This document shows, in pieces, positions 1 through 64,000 of a DNA stretch of 64,000 nt. The first letter of the stretch is position 1; each line of letters opens with the position of its first letter. This DNA is from Bacteroidia bacterium (lineage in GTDB: Bacteria; Bacteroidota; Bacteroidia; 2-12-FULL-35-15). The translations under genes and the position numbers were made by a program. The notes beneath the pieces are model-generated. The model was not told the origin of the DNA and did not search any database. It worked only from the letters and a program-made list of their open reading frames with translations. Location of the stretch: contig JAURXZ010000030.1 in the NCBI GenBank assembly GCA_030654175.1, positions 434,001 through 498,000 on the forward strand, in the 5' to 3' direction.

Positions 1-818
1 GTAAAATCAAGGATGCTACAATTGCAATTGCCATCAGTAATGACGATGAATTAAACAAAAATTTAGAAACTTTTATGGCTTCTAATTGGACTGCTAGTAA
101 ATATAAAATTATGAAACGTTCTGAGTTAGAAAATTATGTAAAAACGACTCCCAAAAATTACGTTATCACCTATTTACAAGATCAAAAAGGAAAATTGACA
201 AGTAGTAATAAAGCATTGGCAACAGGTGGGGAAAAAGATCAAATTACTTACAGAGAGGATCACTTGTTATTACTGGAAGGTGTGAGTAAACCATCCAAGA
301 TCAAAACAACAGAAGCATTATTCAAATCCTGGATTGATTTTGAACTAGAAGGAATTGATAAATTAGCTGAGAGTATTCGAGAGCTTCAACAAATAAATGC
401 AATTTTAACATTCGCTGATCTAAAAGATAATCAACTCGGAATATTTAAACAAATGTCTCATTATCCAACTAATGATGAAAAAAAGATTATAAGTAAAGAA
501 TTATGGGTTGCTTCCTCAAATGTTGAAATAGATGAAGCAAAAGTAAAAAAGATTTATCCATATAAATATAAGGTTGTTTCAAAAGAGCAAATTGCAGAAG
601 CAATAAAATCCAAAACAAAAGATATAGTTTATTTAGCTTATGTAAAAGTGCAATCTTTTGAAAATACAGGTATTGGTTCTCCTAAAAGACCGGATCAAAC
701 ATTTTATGTTATACAAGATGCTGAGAATGGCCAAATATTATCAATATTAAACGGATTAGCTACTTTTGACTATAGGTATTTCGAAGCTATTAAAAATGCT
801 GCTGAAAAAGCTAAATAA
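1..818 (+). CDS. Unrecognised protein, 5'-truncated by window edge
   Basis: The reading frame is open from base 3 of the window, so the gene starts outside it; an internal ATG at 75 is probably not the start. About 270 residues are visible. They are charged, with no signal peptide or membrane segment, and I recognise no family motif. The C-terminal part ends in a short Ala/Lys-rich helix. It lies 31 bp upstream of nuoE on the same strand, in the place where nuoD would usually lie, so either an extra gene sits inside the nuo cluster or nuoA-D are elsewhere. Co-transcription with nuo is inferred from spacing only. No function is assigned. Confidence 0.75.
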   Translation, partial: KIKDATIAIAISNDDELNKNLETFMASNWTASKYKIMKRSELENYVKTTPKNYVITYLQDQKGKLTSSNKALATGGEKDQITYREDHLLLLEGVSKPSKIKTTEALFKSWIDFELEGIDKLAESIRELQQINAILTFADLKDNQLGIFKQMSHYPTNDEKKIISKELWVASSNVEIDEAKVKKIYPYKYKVVSKEQIAEAIKSKTKDIVYLAYVKVQSFENTGIGSPKRPDQTFYVIQDAENGQILSILNGLATFDYRYFEAIKNAAEKAK

Positions 819-849
819 AAAAAATAATTGGGTGTAAAATGAGTTTGTA

Positions 850-1389
850 ATGAGTAAAGAAATAAAATTTAACGAAGAAACGCTTGCCCTGGTTCATAAG
901 TTGATGAACCGTTACCCTGAAGGCAAGCACAAATCAGCCCTGCTACCGATCTTACACATTGCTCAGGCAGAGTTTGACGGGTGGTTAAGTCCGGCCACCA
1001 TGGACTATGTAGCATCTATTCTTAAGATCCAATCCATTGAAGTATATGAAGTCGCTTCATTTTATTCGATGTATAATTTAAAACCTGTTGGAAAGTGTTT
1101 ATTGGAAGTATGCCGTACATCATCATGCTGGGTGCGCGGTGCAGAAGATGTAGTAAAACATTTGGAAAAACGTCTTGGAATAAAAGAAGGAGAAACCACT
1201 GCTGATGGAATGTTTACGATCAAAACTGTTGAATGTTTAGGAAGCTGCGGAAGTGCTCCATTATTGCAATGCGGAGCATCGTATCACGAAAATTTAACGT
1301 TCGAAAAAGTAGATGCGCTGATTGAAACTTACCGTGCAGAAGGAAAAAGAAAGAGTTATACCGATTTAGATTATAAAAATACATTGTAA
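850..1389 (+). CDS. nuoE: NADH-quinone oxidoreductase subunit E (24 kDa, 2Fe-2S)
   Basis: Peripheral-arm subunit of complex I carrying the N1a [2Fe-2S] cluster next to the FMN subunit NuoF. The protein has 179 residues, normal for the family: a helical N-terminal domain, then a thioredoxin-like ferredoxin domain. Likely cluster ligands are Cys88 and Cys93 (CRTSSC) and Cys129 and Cys133 (CLGSC). The EVASFYSMY segment before the cluster domain is typical of NuoE. It is the first recognisable nuo gene in the window and is followed by nuoF after a 50-bp gap holding a GC-rich palindrome. Identification is firm. Confidence 0.97.
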   Translation: MSKEIKFNEETLALVHKLMNRYPEGKHKSALLPILHIAQAEFDGWLSPATMDYVASILKIQSIEVYEVASFYSMYNLKPVGKCLLEVCRTSSCWVRGAEDVVKHLEKRLGIKEGETTADGMFTIKTVECLGSCGSAPLLQCGASYHENLTFEKVDALIETYRAEGKRKSYTDLDYKNTL

Positions 1390-1396
1390 TAAAAAT

Positions 1397-1435
1397 CCTC
1401 CCCCCTCTCCAAAAGGAGAGGGGCCGGGGGTGAGG
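1397..1435 (+). repeat. GC-rich palindromic element between nuoE and nuoF
   Basis: The core is CCCCTCTCC-AAAA-GGAGAGGGG followed by CCGGGGGTGAGG, much richer in GC than its surroundings. A longer relative with the same core and the same GGGGTGAGG end lies inside lysA at 45464-45519. The 3' end of this copy places GGTGA five bases before the nuoF ATG, a match to the 16S tail complement (AGGAGGTGAT), so the repeat may supply a Shine-Dalgarno sequence. It could also act as a hairpin in the mRNA. Confidence 0.7.
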
Positions 1436-1439
1436 TAAA

Positions 1440-2783
1440 ATGGGCAAAAAATTATTATTAGAACACATTAACGTACCGGGCATTGAAACACTCGAAGTAT
1501 ATCGCCAGAAAGGTGGTTATGCTTCAGTGGAAAAAGCGCTGAAAACAATGACTCCGAATGATGTTGTTGAAGAGGTAAAAAAATCCGGATTAAGAGGCCG
1601 TGGTGGTGCAGGTTTCCCTACCGGAATGAAATGGAGTTTTCTTTATAAACCAGAAGGTGTTGAGCGTTACCTTGTTTGCAATGCCGATGAATCGGAGCCG
1701 GGAACATTTAAAGATCGTTTTTTAATGGAGCATATCCCTCATAGTTTAATTGAGGGAATGATCACATCCAGTTTTGCGTTGGGTGCAAAAACATCATACA
1801 TTTATATACGTGGTGAATATTTTTACGTTGCCCGTATTCTGGAGAAAGCCATCGATGAGGCTTATGCTGCAGGTCTTTTAGGGAAAAACATTTTAGGTAC
1901 TGATTTCTCACACGACTGCTATGTACAGGTTGGTGCAGGTGCTTATATCTGCGGAGAAGAAACAGCATTACTTGAATCACTTGAAGGTAAAAGAGGTAAC
2001 CCTCGTATCAAACCACCATTCCCTGCAATAGCCGGTTTATATGGTTGTCCGACTGTTGTGAATAACGTAGAAACAATTGCAACCGTTTGTCCGATCATAA
2101 ATATGGGTGGCGAAGAGTACGCAAAAATTGGCATCGGTAGAAGTACCGGAACCAAGCTGATCTCCGCATCCGGACATATCAATAAACCGGGGACTTACGA
2201 AATAGAATTAGGTTTACCTGTTGAAGAATTTATTTATTCAGAAGAATACTGCGGAGGTATTATAAACGGAAATAAGCTAAAGGCCGTTGTTGCCGGAGGT
2301 TCATCGGTTCCTGTATTACCGGCTCATTTAATATTAAAAACCGAAAAAGGCGAACCTCGTTTAATGAGTTACGAATCATTAAGTGAAGGAGGCTTTGTAT
2401 CTGGCTCTATGCTTGGTTCAGGTGGATTTATTGTTTATGATGAAACAACCAGTATCGTAAAAAACTTGTATACATTCGCTCGTTTTTATCATCACGAAAG
2501 CTGCGGACAATGCTCCCCTTGCCGCGAAGGGACGGGATGGATGGAAAAAATCCTTCACCGTATTGTTGAAGGACATGGTAAACCAAGCGATATTGATTTA
2601 CTTTGGGATATTCAACGAAAAATTGAAGGTAATACTATTTGTCCTTTGGGCGATGCTGCGGCATGGCCTGTAGCAAGTGCTATCCGACACTTCCGTGCTG
2701 AGTTTGAAGAATACATCAATCATCCGGAAAAAATAAAAGATATTAAACATTATTACAGTGTGCACCAGTTAGCAGGAGCATAA
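1440..2783 (+). CDS. nuoF: NADH-quinone oxidoreductase subunit F (NADH/FMN binding)
   Basis: NADH-oxidising subunit of complex I: it binds NADH and FMN and holds the N3 [4Fe-4S] cluster. The 447 residues show the glycine-rich nucleotide segment GLRGRGGAGFPTG near residue 50, the CNADESEPGTFKDR motif, the central SLBB region, and the C-terminal cluster ligands Cys355, Cys358 and Cys361 (CGQCSPC) plus Cys401 (CPLGD). The start is fixed by the nuoE stop upstream and a GGTGAGG five bases before the ATG. Length and motif order are complete. Confidence 0.98.
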   Translation: MGKKLLLEHINVPGIETLEVYRQKGGYASVEKALKTMTPNDVVEEVKKSGLRGRGGAGFPTGMKWSFLYKPEGVERYLVCNADESEPGTFKDRFLMEHIPHSLIEGMITSSFALGAKTSYIYIRGEYFYVARILEKAIDEAYAAGLLGKNILGTDFSHDCYVQVGAGAYICGEETALLESLEGKRGNPRIKPPFPAIAGLYGCPTVVNNVETIATVCPIINMGGEEYAKIGIGRSTGTKLISASGHINKPGTYEIELGLPVEEFIYSEEYCGGIINGNKLKAVVAGGSSVPVLPAHLILKTEKGEPRLMSYESLSEGGFVSGSMLGSGGFIVYDETTSIVKNLYTFARFYHHESCGQCSPCREGTGWMEKILHRIVEGHGKPSDIDLLWDIQRKIEGNTICPLGDAAAWPVASAIRHFRAEFEEYINHPEKIKDIKHYYSVHQLAGA

Positions 2784-2807
2784 TTGTAAATTGTAAAAGA
2801 AATAAAA

Positions 2808-3797
2808 ATGGCAAAAGTAACGATAGACGGACAAACAATTGAGGTACCTGATGGAACTACCATCCTACAGGCTGCCCGAATGATTGTTGATGATAAAAAC
2901 TATACAGGGGTTAACATTGCTCCTCCAACAATGTGTTACCATTCAAAATTAAAAACCAGTGGTGGATACTGTCGTACCTGTATTGTAAAAGTTACAAAAG
3001 GTTCTGAAAAAGATCCCCGCCCAATGCCTAAACCTGTTGCTTCTTGTAGAACAACAGTAATGGATGGAATGGAAGTGGTAAACTTAACATCTCCGGAAGT
3101 ATTAGAATCCCGTAAAGCGGTTGTTGAATTTTTATTGATCAACCACCCTCTTGATTGCCCTATCTGTGATCAGGCCGGAGAATGCCACTTGCAAGACTTA
3201 GGTTATGAGCACGGTTTAGCAAAAACCCGTTACGATTTTAAACGCAGAACATTTAACCTGATCGATATCGGGCCTTATATAAAATTACACATGACACGCT
3301 GTATCATGTGTTTCCGTTGTATCAAAGTGGCGGATCAGATCACTGATGGTCGTTACCAGGGTATGCTTTTCCGCGGTGATGCTTCTGAGATCAGCACTTA
3401 CATTAGTAAAGCGATCGATAATGATTTCTCCGGAAACGTAATTGATGTGTGTCCTGTAGGAGCTTTAACTGATAGAACTTTCCGATTTAAAAGCCGCGTA
3501 TGGTTCACTAAACCAATGGATGCACACCGTAACTGTACAAAATGTAAAGGAAAGGTATCTATCTGGCTTAAAGGTGATGAAGTATTGCGTGTTACAGGGC
3601 GTAAGGATCAATGGGGTGAAGTACAGGATTGGATCTGTAACGAATGTCGTTTCGAGAAAAAACATGTGAATGATTGGGTCATTGAAGGACCGACCCATAT
3701 CGACCGTCATTCGGTGATCTCAGCGAATCATTATGAAAATTTATCAAGTTTAAAATTGGATATTGGTAAGCAGCAAAAACAGTTGAATAAAAAATAA
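2808..3797 (+). CDS. nuoG: NADH-quinone oxidoreductase subunit G, short form
   Basis: Iron-sulfur electron wire of complex I. Visible ligands: Cys43, Cys55, Cys58 and Cys80 for the N-terminal [2Fe-2S]; the His/Cys-ligated N4 motif HPLDCPICDQAGEC; and the N5 set CIMCFRC with a later DVCPVG. Near residue 240 come NCTKC and WICNEC, which resemble the opening 4Fe-4S module of the molybdopterin-oxidoreductase domain. The protein then stops at 329 residues, whereas proteobacterial NuoG is about 900. Short NuoG is usual in Bacteroidota, so this is a lineage trait rather than a broken gene. Gap to nuoF is 24 bp. Confidence 0.95.
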   Translation: MAKVTIDGQTIEVPDGTTILQAARMIVDDKNYTGVNIAPPTMCYHSKLKTSGGYCRTCIVKVTKGSEKDPRPMPKPVASCRTTVMDGMEVVNLTSPEVLESRKAVVEFLLINHPLDCPICDQAGECHLQDLGYEHGLAKTRYDFKRRTFNLIDIGPYIKLHMTRCIMCFRCIKVADQITDGRYQGMLFRGDASEISTYISKAIDNDFSGNVIDVCPVGALTDRTFRFKSRVWFTKPMDAHRNCTKCKGKVSIWLKGDEVLRVTGRKDQWGEVQDWICNECRFEKKHVNDWVIEGPTHIDRHSVISANHYENLSSLKLDIGKQQKQLNKK

Positions 3798-3853
3798 TTA
3801 ATTAAACAGTACGTCAAAAGTCCTAAATTATAGGGATTGGAGGAAGCTTATTT

Positions 3854-4900
3854 ATGACATTATCATTTTTGATTTACAAAATTATTTTAGTAGTAGTTGT
3901 TTTTGCAGTTACACTAGTGGTTGCAATGTACAGCACGTATGCTGAGCGTAAAGTTGCAGCCTTTCTTCAGGACAGGATCGGGCCTAACAGAGCAGGGCCA
4001 TTCGGTATTCTTCAACCATTGGCGGATGGTATAAAAATGTTTATGAAAGAAGAAGTGATACCGGGTGCCTCCAACAAGGCATTGTTTATCATAGGGCCAT
4101 CTTTAGTATTGTTAACAGCTTGTATGACGGGTGTTGTTATTCCCTGGGGTTCACCTTTAATTATTGATGGTACAGTATATCCTTTGCAGATCACAGATGT
4201 AAACATTGGAATACTTTATTTATTTGGTGTTATCTCCTTAGGTGTTTATGGAATTATGATCGGTGGCTGGGCATCAAATAATAAATATTCCTTACTTGGT
4301 GCTATACGCGCTTCCTCTCAAATGATCAGTTATGAAGTAGCAATGGGATTGTCTATCATTGCCCTGGTAATGACAACAGGCACGTTGAGCTTAAGTCAAA
4401 TTGCGGAACAGCAGCATGGCTGGCACTGGAATGTATTGGTACAGCCTTTAGGATTTTTTATATTTATTATCTGTGCTTTCGCAGAAACCAATCGTGCACC
4501 TTTTGATTTACCGGAGTGTGAAACTGAGTTGGTGGGTGGTTACCACACCGAGTATAGCTCAATGAAATTAGGGTTTTTCTTATTTGCAGAGTATATCAAT
4601 ATGTTTATTTCATCGGCCGTAATTGCTACATTTTATTTTGGCGGTTACAATATGCCTTTCATTGAACGCTTTGTTCAGGATCCCAATTGGTTGGCAATTT
4701 TAGGCGTTGTATTTTTATTCATGAAAATTGTATTTTTTATATTCGTTTTCATGTGGGTTCGCTGGACCTTACCACGTTTCCGTTACGATCAATTAATGAA
4801 TTTAGGTTGGAAAATATTGATACCTTTGTCGCTCTTAAACATTGTGATAACAGGTGCTGTAATGATGCGCGAAGAAATATTTCAATTGTTGTTTAAGTAA
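3854..4900 (+). CDS. nuoH: NADH-quinone oxidoreductase subunit H (membrane)
   Basis: Membrane subunit at the junction of the peripheral and membrane arms, forming much of the quinone chamber. The 348 residues contain about eight hydrophobic segments and family signatures: YAERKVAAFLQDRIGPNRAG near the N-terminus, FAETNRAPFDLPECE, and GYHTEYSSMKLGFF. Charged residues in these loops are the conserved quinone-site residues of the family. It lies 56 bp after nuoG and 9 bp before nuoI. A short overlapping + frame at 4687-4896 is a shadow. Confidence 0.97.
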   Translation: MTLSFLIYKIILVVVVFAVTLVVAMYSTYAERKVAAFLQDRIGPNRAGPFGILQPLADGIKMFMKEEVIPGASNKALFIIGPSLVLLTACMTGVVIPWGSPLIIDGTVYPLQITDVNIGILYLFGVISLGVYGIMIGGWASNNKYSLLGAIRASSQMISYEVAMGLSIIALVMTTGTLSLSQIAEQQHGWHWNVLVQPLGFFIFIICAFAETNRAPFDLPECETELVGGYHTEYSSMKLGFFLFAEYINMFISSAVIATFYFGGYNMPFIERFVQDPNWLAILGVVFLFMKIVFFIFVFMWVRWTLPRFRYDQLMNLGWKILIPLSLLNIVITGAVMMREEIFQLLFK

Positions 4901-4909
4901 GATAAAAAA

Positions 4910-5503
4910 ATGCAATTAACGAACAGATCAAAAGTTGTAGTTAAAAAAGAAATGACCTTAGCTGAAAGGCTATACATTCCGGCTATTTTCAGCGGGATGA
5001 TAATAACCTTTAAACATCTTTTCAGAAAAAAAGTAACCATTCAATATCCTGAACAAACACGTGAGGTTAGCAAGATCTGGCGCGGACAACATGTTTTGAA
5101 ACGCGATGAAATTGGTGCAGAACGTTGTACTGCCTGCGGTTTATGTGCTGTTGCCTGCCCTGCTGAAGCCATTACAATGATTGCTGCTGAGCGCAAACCG
5201 GGAGAAGAGCATTTATATCGTGAAGAAAAATATGCCGCTACTTACGAAATTAATATGTTGCGTTGCATCTTCTGTGGAGATTGCGAAGAAGCTTGCCCGA
5301 AAGAAGCAATTTTTTTAACGGACAGAAAAGTAGAGAGTCTTTATACAAGAGCTGAATTGGTTTATGGTAAAGATATTTTGGTAGAAGCTATTGAAAAAGA
5401 TAAACGTGTGGATGTAACCGTTCGGGAAACACCTGAGGTTGCTGAATTTAAAGCACACAAAGAATTTGGTCACAATACAGTATTTGAAAATAAAAAAAAT
5501 TAG
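4910..5503 (+). CDS. nuoI: NADH-quinone oxidoreductase subunit I (2x 4Fe-4S)
   Basis: Carries clusters N6a and N6b that pass electrons towards N2 and quinone. Two ferredoxin motifs are complete: Cys73, 76, 79, 83 (CTACGLCAVACP) and Cys119, 122, 125, 129 (CIFCGDCEEACP), each followed by AEAI or KEAI. Length is 197 residues with an amphipathic N-terminal helix that contacts NuoH. The ATG at 4910 is used because it follows nuoH by 9 bp; Met15 is a possible alternative. It is followed by a repetitive 82-bp gap before nuoJ. Confidence 0.97.
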   Translation: MQLTNRSKVVVKKEMTLAERLYIPAIFSGMIITFKHLFRKKVTIQYPEQTREVSKIWRGQHVLKRDEIGAERCTACGLCAVACPAEAITMIAAERKPGEEHLYREEKYAATYEINMLRCIFCGDCEEACPKEAIFLTDRKVESLYTRAELVYGKDILVEAIEKDKRVDVTVRETPEVAEFKAHKEFGHNTVFENKKN

Positions 5504-5585
5504 TTGATGGTTGTTAGTTATTAGTTGATGGTTCATTCAACTTCTAACAACTAGCAACCAACAACTAACAACCAATAACAAATTT
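5504..5585 (+). repeat. Repetitive inverted leader before nuoJ
   Basis: The gap starts with repeats of TTAGTTGATGGTT and GTTGTTAGTTATTAG and ends with CAACTAACAACCAATAACA just before the nuoJ ATG. The first half is roughly the reverse complement of the second, so an imperfect hairpin can form. The sequence is low in complexity and unlike the flanking coding DNA. No promoter motif is evident. Confidence 0.55.
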
Positions 5586-6086
5586 ATGATTACAACATAT
5601 TTATTTTATTTTCTATCCTTTCTCGCCATTATGTTTGCATTAATGGTAGTGTTTTCTAAAAACCCTGTTCACAGTGTACTCTATTTAGTTCTTACTTTTT
5701 TCACAATTGCCGGTCATTATGTTTTGTTGAATGCCCAGTTTTTAGCTGCTGTTCACATCATTGTGTATGCAGGGGCTATTATGGTGCTTTTCCTGTTTGT
5801 GATCATGCTATTAAATCTTAATAAAGAAACAGAGCCGCACAAAAGTGTTTGGCTTAAAGCTTCTGCGGCTGTAGCCTCGGGTTTATTGTTGGTTGTGTTG
5901 GTTGGTTCTTTAAAAAGCGCAGAAACAATTGTGGCCACAAATGCTTTTGACCCCAATATCGGACTGATCGAAAATTTAGGTAAAGTGTTATTTAGTGAAT
6001 TTCTGTTGCCATTTGAAGTGTCGTCCGTATTATTATTAGTAGCAATGGTTGGGGCAGTAATGTTAGGAAAGAGAAGTATAAAATAG
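5586..6086 (+). CDS. nuoJ: NADH-quinone oxidoreductase subunit J
   Basis: Small membrane subunit with about five transmembrane helices, part of the central proton path of complex I. The 166 residues show FSKNPVHSVLYLVLTFF in the first helix region and VYAGAIMVLFLFVIMLL, the TM3 segment with the pi-bulge glycine typical of NuoJ. The start ATG follows the repetitive leader directly. It is flanked by nuoI and nuoK in the canonical order. Confidence 0.96.
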   Translation: MITTYLFYFLSFLAIMFALMVVFSKNPVHSVLYLVLTFFTIAGHYVLLNAQFLAAVHIIVYAGAIMVLFLFVIMLLNLNKETEPHKSVWLKASAAVASGLLLVVLVGSLKSAETIVATNAFDPNIGLIENLGKVLFSEFLLPFEVSSVLLLVAMVGAVMLGKRSIK

Positions 6087-6161
6087 TGTTAAAAATCATT
6101 AGCAAAATAAGTTAAGATCAATTATTAAATAAAAATAAGATTTCAAGGTGAGCAAAATTGA

Positions 6162-6182
6162 ATCTAATATCTAACATCTAAA
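6162..6182 (+). repeat. TCTAATATCTAACATCTAA leader word before nuoK
   Basis: A short run of the word ATCTAA/ATCTAAC directly abuts the nuoK ATG at 6183. The reverse complement of the same word (TTAGTTAGATATTAGA) occurs at 8484-8499, just before nuoM. No Shine-Dalgarno sequence is visible at either gene. Confidence 0.45.
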
Positions 6183-6500
6183 ATGAGCGCAATTCAAACA
6201 GTTCCTTTAAACTGGTATTTATTATTAAGCACAGTATTATTCACCATTGGTGTATTGGGTGTGCTTTTTAGACGTAATGCCATTATTATTTTTATGTCGA
6301 TAGAATTAATGTTGAATGCTGTGAATCTATTATTGGTTGCATTTTCAAGCTATTTGTCGGATGCTAAAGGACAAGTATTCGTTTTCTTTATTATGGCAGT
6401 GGCCGCTGCGGAAGTAGCTGTAGGGCTTGCTATTTTGATGATGGTGTATAGGAACACAAAATCATCAGATATTAATATTTTGAATAAATTGAAGTGGTAA
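6183..6500 (+). CDS. nuoK: NADH-quinone oxidoreductase subunit K
   Basis: Three-helix membrane subunit, 105 residues, the full family length. The second helix carries the conserved glutamate in [13 protein letters not shown] and the third carries a second in [11 protein letters not shown]; both are part of the hydrophilic axis of proton translocation. It lies between nuoJ (96-bp gap) and nuoL (72-bp gap). Confidence 0.97.
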
Positions 6501-6572
6501 AAAATAAGTGAACAACTACGCAATAGGCAATTTGCCAATTGTACATTTGCTTACTGAAAAATTAAAAAATTT

Positions 6573-8471
6573 ATGATTAAATTAGTTTGGTTAGTTCCAT
6601 TGCTTCCTCTGATCGGTTTTTTGATCATTGGATTATTCGGAAAAAAATTATCGAAAGGATTAGTTAGTATCATTGGTTGTGGCTCTATACTGGCAGCATT
6701 TGCAATATCATTAGGGATATTTTTCGAATTGATCGGCCAGGCTGAAAAATCAATTACCATTGATCTGTTCAGTTGGATCAGCGCTGGCAAACTTTCCATC
6801 CCATTCTCCTTTTTAATTGACCCCCTATCTTCCTTATTTTTATTGATCATCACTGGTATTGGATTTTTGATTCATCTATACTCAACCGGCTACATGAGCC
6901 ACGATGAAGGCTTTTCCAGATTTTTTGCGTATTTGAATTTGTTCATCTTTTTTATGTTATTATTAGTACTGGGCTCAAACTACCTGATCATGTTTGTTGG
7001 TTGGGAAGGAGTTGGATTATGTTCTTATTTATTGATCGGCTTTTGGTTTAAAAATACTGCTTACAACAATGCTGCTAAAAAAGCTTTTGTAATGAACCGT
7101 ATTGGTGACTTAGGCTTTTTACTGGGTATCATCTTAATATACGTAACCTTTGGAAGCATTGGATATCATGATGTATTTTTAATTGCAAAAAATTTCACTT
7201 CGGGTAACCCTGCATTAACAGCAATTACGTTATTATTATTTGTTGGAGCAATCGGTAAAAGCGCTCAGCTCCCTTTATACACCTGGTTACCCGATGCAAT
7301 GGCGGGCCCTACTCCGGTATCAGCCTTAATACATGCTGCAACAATGGTTACTGCGGGTATATACATGATCGCTCGTTCAAATATATTATTTACACTTGCT
7401 CCATTATCAATGGAAATAGTTGCTATTGTTGGTGTTTGTACTGCACTGTTTGCGGCAACCATTGGACTTGCACAAAATGATATTAAAAAAGTGTTGGCTT
7501 ATTCAACTGTTTCACAATTAGGTTTTATGTTCCTTGCATTAGGAGTTGGAGCCTATACCGGTGCTGTGTTTCATGTTATGACACACGCATTCTTCAAAGC
7601 ATTATTATTTCTTGGTGCCGGTAGTGTTATCCATGCAATGAGCGGAGCACAAGACATACGTGAAATGGGTGGATTGAAAAAATATTTACCAATAACACAG
7701 ATCACATTCCTGCTAGGAACTCTGGCAATTGTGGGTTTCCCTGGCTTTTCGGGTTTCTTTTCAAAAGATGAAATATTAGCAAATGCCTTCGAACACAATA
7801 AACTATTATGGTTCTTCGGAATTCTGGCCGCTGCCATGACAACCTTCTACATGTTCCGTTTATACTTCCTCACATTTACAGGTAATTTCAGAGGAACAAA
7901 ACACCAATTAGATCATCTGCACGAATCACCAAAAAGTATGACCATTCCATTAATGGTTTTGGCAGGACTTTCTGTTGTTGGCGGTTTGGTTGGCATTCCA
8001 GCGGTATTAGGCGGAACGCATTTTCTTGAAGAATTTTTAAAACCTGTTTTTGAAGATTCATCATTCAGGCTTATTCATCATCTGTCACACGAAACAGAAT
8101 ACATATTGATGGGCGTTGCTGTTGCCGTTATGGCGATTGCTTTATATTATGCTCACAAAATTTATGTTAAAAACAAAACCTTACCTGTTGCTGAAGGTGA
8201 AGAATTACAACCTTTACACAAGTTGGTGTATAAGAAATATTTCGTGGATGAATTGTATGATAATATGATCACCCAACCTTTAAATTTTATTTCTAACGCA
8301 TTACACAAAGTAGTAGACAATCAATTGGTTGATGGTATAGTAAATGGAATTGGAACATCTGTAAACTGGACGAGTAGCAAAATTCGTCTTGTACAAACCG
8401 GAAACATTGGGTTCTATATTTTTGTAATGGTGATAAGCATAGTGCTTATTTTGTTTACAAGTATGATGTAA
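6573..8471 (+). CDS. nuoL: NADH-quinone oxidoreductase subunit L (antiporter-like)
   Basis: Distal antiporter-like proton-pumping subunit. It has 632 residues, about 14 hydrophobic core helices, and a long C-terminal extension that fits the lateral helix. Visible signatures are MFVGWEGVGLCSYLLIGFW (TM5 glutamate), LPLYTWLPDAMAGPTPVSAL, HAATMVTAGIYM and THAFFKALLFLGAGSVIHA. The leader before it contains the palindromic word GGCAATTTGCC. The gene follows nuoK and precedes nuoM in canonical order. Confidence 0.97.
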   Translation: MIKLVWLVPLLPLIGFLIIGLFGKKLSKGLVSIIGCGSILAAFAISLGIFFELIGQAEKSITIDLFSWISAGKLSIPFSFLIDPLSSLFLLIITGIGFLIHLYSTGYMSHDEGFSRFFAYLNLFIFFMLLLVLGSNYLIMFVGWEGVGLCSYLLIGFWFKNTAYNNAAKKAFVMNRIGDLGFLLGIILIYVTFGSIGYHDVFLIAKNFTSGNPALTAITLLLFVGAIGKSAQLPLYTWLPDAMAGPTPVSALIHAATMVTAGIYMIARSNILFTLAPLSMEIVAIVGVCTALFAATIGLAQNDIKKVLAYSTVSQLGFMFLALGVGAYTGAVFHVMTHAFFKALLFLGAGSVIHAMSGAQDIREMGGLKKYLPITQITFLLGTLAIVGFPGFSGFFSKDEILANAFEHNKLLWFFGILAAAMTTFYMFRLYFLTFTGNFRGTKHQLDHLHESPKSMTIPLMVLAGLSVVGGLVGIPAVLGGTHFLEEFLKPVFEDSSFRLIHHLSHETEYILMGVAVAVMAIALYYAHKIYVKNKTLPVAEGEELQPLHKLVYKKYFVDELYDNMITQPLNFISNALHKVVDNQLVDGIVNGIGTSVNWTSSKIRLVQTGNIGFYIFVMVISIVLILFTSMM

Positions 8472-8512
8472 TTTTTAGAATTTATTAGTTAGATATTAGA
8501 ATTTTTTAATTT

Positions 8513-9979
8513 ATGATCACATTATTATTGATATTTTTCCCTTTACTCGCAGCACTATTGCTGTTAATGGTAAAAGGCGAACAAGTAAAAAAAATTGCAT
8601 TAGGTGCAGCAATTATAGAATTTGTAATTTCCATTTTTGCCCTTACTCAATTTCAATACAATGCCAATGTACAATTTGAAGCAAGTTATGCCTGGATCCG
8701 GTCTTTAGGAATTACTTTTCACGTAGGTATGGATGGCATTTCATTGCTATTGGTTCTGCTTACAACATTTCTTGTTCCGATAATTATCCTTACCTCTTTT
8801 AATACTAATTATAAAAACCCCGCAATTTTTTACTCATTGATCTTATCAATGCAAATGGCACTAATAGGAGTGTTTGTATCACTTGACGGATTCCTGTTTT
8901 ATGTATTTTGGGAATTAGCATTAATTCCTATTTATTTTATCTGCTTGCTTTGGGGCGGGGAAGACAGAGCAAAGATCACCTTCAAATTTTTCATTTATAC
9001 ATTAGCCGGTAGTTTATTGATGTTACTTGGATTAATTTATTTATACCAACATACCGAAGGCACTCACTCCTTCAATATTGATGCTCTTTACAAAGCCGGA
9101 CAAAGCCTGGATGCTGTTCATCAAGGCTATGTTTTTGTTGCCCTGTTTATGGCCTTCGCTATTAAAATGCCGATATTTCCATTTCACACCTGGCAGCCCG
9201 ACACCTATACAACTGCTCCAACAACTGGAACAATGCTTCTTTCAGGCATCATGTTAAAAATGGGTACTTATGGTTTAATACGCTGGTTATTGCCTGTTGT
9301 GCCTTTAGGTCTCGACCATTGGGGCAATACAGCTATTATCCTTTCGGTGATAGGGATTGTATATGCATCATGCATCGCCATCGCTCAAAAAGATTTTAAA
9401 CGTTTGATCGCTTATTCATCAATCGCACACGTTGGTTTGATCTCAGCAGGTATTTTAGCAGCTAATGTACAGGGTATGCAAGGTGCTATGGTGCAGATGT
9501 TGAGCCATGGAGTTAACGTTGTTGGTTTATTTTTTATCGTTGATATTATTCAACAACGTACCGGCAAACGTGATTTTGTTTCATTGGGTGGGATTCGAAA
9601 TGTAAATCCACAATTTGCTGTTTTATTTTTAATTGTATTGTTAGGTAGTGTGGCGCTGCCACTTACAAATGGCTTTATAGGCGAGTTTTTATTGCTTAAC
9701 GGACTTTATCAATACAGTTCATGGCTTGCAGCCTTGGCTGGATTGAGCGTTATTTTAGGCGCTGTTTATATGTTGCGTAGTTATCAATCAATTATGTTGG
9801 GAGAAACAAATGCTGTCACCTCCACTTTTGCTCCTTTATCAGGAAATGAAAAAACAGTATTAGTCATTTTGTGCGCTGCAATTATTGGATTTGGAATTTA
9901 TCCAAAACCTTTGTTAGACATTGCTGAACCGGCTGTTACCAAATTGGTTGAAGGGGTTCAAACAGCATTAGGACGATAG
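8513..9979 (+). CDS. nuoM: NADH-quinone oxidoreductase subunit M (antiporter-like)
   Basis: Antiporter-like membrane subunit of complex I, 488 residues with about 14 transmembrane segments. The family signature YVFWELALIPIYFICLLWGG carries the TM5 glutamate, and PFHTWQPDTYTTAPTTGTML and AYSSIAHVGLI match the TM7-TM8 region. The Asp/Gln differences from NuoL in the PFHTWQPD motif separate M from L. The gap to nuoL is 41 bp and to nuoN 93 bp. Confidence 0.97.
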   Translation: MITLLLIFFPLLAALLLLMVKGEQVKKIALGAAIIEFVISIFALTQFQYNANVQFEASYAWIRSLGITFHVGMDGISLLLVLLTTFLVPIIILTSFNTNYKNPAIFYSLILSMQMALIGVFVSLDGFLFYVFWELALIPIYFICLLWGGEDRAKITFKFFIYTLAGSLLMLLGLIYLYQHTEGTHSFNIDALYKAGQSLDAVHQGYVFVALFMAFAIKMPIFPFHTWQPDTYTTAPTTGTMLLSGIMLKMGTYGLIRWLLPVVPLGLDHWGNTAIILSVIGIVYASCIAIAQKDFKRLIAYSSIAHVGLISAGILAANVQGMQGAMVQMLSHGVNVVGLFFIVDIIQQRTGKRDFVSLGGIRNVNPQFAVLFLIVLLGSVALPLTNGFIGEFLLLNGLYQYSSWLAALAGLSVILGAVYMLRSYQSIMLGETNAVTSTFAPLSGNEKTVLVILCAAIIGFGIYPKPLLDIAEPAVTKLVEGVQTALGR

Positions 9980-10032
9980 ATTATCTTCCAAAAGCTGAGA
10001 GTTGAAAGCATAAATAAATATAGAATAAAGAG

Positions 10033-10061
10033 ATTCGTAATTCGTTAAAATTCGTAATTCG
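10033..10061 (+). repeat. ATTCGTAATTCG half-element before nuoN
   Basis: Two copies of ATTCGTAATTCG separated by TTAAA lie 11 bp upstream of the nuoN ATG. The 29-bp unit is identical to the 3' end of the longer element upstream of alaS (24500-24609) and differs at one base from the one upstream of murB (42577-42688). All three end 9-11 bp before a start codon. Confidence 0.75.
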
Positions 10062-10072
10062 CAGAAACATAT

Positions 10073-11443
10073 ATGAAAGCATTAGTATTACTTTCTTCAT
10101 TGGGTTTAATATCACTACTTGCTGAAATTTTCAGCTTTAAAAAATTGCTGTATCCTTTTGTGTTAATAGGATTAGTGGCTACATTCATTTTTAATCTTAC
10201 TGATTGGAATACGAATATCACCTATTTTAAAATGATGCATTACGATAACTATGCAGTTGCATTTACATCGGTAATATTAGTAATTGCGTTCTTATGGTTC
10301 TTAATGTCTGAAAGCTATTTCAAAGAAGAAACAAGTCTTACCGATCATTTCGCCTTGATCCTGTTTGCTTTAGCAGGTACAGTTATTATGGTTTCTTATA
10401 CCAATATGACCATGTTATTTTTAGGCATCGAAATTCTTTCTATCTCCATGTATATTTTAGCGGGAAGTAAAAAAGATGATCTTGGTTCTAACGAAGCTGC
10501 TTTCAAATATTTAATTATGGGAGCTTTTGCCACCGGATTTTTATTGTTCGGGATCACTTTAATTTATGGTTCTACAGGCTCTTTTGATCTAACTGAAATA
10601 AGTAATTTTGTAACATCACATCAAGGTACTGTTCCTTCTATTTTTTACGCAGGGGTTTTACTGATGTTGATCGGTTTATCATTTAAAGTTTCAGCTGCAC
10701 CATTTCATTTTTGGGCACCGGATGTATATCAGGGGGCACCAACTGTGATAACAGCATTCATGGCAACAATAGTAAAAACCGCTGCTTTTGCTGCTTTCCT
10801 GCGTTTATTCTCAACAAGTTTTGCAAGTGTTAATGATACCTGGGTGAACATTGTTTGGGTAATGGCAGCATTAACACTGTTAGTTGGAAACATTACAGCT
10901 GTGATGCAAACTAGTACTAAGCGTATGTTAGCCTATTCAAGTGTGGCACATGCCGGATATATGTTATTGGCACTATTAGCAGGAAACAGCTATTCAAGTA
11001 GCGCTATTTTATTCTATACCACCGCCTATTCAATAGGATCAATTGCTACATTTTGTATTTTAAATATTATCACAAATGCAAAAGGCAACGATACTGTAGA
11101 TTCCTTCAACGGTCTTGGAAAATCAAATCCATTCTTAGCATTTGTAATGACAGTTGCATTATTATCATTAGCTGGTATTCCTCCAACAGCAGGCTTTTTC
11201 GCAAAGTATTATATTTTTACTGCAGCCTTCCAAAGTGGATTTACAGGATTGGTTTTGATTGCAATTGTAGCATCATTAGTTGGTGTATACTATTACTTTA
11301 GAATAATTATTGCCATGTATTTTAAAGAAAGTACTGACGAAACTATTACAGTAAAAATAAATCACAAGATCTTGTTGATCACTGTTGCCATAGCAATCAT
11401 CGCTTTGGGACTGTTTCCTGATTTTATAATTAGGTTATTATAA
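10073..11443 (+). CDS. nuoN: NADH-quinone oxidoreductase subunit N (antiporter-like)
   Basis: Third antiporter-like proton-channel subunit, 456 residues and strongly hydrophobic. Supporting segments are FLGIEILSISMYILAG (TM5 glutamate), APFHFWAPDVYQGAPTVITAFMAT, MLAYSSVAHAGYMLLAL, and a C-terminal ALLSLAGIPPTAGFFAKYYIF typical of NuoN. It is the last gene of the operon: a 197-bp gap follows before an unrelated gene with its own promoter. No clear intrinsic terminator is seen after the stop. Confidence 0.97.
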   Translation: MKALVLLSSLGLISLLAEIFSFKKLLYPFVLIGLVATFIFNLTDWNTNITYFKMMHYDNYAVAFTSVILVIAFLWFLMSESYFKEETSLTDHFALILFALAGTVIMVSYTNMTMLFLGIEILSISMYILAGSKKDDLGSNEAAFKYLIMGAFATGFLLFGITLIYGSTGSFDLTEISNFVTSHQGTVPSIFYAGVLLMLIGLSFKVSAAPFHFWAPDVYQGAPTVITAFMATIVKTAAFAAFLRLFSTSFASVNDTWVNIVWVMAALTLLVGNITAVMQTSTKRMLAYSSVAHAGYMLLALLAGNSYSSSAILFYTTAYSIGSIATFCILNIITNAKGNDTVDSFNGLGKSNPFLAFVMTVALLSLAGIPPTAGFFAKYYIFTAAFQSGFTGLVLIAIVASLVGVYYYFRIIIAMYFKESTDETITVKINHKILLITVAIAIIALGLFPDFIIRLL

Positions 11444-11570
11444 AATTTTAAAGATGATAAATTGCGTAGTATTCTATTATATAAGTGAATACTCGTTCTA
11501 AATCCCCATTGTCACCGTTAATTATCCATTGTGTAAAAGCAAAATAACAGAACTCGATTTATTTCACCTC

Positions 11571-11603
11571 TTTCAGTTTATTAAAAAAACTTGCGTAACT
11601 TTG
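11571..11603 (+). promoter_or_regulatory. Probable promoter of first collagen-like gene
   Basis: TAACTTTG at 11596-11603 matches the Bacteroidota -7 consensus TAnnTTTG. A TTTC sits 21 bp upstream at 11571, a weak match to the -33 TTTG. The same block, including about 40 bp of leader with GATTTGAAATT and CTGATCAAA, is conserved upstream of the second gene. Confidence 0.55.
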
Positions 11604-11640
11604 ATAGCAGCGGATTTGAAATTCTGGCTGATCAAAAACT

Positions 11641-16332
<4,692 letters not shown>

Positions 16333-16384
16333 GGTCTTTGAAAGGTGCTAACCATTATATACTCTTTTCGTGAAGGCATATAAA

Positions 16385-16410
16385 GCGAATAAAAATTTCT
16401 CTTTATTCGC
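16385..16410 (+). terminator. Weak hairpin after first collagen-like gene
   Basis: A 9-bp perfect stem, GCGAATAAA with TTTATTCGC, with an 8-base loop lies 53 bp after the stop codon. No T tract follows, so it may be an mRNA-stabilising hairpin instead of an intrinsic terminator. Confidence 0.35.
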
Positions 16411-16467
16411 GCAATACACCCGAAACTCGATTATTAGACATCTCCCTGTTTATTTCGAAAACTTGTT

Positions 16468-16475
16468 TACCTTTG
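16468..16475 (+). promoter_or_regulatory. Probable -7 element of second collagen-like gene
   Basis: TACCTTTG matches TAnnTTTG and lies at the same place, relative to the start codon, as TAACTTTG of the upstream paralogue. The intervening leader is also conserved, so the promoter was copied with the gene. A -33 TTTG at the right spacing is not evident. Confidence 0.5.
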
Positions 16476-16505
16476 GTATAAGCAGATATTTGAAATTTTA
16501 GCTGA

Positions 16506-21194
<4,689 letters not shown>

Positions 21195-21306
21195 TCATTT
21201 AGAGATATTACTTAATTTTTTCAAAACTCATTTTCTTATCAATACCTTAAACCTTTTTTGACTATTTTCGTAAAAAAGGATATTATTTAGTTACAAAATT
21301 CTATTT

Positions 21307-21867
21307 ATGGATGAAAATGATATTATAAAAGGCTGTTTAAAAAACAATCGTGAAAGCCAAAAAGCTTTATATGATTACTATTATAATAAAATGCTTGGCG
21401 TTTGTTTGCGCTATTCAAAAGATAGCGATGAAGCTAAAGAAATTCTTCACGAAGGTTTTTTTAAAGTTTTCGCTGATCTTAAAAACTTTAAGGCTGCTGA
21501 ATCCTTTGAAGGCTGGATAAAAAAAATAATGGTAAATGCTGCTATCGACTATTTACATAAAAACAAGCAAAACCTCATTGTTAGCACTTTTAATGCAAAT
21601 AAAACCGTTGCAAATACGTTGGACGAAATAAGTGATGAAGAGCTTATTTTAAATATTGATAAAAAAGAAATTTTAAAAGCCGTTCAAGAGTTAACACCAG
21701 CCTATAGAAAAGTTTTTAACCTATATCTGATCGAAGAACGCACTCACAAACAAATAGCTGAAATGCTCGACATTAGTGAGGATACATCAGAATCAAATCT
21801 GTCGAAAGCAAAATTTAATTTGCGTAAAAACATACAGCAAATAATAACAAAACCGGATGGTAAATAA
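21307..21867 (+). CDS. ECF-type RNA polymerase sigma factor
   Basis: A 186-residue sigma-70 family protein. Region 2 spans about residues 10-85, with YDYYYNKMLGVCLRYSKDSDEAKEILHEGFFKVF and FEGWIKKIMVNAAIDYLH. Region 4 spans about 115-175, with VQELTPAYRKVFNLYLIEER, HKQIAEMLDISEDTSESNL, the helix-turn-helix for -35/-33 recognition. No extra C-terminal domain is present. It overlaps the next gene by 11 bp, so they are translationally coupled. A weak TATTTTCG lies 37 bp upstream. Its regulon is unknown; the adjacent collagen-like genes are candidates only by position. Confidence 0.93.
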   Translation: MDENDIIKGCLKNNRESQKALYDYYYNKMLGVCLRYSKDSDEAKEILHEGFFKVFADLKNFKAAESFEGWIKKIMVNAAIDYLHKNKQNLIVSTFNANKTVANTLDEISDEELILNIDKKEILKAVQELTPAYRKVFNLYLIEERTHKQIAEMLDISEDTSESNLSKAKFNLRKNIQQIITKPDGK

Positions 21868-22618
21868 AAAGCATAACAGTAAGCTTGACGAAGTAATTAA
21901 AGAAACATTAAGTAATTACGAAGCATCAAACAGTATAGCTGATTGGGCAAAAATGGAAAGAATGTTGGATGCAGCTCCTAAATCAAATTCGTTTAGGTAT
22001 AAACACAAACTTTTATCCATTTTCGAATCAGAAAAGGGTGCCCCGAAATCAAAGGTTGCAAAATGGATATTTTCTCCTTATTTTCTTATTGCTTTGGTAT
22101 TGGTAGTAGGCGCATATTTCCTTTTCAACATATTAAACTCGCCTAAAACCATTGAAGATACAACTGATTCGGCAACAAAAGTAATTATAGGTGCAGATAC
22201 TTTGCAAACGATACCTCCTGTTTTACCTGTGGATGTTTTAAGCGCGGCAAGCAAAATAGAACTGCCTAAAGACTCCATAAAAACTGAGCCTTCCGCTGAA
22301 GAGGATCTGGTAAAAACAGATGATATAGAAACTGCTAAAAAAGAAGCTTTACTGGCTAAGGAAGCTGCTTTAATTGAAAAAGCAAAGCTCAAGAAAGAGC
22401 AGATCATCAAAAAAGAGTTAATTGCTAAAAAAGATTCAGCAAAAGCTGCTAGCAAAGAATTGAACGAAAAAAATGTAATAAACCCGGTTGAGGAAGAGAA
22501 TAAAGAGCAATCTATCATTCCATTGGGCCGGAATAATTTTCTTTTATACAATAATTCGGATAGCGCGAAGAAGAGTCAAATTCAACAAGCAAAAGACACT
22601 TTGAAAGGCCCTAATTAG
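21857..22618 (+). CDS. Single-pass membrane protein coupled to ECF sigma factor
   Basis: A 253-residue protein starting inside the sigma-factor gene. It has about 70 N-terminal cytoplasmic residues including a SIADWAKMERMLDAAPKS segment common in proteins next to Bacteroidota sigma factors, then one transmembrane helix (FLIALVLVVGAYFLFNIL) near residue 75. The rest is a charged Lys/Glu/Ala-rich stretch, probably periplasmic and helical. The layout fits an anti-sigma factor or sensor, but no zinc-binding anti-sigma motif (HxxxCxxC) is present. The role is inferred from overlap and topology. Confidence 0.75.
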   Translation: MVNKKHNSKLDEVIKETLSNYEASNSIADWAKMERMLDAAPKSNSFRYKHKLLSIFESEKGAPKSKVAKWIFSPYFLIALVLVVGAYFLFNILNSPKTIEDTTDSATKVIIGADTLQTIPPVLPVDVLSAASKIELPKDSIKTEPSAEEDLVKTDDIETAKKEALLAKEAALIEKAKLKKEQIIKKELIAKKDSAKAASKELNEKNVINPVEEENKEQSIIPLGRNNFLLYNNSDSAKKSQIQQAKDTLKGPN

Positions 22619-22663
22619 GTCAACTTGGTGTGTTATTCTTTCGTAATAAATATTTAGAAGTTT

Positions 22664-23059
22664 TTAAAATTTTGAGCCCAGATCAAGCAGGCGGCTCTTA
22701 ATGGACCTTAATTTATTTTCAATTTCAGAAAATTGATTTTTCTCAATTTTGGATTCGTGTTTAACAACTTTGCGGTTTTCCTTTAAATATTTTTTTGCGC
22801 CTTCCAGGGTCAAACCTTGCTCCTTTACAAGGTTATAGATCACTTTAAAATTATCAATATCCTCTTTAGTAAATAACCGGTTGCCCTTTTTATTTTTCTT
22901 GGGTTTGATAATATCAAATTCACCCTCCCAAAAGCGGATCAGAGAAGTGTTTACATCAAACATTTCAGCTACTTCCCCAATGGAATAGAATAATTTAACA
23001 ATATCACTTTCTTTGTAAGGCACCCGGGGTTTATTGATTATTGAATTAATGCTTTGCAA
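22664..23059 (-). CDS. MerR-family transcriptional regulator
   Basis: A 131-residue protein with an N-terminal MerR winged helix: FYSIGEVAEMFDVNTSLIRFWEGEF is the recognition helix region and NRLFTKEDIDNFKVIYNLV the wing and second helix. The C-terminal part is a coiled-coil dimerisation helix with no cysteine pair or ligand domain, so metal or drug sensing is unlikely. In Bacteroidota such genes often sit beside an M23 peptidase and alaS, as here. The target is unknown. Confidence 0.9.
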   Translation of the reverse strand: MQSINSIINKPRVPYKESDIVKLFYSIGEVAEMFDVNTSLIRFWEGEFDIIKPKKNKKGNRLFTKEDIDNFKVIYNLVKEQGLTLEGAKKYLKENRKVVKHESKIEKNQFSEIENKLRSIKSRLLDLGSKF

Positions 23060-23163
23060 ATTGTTTCAAACAAATATAAAATTATTTTTACAGATTAAAT
23101 AATTAATTAAACAAGTTCGCTGAAAGGTTTATGAATGCATTTATTGTAATTTGATTGCTGACT

Positions 23164-23262
23164 GCGTTAGGGATTGCAGCGTAAATCCTTTACTGCCGCC
23201 ATTTAGCGGCAGTAAAGATTGAAGTGAAAAGCCCGGCTCTTTCTTTTCAGAAAGAGAACGCC
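23164..23262 (+). repeat. Two-hairpin dispersed repeat, copy 1
   Basis: Constant blocks GCGTTAGGGATTG, GATTGAAGTGAAAAGCCCG and GAACGCC frame two palindromes. Stem 1 is CTTTACTGCCGC / GCGGCAGTAAAG and stem 2 is CTCTTTCT / AGAAAGAG. The other copies are at 28872-28960, 31572-31666 and 58867-58953. It lies between the 3' end of the M23 gene and the start of the MerR gene. Confidence 0.85.
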
Positions 23263-23302
23263 AAAAAAAGTAAAACAGGAATTCACTCCTCATGTCTGAA
23301 AC

Positions 23303-24274
23303 TTAATCAAACGATTGCGATGATTGTGATGAAAGCTCTATCAGTTTTTGATATTGCTCAGGAGTCAGGTCATTATAGTAATAGTTAATGGGATTCATTT
23401 TTTCACCGGCCTTCATCACTTCGTAATGCACATGGGGCGCAGTTGACAGCCCGGTACTTCCCACATAACCTATTAATTGCCCTCTTTTTACCACTTGTCC
23501 TGCCCTCACGGCCATTTTACTCATGTGCCCGTAAAGTGTTTTATAACCATATCCATGATTAATAACAATGTGGTTTCCATACCCCTGTGCCAATGCATCG
23601 GCACGCTCTATGGTTCCATCCCCTGTAGAATATATTTCTGTGCCCTGCGCGGCAGCAAAATCCATTCCGGGGTGAAATTCAGCAGTTTTGTAAATTGGAT
23701 GTGTGCGCCAACCAAAGCCGGAAGGTTGATGTCTCAGATCTTCGTTGGAAATAGGCTGTATGGCAGGAATAGATGCCAATAATTTCTCTTTTCCTTTCAC
23801 CAAAACCACCACCTCATCAAAAGATTTTGATTGAATATACAACTGCTTGCTGATCATATCAAGGCGTTTACTGGTTTCCACCATTAAAGCTGAATTGTTG
23901 TAACCCTGAAGTTCCTTATACCTGTCAACTCCACCAAAACCAGCCTGGCGTATGCTTGCAGGTATCGGTTCTGCTTCAAAAATGGTACGGTACACATTGT
24001 TATCCCGTTCCTGAATATCACCCAATACCTCGGTGATCTGCCCCATGCGGCTATTTAAAAGTTCGTATTGCAAGGTGAGTTCAGAAATTTCCCGTTGCAA
24101 CTGTTTCTCTTTTGGAGAGTCTAAATATTTATAGGCAATTAAAATAGTAATAGTAGCAAACACCAGGCCTATTGCCAAATAAGACAATACCTGTATAACA
24201 CGCTTGCGCATGGGCACAATGGCTTTTTCAAAAGACAGGGATTTACTATTGTATTTATAATTTACCTTACTCAT
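23303..24274 (-). CDS. M23-family metallopeptidase, membrane anchored
   Basis: A likely peptidoglycan endopeptidase of 323 residues. The cytoplasmic N-terminus is followed by one membrane helix near residues 27-47 (VLSYLAIGLVFATITILIAY), a helical linker to about residue 180, and a C-terminal LytM/M23 domain. Zinc ligands are visible as His201 and Asp205 (HPGMD) and His283 (HVHYE), with His281 the probable catalytic base; YGNHIVINHGYGYKTLYGHM is the usual fold core. All catalytic residues are present. It is divergently oriented to alaS, a common Bacteroidota arrangement. Confidence 0.94.
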   Translation of the reverse strand: MSKVNYKYNSKSLSFEKAIVPMRKRVIQVLSYLAIGLVFATITILIAYKYLDSPKEKQLQREISELTLQYELLNSRMGQITEVLGDIQERDNNVYRTIFEAEPIPASIRQAGFGGVDRYKELQGYNNSALMVETSKRLDMISKQLYIQSKSFDEVVVLVKGKEKLLASIPAIQPISNEDLRHQPSGFGWRTHPIYKTAEFHPGMDFAAAQGTEIYSTGDGTIERADALAQGYGNHIVINHGYGYKTLYGHMSKMAVRAGQVVKRGQLIGYVGSTGLSTAPHVHYEVMKAGEKMNPINYYYNDLTPEQYQKLIELSSQSSQSFD

Positions 24275-24618
24275 TTAATCAATAATTGCGGATCTCGGAT
24301 TGCCAAAATTGCGGAATTCATTTTACAACATGAGGTCAAAAAATCCGAAATCAAAATTCCCTTTTTGAAGAAAAAATAATTCTTTGTGAGTTTCTTTACC
24401 ACATCTAATGCGAATTTACACAAATAAACTAAATTTGCAATCCAATTGAATCAATAAGCAATTTAACAATTTTGCAGTAGGCAATTTAATAATCGCTTAC
24501 AGAATGTCAACCTGAAGTTGTTTCAGGTTCTCAAAAGCTTATGCTGAAACAAGTTCAGCATAACCAAAGAACAAACATAGATTCGTAATTCGTTAAAATT
24601 CGTAATTCGTAGTATAAA
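24275..24618. other. Divergent intergenic region between M23 peptidase and alaS
   Basis: This gap of 344 bp holds a TAAATTTG (24430-24437) fitting the -7 consensus for alaS without a good -33 match, then AT-rich words such as CAATTTAACAATTTTGCAG, and finally the 110-bp repeat element that runs to 10 bp before the alaS ATG. No gene is seen in it. Confidence 0.5.
24500..24609 (+). repeat. 110-bp two-palindrome element upstream of alaS
   Basis: Two hairpins, AACCTGAAGTTGTTTCAGGTT and ATGCTGAAACAAGTTCAGCAT, are followed by AAAGAACAAACATAG and the double ATTCGTAATTCG. About 88 percent of bases, judged by eye, match the inverted copy at 42577-42688 upstream of murB. The 3' end lies 9 bp before the start codon, so it forms the alaS 5' leader. 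Confidence 0.85.
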
Positions 24619-27282
24619 ATGGAATCAAGTAAAGTTCGTCAAACGTTTTTAGATTTTTTTAAGTCGAAAGGACACCAAATAGTACCATCTGCGCCAATGG
24701 TGGTTAAAAATGATCCTACATTGATGTTCATCAATTCGGGTATGGCACCTTTCAAAGATCTGTTTTTGGGAAATGCTCCTATCAAATATCCCCGTGTTGC
24801 CGATACTCAGAAATGTTTACGCGTAAGTGGAAAACACAACGACCTGGAAGAAGTTGGTGTAGACACCTATCACCACACATTGTTTGAAATGCTTGGCAAC
24901 TGGAGCTTTGGCGACTACTTTAAAAAAGAAGCGATCACATGGGCCTGGGAATTACTCACAGAAGTTTATAAAATAGACAAAGAACGTTTATATGTAACCG
25001 TGTTCGAAGGCAGTACTGATGATGGTTTGGGCTTTGATCAGGAAGCGTATGATATATGGAAACAATTTATTCCGGAAGAACGGATCTTAAGAGGAAATAA
25101 AAAAGATAATTTTTGGGAGATGGGTGATACAGGCCCTTGCGGACCTTGTTCCGAAATACACTATGATGGCCGTTCTTCAGAGGATATTGCAAAAATAAAA
25201 GGGGCATCACTTGTAAATAATGATGATCCCCAGGTAATTGAAGTATGGAACAATGTGTTCATGGAATTCAATCGCAAGGCCGATGGAAGTCTTGAAAAAC
25301 TGCCTGCACAACATGTGGATACCGGAATGGGCTTTGAGCGGTTGGTGCGTGTTTTACAAGGTAAACAGTCGAATTATGATACCGATGTTTTTAAACCGAT
25401 ACTTGATAAAATAGAAGAATTAAGTACGCTTGATTACAATCCGGAAAATGAAAATGAACCTAAAAATAAAGATCAACGCACTATAAACATTGCAATGCGT
25501 GTGATAGCAGATCATATACGTGCAATTTCTTTTAGTATTGCTGATGGTCAATTACCTTCCAACACTGGGGCTGGTTATGTTATCCGGAGGATTTTAAGAC
25601 GTGCTATCCGCTATGGCTACCAGTCGTTGAATTTGAAAGAACCGTTTATGTATCAATTGGTTCCTGTGCTTGCAAATCAAATGGGCCAAGCATTTCCGGA
25701 ATTAATTTCACAAAGATCATTGATAGAAAAAGTAATTAAAGAAGAAGAAACTTCTTTTTTCAGAACGCTGGAAAAAGGTATTGAACGTATCAATGCAATT
25801 ATTATTCATAAATCCAATGCCAGTTCAAAAATTGTTGAAGGTAAAGATGCTTTTGAACTATTCGATACGTTTGGTTTCCCTTTAGATCTGACACAATTGA
25901 TCGCAAGAGAAAATAATTTTACCATCGATACAGATGGGTTTAACAAATGTATGGAAGAGCAAAAAAACCGTTCCCGTCAGGCCACAGCTATTGATACAAG
26001 CGATTGGGTATTAGTGGAAGGCCGAAAGACCGAAGAAGGCGGAAGAACATTTGTTGGTTACAAACAACTGGAAAGTGATGCAAAAATTATCCAGTATAGA
26101 AAAGTAAAAGCAAAGGGAAAAGAACAATATCAATTGGTATTGGATAAAACACCGTTCTATGCCGAAAGTGGCGGACAGGTTGGTGATACCGGCTTTTTAG
26201 AATCAGCGAATGAAAAAATAATAATCACCGATACAAAAAAAGAGAACGGAATTATTATTCACTTTACGGATAAATTACCTGAAAATTTAAGCCAGACATT
26301 TGTAGCTAAAGTAAATGCTGAAAGACGTTTGCTTACGGAGAACAATCACAGTGCTACTCACTTATTGCATGCAGCATTGCGTAAGGTATTGGGGACACAT
26401 GTGGAGCAAAAAGGATCATTGGTTAATGATGAATATTTACGCTTCGATTTTTCTCATTTCTCTAAAGTTACAGATGAAGAAATTGCAGAAATAGAATCTA
26501 TCGTTAATCAGAAGATCCGCGAAAATATTTCGTCCGACATAAAAGAAATGTCGATTGATGATGCTCGTAAAACAGGCGCTATGGCTTTGTTTGGCGAGAA
26601 ATATGGAGATGTGGTTCGGGTGGTTACATTTGATAAAAACTATTCAATTGAATTATGTGGCGGTACGCATGTACCGGCAACCGGACAAATAGGATTATTT
26701 AAGATCACTTCAGAAAGTGCTGTAGCGGCCGGGATCAGAAGAATTGAAGCTATAACCTCTGTTAAAGCAGAAGCATTTTTTACTCAACAAACAGCGTTGA
26801 TACATGAATTAAAAACACTTTTGAAAAACCCAAAAGATGTTTTGAAAAGTGTGGAAAATCTGGTGGAACAAAATTCCGAATTGCAAAAACAAATTGAGCA
26901 AATGCTTCGTGAGAAAGCGAAAGGGTTGAAAATAGAATTGCTTACAAAGAAACAAACCATTAACGGGATCAATTTTATTGCAGAAAAAATTGATCTGGAT
27001 TCGGCTGATGCAATAAAAGATCTTTCATTCGAGCTACGTAATCAAATCGATAATTTATTTATGGTACTTGGCGCTGAAGTAAAAGGAAAACCAAGTTTAT
27101 CCGTTATCATTTCTGATAACCTGGTAAAAGATAAAAACTTAAATGCCGGAACAATTGTACGTGAAATAGCAAAAGAAATTCAGGGTAATGGTGGCGGAGC
27201 GGCATTCTACGCTGTTGCAGGTGGCGCTAATTCTCAGGGAATTGCAAAAGCATTGGAGAAAGCCAAGAGTTTTTTGAATTAA
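24619..27282 (+). CDS. alaS: Alanine--tRNA ligase
   Basis: Charges tRNA-Ala and edits mischarged Ser/Gly. The 887 residues are full length: a class II catalytic core ([39 protein letters not shown]), the tRNA-recognition region, the editing domain with zinc ligands HSATH (His577, His581) and CGGTH (Cys680, His684), and the C-terminal DHHA1 domain ending in [14 protein letters not shown]. It is probably monocistronic: the neighbouring gene ung converges. The 5' leader is the repeat element described separately. Confidence 0.98.
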
Positions 27283-27290
27283 GTATTATA

Positions 27291-27459
27291 CCCTGACAGG
27301 GTTTCAAACCCTGTTAGGGTTATTTAAACTCAACAACAAAGGGGTATTATATTTTAGAATTAACAGTATCTAAAATTTGCCCCCATAGCCCTTATCTAAA
27401 TTAGCCACAAGTGGTTTGTGCTTAGAATAACCCTAACAGGGTTTGAAACCCTGTCAGGG
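27291..27459. repeat. MITE-like element with 34-bp inverted ends between alaS and ung
   Basis: The arms 27291-27324 and 27426-27459 are perfect reverse complements of 34 bp, flanking about 100 bp of AT-rich non-coding DNA. Each arm is itself partly palindromic (CCCTGACAGGG, AACCCTGTTAGGGTT). A related single arm occurs at 40366-40398. It lies between convergent genes and could double as a bidirectional transcription stop. No transposase is present. Confidence 0.7.
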
Positions 27460-27465
27460 GGAAAA

Positions 27466-28146
27466 TTACTTTTCAACTCTCCAATCAATAGGCAAAATAC
27501 CTTGATGCTCTAAGATCTTATTTGTTTTTGAAAAATGTTTACATCCAAAAAAAGCGCCACGAGCCAATGGTGATGGGTGTGCTGCTTTTAAAACAAAATG
27601 TTTGTCTTTATCTATCAGCTCTTCTTTTGTTTGAGCAAATAGTCCCCATAATAAAAACACAACGCCTTTTTTTTGCTCGGAGATTGTTTTTATAACCGCA
27701 TCGGTAAATATCTCCCAGCCTTTCTTTTGGTGTGATCCCGGCTGCCCTTCACGCACAGTTAATGTAGTATTGAGCAATAAAACACCCTGATCGGCCCAGG
27801 GCTCCAAATTGCCGCTTTGAGGTATTGGAATACCCAAATCAGTGTGCAATTCTTTAAATATATTTTTTAATGAGGGCGGGTTCGTCACTCCCGAACTAAC
27901 CGAGAAGCTTAAACCGTTCGCCTGCCCCTTTTTATGATAAGGATCCTGGCCAATGATTACCACCTTTACATTTTCGAAAGAGGTATGGTTAAATGCGGCA
28001 AACAACTGATTACCAGGAGGAAAAACAGTACTTTTCTCTTTTTCCTGCATCAAAAATTCCTTAAGCTTCAGAAAGTAAGGTGCCGAAAATTCTTTGTTCA
28101 ATACCTTTTTCCAGCTGGGATCAATTGCAACATCCAATGTTTTCAT
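27466..28146 (-). CDS. ung: Uracil-DNA glycosylase
   Basis: Removes uracil from DNA in base-excision repair. Start is taken at 28146 (MKTLDVAIDPSWKKVL), giving 226 residues. An upstream in-frame ATG at 28185 would add a hydrophobic 13-residue tail that family members lack. Motif A is VVIIGQDPYHKKGQANGL with the catalytic Asp. The DNA-intercalation motif is HPSPLARGAFFGCKHF. The family core VLLLNTTLTVREGQPGSH is intact. It converges on alaS across the inverted-repeat element. Confidence 0.97.
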   Translation of the reverse strand: MKTLDVAIDPSWKKVLNKEFSAPYFLKLKEFLMQEKEKSTVFPPGNQLFAAFNHTSFENVKVVIIGQDPYHKKGQANGLSFSVSSGVTNPPSLKNIFKELHTDLGIPIPQSGNLEPWADQGVLLLNTTLTVREGQPGSHQKKGWEIFTDAVIKTISEQKKGVVFLLWGLFAQTKEELIDKDKHFVLKAAHPSPLARGAFFGCKHFSKTNKILEHQGILPIDWRVEK

Positions 28147-28218
28147 AGCTTCTGATAAAATTAAGATGTTCAAAAGTACTATCAAATAAATAGTTTTTTT
28201 GGTGTATTATAAAATATT

Positions 28219-28250
28219 TTTGTTTAAATAGAACTTTTTTGGTAACTTTG
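28219..28250 (+). promoter_or_regulatory. Bacteroidota-type promoter of small lipoprotein-ytxJ unit
   Basis: TTTG at 28219-28222, a 20-bp spacer, and TAACTTTG at 28243-28250 match both parts of the Bacteroidota housekeeping promoter. The predicted transcript starts shortly after and reaches the 51-codon gene at 28293. Confidence 0.75.
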
Positions 28251-28292
28251 CCGTTCAAAGATATTAAAGAAACCATTTTTATCTGATCTAAC

Positions 28293-28448
28293 ATGAAAAA
28301 AGTTTTTGCAACTATTCTATGTATTATTTTTATTAGTTCTGTTATGGTTTCGTGCAAGGTTCAGCATGAACGCTGTGCTGCATACGGAAAAATAAACAAA
28401 ATCGACACCGGAAAGTCTTTCACAGATAAAACCGCGAAGTCAATTTAA
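28293..28448 (+). CDS. Small lipoprotein (51 aa)
   Basis: The ORF begins with MKKVFATILCIIFIS and has a lipobox ending SVMVSC at about residue 21, so the mature lipopeptide would be about 31 residues and rich in charged groups. A strong promoter lies 43 bp upstream and the next gene, ytxJ, starts 18 bp after its stop. No homologue is recognised. The signal peptide, promoter and spacing argue that it is a real gene. Confidence 0.65.
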   Translation: MKKVFATILCIIFISSVMVSCKVQHERCAAYGKINKIDTGKSFTDKTAKSI

Positions 28449-28466
28449 TCTCCTGTTTTTTATTCT

Positions 28467-28811
28467 ATGGATTGGCTAAACCTTACTTCTGAATCTCAGT
28501 TGGAGGAGATCATCCAAAAATCATTTGAAATGCCGTTAAAAGGCATTTTGCTTTTTAAGCATAGCACCCGCTGTTCTATCAGCTCTATGGCGCTATCCCG
28601 TTTAGAACGTAAGTGGAAACTCGCAAACAATATCGTTCCGGCTTATATGCTGAATTTACTACAACACCCTTCTGTTTCTTCAAAAATTGCTGAACAATTT
28701 AATGTTCGGCATGAATCCCCTCAGGTTTTAATTATAAAAAACGGGAAATGCATATATAATGCTTCCCATTCTGATATTACAGCTGCTGATATTGAATCGG
28801 CCTTAGGTTAA
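28467..28811 (+). CDS. ytxJ: YtxJ-type bacillithiol-system thioredoxin-like protein
   Basis: A 114-residue protein of the family named bacillithiol system redox-active protein YtxJ. The thioredoxin-fold N-terminus has LFKHSTRCSISSMAL, where a single Cys sits in the CxxS active-site position, and the fold continues with SPQVLIIKNGKCIYNASHSDIT. It probably removes bacillithiol from mixed disulfides; this function is inferred from the family. It is co-transcribed with the small lipoprotein gene upstream. A two-hairpin repeat follows, then convergent genes. Confidence 0.88.
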   Translation: MDWLNLTSESQLEEIIQKSFEMPLKGILLFKHSTRCSISSMALSRLERKWKLANNIVPAYMLNLLQHPSVSSKIAEQFNVRHESPQVLIIKNGKCIYNASHSDITAADIESALG

Positions 28812-28871
28812 TTTTTTTTATTTGCTAATGAAATTTGATGAAAAAACATCAATGTTCAGGTATTCAATTTT

Positions 28872-28960
28872 GCGTTAGGGATTGAAACGTAAATCCTTTT
28901 CTTTTTAGAAAAGATTGAAGTGGAAAGCCCGCCAATTCTTTTTTCAAGAATTGGAACGCT
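28872..28960 (+). repeat. Two-hairpin dispersed repeat, copy 2
   Basis: The constant blocks GCGTTAGGGATTG, GATTGAAGTGGAAAGCCCG and GAACGCT match copy 1, but the stems differ: CTTTTCT / AGAAAAG and CCAATTCTT / AAGAATTGG. It lies between convergent ytxJ and the GIN-domain gene. Confidence 0.85.
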
Positions 28961-29068
28961 CAAATGAAAGTAAACAAATTATTTTTGTTTATTAATTGAA
29001 CTGAAATTATAAAGATAAAATATGATCATGAACTAGTAAATCCCTGATAATAGAGGCTTACAAGCGCA

Positions 29069-29746
29069 CTACTTTGAAACTTTATTGATTGTCCCGCTTC
29101 CGGTAATATCAGACTTAACAGAAGGATCGCCATAATAAGAAACACTCCCACTGCCTTTAATATCAACATCCAGGGAAGTAGTTTCGCCAATCACCATGGA
29201 TCCGCTTCCCAAAATTTCGATTTTAGCTTTGTCAAATTTGCCTTCTTTAACTTCCGTATTTCCACTTCCGGTTATACTTACATTTAATGTTTTATAAAAA
29301 CAACTATCCGTAATTTGTATTTGACCAGATCCTAAAATTTCTGTTGTTAGTTCTGCTCCTTCAAATCCCCCTGAAATAGTAACATCTCCCGAACCTAAGG
29401 ATTTGATCTTTTTCAAATCAGGCATAGTAATAACAACTTCCATTTTAGAATTATTTATACAATCGTCTTCATCAAAACCCAGTATTAATGTAGAGGAATT
29501 TACTTCCGTCTTAAAATATTTTAATAGATTTTCATGATCATTTATAACAATACTAAACCCCTCGCCTTTTTTGATGTGTATGTTTGAACTACCCCTTGCT
29601 TCGATACTTTCAAAAGCTTCTGATGTTCGCTCTTCTGACTTAACAGATCCTTCTCCTGTGATACAATCTGCAAATTTGCAGCCGCCAAATAAAAACAAAG
29701 AGGCAATACATATTGCAGCAAATAAATGTTTGAGTTGTTTTTCCAT
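29069..29746 (-). CDS. GIN-domain (DUF2807) lipoprotein
   Basis: A 225-residue predicted lipoprotein: signal peptide with lipobox LFLFGGC near residue 23, then the Bacteroidota head-GIN repeat, in which GSG turns recur (SLGSGDVTISG, ILGSGQIQITDS, ITGSGNTEVKEG, ILGSGSMVIGE, IKGSGSVSYYGD). These build a right-handed beta-helix-like fold on the cell surface or in the periplasm. It is the third gene of a padR-pspC-GIN unit. The molecular role is unknown. Confidence 0.9.
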   Translation of the reverse strand: MEKQLKHLFAAICIASLFLFGGCKFADCITGEGSVKSEERTSEAFESIEARGSSNIHIKKGEGFSIVINDHENLLKYFKTEVNSSTLILGFDEDDCINNSKMEVVITMPDLKKIKSLGSGDVTISGGFEGAELTTEILGSGQIQITDSCFYKTLNVSITGSGNTEVKEGKFDKAKIEILGSGSMVIGETTSLDVDIKGSGSVSYYGDPSVKSDITGSGTINKVSK

Positions 29747-29793
29747 TTTTATAATTATTGTTTATTCTATCTGTAATTTATTAAAAACATTTT

Positions 29794-31506
29794 TTATTTA
29801 CCTCTTGGTGGTGCCGGAGGAAGTTCGGGCAGACGTGGATCACTCTCTTTGTGTTTGTGAACATTCTCAAGCCCTCCGCAATCAATACATTCAAGTCCCT
29901 GCTTGCTCATAATCCATTTACGGTTTACCATGTCGGAATCCAGGGCATCGTTCAGGTTATCAATGTCAAAAATTATTCTCTCCATCGATTTACTTAAAAA
30001 CAACGTTTTGTTTACCGGCACTTTTAAAACTAATTTCACATTTTGTGCCCGTAATTTATCTACACTTTCTATATCAAAATAACTGTTGAATTCTATTATT
30101 GAATCCGTTTGAATGACAGTATAATCAATACTCTTAGCACGATATCCCGCTTCTTTTTTATTATATCCCTGTGCAGATTTAATAGCTACTAATTCAAAGC
30201 TATCAGTTGCGCTGGCAACAATATTAAGTGTAGGATAACCTAACCGAAATTTATTTTCATCCTTGGAGATCATTGTCCAGTCACCCAAATGAATATTACG
30301 GTGGCGGTGGGATGATTCGTCCTCATCATCATCCACCATTGGTTTTAGATCCAGGTAAAGTGTATTTCCTTTGGGTTGAATAATATTAATATTTTGCTTC
30401 GCTGTTGCCTGTTCCGAAAAATCAACTCCAAGCTGAAGTCCAACATATATAACCAATGCAAGGCCAGATAACCATAAAATATTTGCTGTGTATTTTACAA
30501 CTCTATTTTTTTGTTTGATCCCAAATAAATATTTTATTCCTCCGTAGATCATTGATATTAAAGGAATACCAAGGAACAGGATCAAACCAATTACTACTAA
30601 ATAAACTGGCAGATCATTTGGCAAAACAGCAGAACTCAATTGGTACAATGAAAAACGAACAGAATCTCCAGCGTTTCCAAAAATGGAAATGGTGCCCCAC
30701 CCAAAGAGTGTTGCCAATAATGCGATAAGAAATATGACACCAAAAAATATCAGAAAAAATGCAACTACCTTAGCAATTACTTTAAAGATTGCTTCAAACA
30801 TTTCGCCTATAAAATCAACCGCTTTGTGGATAGATGATTTAACCCGTTTTTTATTTTCGGGTGAGTTCACTTCATTACCTAAGTCTTTCACCCGTTCTTT
30901 AAACTCTTCAAACTCTTCATTTACGGCTTTTCCAATGTTATTGATGTCCACTTTTTCACCTCGCATTTCTAATTTTTCGGCCGTAGTTTTCGCTTTAGGA
31001 ATAATTATTATTAAGAGGATGTATAATAATAAACCTGAACCAAATACAAAGAAACTAATTGCAAAGGCAGCACGTAACCAAATAGGATCAAAACCGAAAT
31101 AGCTTGCAATTCCGGAGCAAACACCTGCCAGTACTTTATCATCAGGGTCGCGGAACACACGTCTTCTTCTGCCGGATGAGTCTGCATCTTTATTTCCGCT
31201 ACTCTCCTGTTTGCTATTCGCATCGTTTTTAGGGCTTTCGCTCTCACCTGCAAAATCTTCGGGTTTACCCATCACGGCAATCATGCTTTCAACATCGGCC
31301 ATTAGTATAGCCTGCTTGATGCTGCTTACCTTCCCCTGAAGCATTTCCGCAATACGTGCTTCAATATCACTCATGATCTCATCACAACCCTCTGAATTTT
31401 TAAAATAACCTTTTATCGTTGAAAGGTATTTATTGAGTTTATCATAAGCATCTTCTTCAATGTGAAAAACAATTCCACTTAAGTTCATTGTTATGGTGCG
31501 GTTCAT
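29794..31506 (-). CDS. PspC-domain multi-pass membrane protein
   Basis: A 570-residue protein. Residues 1-90 form a soluble domain (MNRTITMNLSGIVFHIEEDAY, YLSTIKGYF) found at the head of Bacteroidota PspC proteins. The PspC domain follows at about 115-180 (RRVFRDPDDKVLAGVCSGIA and two hydrophobic helices). Then come further transmembrane segments and a C-terminal beta-rich domain ending in a Pro-rich tail. PspC proteins act in envelope-stress sensing. The padR gene upstream probably represses the unit. A repeat element sits in the 256-bp gap between padR and this gene. Confidence 0.9.
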   Translation of the reverse strand: MNRTITMNLSGIVFHIEEDAYDKLNKYLSTIKGYFKNSEGCDEIMSDIEARIAEMLQGKVSSIKQAILMADVESMIAVMGKPEDFAGESESPKNDANSKQESSGNKDADSSGRRRRVFRDPDDKVLAGVCSGIASYFGFDPIWLRAAFAISFFVFGSGLLLYILLIIIIPKAKTTAEKLEMRGEKVDINNIGKAVNEEFEEFKERVKDLGNEVNSPENKKRVKSSIHKAVDFIGEMFEAIFKVIAKVVAFFLIFFGVIFLIALLATLFGWGTISIFGNAGDSVRFSLYQLSSAVLPNDLPVYLVVIGLILFLGIPLISMIYGGIKYLFGIKQKNRVVKYTANILWLSGLALVIYVGLQLGVDFSEQATAKQNINIIQPKGNTLYLDLKPMVDDDEDESSHRHRNIHLGDWTMISKDENKFRLGYPTLNIVASATDSFELVAIKSAQGYNKKEAGYRAKSIDYTVIQTDSIIEFNSYFDIESVDKLRAQNVKLVLKVPVNKTLFLSKSMERIIFDIDNLNDALDSDMVNRKWIMSKQGLECIDCGGLENVHKHKESDPRLPELPPAPPRGK

Positions 31507-31571
31507 TTTCTTTGGGTTTTTAGTTGTATGATTTATCTAAATATTATATATTAAATTTCTAAATTTATTTG

Positions 31572-31666
31572 GGCGTTCCTTTCTTAAACAAGAAAGGGCG
31601 GGCTTTTCACTTCAATCTTCCTTCGCCAGCAGGCGAAGGAAGGATTTTCGTTGCAATCCCTAACGC
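31572..31666 (-). repeat. Two-hairpin dispersed repeat, copy 3
   Basis: Reverse orientation. On the minus strand the blocks are GCGTTAGGGATTG, GATTGAAGTGAAAAGCCCG and GAACGCC. Stems are CTTCCTTCGCC / GGCGAAGGAAG and CCTTTCTT / AAGAAAGG. It lies between padR and the pspC-like gene, where it would be transcribed as part of the mRNA. Confidence 0.85.
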
Positions 31667-31762
31667 GGCATTACGATCAAGAACATGTTTGTATTTTTTA
31701 TTGAAGTTTTGAGTTCCATCCTTTGAATTGCCTACTATTTAAATTGTCAAATTGTTAAATTG

Positions 31763-32092
31763 CTATTTCTGCGTTGTTTTATTTACTGCATCTACCAGTT
31801 CATTCCAGGTTAATTCCAGTTCTTTCAAAAACTGTTCACCTAAAGGAGTTAGCTTGTAATATTTACGTGGAGGCCCTGATGTAGACTCTTCCCAACGATA
31901 ACTTAATAAGCCATCATTTTTCAGGCGCATTAGCAAAGGATAAAGCGTTCCTTCCACCACGATGAGTTTTGCTTCTTTCATTTTGTTTATGATCTCAGAG
32001 GGATAATGATCCCCTTTTGATAGTACCGACAAAATGCAAAACTCGAGAACGCCTTTTTTCATTTGCGCTTTTGTATTTTCAATGTTCATCAT
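31763..32092 (-). CDS. PadR-family transcriptional repressor
   Basis: A 109-residue PadR protein. The winged helix is visible: LEFCILSVLSKGDHYPSEIINKMKEA, then VVEGTLYPLLMRLKNDGLLSY and the wing SGPPRKYYKLTPLGEQFL. A short C-terminal helix serves for dimerisation. It starts a minus-strand unit with the PspC and GIN genes, a conserved Bacteroidota arrangement, and probably represses its own operon. A dyad is noted upstream of it (32214-32236). Confidence 0.94.
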   Translation of the reverse strand: MMNIENTKAQMKKGVLEFCILSVLSKGDHYPSEIINKMKEAKLIVVEGTLYPLLMRLKNDGLLSYRWEESTSGPPRKYYKLTPLGEQFLKELELTWNELVDAVNKTTQK

Positions 32093-32465
32093 TTTATAAT
32101 TATGTTTTTTATAAAATCAATCGAATGTCTTTGCTGAATGTTATAATTTTAAATATTTGATTCAACAATTTGTGATTCTCAATAATTGACACTGCAAACA
32201 TAATACAAAAAACAGTACCTTGTATCACATAGTACTAAAATAATTACAAATCACTGATAATCAACCATAAAATATTAATGGGGAATGGGAAATTTGAAAA
32301 AAATTAACATTTTTTCAGTTGTTGAAATAGTAGAATTTGCAGATTTTTCGATTTAAACAGTCCCAAAAGTGTCAAAATTTTCAATTATATCACTTGATAG
32401 AAAAATTGACATTTTTATAAATAAATATCCGTAAATTGCAGTATCATAAACTTAATACTTCACAA
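32093..32465. other. Divergent regulatory region padR / subtilase
   Basis: No gene is visible in these 373 bp. For padR a minus-strand TATGTTTG (+ CAAACATA, 32195-32202) fits the -7 consensus, with the AGTAC-N13-GTACT dyad just upstream. For the subtilase a TAAATTGC near 32432 with TTGAC at 32406 is a weak promoter match. The remainder is AT-rich with short runs. Confidence 0.45.
32195..32236 (-). promoter_or_regulatory. padR promoter with candidate operator
   Basis: Minus-strand TATGTTTG (32195-32202) is a good -7 element. The dyad AGTAC-N13-GTACT (32214-32236) covers the -33 zone, where no TTTG is present. A repressor bound there would block polymerase, so autoregulation by PadR is a reasonable inference. 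Confidence 0.4.
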
Positions 32466-35351
32466 ATGATAAAACTGAAACAATTATTTGTCATCATTGC
32501 ATTTATCGTTATCGGTGCATCAAGTGTGTTTTCTCAATCCATTAATTCTGATAATAAATATACCGGATCAAACTTTAAAATGCCTGCCAACGTTAAACCA
32601 GGGGATTATATGGAGAAAACGGTGATCGTAAAAGTAAAGTCTCAATTTCGTTCAGTTTGCTCATCCGATAAAATTGAAAACGCTCTTTTTAAAACTTTAT
32701 ACAGTAGTATCCAGGGAAAGGATTTGGTAAAAAAATTCCCACACACGAAAGCACCCGAACGCCTTGTAAATGAAAGAGGAGAACGATTGGCTGACCTTAC
32801 ATTGATCTATGAATTTAGTTATTCAGCATCCTTTTCATTAGAAAAAGTGATCAGTAAATTTTTAGCATTACAGTTATTTGAATATGCAGAACCCCATTAT
32901 CTTCCTCAGCTATGTTATACGCCTAACGACCCGAGTTTATCTACTCAATACGGTATCACCAATATTCAGGCAGAAGCTGCTTGGGGAGTAAATACAACCA
33001 CTGCACGCGGAGATACCAATATTGTGATTGGTATTACCGATACCGGGGTGGAGCCTAATCACCCTGATTTGAAAAACAACATTAAGCATAACTATGCTGA
33101 TATAATTGGAGGTGGCGATACAGACAGCGATGGTTATACTGATAATTTTTCGGGATGGGACCTTGGAGAAAATGATAATGACCCCACTTACAATTCAAAT
33201 TCCCACGGTGTGCATGTTTCAGGGATTGCAGCAGCATCAGTTGATAATGCAACTGGTGTGGCAGGTGTAGGTTTTAAATGTAAATTTTTGCCGCTCAAAA
33301 TTACAGATGCCGGAGGGATTCTTACAAAATCGTATGAAGCCATTACGTACGCTGCTGATCATGGCTGCTCTGTTATTAATTGCTCCTGGGGTGGAGCAGG
33401 CGGAGGCCAGTTAGGACAAGATGTAATTGATTATGCCACTATAAATAAAAATGCTTTGGTTATTGGTGCTGCAGGAAATAATGGAATAGATGAAGCGTTT
33501 TATCCTGCGGCTTATAAATACGTTATAAGTGTGGCAAACACAAAAAGTGATGACAGACGTTCTACTTCTTCTAATTTTAATTACACTGTTGATGTATGCG
33601 CCCCGGGCGAAAGTATTAACTCCACTTATCCAGTAAACGGGTACTCATCTCAAACCGGCACGTCAATGTCGGCACCATGTGTGGCTGGTGCAGCTGCTAT
33701 CGTTAAATCGTTTTATCCGTCCTATACCGCTTTACAGGTTGGAGAGCGTTTAAAAGTTACCTGTGATAATATTTACCCGTTAATGAGTCCTATTTATGCA
33801 AACAAATTAGGTAACGGCCGTATTAATTTATTTAAGGCGTTGACAGCAGCAGCAGTGCCATCTGTAATGATGACGCAGCGAAATTACACCGACAATAATG
33901 ATGATACTTTTGTAATTGGTGATACATTACGGATATCGGGCGATTACGTTAATTACCTTGGCCCTGCAACCAATCTAACGGTTACACTTTCCACTACATC
34001 ATCTTATGTAACTATTCTTGATGGGACCACCACCTTGGGTGCTTTAAATACATTGGCGGTAGCAAATAATAATACGGATCCTTATACTGTAAAAATACTT
34101 TCTACTGCCCCGGCAAATCAGTCGGTATTGTTTAAACTCGCTTACTCCGACCCTGCTACATCTTATGTTGCGTATGAATTCTTTACTGTTATTGTAAACG
34201 TTGATTATATAAATATTACCATCAACGATGTATTAACCACAATAAGCAGTGGCGGACGTATCGGATACAGCCAGAATAGCCAGGCTGGCGGTTTAGGATT
34301 CAAATACATGAGCGGAGGAACTATTTTATATGAAGCAGGTTTAATGGTTGGTGTAAGCGATACAAAGGTATCAGATGCCATAAGAAGCATTTCAACGCCT
34401 GAAGCTGATTTTCAGTCGGTAGTTGCAGCACGAAACATAGTACCGGCTGTTTTTTCTGAATTTGATGTGGATGGAACATTTAAAGATAATCTTGCAACCT
34501 CTCCCTTACCTGTTACTGTGCATCATAAAGCATTTGCCTGGAGTACTATTGGCAACAGAAAATTTGTGATCGTTCAATATGTTATTAAAAATACAGGCAC
34601 TGTAAGTTTAGCTAATTTGTATGCAGGAATTTTTGCTGATTGGGATATTGATGTTGCCACGTTTGGTTCGAACCGTGCTTCTTTTGATGCAGTAAATAAA
34701 ATGGGTTATGCGTATTATACAGGAACCAATGGAACCTATGCAGGTATTAAATTACTTACCAGTTCGGCCCCGGTGGTGCATTATGCTGTTGATAATGTGG
34801 CTGGTGGTGGAGGTGGCGCTGACCTGAGCACAGGAGGTTTTGATGGGGCTGAAAAATATCTGACGCTTTCAACCAATCGTGCAAACGCTGGAGTTGCAGG
34901 TGCCGGAGCGGATGTGATCGATATTGTAAGTACAGGCCCTTATTCTATTTCTGCAGGAGATTCCATCAGAGTGGCCTTTGCATTAATTGCAGGTGATAAT
35001 TTAGCGGATATAAAAACAAGTGCCGTAAATGCCCAGATCAAATACGATGGAATGAATATGACCACCGGTATTTCAAGCAATGTTGCCAATGATTTGGATC
35101 TGATGGTTGTTTATCCAAACCCTGCTAATAACCAATCGGTGATTGATATCACAATCATGGAGGAGTCATTGGTTGAACTAAAAATGTTTAATATATTTGG
35201 CCAGGAAATTAAAGTAATAACAGCTGAAAAAATGCAGGCCGGGGCACATCGCTTTGTGCATGAGTTATCGTCTATTGCAAGCGGATTATACTATTACCAA
35301 TTAACGGTTGGCAGTAAAAAACAGGTGAAAAAATTAATTATCAATAAATAA
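32466..35351 (+). CDS. S8 subtilisin-like protease with T9SS sorting domain
   Basis: Secreted serine protease of 961 residues from the ATG at 32466; an upstream in-frame ATG at 32436 would place ten residues before a good signal peptide (MIKLKQLFVIIAFIVIGASS). A propeptide region to about residue 150 is followed by the S8 domain with Asp192 (ITDTGV), His247 (HGVHVSG) and Ser400 (GTSMSAP). A beta-rich region follows, then a type A T9SS sorting domain of about 80 residues (VVYPNPANNQSVIDI to VKKLIINK). Export across the outer membrane by T9SS is inferred from this tail. Confidence 0.95.
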   Translation: MIKLKQLFVIIAFIVIGASSVFSQSINSDNKYTGSNFKMPANVKPGDYMEKTVIVKVKSQFRSVCSSDKIENALFKTLYSSIQGKDLVKKFPHTKAPERLVNERGERLADLTLIYEFSYSASFSLEKVISKFLALQLFEYAEPHYLPQLCYTPNDPSLSTQYGITNIQAEAAWGVNTTTARGDTNIVIGITDTGVEPNHPDLKNNIKHNYADIIGGGDTDSDGYTDNFSGWDLGENDNDPTYNSNSHGVHVSGIAAASVDNATGVAGVGFKCKFLPLKITDAGGILTKSYEAITYAADHGCSVINCSWGGAGGGQLGQDVIDYATINKNALVIGAAGNNGIDEAFYPAAYKYVISVANTKSDDRRSTSSNFNYTVDVCAPGESINSTYPVNGYSSQTGTSMSAPCVAGAAAIVKSFYPSYTALQVGERLKVTCDNIYPLMSPIYANKLGNGRINLFKALTAAAVPSVMMTQRNYTDNNDDTFVIGDTLRISGDYVNYLGPATNLTVTLSTTSSYVTILDGTTTLGALNTLAVANNNTDPYTVKILSTAPANQSVLFKLAYSDPATSYVAYEFFTVIVNVDYINITINDVLTTISSGGRIGYSQNSQAGGLGFKYMSGGTILYEAGLMVGVSDTKVSDAIRSISTPEADFQSVVAARNIVPAVFSEFDVDGTFKDNLATSPLPVTVHHKAFAWSTIGNRKFVIVQYVIKNTGTVSLANLYAGIFADWDIDVATFGSNRASFDAVNKMGYAYYTGTNGTYAGIKLLTSSAPVVHYAVDNVAGGGGGADLSTGGFDGAEKYLTLSTNRANAGVAGAGADVIDIVSTGPYSISAGDSIRVAFALIAGDNLADIKTSAVNAQIKYDGMNMTTGISSNVANDLDLMVVYPNPANNQSVIDITIMEESLVELKMFNIFGQEIKVITAEKMQAGAHRFVHELSSIASGLYYYQLTVGSKKQVKKLIINK

Positions 35352-35352
35352 A

Positions 35353-35525
35353 TTTGAAAATGTGGTAATTTGAAAATGTGGTAATTTAATTTTCAGATCA
35401 ACAAAATATCAACTTAACAAATTGAATTTATATATATTTGCACAAATTAAATTTAAAATGTGCAAATTTGATTTACTTATTTAATTTTCAAATTAACAAA
35501 TTATCAAATTGTCAAATTAATTAAT
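35353..35525 (+). repeat. Low-complexity leader before DUF5606 gene
   Basis: A 16-bp unit, TTTGAAAATGTGGTAA, is repeated in tandem at 35353-35384. AT-rich words follow (CAACTTAACAAATTG, CAAATTATCAAATTGTCAAATT) up to the start codon. TATATTTG at 35433-35440 fits the -7 consensus for the downstream gene. Confidence 0.55.
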
Positions 35526-36080
35526 ATGGATTTAAGCGGAATTATTTCAATTGCAGGAATGAGTGGACTTTATAAAGTTGTGGCTCAAACAAAAAACGGT
35601 TTAATCGTTGAGTCATTAACCGATAAAAAGCGTGTGCCGGTTTATGCCACAAACAAAGTAAGTACTTTGGAAGATGTTCGGATCTATTCAACAGGTGATG
35701 ATGTGCCTTTGAAAGAAGTTTTGCAAAAGATCTATGACAAAGAAAAAGGTGGACTTTCAGTTGACACTAAATTAGCGGATACAGAATTGAAAAAATATTT
35801 TAAAGCTGCATTTGCTGAATTTGATGAGGATAGAGTATATGTATCGGACATTAAAAAAGTAATTAACTGGTATAACGCGCTTCACAAACAAGGTTTGTTA
35901 GAGAAAAAAGAAGAGAAGGCAGCAGACGATAAATCGAAGGATGAAAAACCTAAATTGAAAGCTGCTGGTGATGCTAAAACAGGAGCTAAAACAAAATTAA
36001 AAGATACTTCAGCAAAACCTGTAAAAACAGCTAGTTCAAAAGTTAAAACACAAGGTGTAAGAAAAACAGGAGTTGCTTAA
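35526..36080 (+). CDS. DUF5606 domain protein
   Basis: A 184-residue cytoplasmic protein. The conserved N-terminal domain (about residues 1-125) starts MDLSGIISIAGMSGLYKVVA and includes VESLTDKKRVPVYATNKVSTLEDVRIY, typical of the Bacteroidota DUF5606 family; its function is unknown. The C-terminal 55 residues are Lys/Ala/Thr-rich and probably disordered, with a basic character that could suit nucleic-acid contact. It lies between the subtilase and the M3 peptidase, with repetitive leader and terminator-like palindromes on either side. Confidence 0.9.
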   Translation: MDLSGIISIAGMSGLYKVVAQTKNGLIVESLTDKKRVPVYATNKVSTLEDVRIYSTGDDVPLKEVLQKIYDKEKGGLSVDTKLADTELKKYFKAAFAEFDEDRVYVSDIKKVINWYNALHKQGLLEKKEEKAADDKSKDEKPKLKAAGDAKTGAKTKLKDTSAKPVKTASSKVKTQGVRKTGVA

Positions 36081-36100
36081 ACAGTAACTGTTCCAGGTTT

Positions 36101-36175
36101 AAAAAAGTTTCAAGTTTTAGGTTTCAGGTTTGTTGTTATACACAGAAATGAAATTTTTAAACTTGAAACTTTTTT
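36101..36175 (+). terminator. Inverted repeat with T-run after DUF5606 gene
   Basis: A perfect 17-bp inverted repeat, AAAAAAGTTTCAAGTTT (36101-36117) and its complement (36159-36175), encloses a 41-base loop and runs into TTTTTTATTTT. It lies 20 bp after the stop codon. The large loop is unusual for an intrinsic terminator. Confidence 0.5.
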
Positions 36176-36253
36176 ATTTTAAACAGGCTTTACACATTTA
36201 AAATACATCCTGATGTTTACAAAAAAAACTGGAACTTAAAATGCTTACACACA

Positions 36254-36311
36254 CTTTCTCGACAAGCTAGAAATGACCACGCGCGCAGTCATTTCTAGCT
36301 TGTCGAGAAAG
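36254..36311. repeat. 24-bp perfect hairpin upstream of M3 peptidase
   Basis: CTTTCTCGACAAGCTAGAAA plus TGAC (36254-36277) and its exact complement (36288-36311) flank the 10-base loop CACGCGCGCA. It is more GC-rich than its surroundings. The stem lacks a following T-run. It resembles the solitary long palindromes scattered between genes elsewhere in the window. Confidence 0.6.
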
Positions 36312-36359
36312 AGCGTTGATTCAATAGATAAATTAAATATATAAAGCCTAATAAAAAAA

Positions 36360-38084
36360 ATGCATCCCAAACAAATAGAGATCCCAACAAAACCGATTCG
36401 TCATTTTTTGCCGCAAAGCTTAACAATAGATTCATGGAAGAATGTTGAATCCTTTTTTATTGATCTGAAAGAACGTAGTATTTCTTCAGCGAAAGATCTG
36501 GAACAATGGTTGTTCGACCGCAGTGAGCTGGAAGCTGTATTGGGTGAAGACATGGCCTGGCGATATATTAAAATGACCTGCAATACCGCAAATCCTCAAT
36601 TAATAGACTCCTTCAATTTTTTTGTGAATGAAATTGAACCGTTTATTGCTCCTTATGTGAATGAGCTTAACATAAAACTTTTTGATTCACCCTATTTAAA
36701 GGAACTTGATCAGGAAAAATATCGCATTTATTTGCGGGGAATAAAAAAGTCTTTAGAGTTATACCGTGAGGAAAATATCCCTTTACTTACAAAAATTTCA
36801 ACAGAATCACAGAAGTATGCCGCAATTAGCGGTGCTATGACCATTGAATGGAATGGTGAAGAGATCACTTTGCAAAAGGCTGCAAGTATCGTGAAAGATA
36901 CGGATAGAAATGTGCGTGAGGCTGTGTATACTAAAACTCAGGAGAGAAGAAAAGCCGATATAAACACCTTTAATGATCTATTTTCAGAACTTATTCAGTT
37001 ACGTCACCAAGTGGCGTTGAATGCAGGGTTTACAAACTATCGTGATTATAAATTCAATGAACTTGGTCGCTTTGATTACACCGTTCAGGATTGTTATAAT
37101 TTCCATCAGTCAATAGCAAAAGAAGTTCTTCCTTTAGCGGAGGCATCAGACACGGAACGAAAAAATACTTTAAAACTGGATACTTTAAAACCATGGGATA
37201 CTGATGTAGATGTGGAAGGGAAACCGGCATTAAAACCCTTTGCAAGCAGCGCTGAGCTAATCGATAAATCTATTGAATGCTTTTATAAAGTACGCCCCGC
37301 TTATGGTGAGTATTTGGAAATTATGAAAGCAATGGGCCATCTGGATCTTGAATCGCGTATTGGTAAAGCACCCGGAGGGTATAATTATCCATTGCATGAA
37401 ATTGGTGTTCCATTTATTTTTATGAATTCCGTTGGCACTCATCGTGATCTGGTAACAATGGTGCATGAAGGCGGACATGCCATTCACTCTTTTGTTACAC
37501 GCGATCTGGAAATTACTGATTTTAAAAGCACCCCATCAGAGGTTGCTGAATTGGCATCTATGTCGATGGAATTGATCTCCATGGAGCATTGGGATGTGTT
37601 TTTCAAAAATGCTGATGACTTAAAACGTGCTAAAAAAGAGCAGCTGGAGAAATCATTAAAAACATTATTGTGGATCGCTGCGGTGGATAAATTTCAACAT
37701 TGGATCTATGAAAACCCTGCACATACTGTTGAAGAGCGAATGGATGCCTGGGGAAACACTATCAATCAATTTAGCAGTAAGGTAATTGACTGGACAGGAT
37801 TGGAAGATGTGAAAATGCGTCTTTGGCAAAATCAGTTGCATATTTTTGAAGTTCCGTTTTATTATATTGAATATGGTATGGCGCAATTGGGTGCTATTGC
37901 TGTATGGCGCAATTATAAAAGAGATCCCGAACAGGCTTTAGATCTATATGAAGCTGCATTGCGTTTGGGTTATACAAAATCAATTCCGGAAATATATAAA
38001 GCTGCAGGTATTGAATTTAATTTTTCGCAGGAATATGTGAAGGAACTTGCTGATTTTGTAAAGAGCGAATTGGAAAAAATATAA
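36360..38084 (+). CDS. M3-family oligoendopeptidase
   Basis: Cytoplasmic zinc oligopeptidase of 574 residues, the usual length for the PepF/M3 oligoendopeptidase group. The zinc motif MVHEGGHAIHSF gives His369, Glu370 and His373, with the third ligand Glu probably in PSEVAELASMSMELIS about 27 residues later. The C-terminal YYIEYGMAQLGAIAVW is a family signature. There is no signal peptide. It probably degrades short peptides. A single-gene unit is likely from the flanking gaps. Confidence 0.95.
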   Translation: MHPKQIEIPTKPIRHFLPQSLTIDSWKNVESFFIDLKERSISSAKDLEQWLFDRSELEAVLGEDMAWRYIKMTCNTANPQLIDSFNFFVNEIEPFIAPYVNELNIKLFDSPYLKELDQEKYRIYLRGIKKSLELYREENIPLLTKISTESQKYAAISGAMTIEWNGEEITLQKAASIVKDTDRNVREAVYTKTQERRKADINTFNDLFSELIQLRHQVALNAGFTNYRDYKFNELGRFDYTVQDCYNFHQSIAKEVLPLAEASDTERKNTLKLDTLKPWDTDVDVEGKPALKPFASSAELIDKSIECFYKVRPAYGEYLEIMKAMGHLDLESRIGKAPGGYNYPLHEIGVPFIFMNSVGTHRDLVTMVHEGGHAIHSFVTRDLEITDFKSTPSEVAELASMSMELISMEHWDVFFKNADDLKRAKKEQLEKSLKTLLWIAAVDKFQHWIYENPAHTVEERMDAWGNTINQFSSKVIDWTGLEDVKMRLWQNQLHIFEVPFYYIEYGMAQLGAIAVWRNYKRDPEQALDLYEAALRLGYTKSIPEIYKAAGIEFNFSQEYVKELADFVKSELEKI

Positions 38085-38258
38085 AATTTTAAAAAGCCGA
38101 ATTGAGGGGATAAGTATTTATTATATGGCATTTTTTTGTAGTTATAATGGCTTACATTTGATAATGCAGGCTAAGAGTGGCAAGCTGGCAATTCGCGCAT
38201 TTACAAACGATTACAATTAAAAAACATGCACCAATCTGCTAGTTAGCAGCAATTAAAA
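38085..38258. other. Left boundary of FRG gene patch
   Basis: The 174-bp gap holds TACATTTG (38153-38160), which fits a -7 element, then a palindrome-rich stretch GGCAAGCTGGCAATTCGCGC, and CTGCTAGTTAGCAG about 20 bp before the FRG start codon. The right part is unlike the neighbouring AT-rich spacers and resembles the spacers on the other side of the FRG gene. Confidence 0.4.
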
Positions 38259-38966
38259 ATGGAATTAATGACAACTATTAAACATAAAGAAATACAAACT
38301 GTTGACGACTTATTTGACTTTCTTAAACATGAAACACAGTCGAAAACTAAGGCTGTTTATCGTGGTGTCAAATCGATAGATTATAAATTAGTTCCTAGTA
38401 TCGGGAGGCACAAAACCAACAATCAGAGGGGATTTAACACAAAAAGAGAAATATTGCTTTTGAATACATTTCGTGAAAAAGCTTACCCCTTTATGGAAAA
38501 CAAAGGACACTCAACATTAGAACTCCTTGCTCTCGCACAACATCATGGTTTACCGACAAGACTTTTGGACTGGACAAAAAACCCATTAGTGGCATTTTAT
38601 TTTGCAGTAGAAGATTCATGGCTTGATGAAAGACAAATGAAACCGAGTGCAATCTATGTCTGGAGAAAAAGCTTAAAAGGCGAAATTGTTCCCACATTCG
38701 AACCTTTCGAACTCACAGAAGTACGATTATTTTTACCTGTACATTTAACTAACAGAATAATTTCACAGAGTGGAATTTTTACAGTTCACCCAAATCCATA
38801 TGAACCCTTTGAATCAAAAGAAATAGAAGTGGTTCAAATCCACCCTGACGTTAGACGACAATTAAAAAAAGCGTTATTTCAACTTGGTATACACTCATCT
38901 GCTCTTTTTCCTGACTTAGACGGAGTAGCAAGACATATTAAATGGCTAAAAACGGATATTTTTTAA
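38259..38966 (+). CDS. FRG-domain protein
   Basis: A 235-residue soluble protein spanned by one FRG domain: YRG at residues 34-36 and the core LAQHHGLPTRLLDWTKNPL at 92-110, followed by AFYFAVEDSW. FRG domains occur alone or next to nuclease or effector modules in mobile and defence-associated genes; the biochemical activity is not known to me. It stands by itself with an orphan gene between palindrome-rich spacers, which suggests acquisition. The start is one of two nearby ATGs (38259 or 38268). Confidence 0.9.
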   Translation: MELMTTIKHKEIQTVDDLFDFLKHETQSKTKAVYRGVKSIDYKLVPSIGRHKTNNQRGFNTKREILLLNTFREKAYPFMENKGHSTLELLALAQHHGLPTRLLDWTKNPLVAFYFAVEDSWLDERQMKPSAIYVWRKSLKGEIVPTFEPFELTEVRLFLPVHLTNRIISQSGIFTVHPNPYEPFESKEIEVVQIHPDVRRQLKKALFQLGIHSSALFPDLDGVARHIKWLKTDIF

Positions 38967-39116
38967 AAATCAACTGCTACACAGGTCTGGCGCCATTTGG
39001 GCATCTCGCTTCGCAAGACAAATTATATTAACTTTGAAATCAGGCTTCGCAATTAAAAATATAGTAAGAAACCCAAACGAGCGCCAAGCCAGGAAACCTT
39101 ATGTACAATTTAAAAT
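38967..39116. repeat. Imperfect palindrome spacer between FRG and orphan gene
   Basis: GGTCTGGCGCCATTTGGGC on the left can pair, with unpaired bases, with CCCAAACGAGCGCCAAGCC on the right (about 38983-39105). GCTTCGCAAG and GGCTTCGCAATT repeat inside. TAACTTTG (39029-39036) offers a -7 element for the next gene. The fold recalls recombination sites of gene cassettes, but no GTTRRRY core pair was found. Confidence 0.45.
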
Positions 39117-39644
39117 ATGAGTTTAGAAGAAAGATTTAAATATTGGAAGAATGAACCAGACGAAAGTCCATATAGAAGAATCTATGACGAACACACTATG
39201 GACTTCAACGACTTCCTTATTAAACACTATTCTGATAAAAAATATTTTAACTGGAGTAGGTGGAACAAATGGATTTCATGGATAGAAAAAGCCTATAAAC
39301 ATGATGAAATGGAATTGTTGAGAATTAAAGGTGGATATTATCGTACAGACACTAATTCACAAGATTATTTAAATGCTTTGAATCAATTGGAATTAGGAAT
39401 TAAATTACCTGACGACATAACAAAAGTAATAGCCTTTCTAGTCGTAGACGGCTTTTTCAAACATTATTCAATTGAACCATCTGATTGGATTAAAATTGAC
39501 AATTACCCTAACCCAGATAAAGATAGTGGAAAATTTAAAATTGTTGAATTAACCCAAAACAATATGTTGCTTAATTATTTTAGAGAATCCCTTATACATT
39601 TACCTTGGTGGGATATTACTAGAGGTGATCCTCAAGGAAGATAG
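39117..39644 (+). CDS. Unrecognised cytoplasmic protein (175 aa)
   Basis: 175 residues, rich in Trp, Tyr and charged groups, without signal peptide, membrane segment or known motif. Notable stretches are FNWSRWNKWISWIEKAYKHD and the C-terminal LPWWDITRGDPQGR. It follows the FRG gene by 150 bp on the same strand and has its own TAnnTTTG in the spacer. It could be an immunity, regulatory or orphan cassette gene; no function is proposed. Confidence 0.7.
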   Translation: MSLEERFKYWKNEPDESPYRRIYDEHTMDFNDFLIKHYSDKKYFNWSRWNKWISWIEKAYKHDEMELLRIKGGYYRTDTNSQDYLNALNQLELGIKLPDDITKVIAFLVVDGFFKHYSIEPSDWIKIDNYPNPDKDSGKFKIVELTQNNMLLNYFRESLIHLPWWDITRGDPQGR

Positions 39645-39805
39645 AAACATTATATAAAAGGGGTTTTGCTTGAGGCTTGCTGAGTTGCCAACTTGGAGCT
39701 TTTACTATTAAACATTTGTAATAAATTGAAACTTTGTACTCCGAAACCCGCCCGAACGCAAAGCCCCATGCCATTAGGTACAAATATGATAAAAAAAAAA
39801 CTACT
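39645..39805. repeat. Imperfect palindrome spacer after orphan gene
   Basis: GGGGTTTTGC on the left pairs with GCAAAGCCCC on the right, and CTTGGAG with ACTCCGAA, over about 110 bp. AAACTTTG at about 39730 is a near-match to a -7 element. The layout (arm, AT-rich middle with promoter word, arm) matches the preceding spacer. Confidence 0.45.
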
Positions 39806-40321
39806 ATGAACCGTCCATTAAAATCAGAACACCCCGCCTATTTCACACATTACATTGATCTTGTAAAAAACGATGATGTACTAAAAGAGTTAAAAAGCCA
39901 AATTGCAGAGATAAAACATTTAATGGCAGGAATACCTGCGGAGAAGGAAAATTTTGTTTATGCGCCCGGAAAATGGTCAATTAAAGAAGTTTTAGGTCAC
40001 ATAATAGACACAGAAAGAATTATGGCCTATCGTGCTTTGTGTTTTGCACGAAAAGACAAAACCAAATTACCGGGTTTTGATCAAAATGCATACGTATCCA
40101 ATGCAAATTTTAATGATAGGACATTAAAAGATCTGGCCTTTGAATATGCGATTGTTCGGGAATCCAATCTATTATTATTCAAACATTTTACTGAAAATTG
40201 TTTAAACGAAGTTGGGAATTCTAATGGTAACGAAATCACTGTACGTGCTATTATTTTTATGATCGCTGGCCATACAACCCATCATGTGAATATGATCAAA
40301 TCGAAATATTTGATGCTTTAG
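39806..40321 (+). CDS. DinB-family protein
   Basis: A four-helix-bundle DinB-like protein of 171 residues, counted from the ATG at 39806 (MNRPLKSEHPAYFTHYIDLV); the frame is open further upstream to 39734, but that part reads through the palindromic spacer. Likely metal-binding histidines lie in KEVLGHIIDTER and in AGHTTHHVNMI. Members are often thiol-dependent metalloenzymes (bacillithiol S-transferase type), which would fit with ytxJ in the same genome; the substrate is unknown. Confidence 0.88.
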   Translation: MNRPLKSEHPAYFTHYIDLVKNDDVLKELKSQIAEIKHLMAGIPAEKENFVYAPGKWSIKEVLGHIIDTERIMAYRALCFARKDKTKLPGFDQNAYVSNANFNDRTLKDLAFEYAIVRESNLLLFKHFTENCLNEVGNSNGNEITVRAIIFMIAGHTTHHVNMIKSKYLML

Positions 40322-40776
40322 AACCTCTTCAATTCACTCCTTCTTTTTTTTAATCTTAATAAATTAACCCTAACAGAGCTTAAAGCCCTGTCAGGGTATG
40401 TTCAATAGTTTACAAAACACTTTTAGAAGCCATAACTAAGGCATTCAAAATATTTGCCCCACTCTATTTCAATAATCTTCTAATTTATTACAAAGTCAAA
40501 AGCCCTGTCATACTGAACTACTTTCAGCACCTATGAGATTCCGAAACAAGTTCGGAATGACCTTTTTCCTGATTTGTTACCTGTTTGGAATTAGAGCACC
40601 GCTTGAGTGATATCAACAAAAAATGAGGTTATTAACAATTCGTGGGGAATAAAACACACTTAGTTGATGTTTATTGAAAAAGATACCGCCATAGCTTTGA
40701 CAAATAATGAATTATAAGGACCTGAAAAACAGGGCATAAAAAGAAAAATGAATTCTTGAAGTTTAAAATCAAAAAA
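40322..40776. other. Gene-free region with repeat remnants
   Basis: 455 bp. It holds a single arm related to the alaS-ung element (AACCCTAACAGAGCTTAAAG at about 40365), and ATTCCGAAACAAGTTCGGAAT at 40538-40558, a palindrome sharing the GAAACAAGTTC core of the alaS/murB leader element. The rest is plain AT-rich DNA. No promoter is clear. Confidence 0.5.
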
Positions 40777-41346
40777 ATGAACATGAAAAAAACATTTTAC
40801 GCATTACAAATAATGATCTGCGTAGTTATAATTTCAAGCTGCGAAAAAGAAAACCAGAACTTGTCGATTCCCAAGCCTGAACCAGCAATTAAAATAGGTG
40901 AATCACATGGTGGTGGTATTGTGTTTTATGTTGATGATAGCGGACAACACGGTTTAGTTACTTCTACAAGCAACCAAAGTACTTCCATGCGTTGGTTCAA
41001 CGGCAGTTTTATAGAAACAGCAGCAACTGGAATTAAAACGGGTACAGGATCGAAAAACACTGAAGCGATAATTACCGCTCATGGAGTGGGAGTTTATGCT
41101 GCAAGTATATGTGACAAATTAGAATTAAACGGCTATAACGATTGGTTTTTGCCTTCAAAAGATGAACTGAATTTATTATATATGCAAAAAGCAGCCGGAG
41201 TAATTGGGGATTTTGAAAATGATTTCTATTGGAGTTCTACAGAGAATTCATACAATGGTGCCTGGTCGCAGAGCTTCAGCAATGGCGCCAACAGCAGTGC
41301 AAATAAAGATGGCGCTTACGATGTACGTGCGATCAGGGCATTTTAA
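40777..41346 (+). CDS. DUF1566-like (Lcl C-terminal) lipoprotein
   Basis: About 189 residues; the signal sequence MKKTFYALQIMICVVIISSC ends in a lipobox, so it is a lipoprotein. Starts at 40756, 40777 or 40783 are all possible. The mature part has IGESHGGGIVFYVDDSGQHG, DWFLPSKDELNLLY and FYWSSTENSYNGAWSQSF, the hallmark segments of the DUF1566/Lcl C-terminal fold that also occurs in surface and adhesin proteins. It ends with the expected VRAIRAF. A surface role is inferred, with the ligand unknown. Confidence 0.88.
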   Translation: MNMKKTFYALQIMICVVIISSCEKENQNLSIPKPEPAIKIGESHGGGIVFYVDDSGQHGLVTSTSNQSTSMRWFNGSFIETAATGIKTGTGSKNTEAIITAHGVGVYAASICDKLELNGYNDWFLPSKDELNLLYMQKAAGVIGDFENDFYWSSTENSYNGAWSQSFSNGANSSANKDGAYDVRAIRAF

Positions 41347-41550
41347 TTAGGGCATATATCAAAATTAACAACTTAGAGACATAGCAGTTAAAACTGGGGA
41401 GAATTGCGATAGCTTTTCTTAGTTTTCTTAGCCAAAGGCCAAGAAAAAAACTATCTGTACTTTTTTAACCCTCTTTTTACTTTATTAACTATGAATCTAT
41501 GTGGTTTTAATTGGAGCGGCCATTTTGTGCGAAACCTAGGCTTTCTATTG

Positions 41551-42567
41551 TCAGATAATATTTACTTCCCTCTCCAACTCCACATCAAATTTATCTTTTA
41601 CCGAATCCATTATTTTTTGTGAGAGGTCATAAATTTCATTGCCTTTTGCATTACCATAATTTACCAATACCAATGCTTGTAATTTGTGAACACCTGCATC
41701 ACCAAAAGTTTTCCCTTTCCAACCACATTGTTCAATTAACCAGCCGGCAGCCAGTTTAACATTACCATTATCCAGATCATAACCAACTATAGCAGGGAAT
41801 TGATCTTTAAGAAGTTCAAATTTTGCACGAACAACTTCAGGATTTTTAAAAAAACTTCCTGCATTTCCAATTTCAGCCGGGTTAGGCAATTTACTGCTAC
41901 GTATATTACACACGGCTTTGCTGATGGCCTGTATGCTCAATTCCTGAACACCCATTTCATCGAGCTCCTTTTGTATAGCACCATAATTGGTATTAAATAC
42001 AGGCCTTTTAAGCAATTTATAGGTTACCGATAGTATGATGTATTGGTTTTTCAGCTCACGTTTAAATACACTTTCGCGGTAGCCGAATTTGCAGTCAGCA
42101 TTGGTAAATGAATGGATCGTTTTATCGGCAATATGCAATGCTTCTAATTCATAAAAGCTATCTTTTATTTCAACTCCATAAGCGCCAATATTTTGCATGG
42201 GACTGGCCCCTACGTTACCGGGTATCAATGATAAATTCTCTAAACCCGCATAATTGTTGGCAATACAATGCATCACTAAATTATGCCACACTTCGCCTGC
42301 ACCTGCATTAATAAAATAAAAATCAGCATCTTCTTTTACTATTTTAATTCCCTTCAGATTGTTTTTTAAAACAATACCATCAACGTTTTTTGTAAACAAT
42401 AAATTACTTCCGCCACCTAAGATCAACTTTGGAGTATTGACAAAAATTTTTTCCGAAAGAATTTCGTGAATCGCCTCAACGCTTGATAATTCAGTAAAAT
42501 AGCGGGCTGAGGCATCAATGCCAAATGTATTTAATTTTTTTAAAGAATAATTTTCGTGGATGATCAT
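41551..42567 (-). CDS. murB: UDP-N-acetylmuramate dehydrogenase
   Basis: FAD-dependent reductase that makes UDP-MurNAc for peptidoglycan. The 338 residues fit the type I (E. coli-like) enzyme: N-terminal FAD segments LGGGSNLLFT and LIPGNVGASPMQNIGAYGVEI, the type I insertion with FGYRESVFK, and RSSKLPNPAEIGNAGSFFKNPEV with the catalytic Ser. The 5' leader carries the same repeat element as alaS, ending 9 bp before the ATG. It is on the minus strand after the glycosyltransferase but separated by that repeat, so it is probably a unit of its own. Confidence 0.97.
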   Translation of the reverse strand: MIIHENYSLKKLNTFGIDASARYFTELSSVEAIHEILSEKIFVNTPKLILGGGSNLLFTKNVDGIVLKNNLKGIKIVKEDADFYFINAGAGEVWHNLVMHCIANNYAGLENLSLIPGNVGASPMQNIGAYGVEIKDSFYELEALHIADKTIHSFTNADCKFGYRESVFKRELKNQYIILSVTYKLLKRPVFNTNYGAIQKELDEMGVQELSIQAISKAVCNIRSSKLPNPAEIGNAGSFFKNPEVVRAKFELLKDQFPAIVGYDLDNGNVKLAAGWLIEQCGWKGKTFGDAGVHKLQALVLVNYGNAKGNEIYDLSQKIMDSVKDKFDVELEREVNII

Positions 42568-42576
42568 TGGATGCTT

Positions 42577-42688
42577 CGAATTACGAATTTTAGCGAATTA
42601 CGAATCTATGTTTGTTCTTTGTTTGTGCTGAAGTTGTTTCAGCATCCTAATTTTGAGAACCTGAAACAAGTTCAGGTTGACGTTCTGT
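42577..42688 (-). repeat. 110-bp two-palindrome element upstream of murB
   Basis: Inverted relative to the alaS copy. Read on the minus strand it has AACCTGAACTTGTTTCAGGTT, then ATGCTGAAACAACTTCAGCAC, AAAGAACAAACATAG and the double ATTCGTAATTCG. Its end lies 9 bp upstream of the murB start codon, matching the alaS position. Confidence 0.85.
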
Positions 42689-42714
42689 ATTGGTTTTAAA
42701 TTGCCTTCTGTTAA

Positions 42715-43428
42715 TTATATATTGTACTTCAATATACACCAAAGGGCTCTGAATCCATCTTTCCAGCCGATTTTTTTTCCTTCTTCGTATGTTCTTCCGT
42801 AATAGGAGATCCCTACTTCGTAAATTCTGATCTTTGGAACACGTGAAATTTTTGCGGTTACTTCCGGCTCAAAACCAAAGCGTTTTTCTTTTAATTTTAT
42901 GTTTTGAATAATGTTTGTTTTAAATAATTTATAACAGGTTTCCATATCTGATAAATTCAGATTTGTGAAAATATTTGACAGAAAGGTTAAAAAATTATTT
43001 CCAATGGTATGCCAGAAAAACAATATCCGGTGAGGCTTGCCATCAACAAAACGGGAACCGTAAACAACATCGGCAAAGCCTTCAATAACGGGCTTTAAAA
43101 GAATATTATATTCCTGAGGATCGTACTCCAGATCAGCATCTTGTATTACTAAATATTCCCCTGTTGCCAATGAAATACCCTTATGCAAGGCTGCACCTTT
43201 TCCCTGATTATATTCCTGATTATATAAAACAATGTTACAACCCTTGTTATTACTGATAAATTCGTTTATTACCGATTCTGTTTTGTCAGTTGAACAATCA
43301 TTAACAATAATAATTTCTTTTTGAATATCATTAATTAATGTAACAGCCAATACCTTATTCAAAATAAGGTGAATGGTTGCTGCTTCGTTATAAGCAGGGA
43401 TAATTACAGATAATTTTTCTTGAGGCAT
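42715..43428 (-). CDS. GT2-family glycosyltransferase (DPM1/DolP-mannosyltransferase-like)
   Basis: 237 residues, GT-A fold. LSVIIPAYNEAATIHLIL at the N-terminus and IIVNDCSTDKTE give the nucleotide-sugar site; IQDADLEYDPQEY supplies the DxD-type metal motif. ALHKGISLATGEYLVI is typical of the polyprenyl-phosphate mannose synthase-like clade. There is no transmembrane tail, so it acts on a membrane lipid from the cytoplasm. The donor and acceptor are unknown. It is downstream of the ABC exporter by 95 bp. Confidence 0.92.
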   Translation of the reverse strand: MPQEKLSVIIPAYNEAATIHLILNKVLAVTLINDIQKEIIIVNDCSTDKTESVINEFISNNKGCNIVLYNQEYNQGKGAALHKGISLATGEYLVIQDADLEYDPQEYNILLKPVIEGFADVVYGSRFVDGKPHRILFFWHTIGNNFLTFLSNIFTNLNLSDMETCYKLFKTNIIQNIKLKEKRFGFEPEVTAKISRVPKIRIYEVGISYYGRTYEEGKKIGWKDGFRALWCILKYNI

Positions 43429-43523
43429 TTTTTTAATCTATTGTAATTTGAGCAATTCTTTTTTATTTTAACAACACCAAACTTATTTCGCTTTCAAATA
43501 TAGCTTTTAAATTAATTGCATCC

Positions 43524-45266
43524 TTAATCCCTTTCACCAATTTGCTGACGCCACATTGCATAATACAATCCTTTTTGATTAAGTAATTCATCATGTTTTC
43601 CTTGTTCAATAATTTGTCCTTTTTCAAGAACAAAAATTTTATCCGCATGCATAATTGTGCTTAAACGATGCGCTATCAATATGGATATCTGGCTATTGCT
43701 TTTAGATAGATCGCGTATAGTTTTACTTATTTCTTCTTCTGTCAATGAATCCAAGGAAGATGTTGCTTCATCAAACACTAATAAGGATGGTTTACGCAAA
43801 AGTGCACGGGCAATGGACAACCGTTGCTTTTCACCACCAGAAACTTTAACCCCGCCCTCACCGATCATGGTATCTATTCCCTTATCGGCTCTCGCTAAGA
43901 GGCTTTGGCAGGCTGCTTTAACAAGCACATCCATACACTCTTTATCGGTTGCATTTGGCGCTACAAATAATAAATTTTCTTTGATAGTTCCGGAAAACAA
44001 TTGTGTATCCTGAGTTACAAAACCTATTTGAGAACGCAACTGATCGAGGTCTATGGCTTTTCCACTGGCACCATTATAAAGTATTTCACCTTCCTGCGGA
44101 TGATATAACCCTACCAATAATTTCACCAATGTGGTTTTACCGGAACCTGAAGGACCAACAAAAGCAATGGTTTCACCATTTTTGGCATCGAACGAAATAT
44201 TATCGAGCGCTTTGTTTTTTGCTGTTTGATGTTTGAAACTTACATTATGAAATGATAATGTTTGCAGGTTTTTTACCGCAACAGGATGCTGTGGTTTTTC
44301 CTCTTTAGGTGTATTCAAAATGGTTTGAAAATTTTCTAAAGAAGCTTCTGCTTCGCGGTAAGTACTGATAATATTGCCCAACTCCTGTAAAGGACCAAAA
44401 ATAAAAAAGGAATAGATCTGTAAAGAAAATAACTCTCCCAATGTCATTTTATCGCCAAAAATTAAAAACAACAGCAAAAACAAAATGCAACTTCGCAGCG
44501 TATTAACAAACGTTCCCTGAATAAAACTTATACTCCTGATATAACGCACCTTTTTAAGCTCAAGCCCAAGTATTTTTATAGTGATACCATTTAAGCGGTT
44601 TATTTCCTGATCAGCCAATCCCAGGCTTTTCACCAATTCAATATTGCGTAGTGATTCAGTTGTAGCACCTGCTAAAGCGGTAGTTTCGCCAACAATGTGT
44701 TTCTGAATTTTTTTTATTCGTTTGCTTAAGATGGATGTAACAAAACCCATGATCGGAACTGCTGCAAAATAAACAACAGCTATCAACCAATGAATTTTTA
44801 TGGCGTATATCATTACAAAAGCCACACCCACCAGGGAAGTAAATAGGATGCTTACAAAAGCAAAAATTAATTTTTCCACATCAGTACGAACCTTCTGAAG
44901 CTTTCCTAATGTTTCACCGCTTCTTTGATCTTCAAATACCTGGTAAGGTAATTCCAATGAGTATTTTAATCCATCTGAATATATTTGAGCACCTAATTTT
45001 TGGGTAATAACATTCACATAATAATCCTGAAAATTTTTTGCAATACGCGACATCATTGCGAATCCCATCGAAAGTAAGATCAAGCCTCCAACACCTTTTA
45101 CATAATCAGATTTACTATAATCATGAGGATTGGTTGCGTAGTTATCAACGATATGCTTAAACACCAATGGATCTAATAAAGAAAAGATCTGATTAATAGA
45201 GGCAAGTGCTAATGCCAATGCTATCAGACCTTTGTATCGTTTTAAATACTGAAGTAATAATTTCAT
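43524..45266 (-). CDS. ABC exporter half-transporter, MsbA-like
   Basis: A fused membrane/ATPase half-transporter of 580 residues. The first about 320 residues have six hydrophobic segments; the nucleotide-binding domain follows with Walker A GPSGSGKTTLVKLL (about residue 371), the signature VSGGEKQRLSIARALL and Walker B LLVFDEATSSLD. It probably works as a homodimer moving lipid, lipid-linked sugar or peptide; no substrate signature is visible. It starts 17 bp after lysA, so co-transcription is likely. Confidence 0.94.
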   Translation of the reverse strand: MKLLLQYLKRYKGLIALALALASINQIFSLLDPLVFKHIVDNYATNPHDYSKSDYVKGVGGLILLSMGFAMMSRIAKNFQDYYVNVITQKLGAQIYSDGLKYSLELPYQVFEDQRSGETLGKLQKVRTDVEKLIFAFVSILFTSLVGVAFVMIYAIKIHWLIAVVYFAAVPIMGFVTSILSKRIKKIQKHIVGETTALAGATTESLRNIELVKSLGLADQEINRLNGITIKILGLELKKVRYIRSISFIQGTFVNTLRSCILFLLLFLIFGDKMTLGELFSLQIYSFFIFGPLQELGNIISTYREAEASLENFQTILNTPKEEKPQHPVAVKNLQTLSFHNVSFKHQTAKNKALDNISFDAKNGETIAFVGPSGSGKTTLVKLLVGLYHPQEGEILYNGASGKAIDLDQLRSQIGFVTQDTQLFSGTIKENLLFVAPNATDKECMDVLVKAACQSLLARADKGIDTMIGEGGVKVSGGEKQRLSIARALLRKPSLLVFDEATSSLDSLTEEEISKTIRDLSKSNSQISILIAHRLSTIMHADKIFVLEKGQIIEQGKHDELLNQKGLYYAMWRQQIGERD

Positions 45267-45283
45267 AGCTTAAAAAATCTAAT

Positions 45284-46471
45284 CTAAATTTCGTTTGAAT
45301 AAAACGCCTTCACCCTATCCCGTAAATTATAGGCAGAACTCATCACTTCTCCATAAGCTCCCGCTGTGCGTAATGCAAAGATATCACCTCGCGTTGTTTC
45401 AGGTAAAGTTACAGCTTTGCCAAAACAATCGGAACTTTCGCAAATGGGGCCTACTACATCATACCTCACCCCCACCCCCTCTCCTATTGGAGAGGGGTGT
45501 CCGATAGGACGGGGTGAGGTTAAATTCTCTATCTTATGGTAAGCCTGATACAAGGCAGGACGCATCAATTCAGTCATACCTGCATCTAATATTACGAAAT
45601 TAGTATTCACTCCTTTTTTTATGTAAAGTACTTTAGAAATAAGTGTGCCGCATTGTGCGGTAATAGATCTTCCTAATTCAAAATGCACTTTTTGTTTAGG
45701 ACGCAACTCTAAAAAATCGTTGAACAATTTAAAATACGCAGCAAAATCAAGTATGAGATTTGCATCCGGTTCGTGATAATTAACGCCCAAACCTCCACCA
45801 ACATTAATGTTTTCAATTGTTATTTTACGACTTAAAAACCAATTCTGAATTTCGTTCACCCGCAAACACAAAGATTTGAATGAGCTTAGATCCATTATCT
45901 GGGAACCAATATGAAAATGCAAACCAATGAGTTGAAGATTTTTAAATTCTTTCAGAGCATTTACAACCGTTTCCAGTTCCCAAATGTTGATCCCGAATTT
46001 ATTTTCTTCCAGCCCTGTAGTAATGTATTTATGAGTATTTGCATTCACATTGGGATTAATGCGTAAGGCGATGCGGGCATTTTTCTTTTTCGAAACAGCA
46101 AGTTCATTGATCACTTCCAGCTCTTGTAAACTTTCGCAGTTAAAACAAAAAATGTCATTATCCAAAGCAAAATTAATTTCAGCATCACTTTTGCCAACAC
46201 CCGCAAATACAATATGTTTGGGCTTAAAATTACATTCGATCGCCTTTTTTACTTCATTACCACTTACGCAATCCGCACCAATATTATATGATTTAATAAT
46301 TTCTAAAATGGCATTGTTTGCATTTGCTTTCAAGGCATAATGCACAATAAATCCATACTTGTCCGACTCCTCTTTTAATTTTTGAAGTGTTTCTTTGAGC
46401 ACTTCTACATCATAATAGTAAAAGGGTGTTGGAATGCTTTTGAATTTATTTATAGTTTCTTTATTGAACAT
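45284..46471 (-). CDS. lysA: Diaminopimelate decarboxylase with in-frame repeat insert
   Basis: PLP enzyme for the last step of lysine synthesis. 395 residues: Lys48 (HYALKANANN) is the probable PLP lysine, HFHIGSQ and INVGGGLGVNYHE build the phosphate site, and CESSD near residue 345 holds the active-site Cys. Residues about 318-336 (SPRPIGHPSPIGEGVGVR) are translated from a 56-bp palindromic element between ENLT and YDVVGPIC, a place where homologues usually have a short loop. The frame is intact. It sits between lysC and the ABC gene. Confidence 0.95.
   Translation of the reverse strand: MFNKETINKFKSIPTPFYYYDVEVLKETLQKLKEESDKYGFIVHYALKANANNAILEIIKSYNIGADCVSGNEVKKAIECNFKPKHIVFAGVGKSDAEINFALDNDIFCFNCESLQELEVINELAVSKKKNARIALRINPNVNANTHKYITTGLEENKFGINIWELETVVNALKEFKNLQLIGLHFHIGSQIMDLSSFKSLCLRVNEIQNWFLSRKITIENINVGGGLGVNYHEPDANLILDFAAYFKLFNDFLELRPKQKVHFELGRSITAQCGTLISKVLYIKKGVNTNFVILDAGMTELMRPALYQAYHKIENLTSPRPIGHPSPIGEGVGVRYDVVGPICESSDCFGKAVTLPETTRGDIFALRTAGAYGEVMSSAYNLRDRVKAFYSNEI
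45464..45519. repeat. Palindromic element inside lysA
   Basis: CCTCACCCCCACCCC at one end mirrors GGGGTGAGG at the other, around the inner hairpin CCCCTCTCC-TAT-TGGAGAGGGG and a small GTCC-GATA-GGAC stem. The same core is found at 1397-1435. It is translated in frame, so the element keeps the lysA frame open. Confidence 0.8.
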
Positions 46472-46553
46472 AGTTTCGTAATATTTCTACAGGCTTAATT
46501 TATCTATATGCTGTCACTCTAAGCCTGCCCAAGAGTTTGAGTGGACTATTTAC

Positions 46554-47864
46554 TCAGAACAATCCTTTATTAAGAGCGATGAGTGTATCTTTTTTCAATT
46601 TAGAATCTACCAAAATAGAAACATTATTTTCGCTGCCTCCATAAGAGATCATACGAATCGGAATATTTTTAAGTGCCTCAAAAATACGTAGTGCATAACC
46701 TTGTTTCTCGGCAGTAAAACTACCAACAATGCAAACGATGGTCAGATCAGTTTCTACCTCAACAGTACAAAATTCTTTCAACTCTTTTTTAATGGCATCT
46801 ATATTTTTTGTATTGTCGATCGTCAATGAAACAGCCACTTCCGAAGTAGTGATCATATCTATTGGGGTTTTATAACGTTCGAAAATTTCAAAAACAGAAC
46901 GCAAAAAACCATAAGCAAGAAGCATTCGTCCCGATTTTATTTTAATTGCAGTGATCCCATCCTTAGCAGCTACCGCTTTAATACTATCTCCTGAAATTTT
47001 TGAAGTGATAACAGTCCCTTTCGCTTGTGGCTGCATTGTATTTAATAAGCGGACAGGGATGTTACGCATTTGCGCAGGAAGGATACACGTTGGATGTAAA
47101 ATTTTTGCTCCAAAATAGGCTAACTCGGCCGCTTCATCAAAAGATAGCTCAGCGATAGGATGTGTTTTTTCAACAATACGGGGATCATTGTTATGCATCC
47201 CATCAATATCCGTCCAAATTTGAATTTCATCCGATTGAATTGCTGCACCAATTATTGTTGCTGTATAATCGCTACCTCCACGCTTTAAATTATCAATTTC
47301 ACCAAAAGCATTTCTACAAATATATCCTTGTGTGATGAACAACTTTTTATTCAGATATTTTGCAAGTTCCGATTTTATATTTGTTTCAATATATTTCATA
47401 TCCGGCTCTTCATTCTCATCAATCCGCATGAAATTTAAGGCTGGAAGTAAAACAGAATCGATGTTCTTTTCTTCAAGGTAATAATGAAATAAGGTGGTTG
47501 AAAGCAACTCGCCTTGTGCAAGAATGGCACGTTCTTCATTCACGGTAAATAAATCCATTGTGAACGCGCGCAAATAATTAAAATGCGAATCGAGCAATCC
47601 TTTACTCTTATTTAAAGCCTCGGAAGTTTTATACAATTGTTTGATAACGTCATTGTACTTAAGGTACAATGCATCAATTAACCGGTTAGCGGCATCATTT
47701 TCTTTAGCATATAATGTATTTGCAATTTCAACCAAACTATTGGTTGTACCACTCATTGCAGATAAAACAACTATCTTAGGCACACCGTCATTAATTAAAT
47801 GGACCAGTTCCTGCATGCGCTCCGCAGAGCCTACGGATGTTCCTCCAAATTTTAAAACTCTCAT
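46554..47864 (-). CDS. lysC: Aspartate kinase
   Basis: Phosphorylates aspartate, the first step towards lysine, diaminopimelate, threonine and methionine. Start is taken at 47864 (MRVLKFGGTSVGSAERM), giving 436 residues; the ATG 15 bp upstream adds MLSKN. Kinase motifs: KFGGTSVGS, the LSAMSGTTNSLVEI stretch and LKRGGSDYTATIIGAAI. Two ACT-like segments occupy the C-terminal 150 residues for feedback control. It is not fused to homoserine dehydrogenase. It is upstream of lysA on the same strand. Confidence 0.95.
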   Translation of the reverse strand: MRVLKFGGTSVGSAERMQELVHLINDGVPKIVVLSAMSGTTNSLVEIANTLYAKENDAANRLIDALYLKYNDVIKQLYKTSEALNKSKGLLDSHFNYLRAFTMDLFTVNEERAILAQGELLSTTLFHYYLEEKNIDSVLLPALNFMRIDENEEPDMKYIETNIKSELAKYLNKKLFITQGYICRNAFGEIDNLKRGGSDYTATIIGAAIQSDEIQIWTDIDGMHNNDPRIVEKTHPIAELSFDEAAELAYFGAKILHPTCILPAQMRNIPVRLLNTMQPQAKGTVITSKISGDSIKAVAAKDGITAIKIKSGRMLLAYGFLRSVFEIFERYKTPIDMITTSEVAVSLTIDNTKNIDAIKKELKEFCTVEVETDLTIVCIVGSFTAEKQGYALRIFEALKNIPIRMISYGGSENNVSILVDSKLKKDTLIALNKGLF

Positions 47865-48084
47865 ATTTTTACTTAACACTAATTAACATATTTATCTATT
47901 GAAAAATTACAGACAGTAATGTACTTTTACTTTTTGTCAAAAGTAGCCATAAATTGGAATTGTTAGTATACCTGATGATATCTATTGAAAAAAGTTTACA
48001 GGACTTAATTCAATGCCATTTAGCTAACCGGGACAAAAAACATCTCTAACATTACCTTTTAAATAGTATTTTAGCAACCGATTT

Positions 48085-48816
48085 ATGTTAACACTTCTAA
48101 AAAAAGAAATAAGCAGTTTTTTAAGTTCACTGATAGGATATATTACCATCACCGTTTTTTTATTGGTAGTTGGTTTATTCCTGTGGGTGTTACAAACCGA
48201 TTCAAATTTATTGGATAACGGTTATGCCAATATTGATGGCCTTTTCATCATTGCTCCCTGGGTATTTTTGTTTTTGATACCCGCTATTACGATGCGATCT
48301 TTTGCAGACGAAAAAAAGTCAGGAACCATTGAATTATTACTTACCCGCCCGCTTACAGATCTACAAATTATTCTGGCAAAATACCTTGCAGGTTTTGTTC
48401 TTGTTGTATTTTCATTACTTCCCACGTTAATTTATTATTACTCCATACATAAGCTTGGAAGTCCCGTTGGGAACATTGATACCGGTGGGATGTGGGGTTC
48501 CTACATCGGCCTTTTATTTCTGGGTGCCGCTTTTGTTTCAATAGGCATTTTTGCTTCTGCCATTACCGATAACCAGGTAGTATCCTTCATCCTGGCTTTA
48601 TTCCTTTGTTTCTTTATTTATACAGGCTTTGATTATATGGGTTCATTTGCAATATTCGCCAAGATTGACAATATAATTCTGGCTTTAGGGATTAACAGTC
48701 ATTATGTTTCAATGAGCCGTGGTGTAATCGATACACGTGATGTGATCTATTTTTTGAGTTTGATCTCGATCTTTATTTTCGGAACACGTACTGTTTTGGA
48801 GAGTCGTAAATGGTAA
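48085..48816 (+). CDS. gldF: Gliding-motility ABC permease GldF
   Basis: ABC-2 type membrane permease of 243 residues with six hydrophobic segments. Family features are MRSFADEKKSGTIELLLTRPLTDLQIILAKYLAGF after helix two and the compact length of GldF. With GldG and the ATPase GldA (not in this window) it forms a transporter required for gliding in Flavobacterium. It ends 18 bp before gldG. Confidence 0.92.
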   Translation: MLTLLKKEISSFLSSLIGYITITVFLLVVGLFLWVLQTDSNLLDNGYANIDGLFIIAPWVFLFLIPAITMRSFADEKKSGTIELLLTRPLTDLQIILAKYLAGFVLVVFSLLPTLIYYYSIHKLGSPVGNIDTGGMWGSYIGLLFLGAAFVSIGIFASAITDNQVVSFILALFLCFFIYTGFDYMGSFAIFAKIDNIILALGINSHYVSMSRGVIDTRDVIYFLSLISIFIFGTRTVLESRKW

Positions 48817-48834
48817 TGCAAAGTGAACAAAAAA

Positions 48835-50526
48835 ATGTTTAATAAAAGTAATAAAAAACGCGATTTAACTGCATTAGGCTTAGCTGTCATCATTTTGATA
48901 TTGCTGAACTTTTTAGGTTCATTTGTATTCCATCGTTTTGACCTTACCTCTGAAAAACGTTATACCTTATCCGATGCCACAAAAAAAATATTAAGTGAAT
49001 TGAATGATGTGGTATATGTAAAAGTATACCTCGAAGGCGATTTCCCGGCAGGCTTCAAACGTTTGCGAAACGAAACCAAAGAAATGCTCGATGAGTTCAG
49101 GGCCTATTCCAACGATAATATTGAATATCAATTTATCAACCCATCTCAAAGTGCCGATAAAAAGGAGCAGAACGAAATTTACAAGCAGCTTTATGACAAA
49201 GGCTTGCAACCAACTAATTTAGAAGTAAAAGAAGAAAGCGGAACTTCACAACAAATTTTATTTCCCGGTGCAATTGTTTCCTATAAAGGCCGTGAAATGC
49301 CTTGGCAGCTCCTGAAAACCCAGATGGGACAATCATCGGAAGGCCAGCTTAATAATTCAATTCAGGCATTGGAATATGAATTTGCAAGTTGCATCCGAAA
49401 TTTAACAACTCCAATTAAGCCGGAAATAGGCTTTATTGAAGGGCATGGTGAGCTGGATACGCTTTCGCTTAATGATATTAAAAATGCTTTAGGAGAATTC
49501 TATTTATTAAAACGCGTAAAGATCAATGCACAGCTGAATGCACTTTCAGGGTTAAAAGCCATTATTATTGCTAAACCGGATACCTCTTTTCCGGAAAAAG
49601 ATAAATTCATCATTGATCAGTTTGTGATGAACGGAGGTAAAGTACTCTGGGCTATTGATCCACTGTATACCAGTATTGACAGCCTTCGCAAATCGGGCGG
49701 AACAATGGCGCTTCCTTTTGATTTGAAATTAGACGACATGTTCTTTAAATATGGTGTGAGGATAAATCCCAACATGATCCTGGACATGCAGTCCTCAGCA
49801 ATACCCGTAAACAAGGCTTTTCAAGGTCAGCAGCCCCGTTTTGAATTAATGCCCTGGATGTTTTCTCCTTTAATAATGCCTACCGGCAGCCATCCTATCG
49901 TAAAAAATTTAGACGTAATAAAAATCGATTTCGGATCAAGTATTGATACTTTAGAAGCAAAAGGAATTACTAAAACAATTCTTCTTAACACATCAAAATT
50001 CTCTAAAACCCTTAACTCCCCTGTACGTGTGGATATGCGAATGGTAAATTTGAAGCCCGATGAAAATCAATTCAGAGATTCCTATCGGCCGGTAGCTGTT
50101 TTACTGGAAGGTGAATTCGAATCACTATTTAAAAACAGGATCCCACCCCAAATAGCGAATGATAGCGCCATCGGGTTTAAAGAAAAAGGTGTTAAAACTA
50201 AAATGATAGTGATTTCTGATGGTGATATTATCCGGAATGAGGTTCAATACTCCAGCGGAAAAACATACCCTTTGGGATATGATATATATACACAGCAAAC
50301 CTACGGCAATAAAAATTTTATTTTAAATTGTGTTAATTATCTTTGTGATGATTCGGGTTTGATCAGTGTTCGTGCACGGGAATTAACGCTGCGCTTGCTC
50401 GACAAGAAAAAAGTTAAAAATGAACGATTGAAATGGCAGATCTTTAACACCGGCCTGCCTTTACTTCTTCTGTTTTTGTTTGGAGCAATTCATAACTTCA
50501 TCCGGAAACGCAAGTACACCAAATAA
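48835..50526 (+). CDS. gldG: Gliding-motility ABC component GldG
   Basis: 563 residues from the ATG at 48835 (a GTG at 48823 would add four). One N-terminal membrane helix (LGLAVIILILLNFLGSFVF) is followed by RFDLTSEKRYTLSDATKKILSEL, a segment typical of GldG, a large periplasmic IFT52/GIFT-like domain and a C-terminal helix (LPLLLLFLFGAIHNFIRKRK). Partner of GldF in the gliding ABC system; the transported substrate is unknown. Confidence 0.93.
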   Translation: MFNKSNKKRDLTALGLAVIILILLNFLGSFVFHRFDLTSEKRYTLSDATKKILSELNDVVYVKVYLEGDFPAGFKRLRNETKEMLDEFRAYSNDNIEYQFINPSQSADKKEQNEIYKQLYDKGLQPTNLEVKEESGTSQQILFPGAIVSYKGREMPWQLLKTQMGQSSEGQLNNSIQALEYEFASCIRNLTTPIKPEIGFIEGHGELDTLSLNDIKNALGEFYLLKRVKINAQLNALSGLKAIIIAKPDTSFPEKDKFIIDQFVMNGGKVLWAIDPLYTSIDSLRKSGGTMALPFDLKLDDMFFKYGVRINPNMILDMQSSAIPVNKAFQGQQPRFELMPWMFSPLIMPTGSHPIVKNLDVIKIDFGSSIDTLEAKGITKTILLNTSKFSKTLNSPVRVDMRMVNLKPDENQFRDSYRPVAVLLEGEFESLFKNRIPPQIANDSAIGFKEKGVKTKMIVISDGDIIRNEVQYSSGKTYPLGYDIYTQQTYGNKNFILNCVNYLCDDSGLISVRARELTLRLLDKKKVKNERLKWQIFNTGLPLLLLFLFGAIHNFIRKRKYTK

Positions 50527-50580
50527 TGTTACTAAGAGCGAATTTCTAAAGATTGCTGATCTGTAACCCTTCAAAAAAAA

Positions 50581-51657
50581 ATGAAAAAAAATCGAATCGC
50601 CATTATTCTTGTAATTATTTTGGGTTCAATCTCCTTTTGGTTTATCGTTAATAAACGAGATGGAACCATAAAAGAAACATTACGCGATTTTGCAGTAGCC
50701 GATACAGCATCCATCAATAAAATATTTTTAGCGGATAAAAACGGTAATTCTGTAACACTTGAGCGTCAGGAAGCAGGCAAATGGCTTGTTAACGGCCAAT
50801 ACAATATCCGTCCGGATGCATTGCAAACCCTACTAACCACTATTAATAAAATTGATGTTAAAGAGCCTGTTGGAAAAAACGCTCAAAACAATGTTATAAA
50901 ACGTTTGGCTGCAAAAGCTATTAAATGTGAAATTTATCAGAACAATAAGCTTACAAAGGCATATTATGTAGGAACCGAAACACCGGATATGACAGGAACC
51001 TATATGATCCTGATCGATCTTGAAACAATGAAACCATCTGAAAAAGCTTTTGTTACTTACATTCCCGGATTTGAAGGGTATTTGACCACCCGTTATTTTG
51101 TTGAAGAGAGAGGCTGGAGGGACCGCACCGTTTTTCAATATATTCCTAATGAAATTAGATCCGTTAAAGTAGAAGCACCCGCTAATCCGGCCTATAATTA
51201 TGAGCTTTCGGTAAAGGGTAATAATGACTATGAACTAAGAATGCTTTCGAGCAATCAACTGTTGAGTAACCTGGATACGCTTGCTGTAAAGCAGTATTTA
51301 TCATACTTCCGGCAATTGAATTTTGAAAGTTTTGAGGTAGACGTGAAACAAGAGCAAATAGATTCAGTTTTAAAATCACAACCAACAAATATTCTAACAG
51401 TTACGGATAACAAAGGCAAGTCAAATAAAGTACAGTTCTATGCCCGTAAAAACCTAAAGGGAATAACTGACAATGATGGTAAACCCTTGCCTTTTGATCT
51501 CGAACGTATGGATGCACTCCTTAATAATGGAAAAGATTTTGTAATGGTGCAATTTTTCGTATTCGGTAAAGTATTGCCTACACCTGATTATTTCCAGAAG
51601 GAAACACACCAAATTATCCCCGGTTCCGACAAACCTAAAAACAAACTTAAGGCATAG
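50581..51657 (+). CDS. DUF4340-like membrane-anchored protein
   Basis: 358 residues: an N-terminal membrane anchor (MKKNRIAIILVIILGSISFWF), then a large extracytoplasmic domain with FLADKNGNSVTLERQEAGKW, AYYVGTETPDMTGTYM and VEERGWRDRTVF, resembling DUF4340 proteins that often follow GldG-type ABC-2 genes. It is probably an accessory subunit of the GldFG transporter. It lies 54 bp after gldG on the same strand. Confidence 0.8.
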   Translation: MKKNRIAIILVIILGSISFWFIVNKRDGTIKETLRDFAVADTASINKIFLADKNGNSVTLERQEAGKWLVNGQYNIRPDALQTLLTTINKIDVKEPVGKNAQNNVIKRLAAKAIKCEIYQNNKLTKAYYVGTETPDMTGTYMILIDLETMKPSEKAFVTYIPGFEGYLTTRYFVEERGWRDRTVFQYIPNEIRSVKVEAPANPAYNYELSVKGNNDYELRMLSSNQLLSNLDTLAVKQYLSYFRQLNFESFEVDVKQEQIDSVLKSQPTNILTVTDNKGKSNKVQFYARKNLKGITDNDGKPLPFDLERMDALLNNGKDFVMVQFFVFGKVLPTPDYFQKETHQIIPGSDKPKNKLKA

Positions 51658-51768
51658 CTGTTTTTACCTGATAAAGAACGGAAAAACCAAGTAAACAGGG
51701 CTTTTTTTTGTTAAAAAGTCGGTTGAAACTAAAAAAAAGGTTACAAATTTTATTTATGTAAAATACCC

Positions 51769-51776
51769 TATATTTG
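51769..51776 (+). promoter_or_regulatory. -7 element of dnaN
   Basis: TATATTTG matches TAnnTTTG 50 bp before the dnaN start codon. No TTTG sits 19-21 bp further upstream, so it is a partial match. Confidence 0.45.
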
Positions 51777-51825
51777 CATTACAAATTTGTGATCCCTAAA
51801 TAACCAAATAATAAAATACAACCTT

Positions 51826-52947
51826 ATGAAATTTATTGTTTCCAGCACCTCATTATTAAAGCAATTACAAGCCATTAGTGGTGTACTTAATTCAAATAAT
51901 GCTTTACCTATTTTAGATAATTTCCTTTTTGAAATAGATAAGAACCAGTTGAAGATCTCAGCATCGGATTTGGAAACTACCATGACCACTATAATCAACA
52001 TTGAATCGAAAGATATTGGAAATATTGCCGTTCCTGCAAAGCTTTTGTTAGAGACCTTGAAAACATTTGCTGACCAACCGTTAACTTTTAGTGTTGATGA
52101 TAAAAAATTCGGGATCGAAATAATTTCTGATTATGGTAAATATAAATTAACCGGTCATAATGGAGATGAGTTTCCAAAATTACCAAGCATTGAATCAGCA
52201 TCATCACTTGACCTGGAAGCAAGCGTTTTGGCTTCTGCAATCAACAAAACAATATTTGCAGCAGGTAATGATGAATTACGCCCAGTAATGTCAGGAGTAT
52301 TTTGTCAGTTATCTACTGATGATATCACCTTTGTATCAACAGATGCACACAAACTGGTACGTTACCGCAGAACGGATGCAAAAGCACAGGCTGCTTCATC
52401 ATTCATTATCCCTAAAAAACCATTGAATCTTTTAAAAAACACATTGTCTAACATCAGTGGGAACGTAAAAATTGAATACAATAAAACGAATGCATTTTTT
52501 TCGTTTGAAAACACCAATTTAATTTGCCGTTTAATTGATGGTAAATACCCTAATTACGAAGCGGTGATTCCAAAAGAAAATCCAAATAAATTAACTGTTG
52601 ATCGTGTTTCTTTTTTAAATTCGATCAGACGTGTTTCTATCTTTTCGAACAAAACCACACATCAGGTACGTTTAAAAATTGCTGGAAGTGAATTAAGTAT
52701 TTCTGCCGAAGATCTTGATTTTGCAAATGAAGCAAGCGAACGCCTAACTTGCCAGTATGCCGGTGAGGATATGGAAATTGGATTTAATTCAAAGTTTTTA
52801 GCCGAAATGTTGAGCAATTTAAATTGCGAAAATGTAAATCTTGAAATGAGTGCACCAAACCGTGCAGGAATTTTGTTACCAACTGAAAAAGAAAACCCTG
52901 CTGAAGACATATTGATGCTGGTAATGCCGGTAATGTTGAATAGCTAA
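51826..52947 (+). CDS. dnaN: DNA polymerase III beta sliding clamp
   Basis: Ring-shaped processivity clamp, 373 residues. MKFIVSSTSLLKQLQAISGVLNSNNALPILDNFLFEI at the N-terminus is the family opening; three clamp domains follow, with LRPVMSGVFCQLSTDDITFVSTDAHKLVRYR in domain 2 and the conserved C-terminal MLVMPVMLNS for ring closure and ligand binding. It is not next to dnaA here. Its neighbours upstream are gldF, gldG and the DUF4340-like gene. Confidence 0.98.
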   Translation: MKFIVSSTSLLKQLQAISGVLNSNNALPILDNFLFEIDKNQLKISASDLETTMTTIINIESKDIGNIAVPAKLLLETLKTFADQPLTFSVDDKKFGIEIISDYGKYKLTGHNGDEFPKLPSIESASSLDLEASVLASAINKTIFAAGNDELRPVMSGVFCQLSTDDITFVSTDAHKLVRYRRTDAKAQAASSFIIPKKPLNLLKNTLSNISGNVKIEYNKTNAFFSFENTNLICRLIDGKYPNYEAVIPKENPNKLTVDRVSFLNSIRRVSIFSNKTTHQVRLKIAGSELSISAEDLDFANEASERLTCQYAGEDMEIGFNSKFLAEMLSNLNCENVNLEMSAPNRAGILLPTEKENPAEDILMLVMPVMLNS

Positions 52948-53110
52948 TTGAAAAGCATTAGGTATCAGGTATTGTGGTCTGAATAAGGAATTCATTCTTT
53001 GGTCTTCAGTATTAGTATATGTTGGATGATAAAAACATTAATTCCGATCCAATACCTAAGGATTCACCACCTTCATAATACTTGATACTAAGTACATACT
53101 ACTTTATACA

Positions 53111-54232
53111 ATGACAAAAATAAAAACCATACTAACAGGCCTGTTGATTTCAACAAGCCTTTTTATTTCAGCACAAACTACTATTGTTGATAGTATCCTG
53201 TCAGGAGGCGTTTATCGTACCTACCGCTTATATAAACCTGCATTATATACAGGACTGAGCCCACGTCCATTAGTACTCGATTTGCATGGCTATACTTCAA
53301 ATGCTGCAAACCAACAATTGTATTCCAACTTTATGCCGATTGCGGATACTGCAAATTTTTTAATCCTTTATCCTCAAGGAACCAGTTTGGGAGGTCAGCC
53401 TTATTGGAATGCCGGTATATCAAATACCGGTGTTAATGATGTTCAGTTTATTTCTGATCTTATTGGCACTATAAAAAATAATTATGCCGTTGACGCTAAC
53501 AGTGTTTATTCGTGCGGTATGAGTAATGGAGGATACATGAGTCATACATTAGCCAGTACTTTGGGTGATAAGATTGCTGCGATAGCATCGGTTACAGGAA
53601 GTATGTTTTACAGCCAATTCTATAGCTGGATCACCAGCAGAGCTGTTCCGGTGATGCAAATAAGTGGCACTGCTGATGTTACAGTACCTTATTTAGGAAA
53701 TACAAACAGCCTTCCAATTGATACTTTGGTAAAATACTGGGTATCTATCAACAATTGTAACCCTACTCCCGTATTTACTTCTGTTCCTGATGTAAATACA
53801 AGTGATGGTTGTACTGCTGAACATTATTTGTTCTCAGGTGGAACCGGAGGAGCAACGGTTGAGCTTTATAAAATTATAGGTGGAGGCCATTCATGGCCCG
53901 GTTCACCTTATATTATTGGAGTAACGAATCAGGATTTTAATGCTTCTTTACAGATCTGGCTGTTTTTTAGAAAATACAAACTGAATCAATTTGTTGGAAT
54001 CAATGAAGTGGTAAATTCAGATAATTCCCGGATCTATCCAAATCCGTGCACCAACGTTGTTAATATAGATGATGAAAAAGTTGAAACAATAATGATCATG
54101 GATGTGAATGGCAAAGTGGTTATTGAAACAAACAAAAAACAAATTGATGTATCGTCACTTGCTAAAGGAGTGTATTCAGTTGTTATTGTTTCTGAAAATT
54201 ACCGTACAGTAAAAAAATTAGTGAAGCTTTAG
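53111..54232 (+). CDS. Secreted esterase (PHB-depolymerase-like) with T9SS tail
   Basis: 373 residues with a signal peptide (MTKIKTILTGLLISTSLFISA). An alpha/beta hydrolase of the poly(3-hydroxybutyrate) depolymerase / feruloyl esterase group: nucleophile Ser138 in CGMSNGGYM, Asp189 in GTADVTVPY, His260 in GGGHSWPG, and oxyanion region LDLHGYTSNAAN. The C-terminal about 80 residues (NSRIYPNPCTNVVNI to YRTVKKLVKL) are a T9SS type A sorting domain. The substrate is not determinable. Confidence 0.93.
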   Translation: MTKIKTILTGLLISTSLFISAQTTIVDSILSGGVYRTYRLYKPALYTGLSPRPLVLDLHGYTSNAANQQLYSNFMPIADTANFLILYPQGTSLGGQPYWNAGISNTGVNDVQFISDLIGTIKNNYAVDANSVYSCGMSNGGYMSHTLASTLGDKIAAIASVTGSMFYSQFYSWITSRAVPVMQISGTADVTVPYLGNTNSLPIDTLVKYWVSINNCNPTPVFTSVPDVNTSDGCTAEHYLFSGGTGGATVELYKIIGGGHSWPGSPYIIGVTNQDFNASLQIWLFFRKYKLNQFVGINEVVNSDNSRIYPNPCTNVVNIDDEKVETIMIMDVNGKVVIETNKKQIDVSSLAKGVYSVVIVSENYRTVKKLVKL

Positions 54233-54297
54233 CCTGCTTCTGATATAATAAGGCACATCCTAATTACCTATCCCTGCTTGAATTCGTATAAAAAAAA

Positions 54298-54338
54298 ATC
54301 GTTACAAGTATGAAATAAAATTTCATACTTGTAACGAT
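54298..54338 (-). terminator. Intrinsic terminator of yceI
   Basis: A 19-bp perfect stem (ATCGTTACAAGTATGAAAT, loop AAA) lies between convergent genes. On the minus strand it is followed by about ten T residues, a good terminator for yceI. On the plus strand the following bases (CATTATAAAAAA) are T-poor. Confidence 0.8.
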
Positions 54339-54362
54339 CATTATAAAAAACTCTATTGCTTA

Positions 54363-54983
54363 TTAATTTGTTCCTGCTACTAAATTTACATTCAATTCGA
54401 AATCATCGCTGATTGCTTTATCACCAATAGATTCAAAGAAACTTGCTGAACCGTATTTAATATCAAATTTAGTACGATTGATAATTATTTTAGCAATTAC
54501 TACCATTGTTTTTTCATCCATTTTTATTTTTGCCGGAAAGGTAATTTCATTTGTAATACCTTTTATCGTTAGTTTTCCGGTTACATTAAAATCATTCTCT
54601 GGTTTTAATGTTGCTATTGGGGCAACTTTCGTGATCTCAAATTTTGCAGTTGGATTTTTTGCCGAACTAAAAAAATCATCGGATTTTAAATGTCCGATCA
54701 ATTTATCATTCCATTCTTTATCCGTTAAATCAGTACAGGTTATTGAATTCATATCAAACTCTATAGTTCCACCAGTGATGGTATTGTGATCATTAATAAC
54801 CGATCCTTTTGAAACATTGATCTTACCATCATGTTGTCCTGTTACTTTTTTACCTAACCAGGTTGCAGTAGTTGCTTTAGTATCAACACTGTAAGTTGTT
54901 AAGTGTTTTTCTGTTGGAACAGTAAATGCAAATGCTGTTATCGCAGCTGCTGCAACAAAGCCCATTGTGATTTTTTTTGTCAT
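54363..54983 (-). CDS. yceI: YceI-family lipocalin-like protein
   Basis: 206 residues with a signal peptide (MTKKITMGFVAAAAITAFAF). The YceI beta-barrel follows: TYSVDTKATTATWLGKKVTGQHDGKI, KNPTAKFEITK, and a C-terminal FELNVNLVA. Members bind isoprenoid-like lipids in the periplasm and are often stress-induced. It has a clear promoter with a palindrome in the spacer and its own terminator, so it is a single-gene unit. Confidence 0.95.
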   Translation of the reverse strand: MTKKITMGFVAAAAITAFAFTVPTEKHLTTYSVDTKATTATWLGKKVTGQHDGKINVSKGSVINDHNTITGGTIEFDMNSITCTDLTDKEWNDKLIGHLKSDDFFSSAKNPTAKFEITKVAPIATLKPENDFNVTGKLTIKGITNEITFPAKIKMDEKTMVVIAKIIINRTKFDIKYGSASFFESIGDKAISDDFELNVNLVAGTN

Positions 54984-55044
54984 TTTTTTATTTTGTTTTT
55001 AAGTTAATGTTAAACGTTAGAATGAATTAGTTCATTCGAGAGCA

Positions 55045-55076
55045 CAAATGTATGTACATACATACATTAATCCAAA
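55045..55076 (-). promoter_or_regulatory. yceI promoter with internal palindrome
   Basis: On the minus strand, TTTG (55073-55076), a 20-bp spacer and TACATTTG (55045-55052) match the Bacteroidota promoter. The 16-bp perfect palindrome ATGTATGTACATACAT at 55048-55063 fills the spacer and overlaps the -7 element, a good place for a repressor. Confidence 0.65.
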
Positions 55077-55186
55077 TTTATTTTCTTAATAATAGTTAAA
55101 ATCATTTTTTCTGAGGTTTTAATTAAATCAAGAGCCCTATCAATCAGCCTTTCGGCACCAGAAACTTTCTCAAATAGAAGTATTTT

Positions 55187-55675
55187 TTACTTTTTAAACT
55201 CAATAGAAACTGAATTTATGCAATAACGTAACCCGGTTGGTGCAGGGCCATCATCAAATACGTGCCCTAGATGCCCGCCACAGGATGCACATGTGATCTC
55301 TGTGCGAACCATTCCGGCAGTTTTATCTTTTGTATATACAACTTTGCTTGAATCAAGTACATCCGAAAAACTTGGCCATCCGCATCCTGCATCAAATTTA
55401 GTATCCGACTTAAACAATTCCTCACCGCAGGCAGCACAGGTATAAATGCCTTTTTCTTTGTGTAAAAAATATTTTCCGGAATAAGGCATTTCTGTGCCCT
55501 TTTTACGTAACACATCAAATTGTTCGGGGCTTAACACTTTTTTCCACTCTTCATCCGTTTTTACAACTTTATTGCTCATGGTACTTTTAGATTTTACGTT
55601 AGTTTGATTGTTCTGACTTTCCCCCTTACATGCAATAAAAGTCAGAGCAATTAAGAGATATACTATATTTTTCAT
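55187..55675 (-). CDS. msrB: Peptide methionine-R-sulfoxide reductase MsrB, lipoprotein
   Basis: Reduces methionine-R-sulfoxide in proteins. 162 residues: a lipoprotein-type signal (LLIALTFIAC), then the MsrB fold. Zinc Cys pairs are visible in CAACGEELF and CASCGGHLGHVF. The catalytic Cys is in RYCINSVSIEF. The resolving-type residues and WPSF core are intact. The lipid anchor places it in the periplasm or on the surface, as expected for envelope repair. It precedes yceI on the same strand by 203 bp. Confidence 0.96.
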   Translation of the reverse strand: MKNIVYLLIALTFIACKGESQNNQTNVKSKSTMSNKVVKTDEEWKKVLSPEQFDVLRKKGTEMPYSGKYFLHKEKGIYTCAACGEELFKSDTKFDAGCGWPSFSDVLDSSKVVYTKDKTAGMVRTEITCASCGGHLGHVFDDGPAPTGLRYCINSVSIEFKK

Positions 55676-56009
55676 GGGAGATAATTATATGATTTATCCT
55701 TTCTTATGAGCGCAAAAACTATACCAATCTATGATGTAAATTAACATCTAAAAACCGAACGCAACAAAATGCTCTATCTGAACGAGTTTATTATCTTTTG
55801 TAGTGAAAAAAACAGGGGAATCAGCAAGGGTAATCGTTCAATAAGCCTCGAATCAGCGGATTAAAAATCGCAAAATGAAGTAAAAAAGAAATTCGCAACA
55901 AATAATTACCTGCTTGAGGTAAAAAACTCAACCGGTGCATCGGTATTGAAAACGATAAAAAAGTAAAGAGAGATAAGGCAATTGTTTTTTATCCTAATGT
56001 AAGATTCTA
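55676..56009. other. Gene-free region with possible coding remnant
   Basis: A 334-bp gap between two minus-strand genes. On the plus strand 55868-55966 is open for 32 codons and ends in NNYLLEVKNSTGASVLKTIKK-stop, which resembles the end of a secreted beta-rich protein, but no start or upstream part is present. Otherwise the region is featureless. Confidence 0.3.
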
Positions 56010-56450
56010 TTAATCATCAGTTGGCTCAGCAGCTTTCTCAAAACTTGCTTTTTTAGGTTTGATCTTTTTTACAAACAAAACATTGATCAACTCATCATCA
56101 AGAGTAGGTACTGTTTTGGACATACCATTAGTAATGGTGACAGGGAAATCATAACGCAATTTTTTCTTTACCAAAGCATAAGTTCCATCTTCCAGTTTTG
56201 TATACATTGCTATAATCCGGCCATCTTTTACATCACACTTTCCATTAAAACACTCCGCATCGCTTCCGGTTCTGAAAGTAATAATAACATCCGAATAAGT
56301 ACCATCAGCAACATCGTCAGCACCACGAGCTTCAAATTTTTGAGCCCATTTTATATAGCAGTTGCTGTCTTCTTCAACTTTTTTGCTTGCCTGCGCAAAA
56401 ACAGTAATGGTTACAATAAATAAAGCAAGAGTAAATAATATTTTTTTCAT
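56010..56450 (-). CDS. Small secreted protein of unknown function
   Basis: 146 residues with a cleavable signal peptide (MKKILFTLALFIVTITVFAQA). The mature part has two or three Cys (NCYIKW, AECFNGKC), which could form disulfides, and no family motif I can place. The spacing to neighbours suggests a separate unit. The function is unknown. Confidence 0.75.
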   Translation of the reverse strand: MKKILFTLALFIVTITVFAQASKKVEEDSNCYIKWAQKFEARGADDVADGTYSDVIITFRTGSDAECFNGKCDVKDGRIIAMYTKLEDGTYALVKKKLRYDFPVTITNGMSKTVPTLDDELINVLFVKKIKPKKASFEKAAEPTDD

Positions 56451-56658
56451 ATCAATAAGTTATAGTAGTGCAAATTAATTAAAATAAGTTCATAAATATA
56501 TAAATTATCTACAATAATTTCAAATGTTAGCCCAAAAGAACTTATTTTTATATCTCATTAAGAAAAGAAACATTTCCATACTTTTTCTGTTTTCAACCGA
56601 TGGTATCGGTTTCATATTTTCGTATATTCGAACAACCTTAGGTAATTTTTAATATTTT

Positions 56659-57231
56659 ATGAGTAGATCTCTTATTGAAAACAATTTAAAAGAAGCCCAT
56701 CAGCTGCTTGAACAGTTCATAGCAGAACCCAAAAACACGGATGCAATTGAAAAAGCCGGGAAATTATTAGTTGAAACTTTTAAAAGTGGGAACAAAGTGA
56801 TATCCTGTGGCAATGGTGGTTCTATGTGCGATGCCATGCATTTTGCAGAAGAACTGAGCGGCCGTTTTCGTGAAGACAGAAAAGCATTGCCTGCAATTTC
56901 TATTTCTGACTCCTCCCATATTTCCTGTGTAGCAAACGATTATGGATATGATAAAGTTTTTTCACGTTATATTGAAGCTATCGGAAACAAAGGGGATGTT
57001 TTATTGGCGATCAGCACCAGCGGCAATTCAATAAATATTATCAATGCTATTAATGCCGCTACACAAAAAGGCATGACTGTAATAGGGTTAACCGGGAAAA
57101 CGGGTGGTGAAATGGCAGCCTTATGCAACATTGAAATACGCGCACCGCACAGTCAATATGCCGACAGAGCCCAGGAAATACACATTAAGGTGATACATTC
57201 TCTGATACATTTTGTTGAAAATAATTTGTAA
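56659..57231 (+). CDS. gmhA: D-sedoheptulose 7-phosphate isomerase (SIS domain)
   Basis: Isomerises sedoheptulose 7-phosphate to the heptose precursor for LPS or surface sugars. 190 residues, full-length SIS fold: [46 protein letters not shown] and the C-terminal [22 protein letters not shown], which carry the metal and active-site residues. A 7-bp dyad, AACCGAT-GGT-ATCGGTT, lies upstream (56595-56611). It is followed 11 bp later by yifB. Confidence 0.92.
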
Positions 57232-57242
57232 CCCATAAAAAA

Positions 57243-58781
57243 ATGCTTGTAAAAACATACGGTAGTGCAGTTTATGGGATCAATGCCACCACTGTAACAG
57301 TTGAAACCAATATAAATCCCGGTATAAATTTCTTTTTAGTGGGCTTGCCCGATAGTGCTGTAAAAGAAAGCCAGCAACGAATTGATGCCGCATTAAAAAA
57401 CAATGGTTTTAAAATCCCCGGTAAAAGTATTGTAATTAATATGGCACCTGCTGATATACGCAAGGAAGGCTCTGCTTACGACCTAACCATTGCAGTTGGA
57501 ATATTAGCAGCATCCGGTCAAATAAAATCAGATACAGTAAGCGACTATATAATAATGGGCGAACTTTCACTCGATGGTGGGTTGCAACCCATTAAAGGGG
57601 TATTACCGATTGCTATAAAAGCGAAAGAAGAAAAGTTTAAAGGTATAATCCTTCCAAAACAAAATGCCAAGGAGGCTGCTATTGTTAGTGGTTTAGAAGT
57701 GTATGGAGTTGAAACGATAAAAGAAGTGATTGATTTTTTTAATGAAAAAATTAAACTTGAACAAACAATTGTAAATACAAGAGATGAGTTTTTCTTAAAA
57801 ATAAATGATAACGAATTAGATTTTGCTGATGTAAAAGGACAGGAAAATATTAAGCGTGCCCTGGAAATTGCCGCTGCTGGCGGACATAATGTAATATTGA
57901 TAGGGCCTCCGGGTTCCGGAAAAACAATGCTGGCAAAACGTTTACCCACTATTTTACCCCCGATGAATTTACACGAAGCACTTGAAACTACAAAGATCCA
58001 TAGTGTTGCAGGTAAGATGGGAAAAAATGTAGGGCTCGTTTCTACGCGTCCATTCCGTTCGCCTCACCATACGATCTCGGATATCGCTTTAGTAGGTGGA
58101 GGAAGTGTACCACAACCTGGCGAAATTTCATTGGCACATAACGGTGTTTTATTTTTAGATGAATTGCCTGAATTTAAGCGCACAGTTCTGGAAGTGATGC
58201 GCCAACCTTTAGAAGACAGGGTGGTAACTATTTCCCGTGCTAAATTTTCGGTGGAGTACCCTGCAAGTTTTATGTTGGTAGCTGCCATGAACCCTTGTCC
58301 TTGCGGATATTACAACCATCCTGAAAAAGATTGTGTTTGTCCTCCGGGCACAGTACAAAAATATTTAAACAAAATATCCGGGCCATTATTAGATAGAATA
58401 GATATTCATGTTGAAGTAACACCTGTATCCTATAATGAACTGGCTGCTGAGCGTTTATCTGAAAAGAGTACGATTGTAAGAGGGCGCGTCATTCAGGCAC
58501 GCGAAGTGCAGGAGAAGCGTTATATAAATAATGACGGGGTGCATTGTAATGCACAAATGAGTTCGAAACAATTGCGCGACATTTGTAAAATTGATGAAGC
58601 AGGAAATCAATTGCTTAAAACTGCAATGGAGAAATTAGGATTATCAGCACGCGCGTATGATCGAATCTTAAAGGTAGCACGCACAATTGCTGACCTGGAT
58701 GGAATTGAAAAAATTGAAACAAATCATTTGGCAGAAGCTATTCAATATCGGAGTTTAGATAGAGAAGGCTGGGCTGGGTAA
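57243..58781 (+). CDS. YifB/ComM-family Mg-chelatase-like AAA ATPase
   Basis: 512 residues. An N-terminal Lon-protease-like domain ([37 protein letters not shown]) precedes the Mg-chelatase-type AAA core: Walker [15 protein letters not shown] at about residue 221, LFLDELPEF (Walker B), then [18 protein letters not shown] with a Cys-rich element. ComM-type members act in branch migration of transforming DNA; others are uncharacterised. It starts 11 bp after gmhA, so the two are co-transcribed. Confidence 0.95.
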
Positions 58782-58866
58782 TATTTTTTGAAGTTTCGAT
58801 CTTTGCTTTTTCTGTTAAAAAGTGATGTAATATTTTTTAAAGAAGAATTATTAATTTTACTCATTG

Positions 58867-58953
58867 GGCGTTCCTTTCTTAAAAAAGAAAGGTCGGGCTT
58901 TACGCTTCAATCTTTTCTAAACAGAAAAGGATTTACGCTGCAATCCCTAACGC
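58867..58953 (-). repeat. Two-hairpin dispersed repeat, copy 4
   Basis: Read on the minus strand: GCGTTAGGGATTG, GATTGAAGCGTAAAGCCCG and GAACGCC. Stems are CTTTTCT / AGAAAAG and CCTTTCTT / AAGAAAGG. It is between yifB and the first PD40/TPR gene. Its second stem is the same as in copy 3, its first as in copy 2. Confidence 0.85.
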
Positions 58954-59009
58954 AGCATTAACCATAAAAGAGTTACGAATACTCTTACAAACAGTTCATC
59001 GAAAAGAAA

Positions 59010-61139
59010 ATGCTTAAATTCTATTTAACAATTATTGTTGCTGTAATCATTGGAATTAATTATTCGAATGCGCAAAACGCTGTAAATACAAGCGCAAAGC
59101 AATATTTTGATGCCAAACATTATGGCAAGGCGCTTAAAAAATATCTGGAGGAATATGAAAATAAAAAAGATGACCTCGAAATTAATTATAATATAGGATT
59201 CTGTTATCTCCATATAAACGATGACAGATCAAAAGCCATTCCCTACCTCGAATTTGTTTATAACAAAGGTGATTATAAAGATGATCTATTGTTAAATCTG
59301 GGGCTTGCTTATATGTATGCGTATAAGTTTGACGAAGCACTTACCTATTTTGATAGCTACCAGAAATTAATTTCATCTAAAAAAGCAGAGCTGGTAGAAA
59401 ACTATTACGAAGACCTCCAAAGCGGAAAACTTGACTACCAAAAAAAGATCACAACGGGTAACTTCAGTCTTATTGAGCATTATATTGAGAATTGTGAAAG
59501 TGCAAAGGAATTGGTTAAAATACCTGTGAACGTAACATTCGAAAATTTAGGAAAAGAAGTGAATTCAAAATATGAGGATTTTTATCCTTTCATTACCCAA
59601 AGCCAGGGAACACTGTACTTTTCATCCCGCAGGGAAGAAAACCCTCTTAAATCAATAAACTCACAAGGTTATTTCACTTCAGATATATATGTTTCGGAAG
59701 CAAAAGAAGGACAATGGAAAAAACCAAAAAACTTAGGACCTGTTGTTAATTCAGATGCCAACGAACAATGTGTTTATGTGATGCCGAATGGAAAAAAAAT
59801 GATCATTTTTCAGGATAATGAAAATGTTACTGGTGATATTTACACAGTACCTCTTCAAAAATTGCTTCAGCAACCTCCGGTTGTTTTAGTGGAACCTATC
59901 AATACTGAATTCCGCGAATTTGAAGGCTGTATCACAGAAGATGAAAACATGTTGATCATCTCCAGTGATAGATCAGGAGGTTTTGGAGAAACTGATCTAT
60001 ATGTATTTCATAAACTTCCCAATGGGGAGTGGGGCGCACCAGCTAATTTAGGGCGGCAAATAAACACTAAATACAAAGAAGCATTTCCAATGTATGACGA
60101 AAAAAATCAAACCTTGTATTTTGCATCGGAAGGACATACTAATATGGGAGGTTTTGATATTTTTAAATCTCAATTTGACACGACAATTCAAAAATTTGAA
60201 CCACCTGAAAACATTGGTTATCCTATCAATACTCCTAATGATGATATGGTATTCAGCCCTTCAGAAAACCATCGTGATGGATATATTTCTGCAGTAATGA
60301 ACGAAGGATTCGGAGACCTTGATCTGTATAAAGTAGTTTTTAATGATATTGAAAGCCGGCCAACAATACTCAAAGGTATAGTGTCATCAGCTGATGGGGC
60401 GGACAAAGAAATGAATGCAACTATATCTGTAAAAAATGTACAAACTGATAAAGTAATAGATTCAAAAAAGGTAAATCCCCAAAGTGGACGATACATTTTT
60501 GTAGTTGATCCGGGGAAATATGTATTAAAAATATCAAGCCCGGATCATGCTGATTTTGAAGAGGAAATAAATGTGTTTGATAAATCGGATTATGTTTTTG
60601 AAATAGAAAAAAACTTTACACTTCAAAAAACAGGGGGGGCTTCGTCTTCAATTAAAGATGTTTCCAAAACAGATTCTGCAAAATCATTGAAAACGATAGT
60701 AAGAGGTGCTATATTAACAACTGACACCTTACAAAACCAGATCGATGTAGAAGTATCCGTTCTGGATCCAAAAACACGAAAAAAACTGGAGGGGAAAAGC
60801 GCAAACACTCAAAGTGGTAAGTACTTTTTTGATCTATATCCGGGCATCTATATATTAGCTGCTTCAAGCCCGGGCTATGCTGACTTTGAACAAGAAATAA
60901 TTATTGGCAAAACAGATCAGACCATCGAAATAGAAAAAAATATAGTGCTTCAAACAAATGAAGAAATGGCACTTTCTGTTAAAGAAAAATTAAAAAAAAC
61001 AACTGTAAAACCAAAGGCTGCCCCGATAAAAAAAACTGCCAAACCTGCAAAAAAATCTAAAAAAACAAAAAAGAAAGCCCCTGCGCCTGTAAAGAAAAAA
61101 ACTAAATCAACTACGAAAAAAAAACAGAAAGCAAAGTAA
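59010..61139 (+). CDS. TPR-PD40 secreted protein with Lys/Pro-rich tail
   Basis: 709 residues with signal peptide (MLKFYLTIIVAVIIGINYSNA). Three TPR-like repeats span residues 25-115. A WD40-like (PD40) propeller follows with repeats such as LYFSSRREENPLKSIN, GCITEDENMLIISSDRSGG and YFASEGHTNMGGFDIF. Then come two carboxypeptidase-regulatory-like domains (ILKGIVSSADGA, IVRGAILTTDTL). The last about 60 residues are Lys/Pro/Ala-rich. The OmpA domain usual in Bacteroidota relatives is absent. It is paralogous to the gene at 62029. An envelope-associated role is inferred. Confidence 0.88.
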   Translation: MLKFYLTIIVAVIIGINYSNAQNAVNTSAKQYFDAKHYGKALKKYLEEYENKKDDLEINYNIGFCYLHINDDRSKAIPYLEFVYNKGDYKDDLLLNLGLAYMYAYKFDEALTYFDSYQKLISSKKAELVENYYEDLQSGKLDYQKKITTGNFSLIEHYIENCESAKELVKIPVNVTFENLGKEVNSKYEDFYPFITQSQGTLYFSSRREENPLKSINSQGYFTSDIYVSEAKEGQWKKPKNLGPVVNSDANEQCVYVMPNGKKMIIFQDNENVTGDIYTVPLQKLLQQPPVVLVEPINTEFREFEGCITEDENMLIISSDRSGGFGETDLYVFHKLPNGEWGAPANLGRQINTKYKEAFPMYDEKNQTLYFASEGHTNMGGFDIFKSQFDTTIQKFEPPENIGYPINTPNDDMVFSPSENHRDGYISAVMNEGFGDLDLYKVVFNDIESRPTILKGIVSSADGADKEMNATISVKNVQTDKVIDSKKVNPQSGRYIFVVDPGKYVLKISSPDHADFEEEINVFDKSDYVFEIEKNFTLQKTGGASSSIKDVSKTDSAKSLKTIVRGAILTTDTLQNQIDVEVSVLDPKTRKKLEGKSANTQSGKYFFDLYPGIYILAASSPGYADFEQEIIIGKTDQTIEIEKNIVLQTNEEMALSVKEKLKKTTVKPKAAPIKKTAKPAKKSKKTKKKAPAPVKKKTKSTTKKKQKAK

Positions 61140-61196
61140 ACAGCCGGATCATGTAACTTTTTTATTTAACATTCGTTTTAATGAAAAAACTAAATC

Positions 61197-61913
61197 ATGA
61201 AAGCGCTGAGCCAAAACTGGATCGTTGAAAACCTAATTGACTTCGAATACAAAAAATATGAATTGTTGGGTTATTTGCAAGGAATAAAACAAGAATTTAA
61301 AGATGAAAAATTATATCCCGCATTAAGCGATCTGATTGCGCATTACAACAATCTGATCACGATCAAAAACAACAAACAGCAACTGAGCGAATCGTTTGGG
61401 AAATCGCTGTCGAAAATAGATTTTGAAAAACTAAAATTAATTTACGAATCGATTGAAAAAGACAATCAACTGCTTTCTGAGATAGAAAACATCATAGATT
61501 TTTCAATTCCCCAACTGGAGAGTCATTTAAAAGAAGGCAAAGATATTTACAACACCATGGAGGGCAATATGCAAATTGAGCCCATCGGCATAACGCCTTT
61601 AAATACCAACGAAGGTTATATGTTCATTAATGATGGAAAGCAAAACGAAACTTTTGTACACCAATACAACATTACTTTTTTTGAACATGCTAACGAGAAC
61701 TTTCGTGGCATACACACTTCTTTTATTACCTCCTTCGCCTACTCTTACATTAACACTTTTGAGAGTATAAAAATTCAACTTATAAAAGAAAAACCTCAGT
61801 TACCAAATCCTGCTGTTTTTGCTATAAGCAGCCAAAAAGAATATCCCCTCACCGAAAGTTTCATTCCTATCGCAAAACGCACCTTGGTGAGATATATCAG
61901 CACCTTAAGCTGA
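61197..61913 (+). CDS. Conserved-looking cytoplasmic protein, unknown function
   Basis: 238 residues without signal peptide or membrane segment. The N-terminal half is helical (WIVENLIDFEYKKYELLGYL, LIAHYNNLITIKNNKQQL), with a likely coiled coil from about residue 60 to 110. It has no motif I can name. It sits between the two PD40/TPR paralogues and precedes the perfect 27-bp hairpin. A partner role with the flanking genes is possible but unsupported. Confidence 0.7.
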   Translation: MKALSQNWIVENLIDFEYKKYELLGYLQGIKQEFKDEKLYPALSDLIAHYNNLITIKNNKQQLSESFGKSLSKIDFEKLKLIYESIEKDNQLLSEIENIIDFSIPQLESHLKEGKDIYNTMEGNMQIEPIGITPLNTNEGYMFINDGKQNETFVHQYNITFFEHANENFRGIHTSFITSFAYSYINTFESIKIQLIKEKPQLPNPAVFAISSQKEYPLTESFIPIAKRTLVRYISTLS

Positions 61914-61930
61914 TCAATTCAGAAAAAAAA

Positions 61931-62004
61931 TCAATTATACAATTTTGCAGTATGCAATTGGCTATATATTTAGTAACTTGCATACTGCAAAATTGTATAA
62001 TTGA
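61931..62004. repeat. 27-bp perfect hairpin between orphan gene and PD40 paralogue
   Basis: The arms 61931-61957 and 61978-62004 are exact reverse complements of 27 bp with a 20-base loop. They contain CAATTTTGCAGTATGCAA, a word close to one found upstream of alaS (24469-24486). The stem ends in TTAATTTTT, so it could be a transcription stop for the orphan gene. Confidence 0.8.
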
Positions 62005-62028
62005 TTAATTTTTCTGCACGACAAAAAA

Positions 62029-63651
62029 ATGCATAAACTCCATTCCACTCTACTTGTTTTTTTATTCAGTTTGATCTGTAATTATTCATATGCACAGCCT
62101 GCTGAAAAATTAACTGCAAAAGATTATTTAGCCGAACAAGATTATAACCATGCACTTGAAGAATTCCTGAAACTTTATAAGAATAAAAAAACTGACCCGG
62201 AAATTAATTTCCAGATCGGTTTTTGTTACCTCGCCATCAATGACGACAAATCAAAAGCAATCCCCTATTTAGAGTTTGTTTATAATAAAGGAGGTTATAA
62301 GGATGAACTGCTTTTATACATGGGCTTAGCTTATATGCACGGTTATAAATTTGATGATGCAATTAAATTTTTTAATGAATACAAAACGAAGATCAAAAAG
62401 TTCGAAGAAATAGATCGTTACATTGAGAATTGTGAAAATGCCAAAAAATTTATAAAAACACCGGTGAATGTAACATTCGAAAATTTAGGGAAAGAGATCA
62501 ATTCAAAGTTCCCTGATTATTATCCTTTTGTAACGCAAGATCAATCTACACTTTATTACACAACCCGCAGAGAAGGCCGCTCACAAAAATTAAAAAGCTG
62601 GCAGGGGTATTTCACTTCTGATATTTATTTTTCAAAAGTGGTTGCAGGTCAGTGGTCAAAACCTAAAACGATCGGCCCTATGATCAACTCTGCTGAAGAC
62701 GAACAGTGCGTTTACGTTACCCCGGATGGTAAAAGGATGATCGTATACATGGATAATGAATTAGGGTCAGGCGATCTTTTTATGACAACAATGAAAAACA
62801 AAGCTTTTCCGAGACCTGTTGGCTTCATTGAGCCCGTTAACACTCTTGAGCTTGAATTGGAAGGATGTATCACAGAAGATGGCAATATGCTTATTGTTTC
62901 AAGTGACAGAGCAGCGGGATTAGGAGAAACAGATCTGTATATGTTCAAAAAACTTCCTGTAGGAGAGTGGGGAAACCCTATTAATCTTGGGCCTAATGTA
63001 AATACTAAATACAAGGAAGCTTTCCCAGTATATGATGAAAAAAACAAGGTTTTATATTTTGCTTCCGAAGGGCATTCAAGTATGGGAGGTTCTGATATTT
63101 TCACATCTAAATTTGATACGGAAACTCAAACATTCGGACCGGCAGTAAATATGGGGTATCCAATCAATACTCCTGAAGAAAACCTCGAATTTACTCTGGC
63201 TGCGAATAAACGGGATGGTTATATTGCTGCTGTGAGAAAAGAAGGTTTCGGAGATCTTGATATTTACAAAGTAATATTTAATGATGTTGAAGATAAACCT
63301 TCGGTGGTTAAAGGTGTGATATCAACAAGTGATTCATTAAAAAAAGACATTGAAGCTGTCATATCTATAATCGATGAGAAAACGAAGGAAAAAATAGATT
63401 CAACAATTGCAAATCCAATAAGTGGAAAATATGTACTTTCTGTATATCCAGGAAAATATATAGTGATTGTAACAAGTCCGGGGTTTGAGGATTATAAGGA
63501 AGTATTAAATGTGTTTGATAAATCGGATTACGTTTTTGAAATAGAAAAAAACATAAAGATCTTAAAGCCGGGTGAATCATTATCTACCACAGTGAAAGAT
63601 GCTACGAAAGGCACGAATGTAAAGCCTGTTAAAACACCTCCAAAGAAATAA
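62029..63651 (+). CDS. TPR-PD40 secreted protein, shorter paralogue
   Basis: 540 residues with signal peptide (MHKLHSTLLVFLFSLICNYSYA). Same plan as the gene at 59010: TPR-like repeats, PD40 propeller (LYYTTRREGR, LIVSSDRAAGLG, YFASEGHSSMGGSDIF), then a single carboxypeptidase-regulatory-like domain (VVKGVISTSDSL). It lacks the second such domain and the Lys-rich tail. A segment of about 45 bp (around 63508-63552) is nearly identical to 60570-60613. No OmpA domain is present. Confidence 0.88.
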   Translation: MHKLHSTLLVFLFSLICNYSYAQPAEKLTAKDYLAEQDYNHALEEFLKLYKNKKTDPEINFQIGFCYLAINDDKSKAIPYLEFVYNKGGYKDELLLYMGLAYMHGYKFDDAIKFFNEYKTKIKKFEEIDRYIENCENAKKFIKTPVNVTFENLGKEINSKFPDYYPFVTQDQSTLYYTTRREGRSQKLKSWQGYFTSDIYFSKVVAGQWSKPKTIGPMINSAEDEQCVYVTPDGKRMIVYMDNELGSGDLFMTTMKNKAFPRPVGFIEPVNTLELELEGCITEDGNMLIVSSDRAAGLGETDLYMFKKLPVGEWGNPINLGPNVNTKYKEAFPVYDEKNKVLYFASEGHSSMGGSDIFTSKFDTETQTFGPAVNMGYPINTPEENLEFTLAANKRDGYIAAVRKEGFGDLDIYKVIFNDVEDKPSVVKGVISTSDSLKKDIEAVISIIDEKTKEKIDSTIANPISGKYVLSVYPGKYIVIVTSPGFEDYKEVLNVFDKSDYVFEIEKNIKILKPGESLSTTVKDATKGTNVKPVKTPPKK

Positions 63652-63713
63652 AATTCTTATTACCGGGTCTCCTGAAGGAATGGAAACCATTCACAAGTGA
63701 AACAGATCAGCAG

Positions 63714-63748
63714 AAAAAAGGCTCCGTAAAAAATACGGAGCCTTTTTT
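63714..63748. terminator. Bidirectional intrinsic terminator
   Basis: AAAAAA-GGCTCCGTA, loop AAAAA, TACGGAGCC-TTTTTT: a 9-bp GC-rich stem flanked by A and T runs, lying between the convergent PD40 gene and the partial gene at the window end. It can stop transcription in both directions. Confidence 0.93.
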
Positions 63749-63769
63749 ACAACCAAATAAATTTCTGAT

Positions 63770-64000
63770 CTAGTTTGCTTTTGCAGATGCTTTGATAATC
63801 GCATAAACCTTATTTGCAATATCTTCAGAATACGCTGCTCCACTTACAGAAAAATTATCTAAAGGACGTTGATCCAAAATTGAATAAACAGCGCCATCTT
63901 TTTCAATATAATATGCAAAATGTGCTTCCGGCTGGTATTTGATGCCGTTTTCTTCATCTTTCATTTGCATTGAATATGCAAAACCATTAGGCTCTTCTAC
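63770..64000 (-). CDS. Partial unknown protein, 5' end outside window
   Basis: Only the C-terminal 76 residues are visible; the frame stays open to the window edge. The segment EAHFAYYIEKDGAVYSILDQRPLDNFSVSGAAYSEDIA has no recognised motif. It converges on the PD40 paralogue across a strong terminator. Confidence 0.65.
   Translation of the reverse strand, partial: VEEPNGFAYSMQMKDEENGIKYQPEAHFAYYIEKDGAVYSILDQRPLDNFSVSGAAYSEDIANKVYAIIKASAKAN

Follow-up and report, generated by a model that had tools for sequence, protein, structure and literature searches.

A dispersed ATTCG repeat that abuts gene edges in two bacterial phyla

ATTCG arms in the leaders of alaS, murB and nuoN

The window, the whole 64,000-nucleotide stretch of Bacteroidia DNA that we analysed, contains three copies of a short repeat, each in front of an identifiable gene:

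10033..10061, + strand: ATTCG arm alone, 11 nt upstream of the nuoN ATG at 10073, in the gap between nuoN and the preceding gene
10073..11443, + strand: nuoN (Pfam PF00361), downstream of the third copy
24500..24558, + strand: REP-like CTGAAAC palindrome pair (palindromes 24512-24526 and 24544-24558), 5' of the ATTCG arm and a separate module of the composite
24581..24609, + strand: ATTCG arm (ATTCGTAATTCG-TTAAA-ATTCGTAATTCG), ending 9 nt upstream of the alaS ATG at 24619
24619..27282, + strand: alaS (Pfam PF01411), downstream of the first leader copy
41551..42567, - strand: murB (Pfam PF02873, MurB_C), downstream of the second copy
42577..42605, - strand: ATTCG arm, ending 9 nt upstream of the murB ATG
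42628..42675, - strand: CTGAAAC palindrome pair of the murB composite (palindromes 42628-42642 and 42661-42675)

The original prediction placed an element shortly before these three start codons and, indeed, three ATTCGTAATTCG-N5-ATTCGTAATTCG pairs end 9, 9 and 11 bp before the alaS, murB and nuoN ATGs, in the orientation that had been claimed. The window holds six of the 12-mers (ATTCGTAATTCG, ≤1 mismatch), where 0.42 are expected by chance, and none of 100 shuffles of the window reached six. Rather than one element, the 110-bp unit that had been described before alaS and murB is a composite, in which the CTGAAAC palindrome pair is followed by the ATTCG arm; among its other listed matches (45 matches in all, with 40 of 68 candidates scored), most span the ATTCG end only. 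The alaS and murB composites have ∼118 nt in common, with 89% identity, and two further loci (L033 and L034) have 104-107 nt of the composite in common, with 80-83% identity. Elsewhere in the window, at 40513-40555, there is a diverged CTGAAAC-type palindrome pair, with two mismatches in each palindrome and no ATTCG arm.

We rejected a known RNA family as the identity of the ATTCG element, since no Rfam model matched the alaS, murB or nuoN sites at the gathering score. The only Rfam matches in the 64 kb are four to Flavo-1 RNA (RF01705), at 23152-23242, 28867-28938, 31592-31674 and 58887-58961.

Distribution, placement and architecture of the element

In the window's genome (G000; 5.1 Mb in 51 contigs), the exact 12-mer occurs 35 times (18 forward, 17 reverse), compared to 0 for the reversed control, and there are 21 pairs with ≤3 mismatches. 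At this threshold, at least one pair is present in 34 of the 36 genomes of the window's Bacteroidota genus, G000 included, and in 5 of 23 genomes at the level of the class, and 20 further genomes contain from 1 to 47 pairs each. One family of Patescibacteria has the pair in 10 of 36 genomes, while the pair is absent, at ≤2 mismatches, from 147 Bacteroidota genomes drawn from 82 genera outside the window's own. The records among the at least 114 contig stretches listed are titled Bacteroidetes, Bacteroidota or Bacteroidia (one of them Chitinophaga pinensis), or carry Patescibacteria-type names (Staskawicz-, Azam-, Uhr-, Sung- and Peregrinibacteria, and Parcubacteria), or are plain ‘bacterium’ records. 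The 24 fixed positions and the 7-10-7 spacing are the same in both phyla. Viral contigs yielded 0 exact matches, and we rejected virus-borne spread on this basis. A text search of the literature, thin on subscription papers, with the 12-mer and its complement returned unrelated papers only, and further literature listings showed nothing recognisable as this element. This patchy distribution is what a parasite-like repeat would show, and it favours one rival explanation of the repeat, that it is an inert mobile palindrome of the MITE or REP kind with no host function, which inserts anywhere, is purged from coding sequence and lies close to gene edges because gaps are short.

Placement in G000 bears directly on that explanation. 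In a table of 37 loci, read by eye with ORFs of at least 50 aa and with GTG and TTG starts allowed, 25 have a same-strand ORF start ≤45 nt from the end of the match, 7 have an opposite-strand stop within that distance and 5 have neither. A stricter gene caller, applied to loci fetched around the matches with ≤5 mismatches allowed and overlapping registers removed, left 17 pair-arms: 15 point toward a start and the other 2 toward a stop (p = 0.0023). The end of the arm is ≤12 nt from a coding edge in 9 of the 17, whereas in 2000 random placements within the same gaps the mean was 1.7 and the highest count 8; 7 of the 15 start-facing arms are ≤12 nt from the start. The claim that placement near starts is non-random is thus borne out in this genome. 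Moreover, 11 of the arms reside in gaps of 150-344 bp, at 7, 9, 10 (a stop), 11, 12, 17, 21, 27, 31, 43 and 105 nt from the edge that they face, and gaps of this size cannot force such short distances. Abutment in excess of random placement in the same gaps, these wide gaps included, argues against an inert palindrome, as does the prevalence of start-facing copies.

In Patescibacteria, the unit is often one half of an inverted repeat that fills the gap from the stop codon of one gene to the start codon of the next. The full element reads stop - CCTA - [CGAAT-NN-CGAAT-N5-CGAAT-NN-CGAAT] - loop - [ATTCG-NN-ATTCG-N5-ATTCG-NN-ATTCG] - TAG(G) - few nt - ATG. The arms can pair with each other across the gap through their two boxes, and the two N5 stretches are usually unmatched. 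The unit is present in 85 tandem gaps of the Patescibacteria loci that were retrieved around matches, with both arms scoring (≤4 mismatches) in 47. In 48 full elements, the four ATTCG words of each arm are almost invariant and N5 is free; the left arm is exactly 5 nt past the stop in 22, and in 33 the distance from the end of the right arm to the ATG is 8-14 nt. Three full elements folded as RNA at -31 to -42 kcal/mol, with TAGG in or beside the base of the stem; the nuoN leader folds weakly, at -8.5 kcal/mol over 111 nt. The hairpin model misses most of the G000 copies, since an inverted partner is present within 200 nt in only 2 of 12 start-facing arms.

Arms in both groups lie against coding edges far more often than random placement allows. 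The outer end is ≤12 nt from a coding edge in 93 of 146 Patescibacteria arms (null 26.6), while the inner end is that close in only 5 of the 146; for arms on Bacteroidota contigs the count is 33 of 51 (null 9.9). These counts omit arms inside called ORFs (16 in Patescibacteria and 11 in Bacteroidota), and arms of one palindrome, like related genomes, are not independent in them. A separate count, which shares the Bacteroidota loci, found 72 of 109 arms within 12 nt (null 22.7, maximum 36 in 2000 placements); it derives from 134 pairs, of which 22 within called ORFs and 3 that fell on edges were omitted, a further 4 near locus ends having been dropped beforehand. The gene caller uses the most upstream ATG, which could bias distances to starts toward short values, but stop distances, which are free of this bias, are equally tight in the multi-genome set.

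The orientation of the arms differs between the two groups. Patescibacteria arms face a start in 73 cases and a stop in 73, both tightly, while Bacteroidota arms face a start in 34 cases and a stop in 17; only half of the Patescibacteria arms face a start, the other arm being directed at the stop. We therefore rejected specificity for start codons as such, which had been proposed from the three copies in the window: stops are abutted just as tightly. A genome-wide tally of distance and orientation against a control had also been proposed. In G000 that tally gives mostly start-facing, tightly placed copies; in the wider set the copies occur in either orientation, with stops faced as often as starts in Patescibacteria, and they remain near gene edges. 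We conclude that the repeat is genuine, that it is dispersed and abuts gene edges, and that two phyla share it.

The leaders of G000 contain other modules as well. A second module (AATCGGTGTAATCATTTTT twice) is also start-facing in this genome, in 11 of 11 matches that span its end; among 29 loci scored, 22 point toward starts and 7 toward stops (30 loci were fetched among at least 41 matches, with 40 of 110 candidates scored). Leaders at L426-L455 are modular, often with one block at the edge of the upstream gene and a second at the ATG, and with the ATTCG arm last where it is present.

Element-bearing gaps in related genomes and a wider class of heptad repeats

We examined individual gaps in relatives of G000. 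We fetched 30 nuoN orthologues from the genus and could read 25; in five of these (G000, G017, G015, G030 and G035) the ATG is preceded by the ATTCG arm. By eye, four of the other gaps contain a repeat with an ATCTGTG-like word, some contain other palindromes and several are short. G000 and G017, which are 88-92% identical in DNA over long alignments, were compared in three gaps. In the NAD-kinase gap both arms are kept (3 and 2 of 33 positions differ) and the loop cannot be aligned. In the undecaprenyl-synthase gap the ATTCG arm is kept, and G000 alone has ∼100 nt of other modules, between TTTAAC direct repeats. In a third gap the subtype differs (TAATTCG versus TTATTCG). Over larger distances, seven orthologous gaps (11 pairs) contain elements in different Patescibacteria with 34-76% protein identity; orthologous element-bearing gaps include rpsC-rplP and rplB-rpsS (S3, L16 and L2 assigned by Pfam, rpsS read from the start of the protein). 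The conserved arms and unalignable loop, and the seven orthologous gaps, point to constraint on the arms, and the former, seen in one full element compared between close species, is not what an inert palindrome predicts.

The same comparisons also yield evidence for copying. The composite at four loci, with 80-89% identity, suggests that the unit is copied, as does its presence in both orientations. The latter could be read in one Patescibacteria genome (G064) whose arms are distinguishable by an outer ATTCG or ATTGG: among 14 full elements, ATTGG is in the right arm only in 7 and in the left arm only in 4, with other variants in 3. Both observations also speak for an inert mobile palindrome, and that explanation is further favoured by the unrelated repeat families that fill the same gaps in relatives and by relatives that do without any, with gaps of 1-10 nt. 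A MITE would have terminal inverted repeats and a target-site duplication; inverted arms are present in many copies of the element, and the gaps compared come from one close species pair, none of them an empty ATTCG site.

Several repeat families, ATTCG among them, lie at gene edges; some have a 7-nt period. The 30 genomes of one Patescibacteria family differ sharply in their ribosomal gaps: in some genomes these are 1-10 nt long, and in others nearly every gap is filled by a short inverted repeat with a different word, mostly of 7 nt (L375-L404, read by eye). In 50 such gaps (40-200 nt), the autocorrelation is strongest at lag 7 (z = 19.7), followed by lag 14 (z = 7.7), and 39 of the 50 fold better than mononucleotide shuffles by >2 standard deviations. 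In longer stretches, the lag-7 z is 10.5 for G060 (6.6 at lag 8) and 7.8 for G000 (6.3 at lag 3), compared to 0.2 for a 50-kb Escherichia coli control. Strong 7-nt runs occur in 14 of 114 gaps in G060, 9 of 141 in G000 and 0 of 26 in E. coli, and strong 8-nt runs are nearly as many in G000 (7 of 141 gaps). In G060 such runs are also found in convergent gaps (3 of 13), so avoidance of these gaps is not a property of the entire class. The window has its own example:

5504..5585, + strand: heptad inverted repeat with GTTAGTT words on the left and AACTAAC words on the right, filling the entire stop-to-start gap; ATTCG-like architecture with a different word

Other palindromes occupy gaps in the window. 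At 61914-62028 a gap between same-strand genes contains a long and almost perfect inverted repeat, CAATTATACAATTTTGCAGTATGCAA with its complement; at 1390-1439 a CTCTCC-AAAA-GGAGAG palindrome fills a gap and ends beside the next ATG, and palindromes of a similar kind precede nuoN in some relatives; and the convergent gap at 27283-27465 has CAGGGTTTGAAACCCTG-type palindromes at both ends.

Known systems compared and a possible role on mRNA

The closest described system, as far as the accessible text of MacGregor 2015 (PMC4679880) allows the comparison, is the set of TAACTGA heptamer direct repeats of Beggiatoaceae, some Cyanobacteria and five Bacteroidetes. Those repeats are described there as lying mostly within several nt upstream of starts, with a minority toward stops, partly in ribosomal operons and with no known mechanism. 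Judged by that description, the ATTCG element is similarly 7-nt based, start-adjacent, found in ribosomal operons and patchy across distant phyla, but it has a different word, a 7-10-7 spacing, often the form of a stop-to-start inverted repeat, and its home in Patescibacteria. Its 7-nt period is confined to ATTCGTA-ATTCG within each box, with 10 nt between boxes. TAACTGA tandems themselves are absent: in 2.39 Mb of loci fetched, overlaps included, there were 0 occurrences of TAACTGATAACTGA, also when one intervening 7-mer was allowed.

The TAACTGA word has been proposed to act as the binding site of a regulator and so to define a regulon (PMC4679880). By analogy, the ATTCG unit could be the DNA or RNA binding site of a global regulator, with a regulon defined by the repeat and no mobility, and the 24 fixed positions and spacing kept in two phyla are in keeping with such a site. 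Nevertheless, the ten neighbouring genes that we checked by Pfam are housekeeping genes of mixed function, presence of the element varies among relatives, and other repeat families precede the same gene, as at nuoN. We thus regard a regulator site as quite improbable. The fixed 7-10-7 spacing and the positions inside operons led us to set aside readings as a DNA uptake sequence or a promoter.

Cyanobacterial STRR are heptameric, mostly intergenic repeats near ORF ends. The GGGAATC-type heptamers of Xanthomonas and Nostoc are described, in the accessible part of Rehm 2015 (PMC4692102), as G-rich quadruplex formers, mostly intergenic and nearer to the upstream ORF. Like these, the ATTCG element is heptameric, mostly intergenic and near ORF ends, but it forms a stop-to-start hairpin, a difference that holds as far as the GGGAATC repeats are described there. 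REP/BIME elements with RAYT usually exceed 100 copies per genome, according to the portion of Nunvar 2010 (PMC2817692) consulted. On that account, they share short dispersed palindromes and alternating orientation with the ATTCG element, and the CTGAAAC pair of the alaS and murB composites looks to be of their kind, but the ATTCG element has at most 47 pairs in any genome searched and abuts both stop and start. We rejected mobilisation by a Y1 transposase or RAYT: ATTCG-NN-ATTCG was present in 0 of the 30 best-matching Y1 loci examined, within 1.5 kb or up to the contig end, at which some flanks ended. A Y1 match is found in 35 of 44 genomes, G000 included, and the nine genomes without one include the element-bearing Patescibacteria G064, G065, G066 and G073. 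Two Patescibacteria Y1 loci (L370 and L371) are flanked by hairpins of their own, unrelated to ATTCG.

Integron attC sites are hairpins with two boxes and an unpaired spacer, located between a stop and a start, and carry GTTRRRY-type R boxes. The ATTCG element is likewise a box-bubble-box hairpin between stop and start, and base counts of the 48 full elements reveal no GTTRRRY-type R boxes. If a transposase or recombinase recognised folded or melted DNA at gene edges, with the box-5 nt bubble-box hairpin as its substrate, a preference for such targets could itself explain the placement. The box-bubble-box-loop topology, the arms in both orientations and the exact 5-nt spacing from the stop in 22 of 48 elements would all agree with this idea, as would the N5 stretches of the two arms, which match at 53 of 240 positions, below all 2000 shuffles (mean 84). 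Selection for a bubble is weakly indicated by this mismatch, because one ancestral element with two arm types would also leave it, and N5 matches fully in 3 of the 48. Also against a target preference, we found no mobilising gene: the motif is absent beside the 30 Y1 loci, and the four element-bearing Patescibacteria named above have no Y1 match. G000 and G017 reveal no clean target duplication apart from the TTTAAC direct repeat around a different module. We consider a target preference improbable.

The end of the arm that faces the gene depends on lineage and on whether a start or a stop is faced. In Patescibacteria, an A follows TAGG in 42 of 57 start-facing ends, compared to 22 of 56 stop-facing ends (p = 3e-4). 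A G follows TAG in 54 of 57 start-facing and 54 of 56 stop-facing ends; being equally common on the stop-facing arms, this G is not there only as part of a Shine-Dalgarno sequence. In Bacteroidota, 3 of 23 start-facing ends have the fourth-position (second) G, versus 7 of 15 stop-facing ends (p = 0.03). Shine-Dalgarno-like motifs occur in 36 of 57 start-facing flanks in Patescibacteria and 3 of 23 in Bacteroidota. Thus, the start-facing end is TAGGA and Shine-Dalgarno-like in Patescibacteria, and seldom so in Bacteroidota. The original prediction had suggested either a translational role or a target preference for 5' leaders; the lineage-dependent ends are what a translational role could predict, but specificity of the element for starts is not supported. 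A difference between start-facing and stop-facing ends also weighs against an inert palindrome.

Pooled over the three sets, 2 of 144 gaps with the element are convergent, compared to 51 of 436 gaps without it (Fisher p = 4e-5), and this depletion is another point against an inert palindrome; taken set by set, the deficit has p = 0.05 in Patescibacteria, 0.007 in Bacteroidota and 0.19 in G000. Against an RNA-level role, a wobble test on the 48 full Patescibacteria elements found no RNA-specific asymmetry, and we rejected it, with G-U-preserving transitions at 21 in the left arm and 8 in the right, G-U-breaking transitions at 10 and 20, and the right arm contrary to expectation. With the points on both sides, we hold an inert mobile palindrome to be a live but rather doubtful account of the repeat.

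We prefer to read the ATTCG unit as one arm of a gene-edge-abutting, heptamer-based short repeat that spreads, is kept in mRNA leaders and intercistronic gaps, and acts in cis. Membership in the gene-edge-abutting heptamer class is highly probable; the whole reading, copying and action in cis included, we would give about an even chance, and selection for a role at the level of RNA is a tentative proposal. According to this reading, complete copies are inverted repeats, and G000 mostly retains single start-facing arms, often behind other repeat modules. The unit would spread by copying, within and between genomes, with copies surviving mainly where they are joined to an mRNA leader or intercistronic spacer. 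In Patescibacteria, a hairpin just past the stop, with the Shine-Dalgarno-like TAGGA of the next gene at its base, may assist hand-over of ribosomes or processing, in cis on the RNA; in Bacteroidota, the arm might act in cis as a leader without a Shine-Dalgarno sequence.

A broader proposal, which we consider unlikely, is that these repeats are a new class of spreading intercistronic couplers, heptad inverted repeats that span the whole stop-to-start gap and are read as RNA, with start ends adapted to each lineage, and that ATTCG was exchanged between the Bacteroidota genus and Patescibacteria, perhaps as host and episymbiont. If so, the distribution of ATTCG might mark host-episymbiont partnerships. 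If the arms act on mRNA, they would constitute a portable leader or coupling module between essential genes, ribosomal operons included, in uncultivated bacteria. Heptamer repeats that have been reported here and there would then fall into a single class, with position at coding edges as its defining feature. The exact sharing by two distant phyla, yet absence from the other Bacteroidota genomes searched, calls for explanation and provides a sequence handle toward the responsible protein or route of exchange.

The window also contains two pairs of adjacent ORFs. Those at 11641-16332 and 16515-21194 (1563 and 1559 aa) have similar upstream ends and may be tandem duplicates, and those at 51826-52947 and 53111-54232, of equal length (373 aa), may likewise reflect a tandem duplication.
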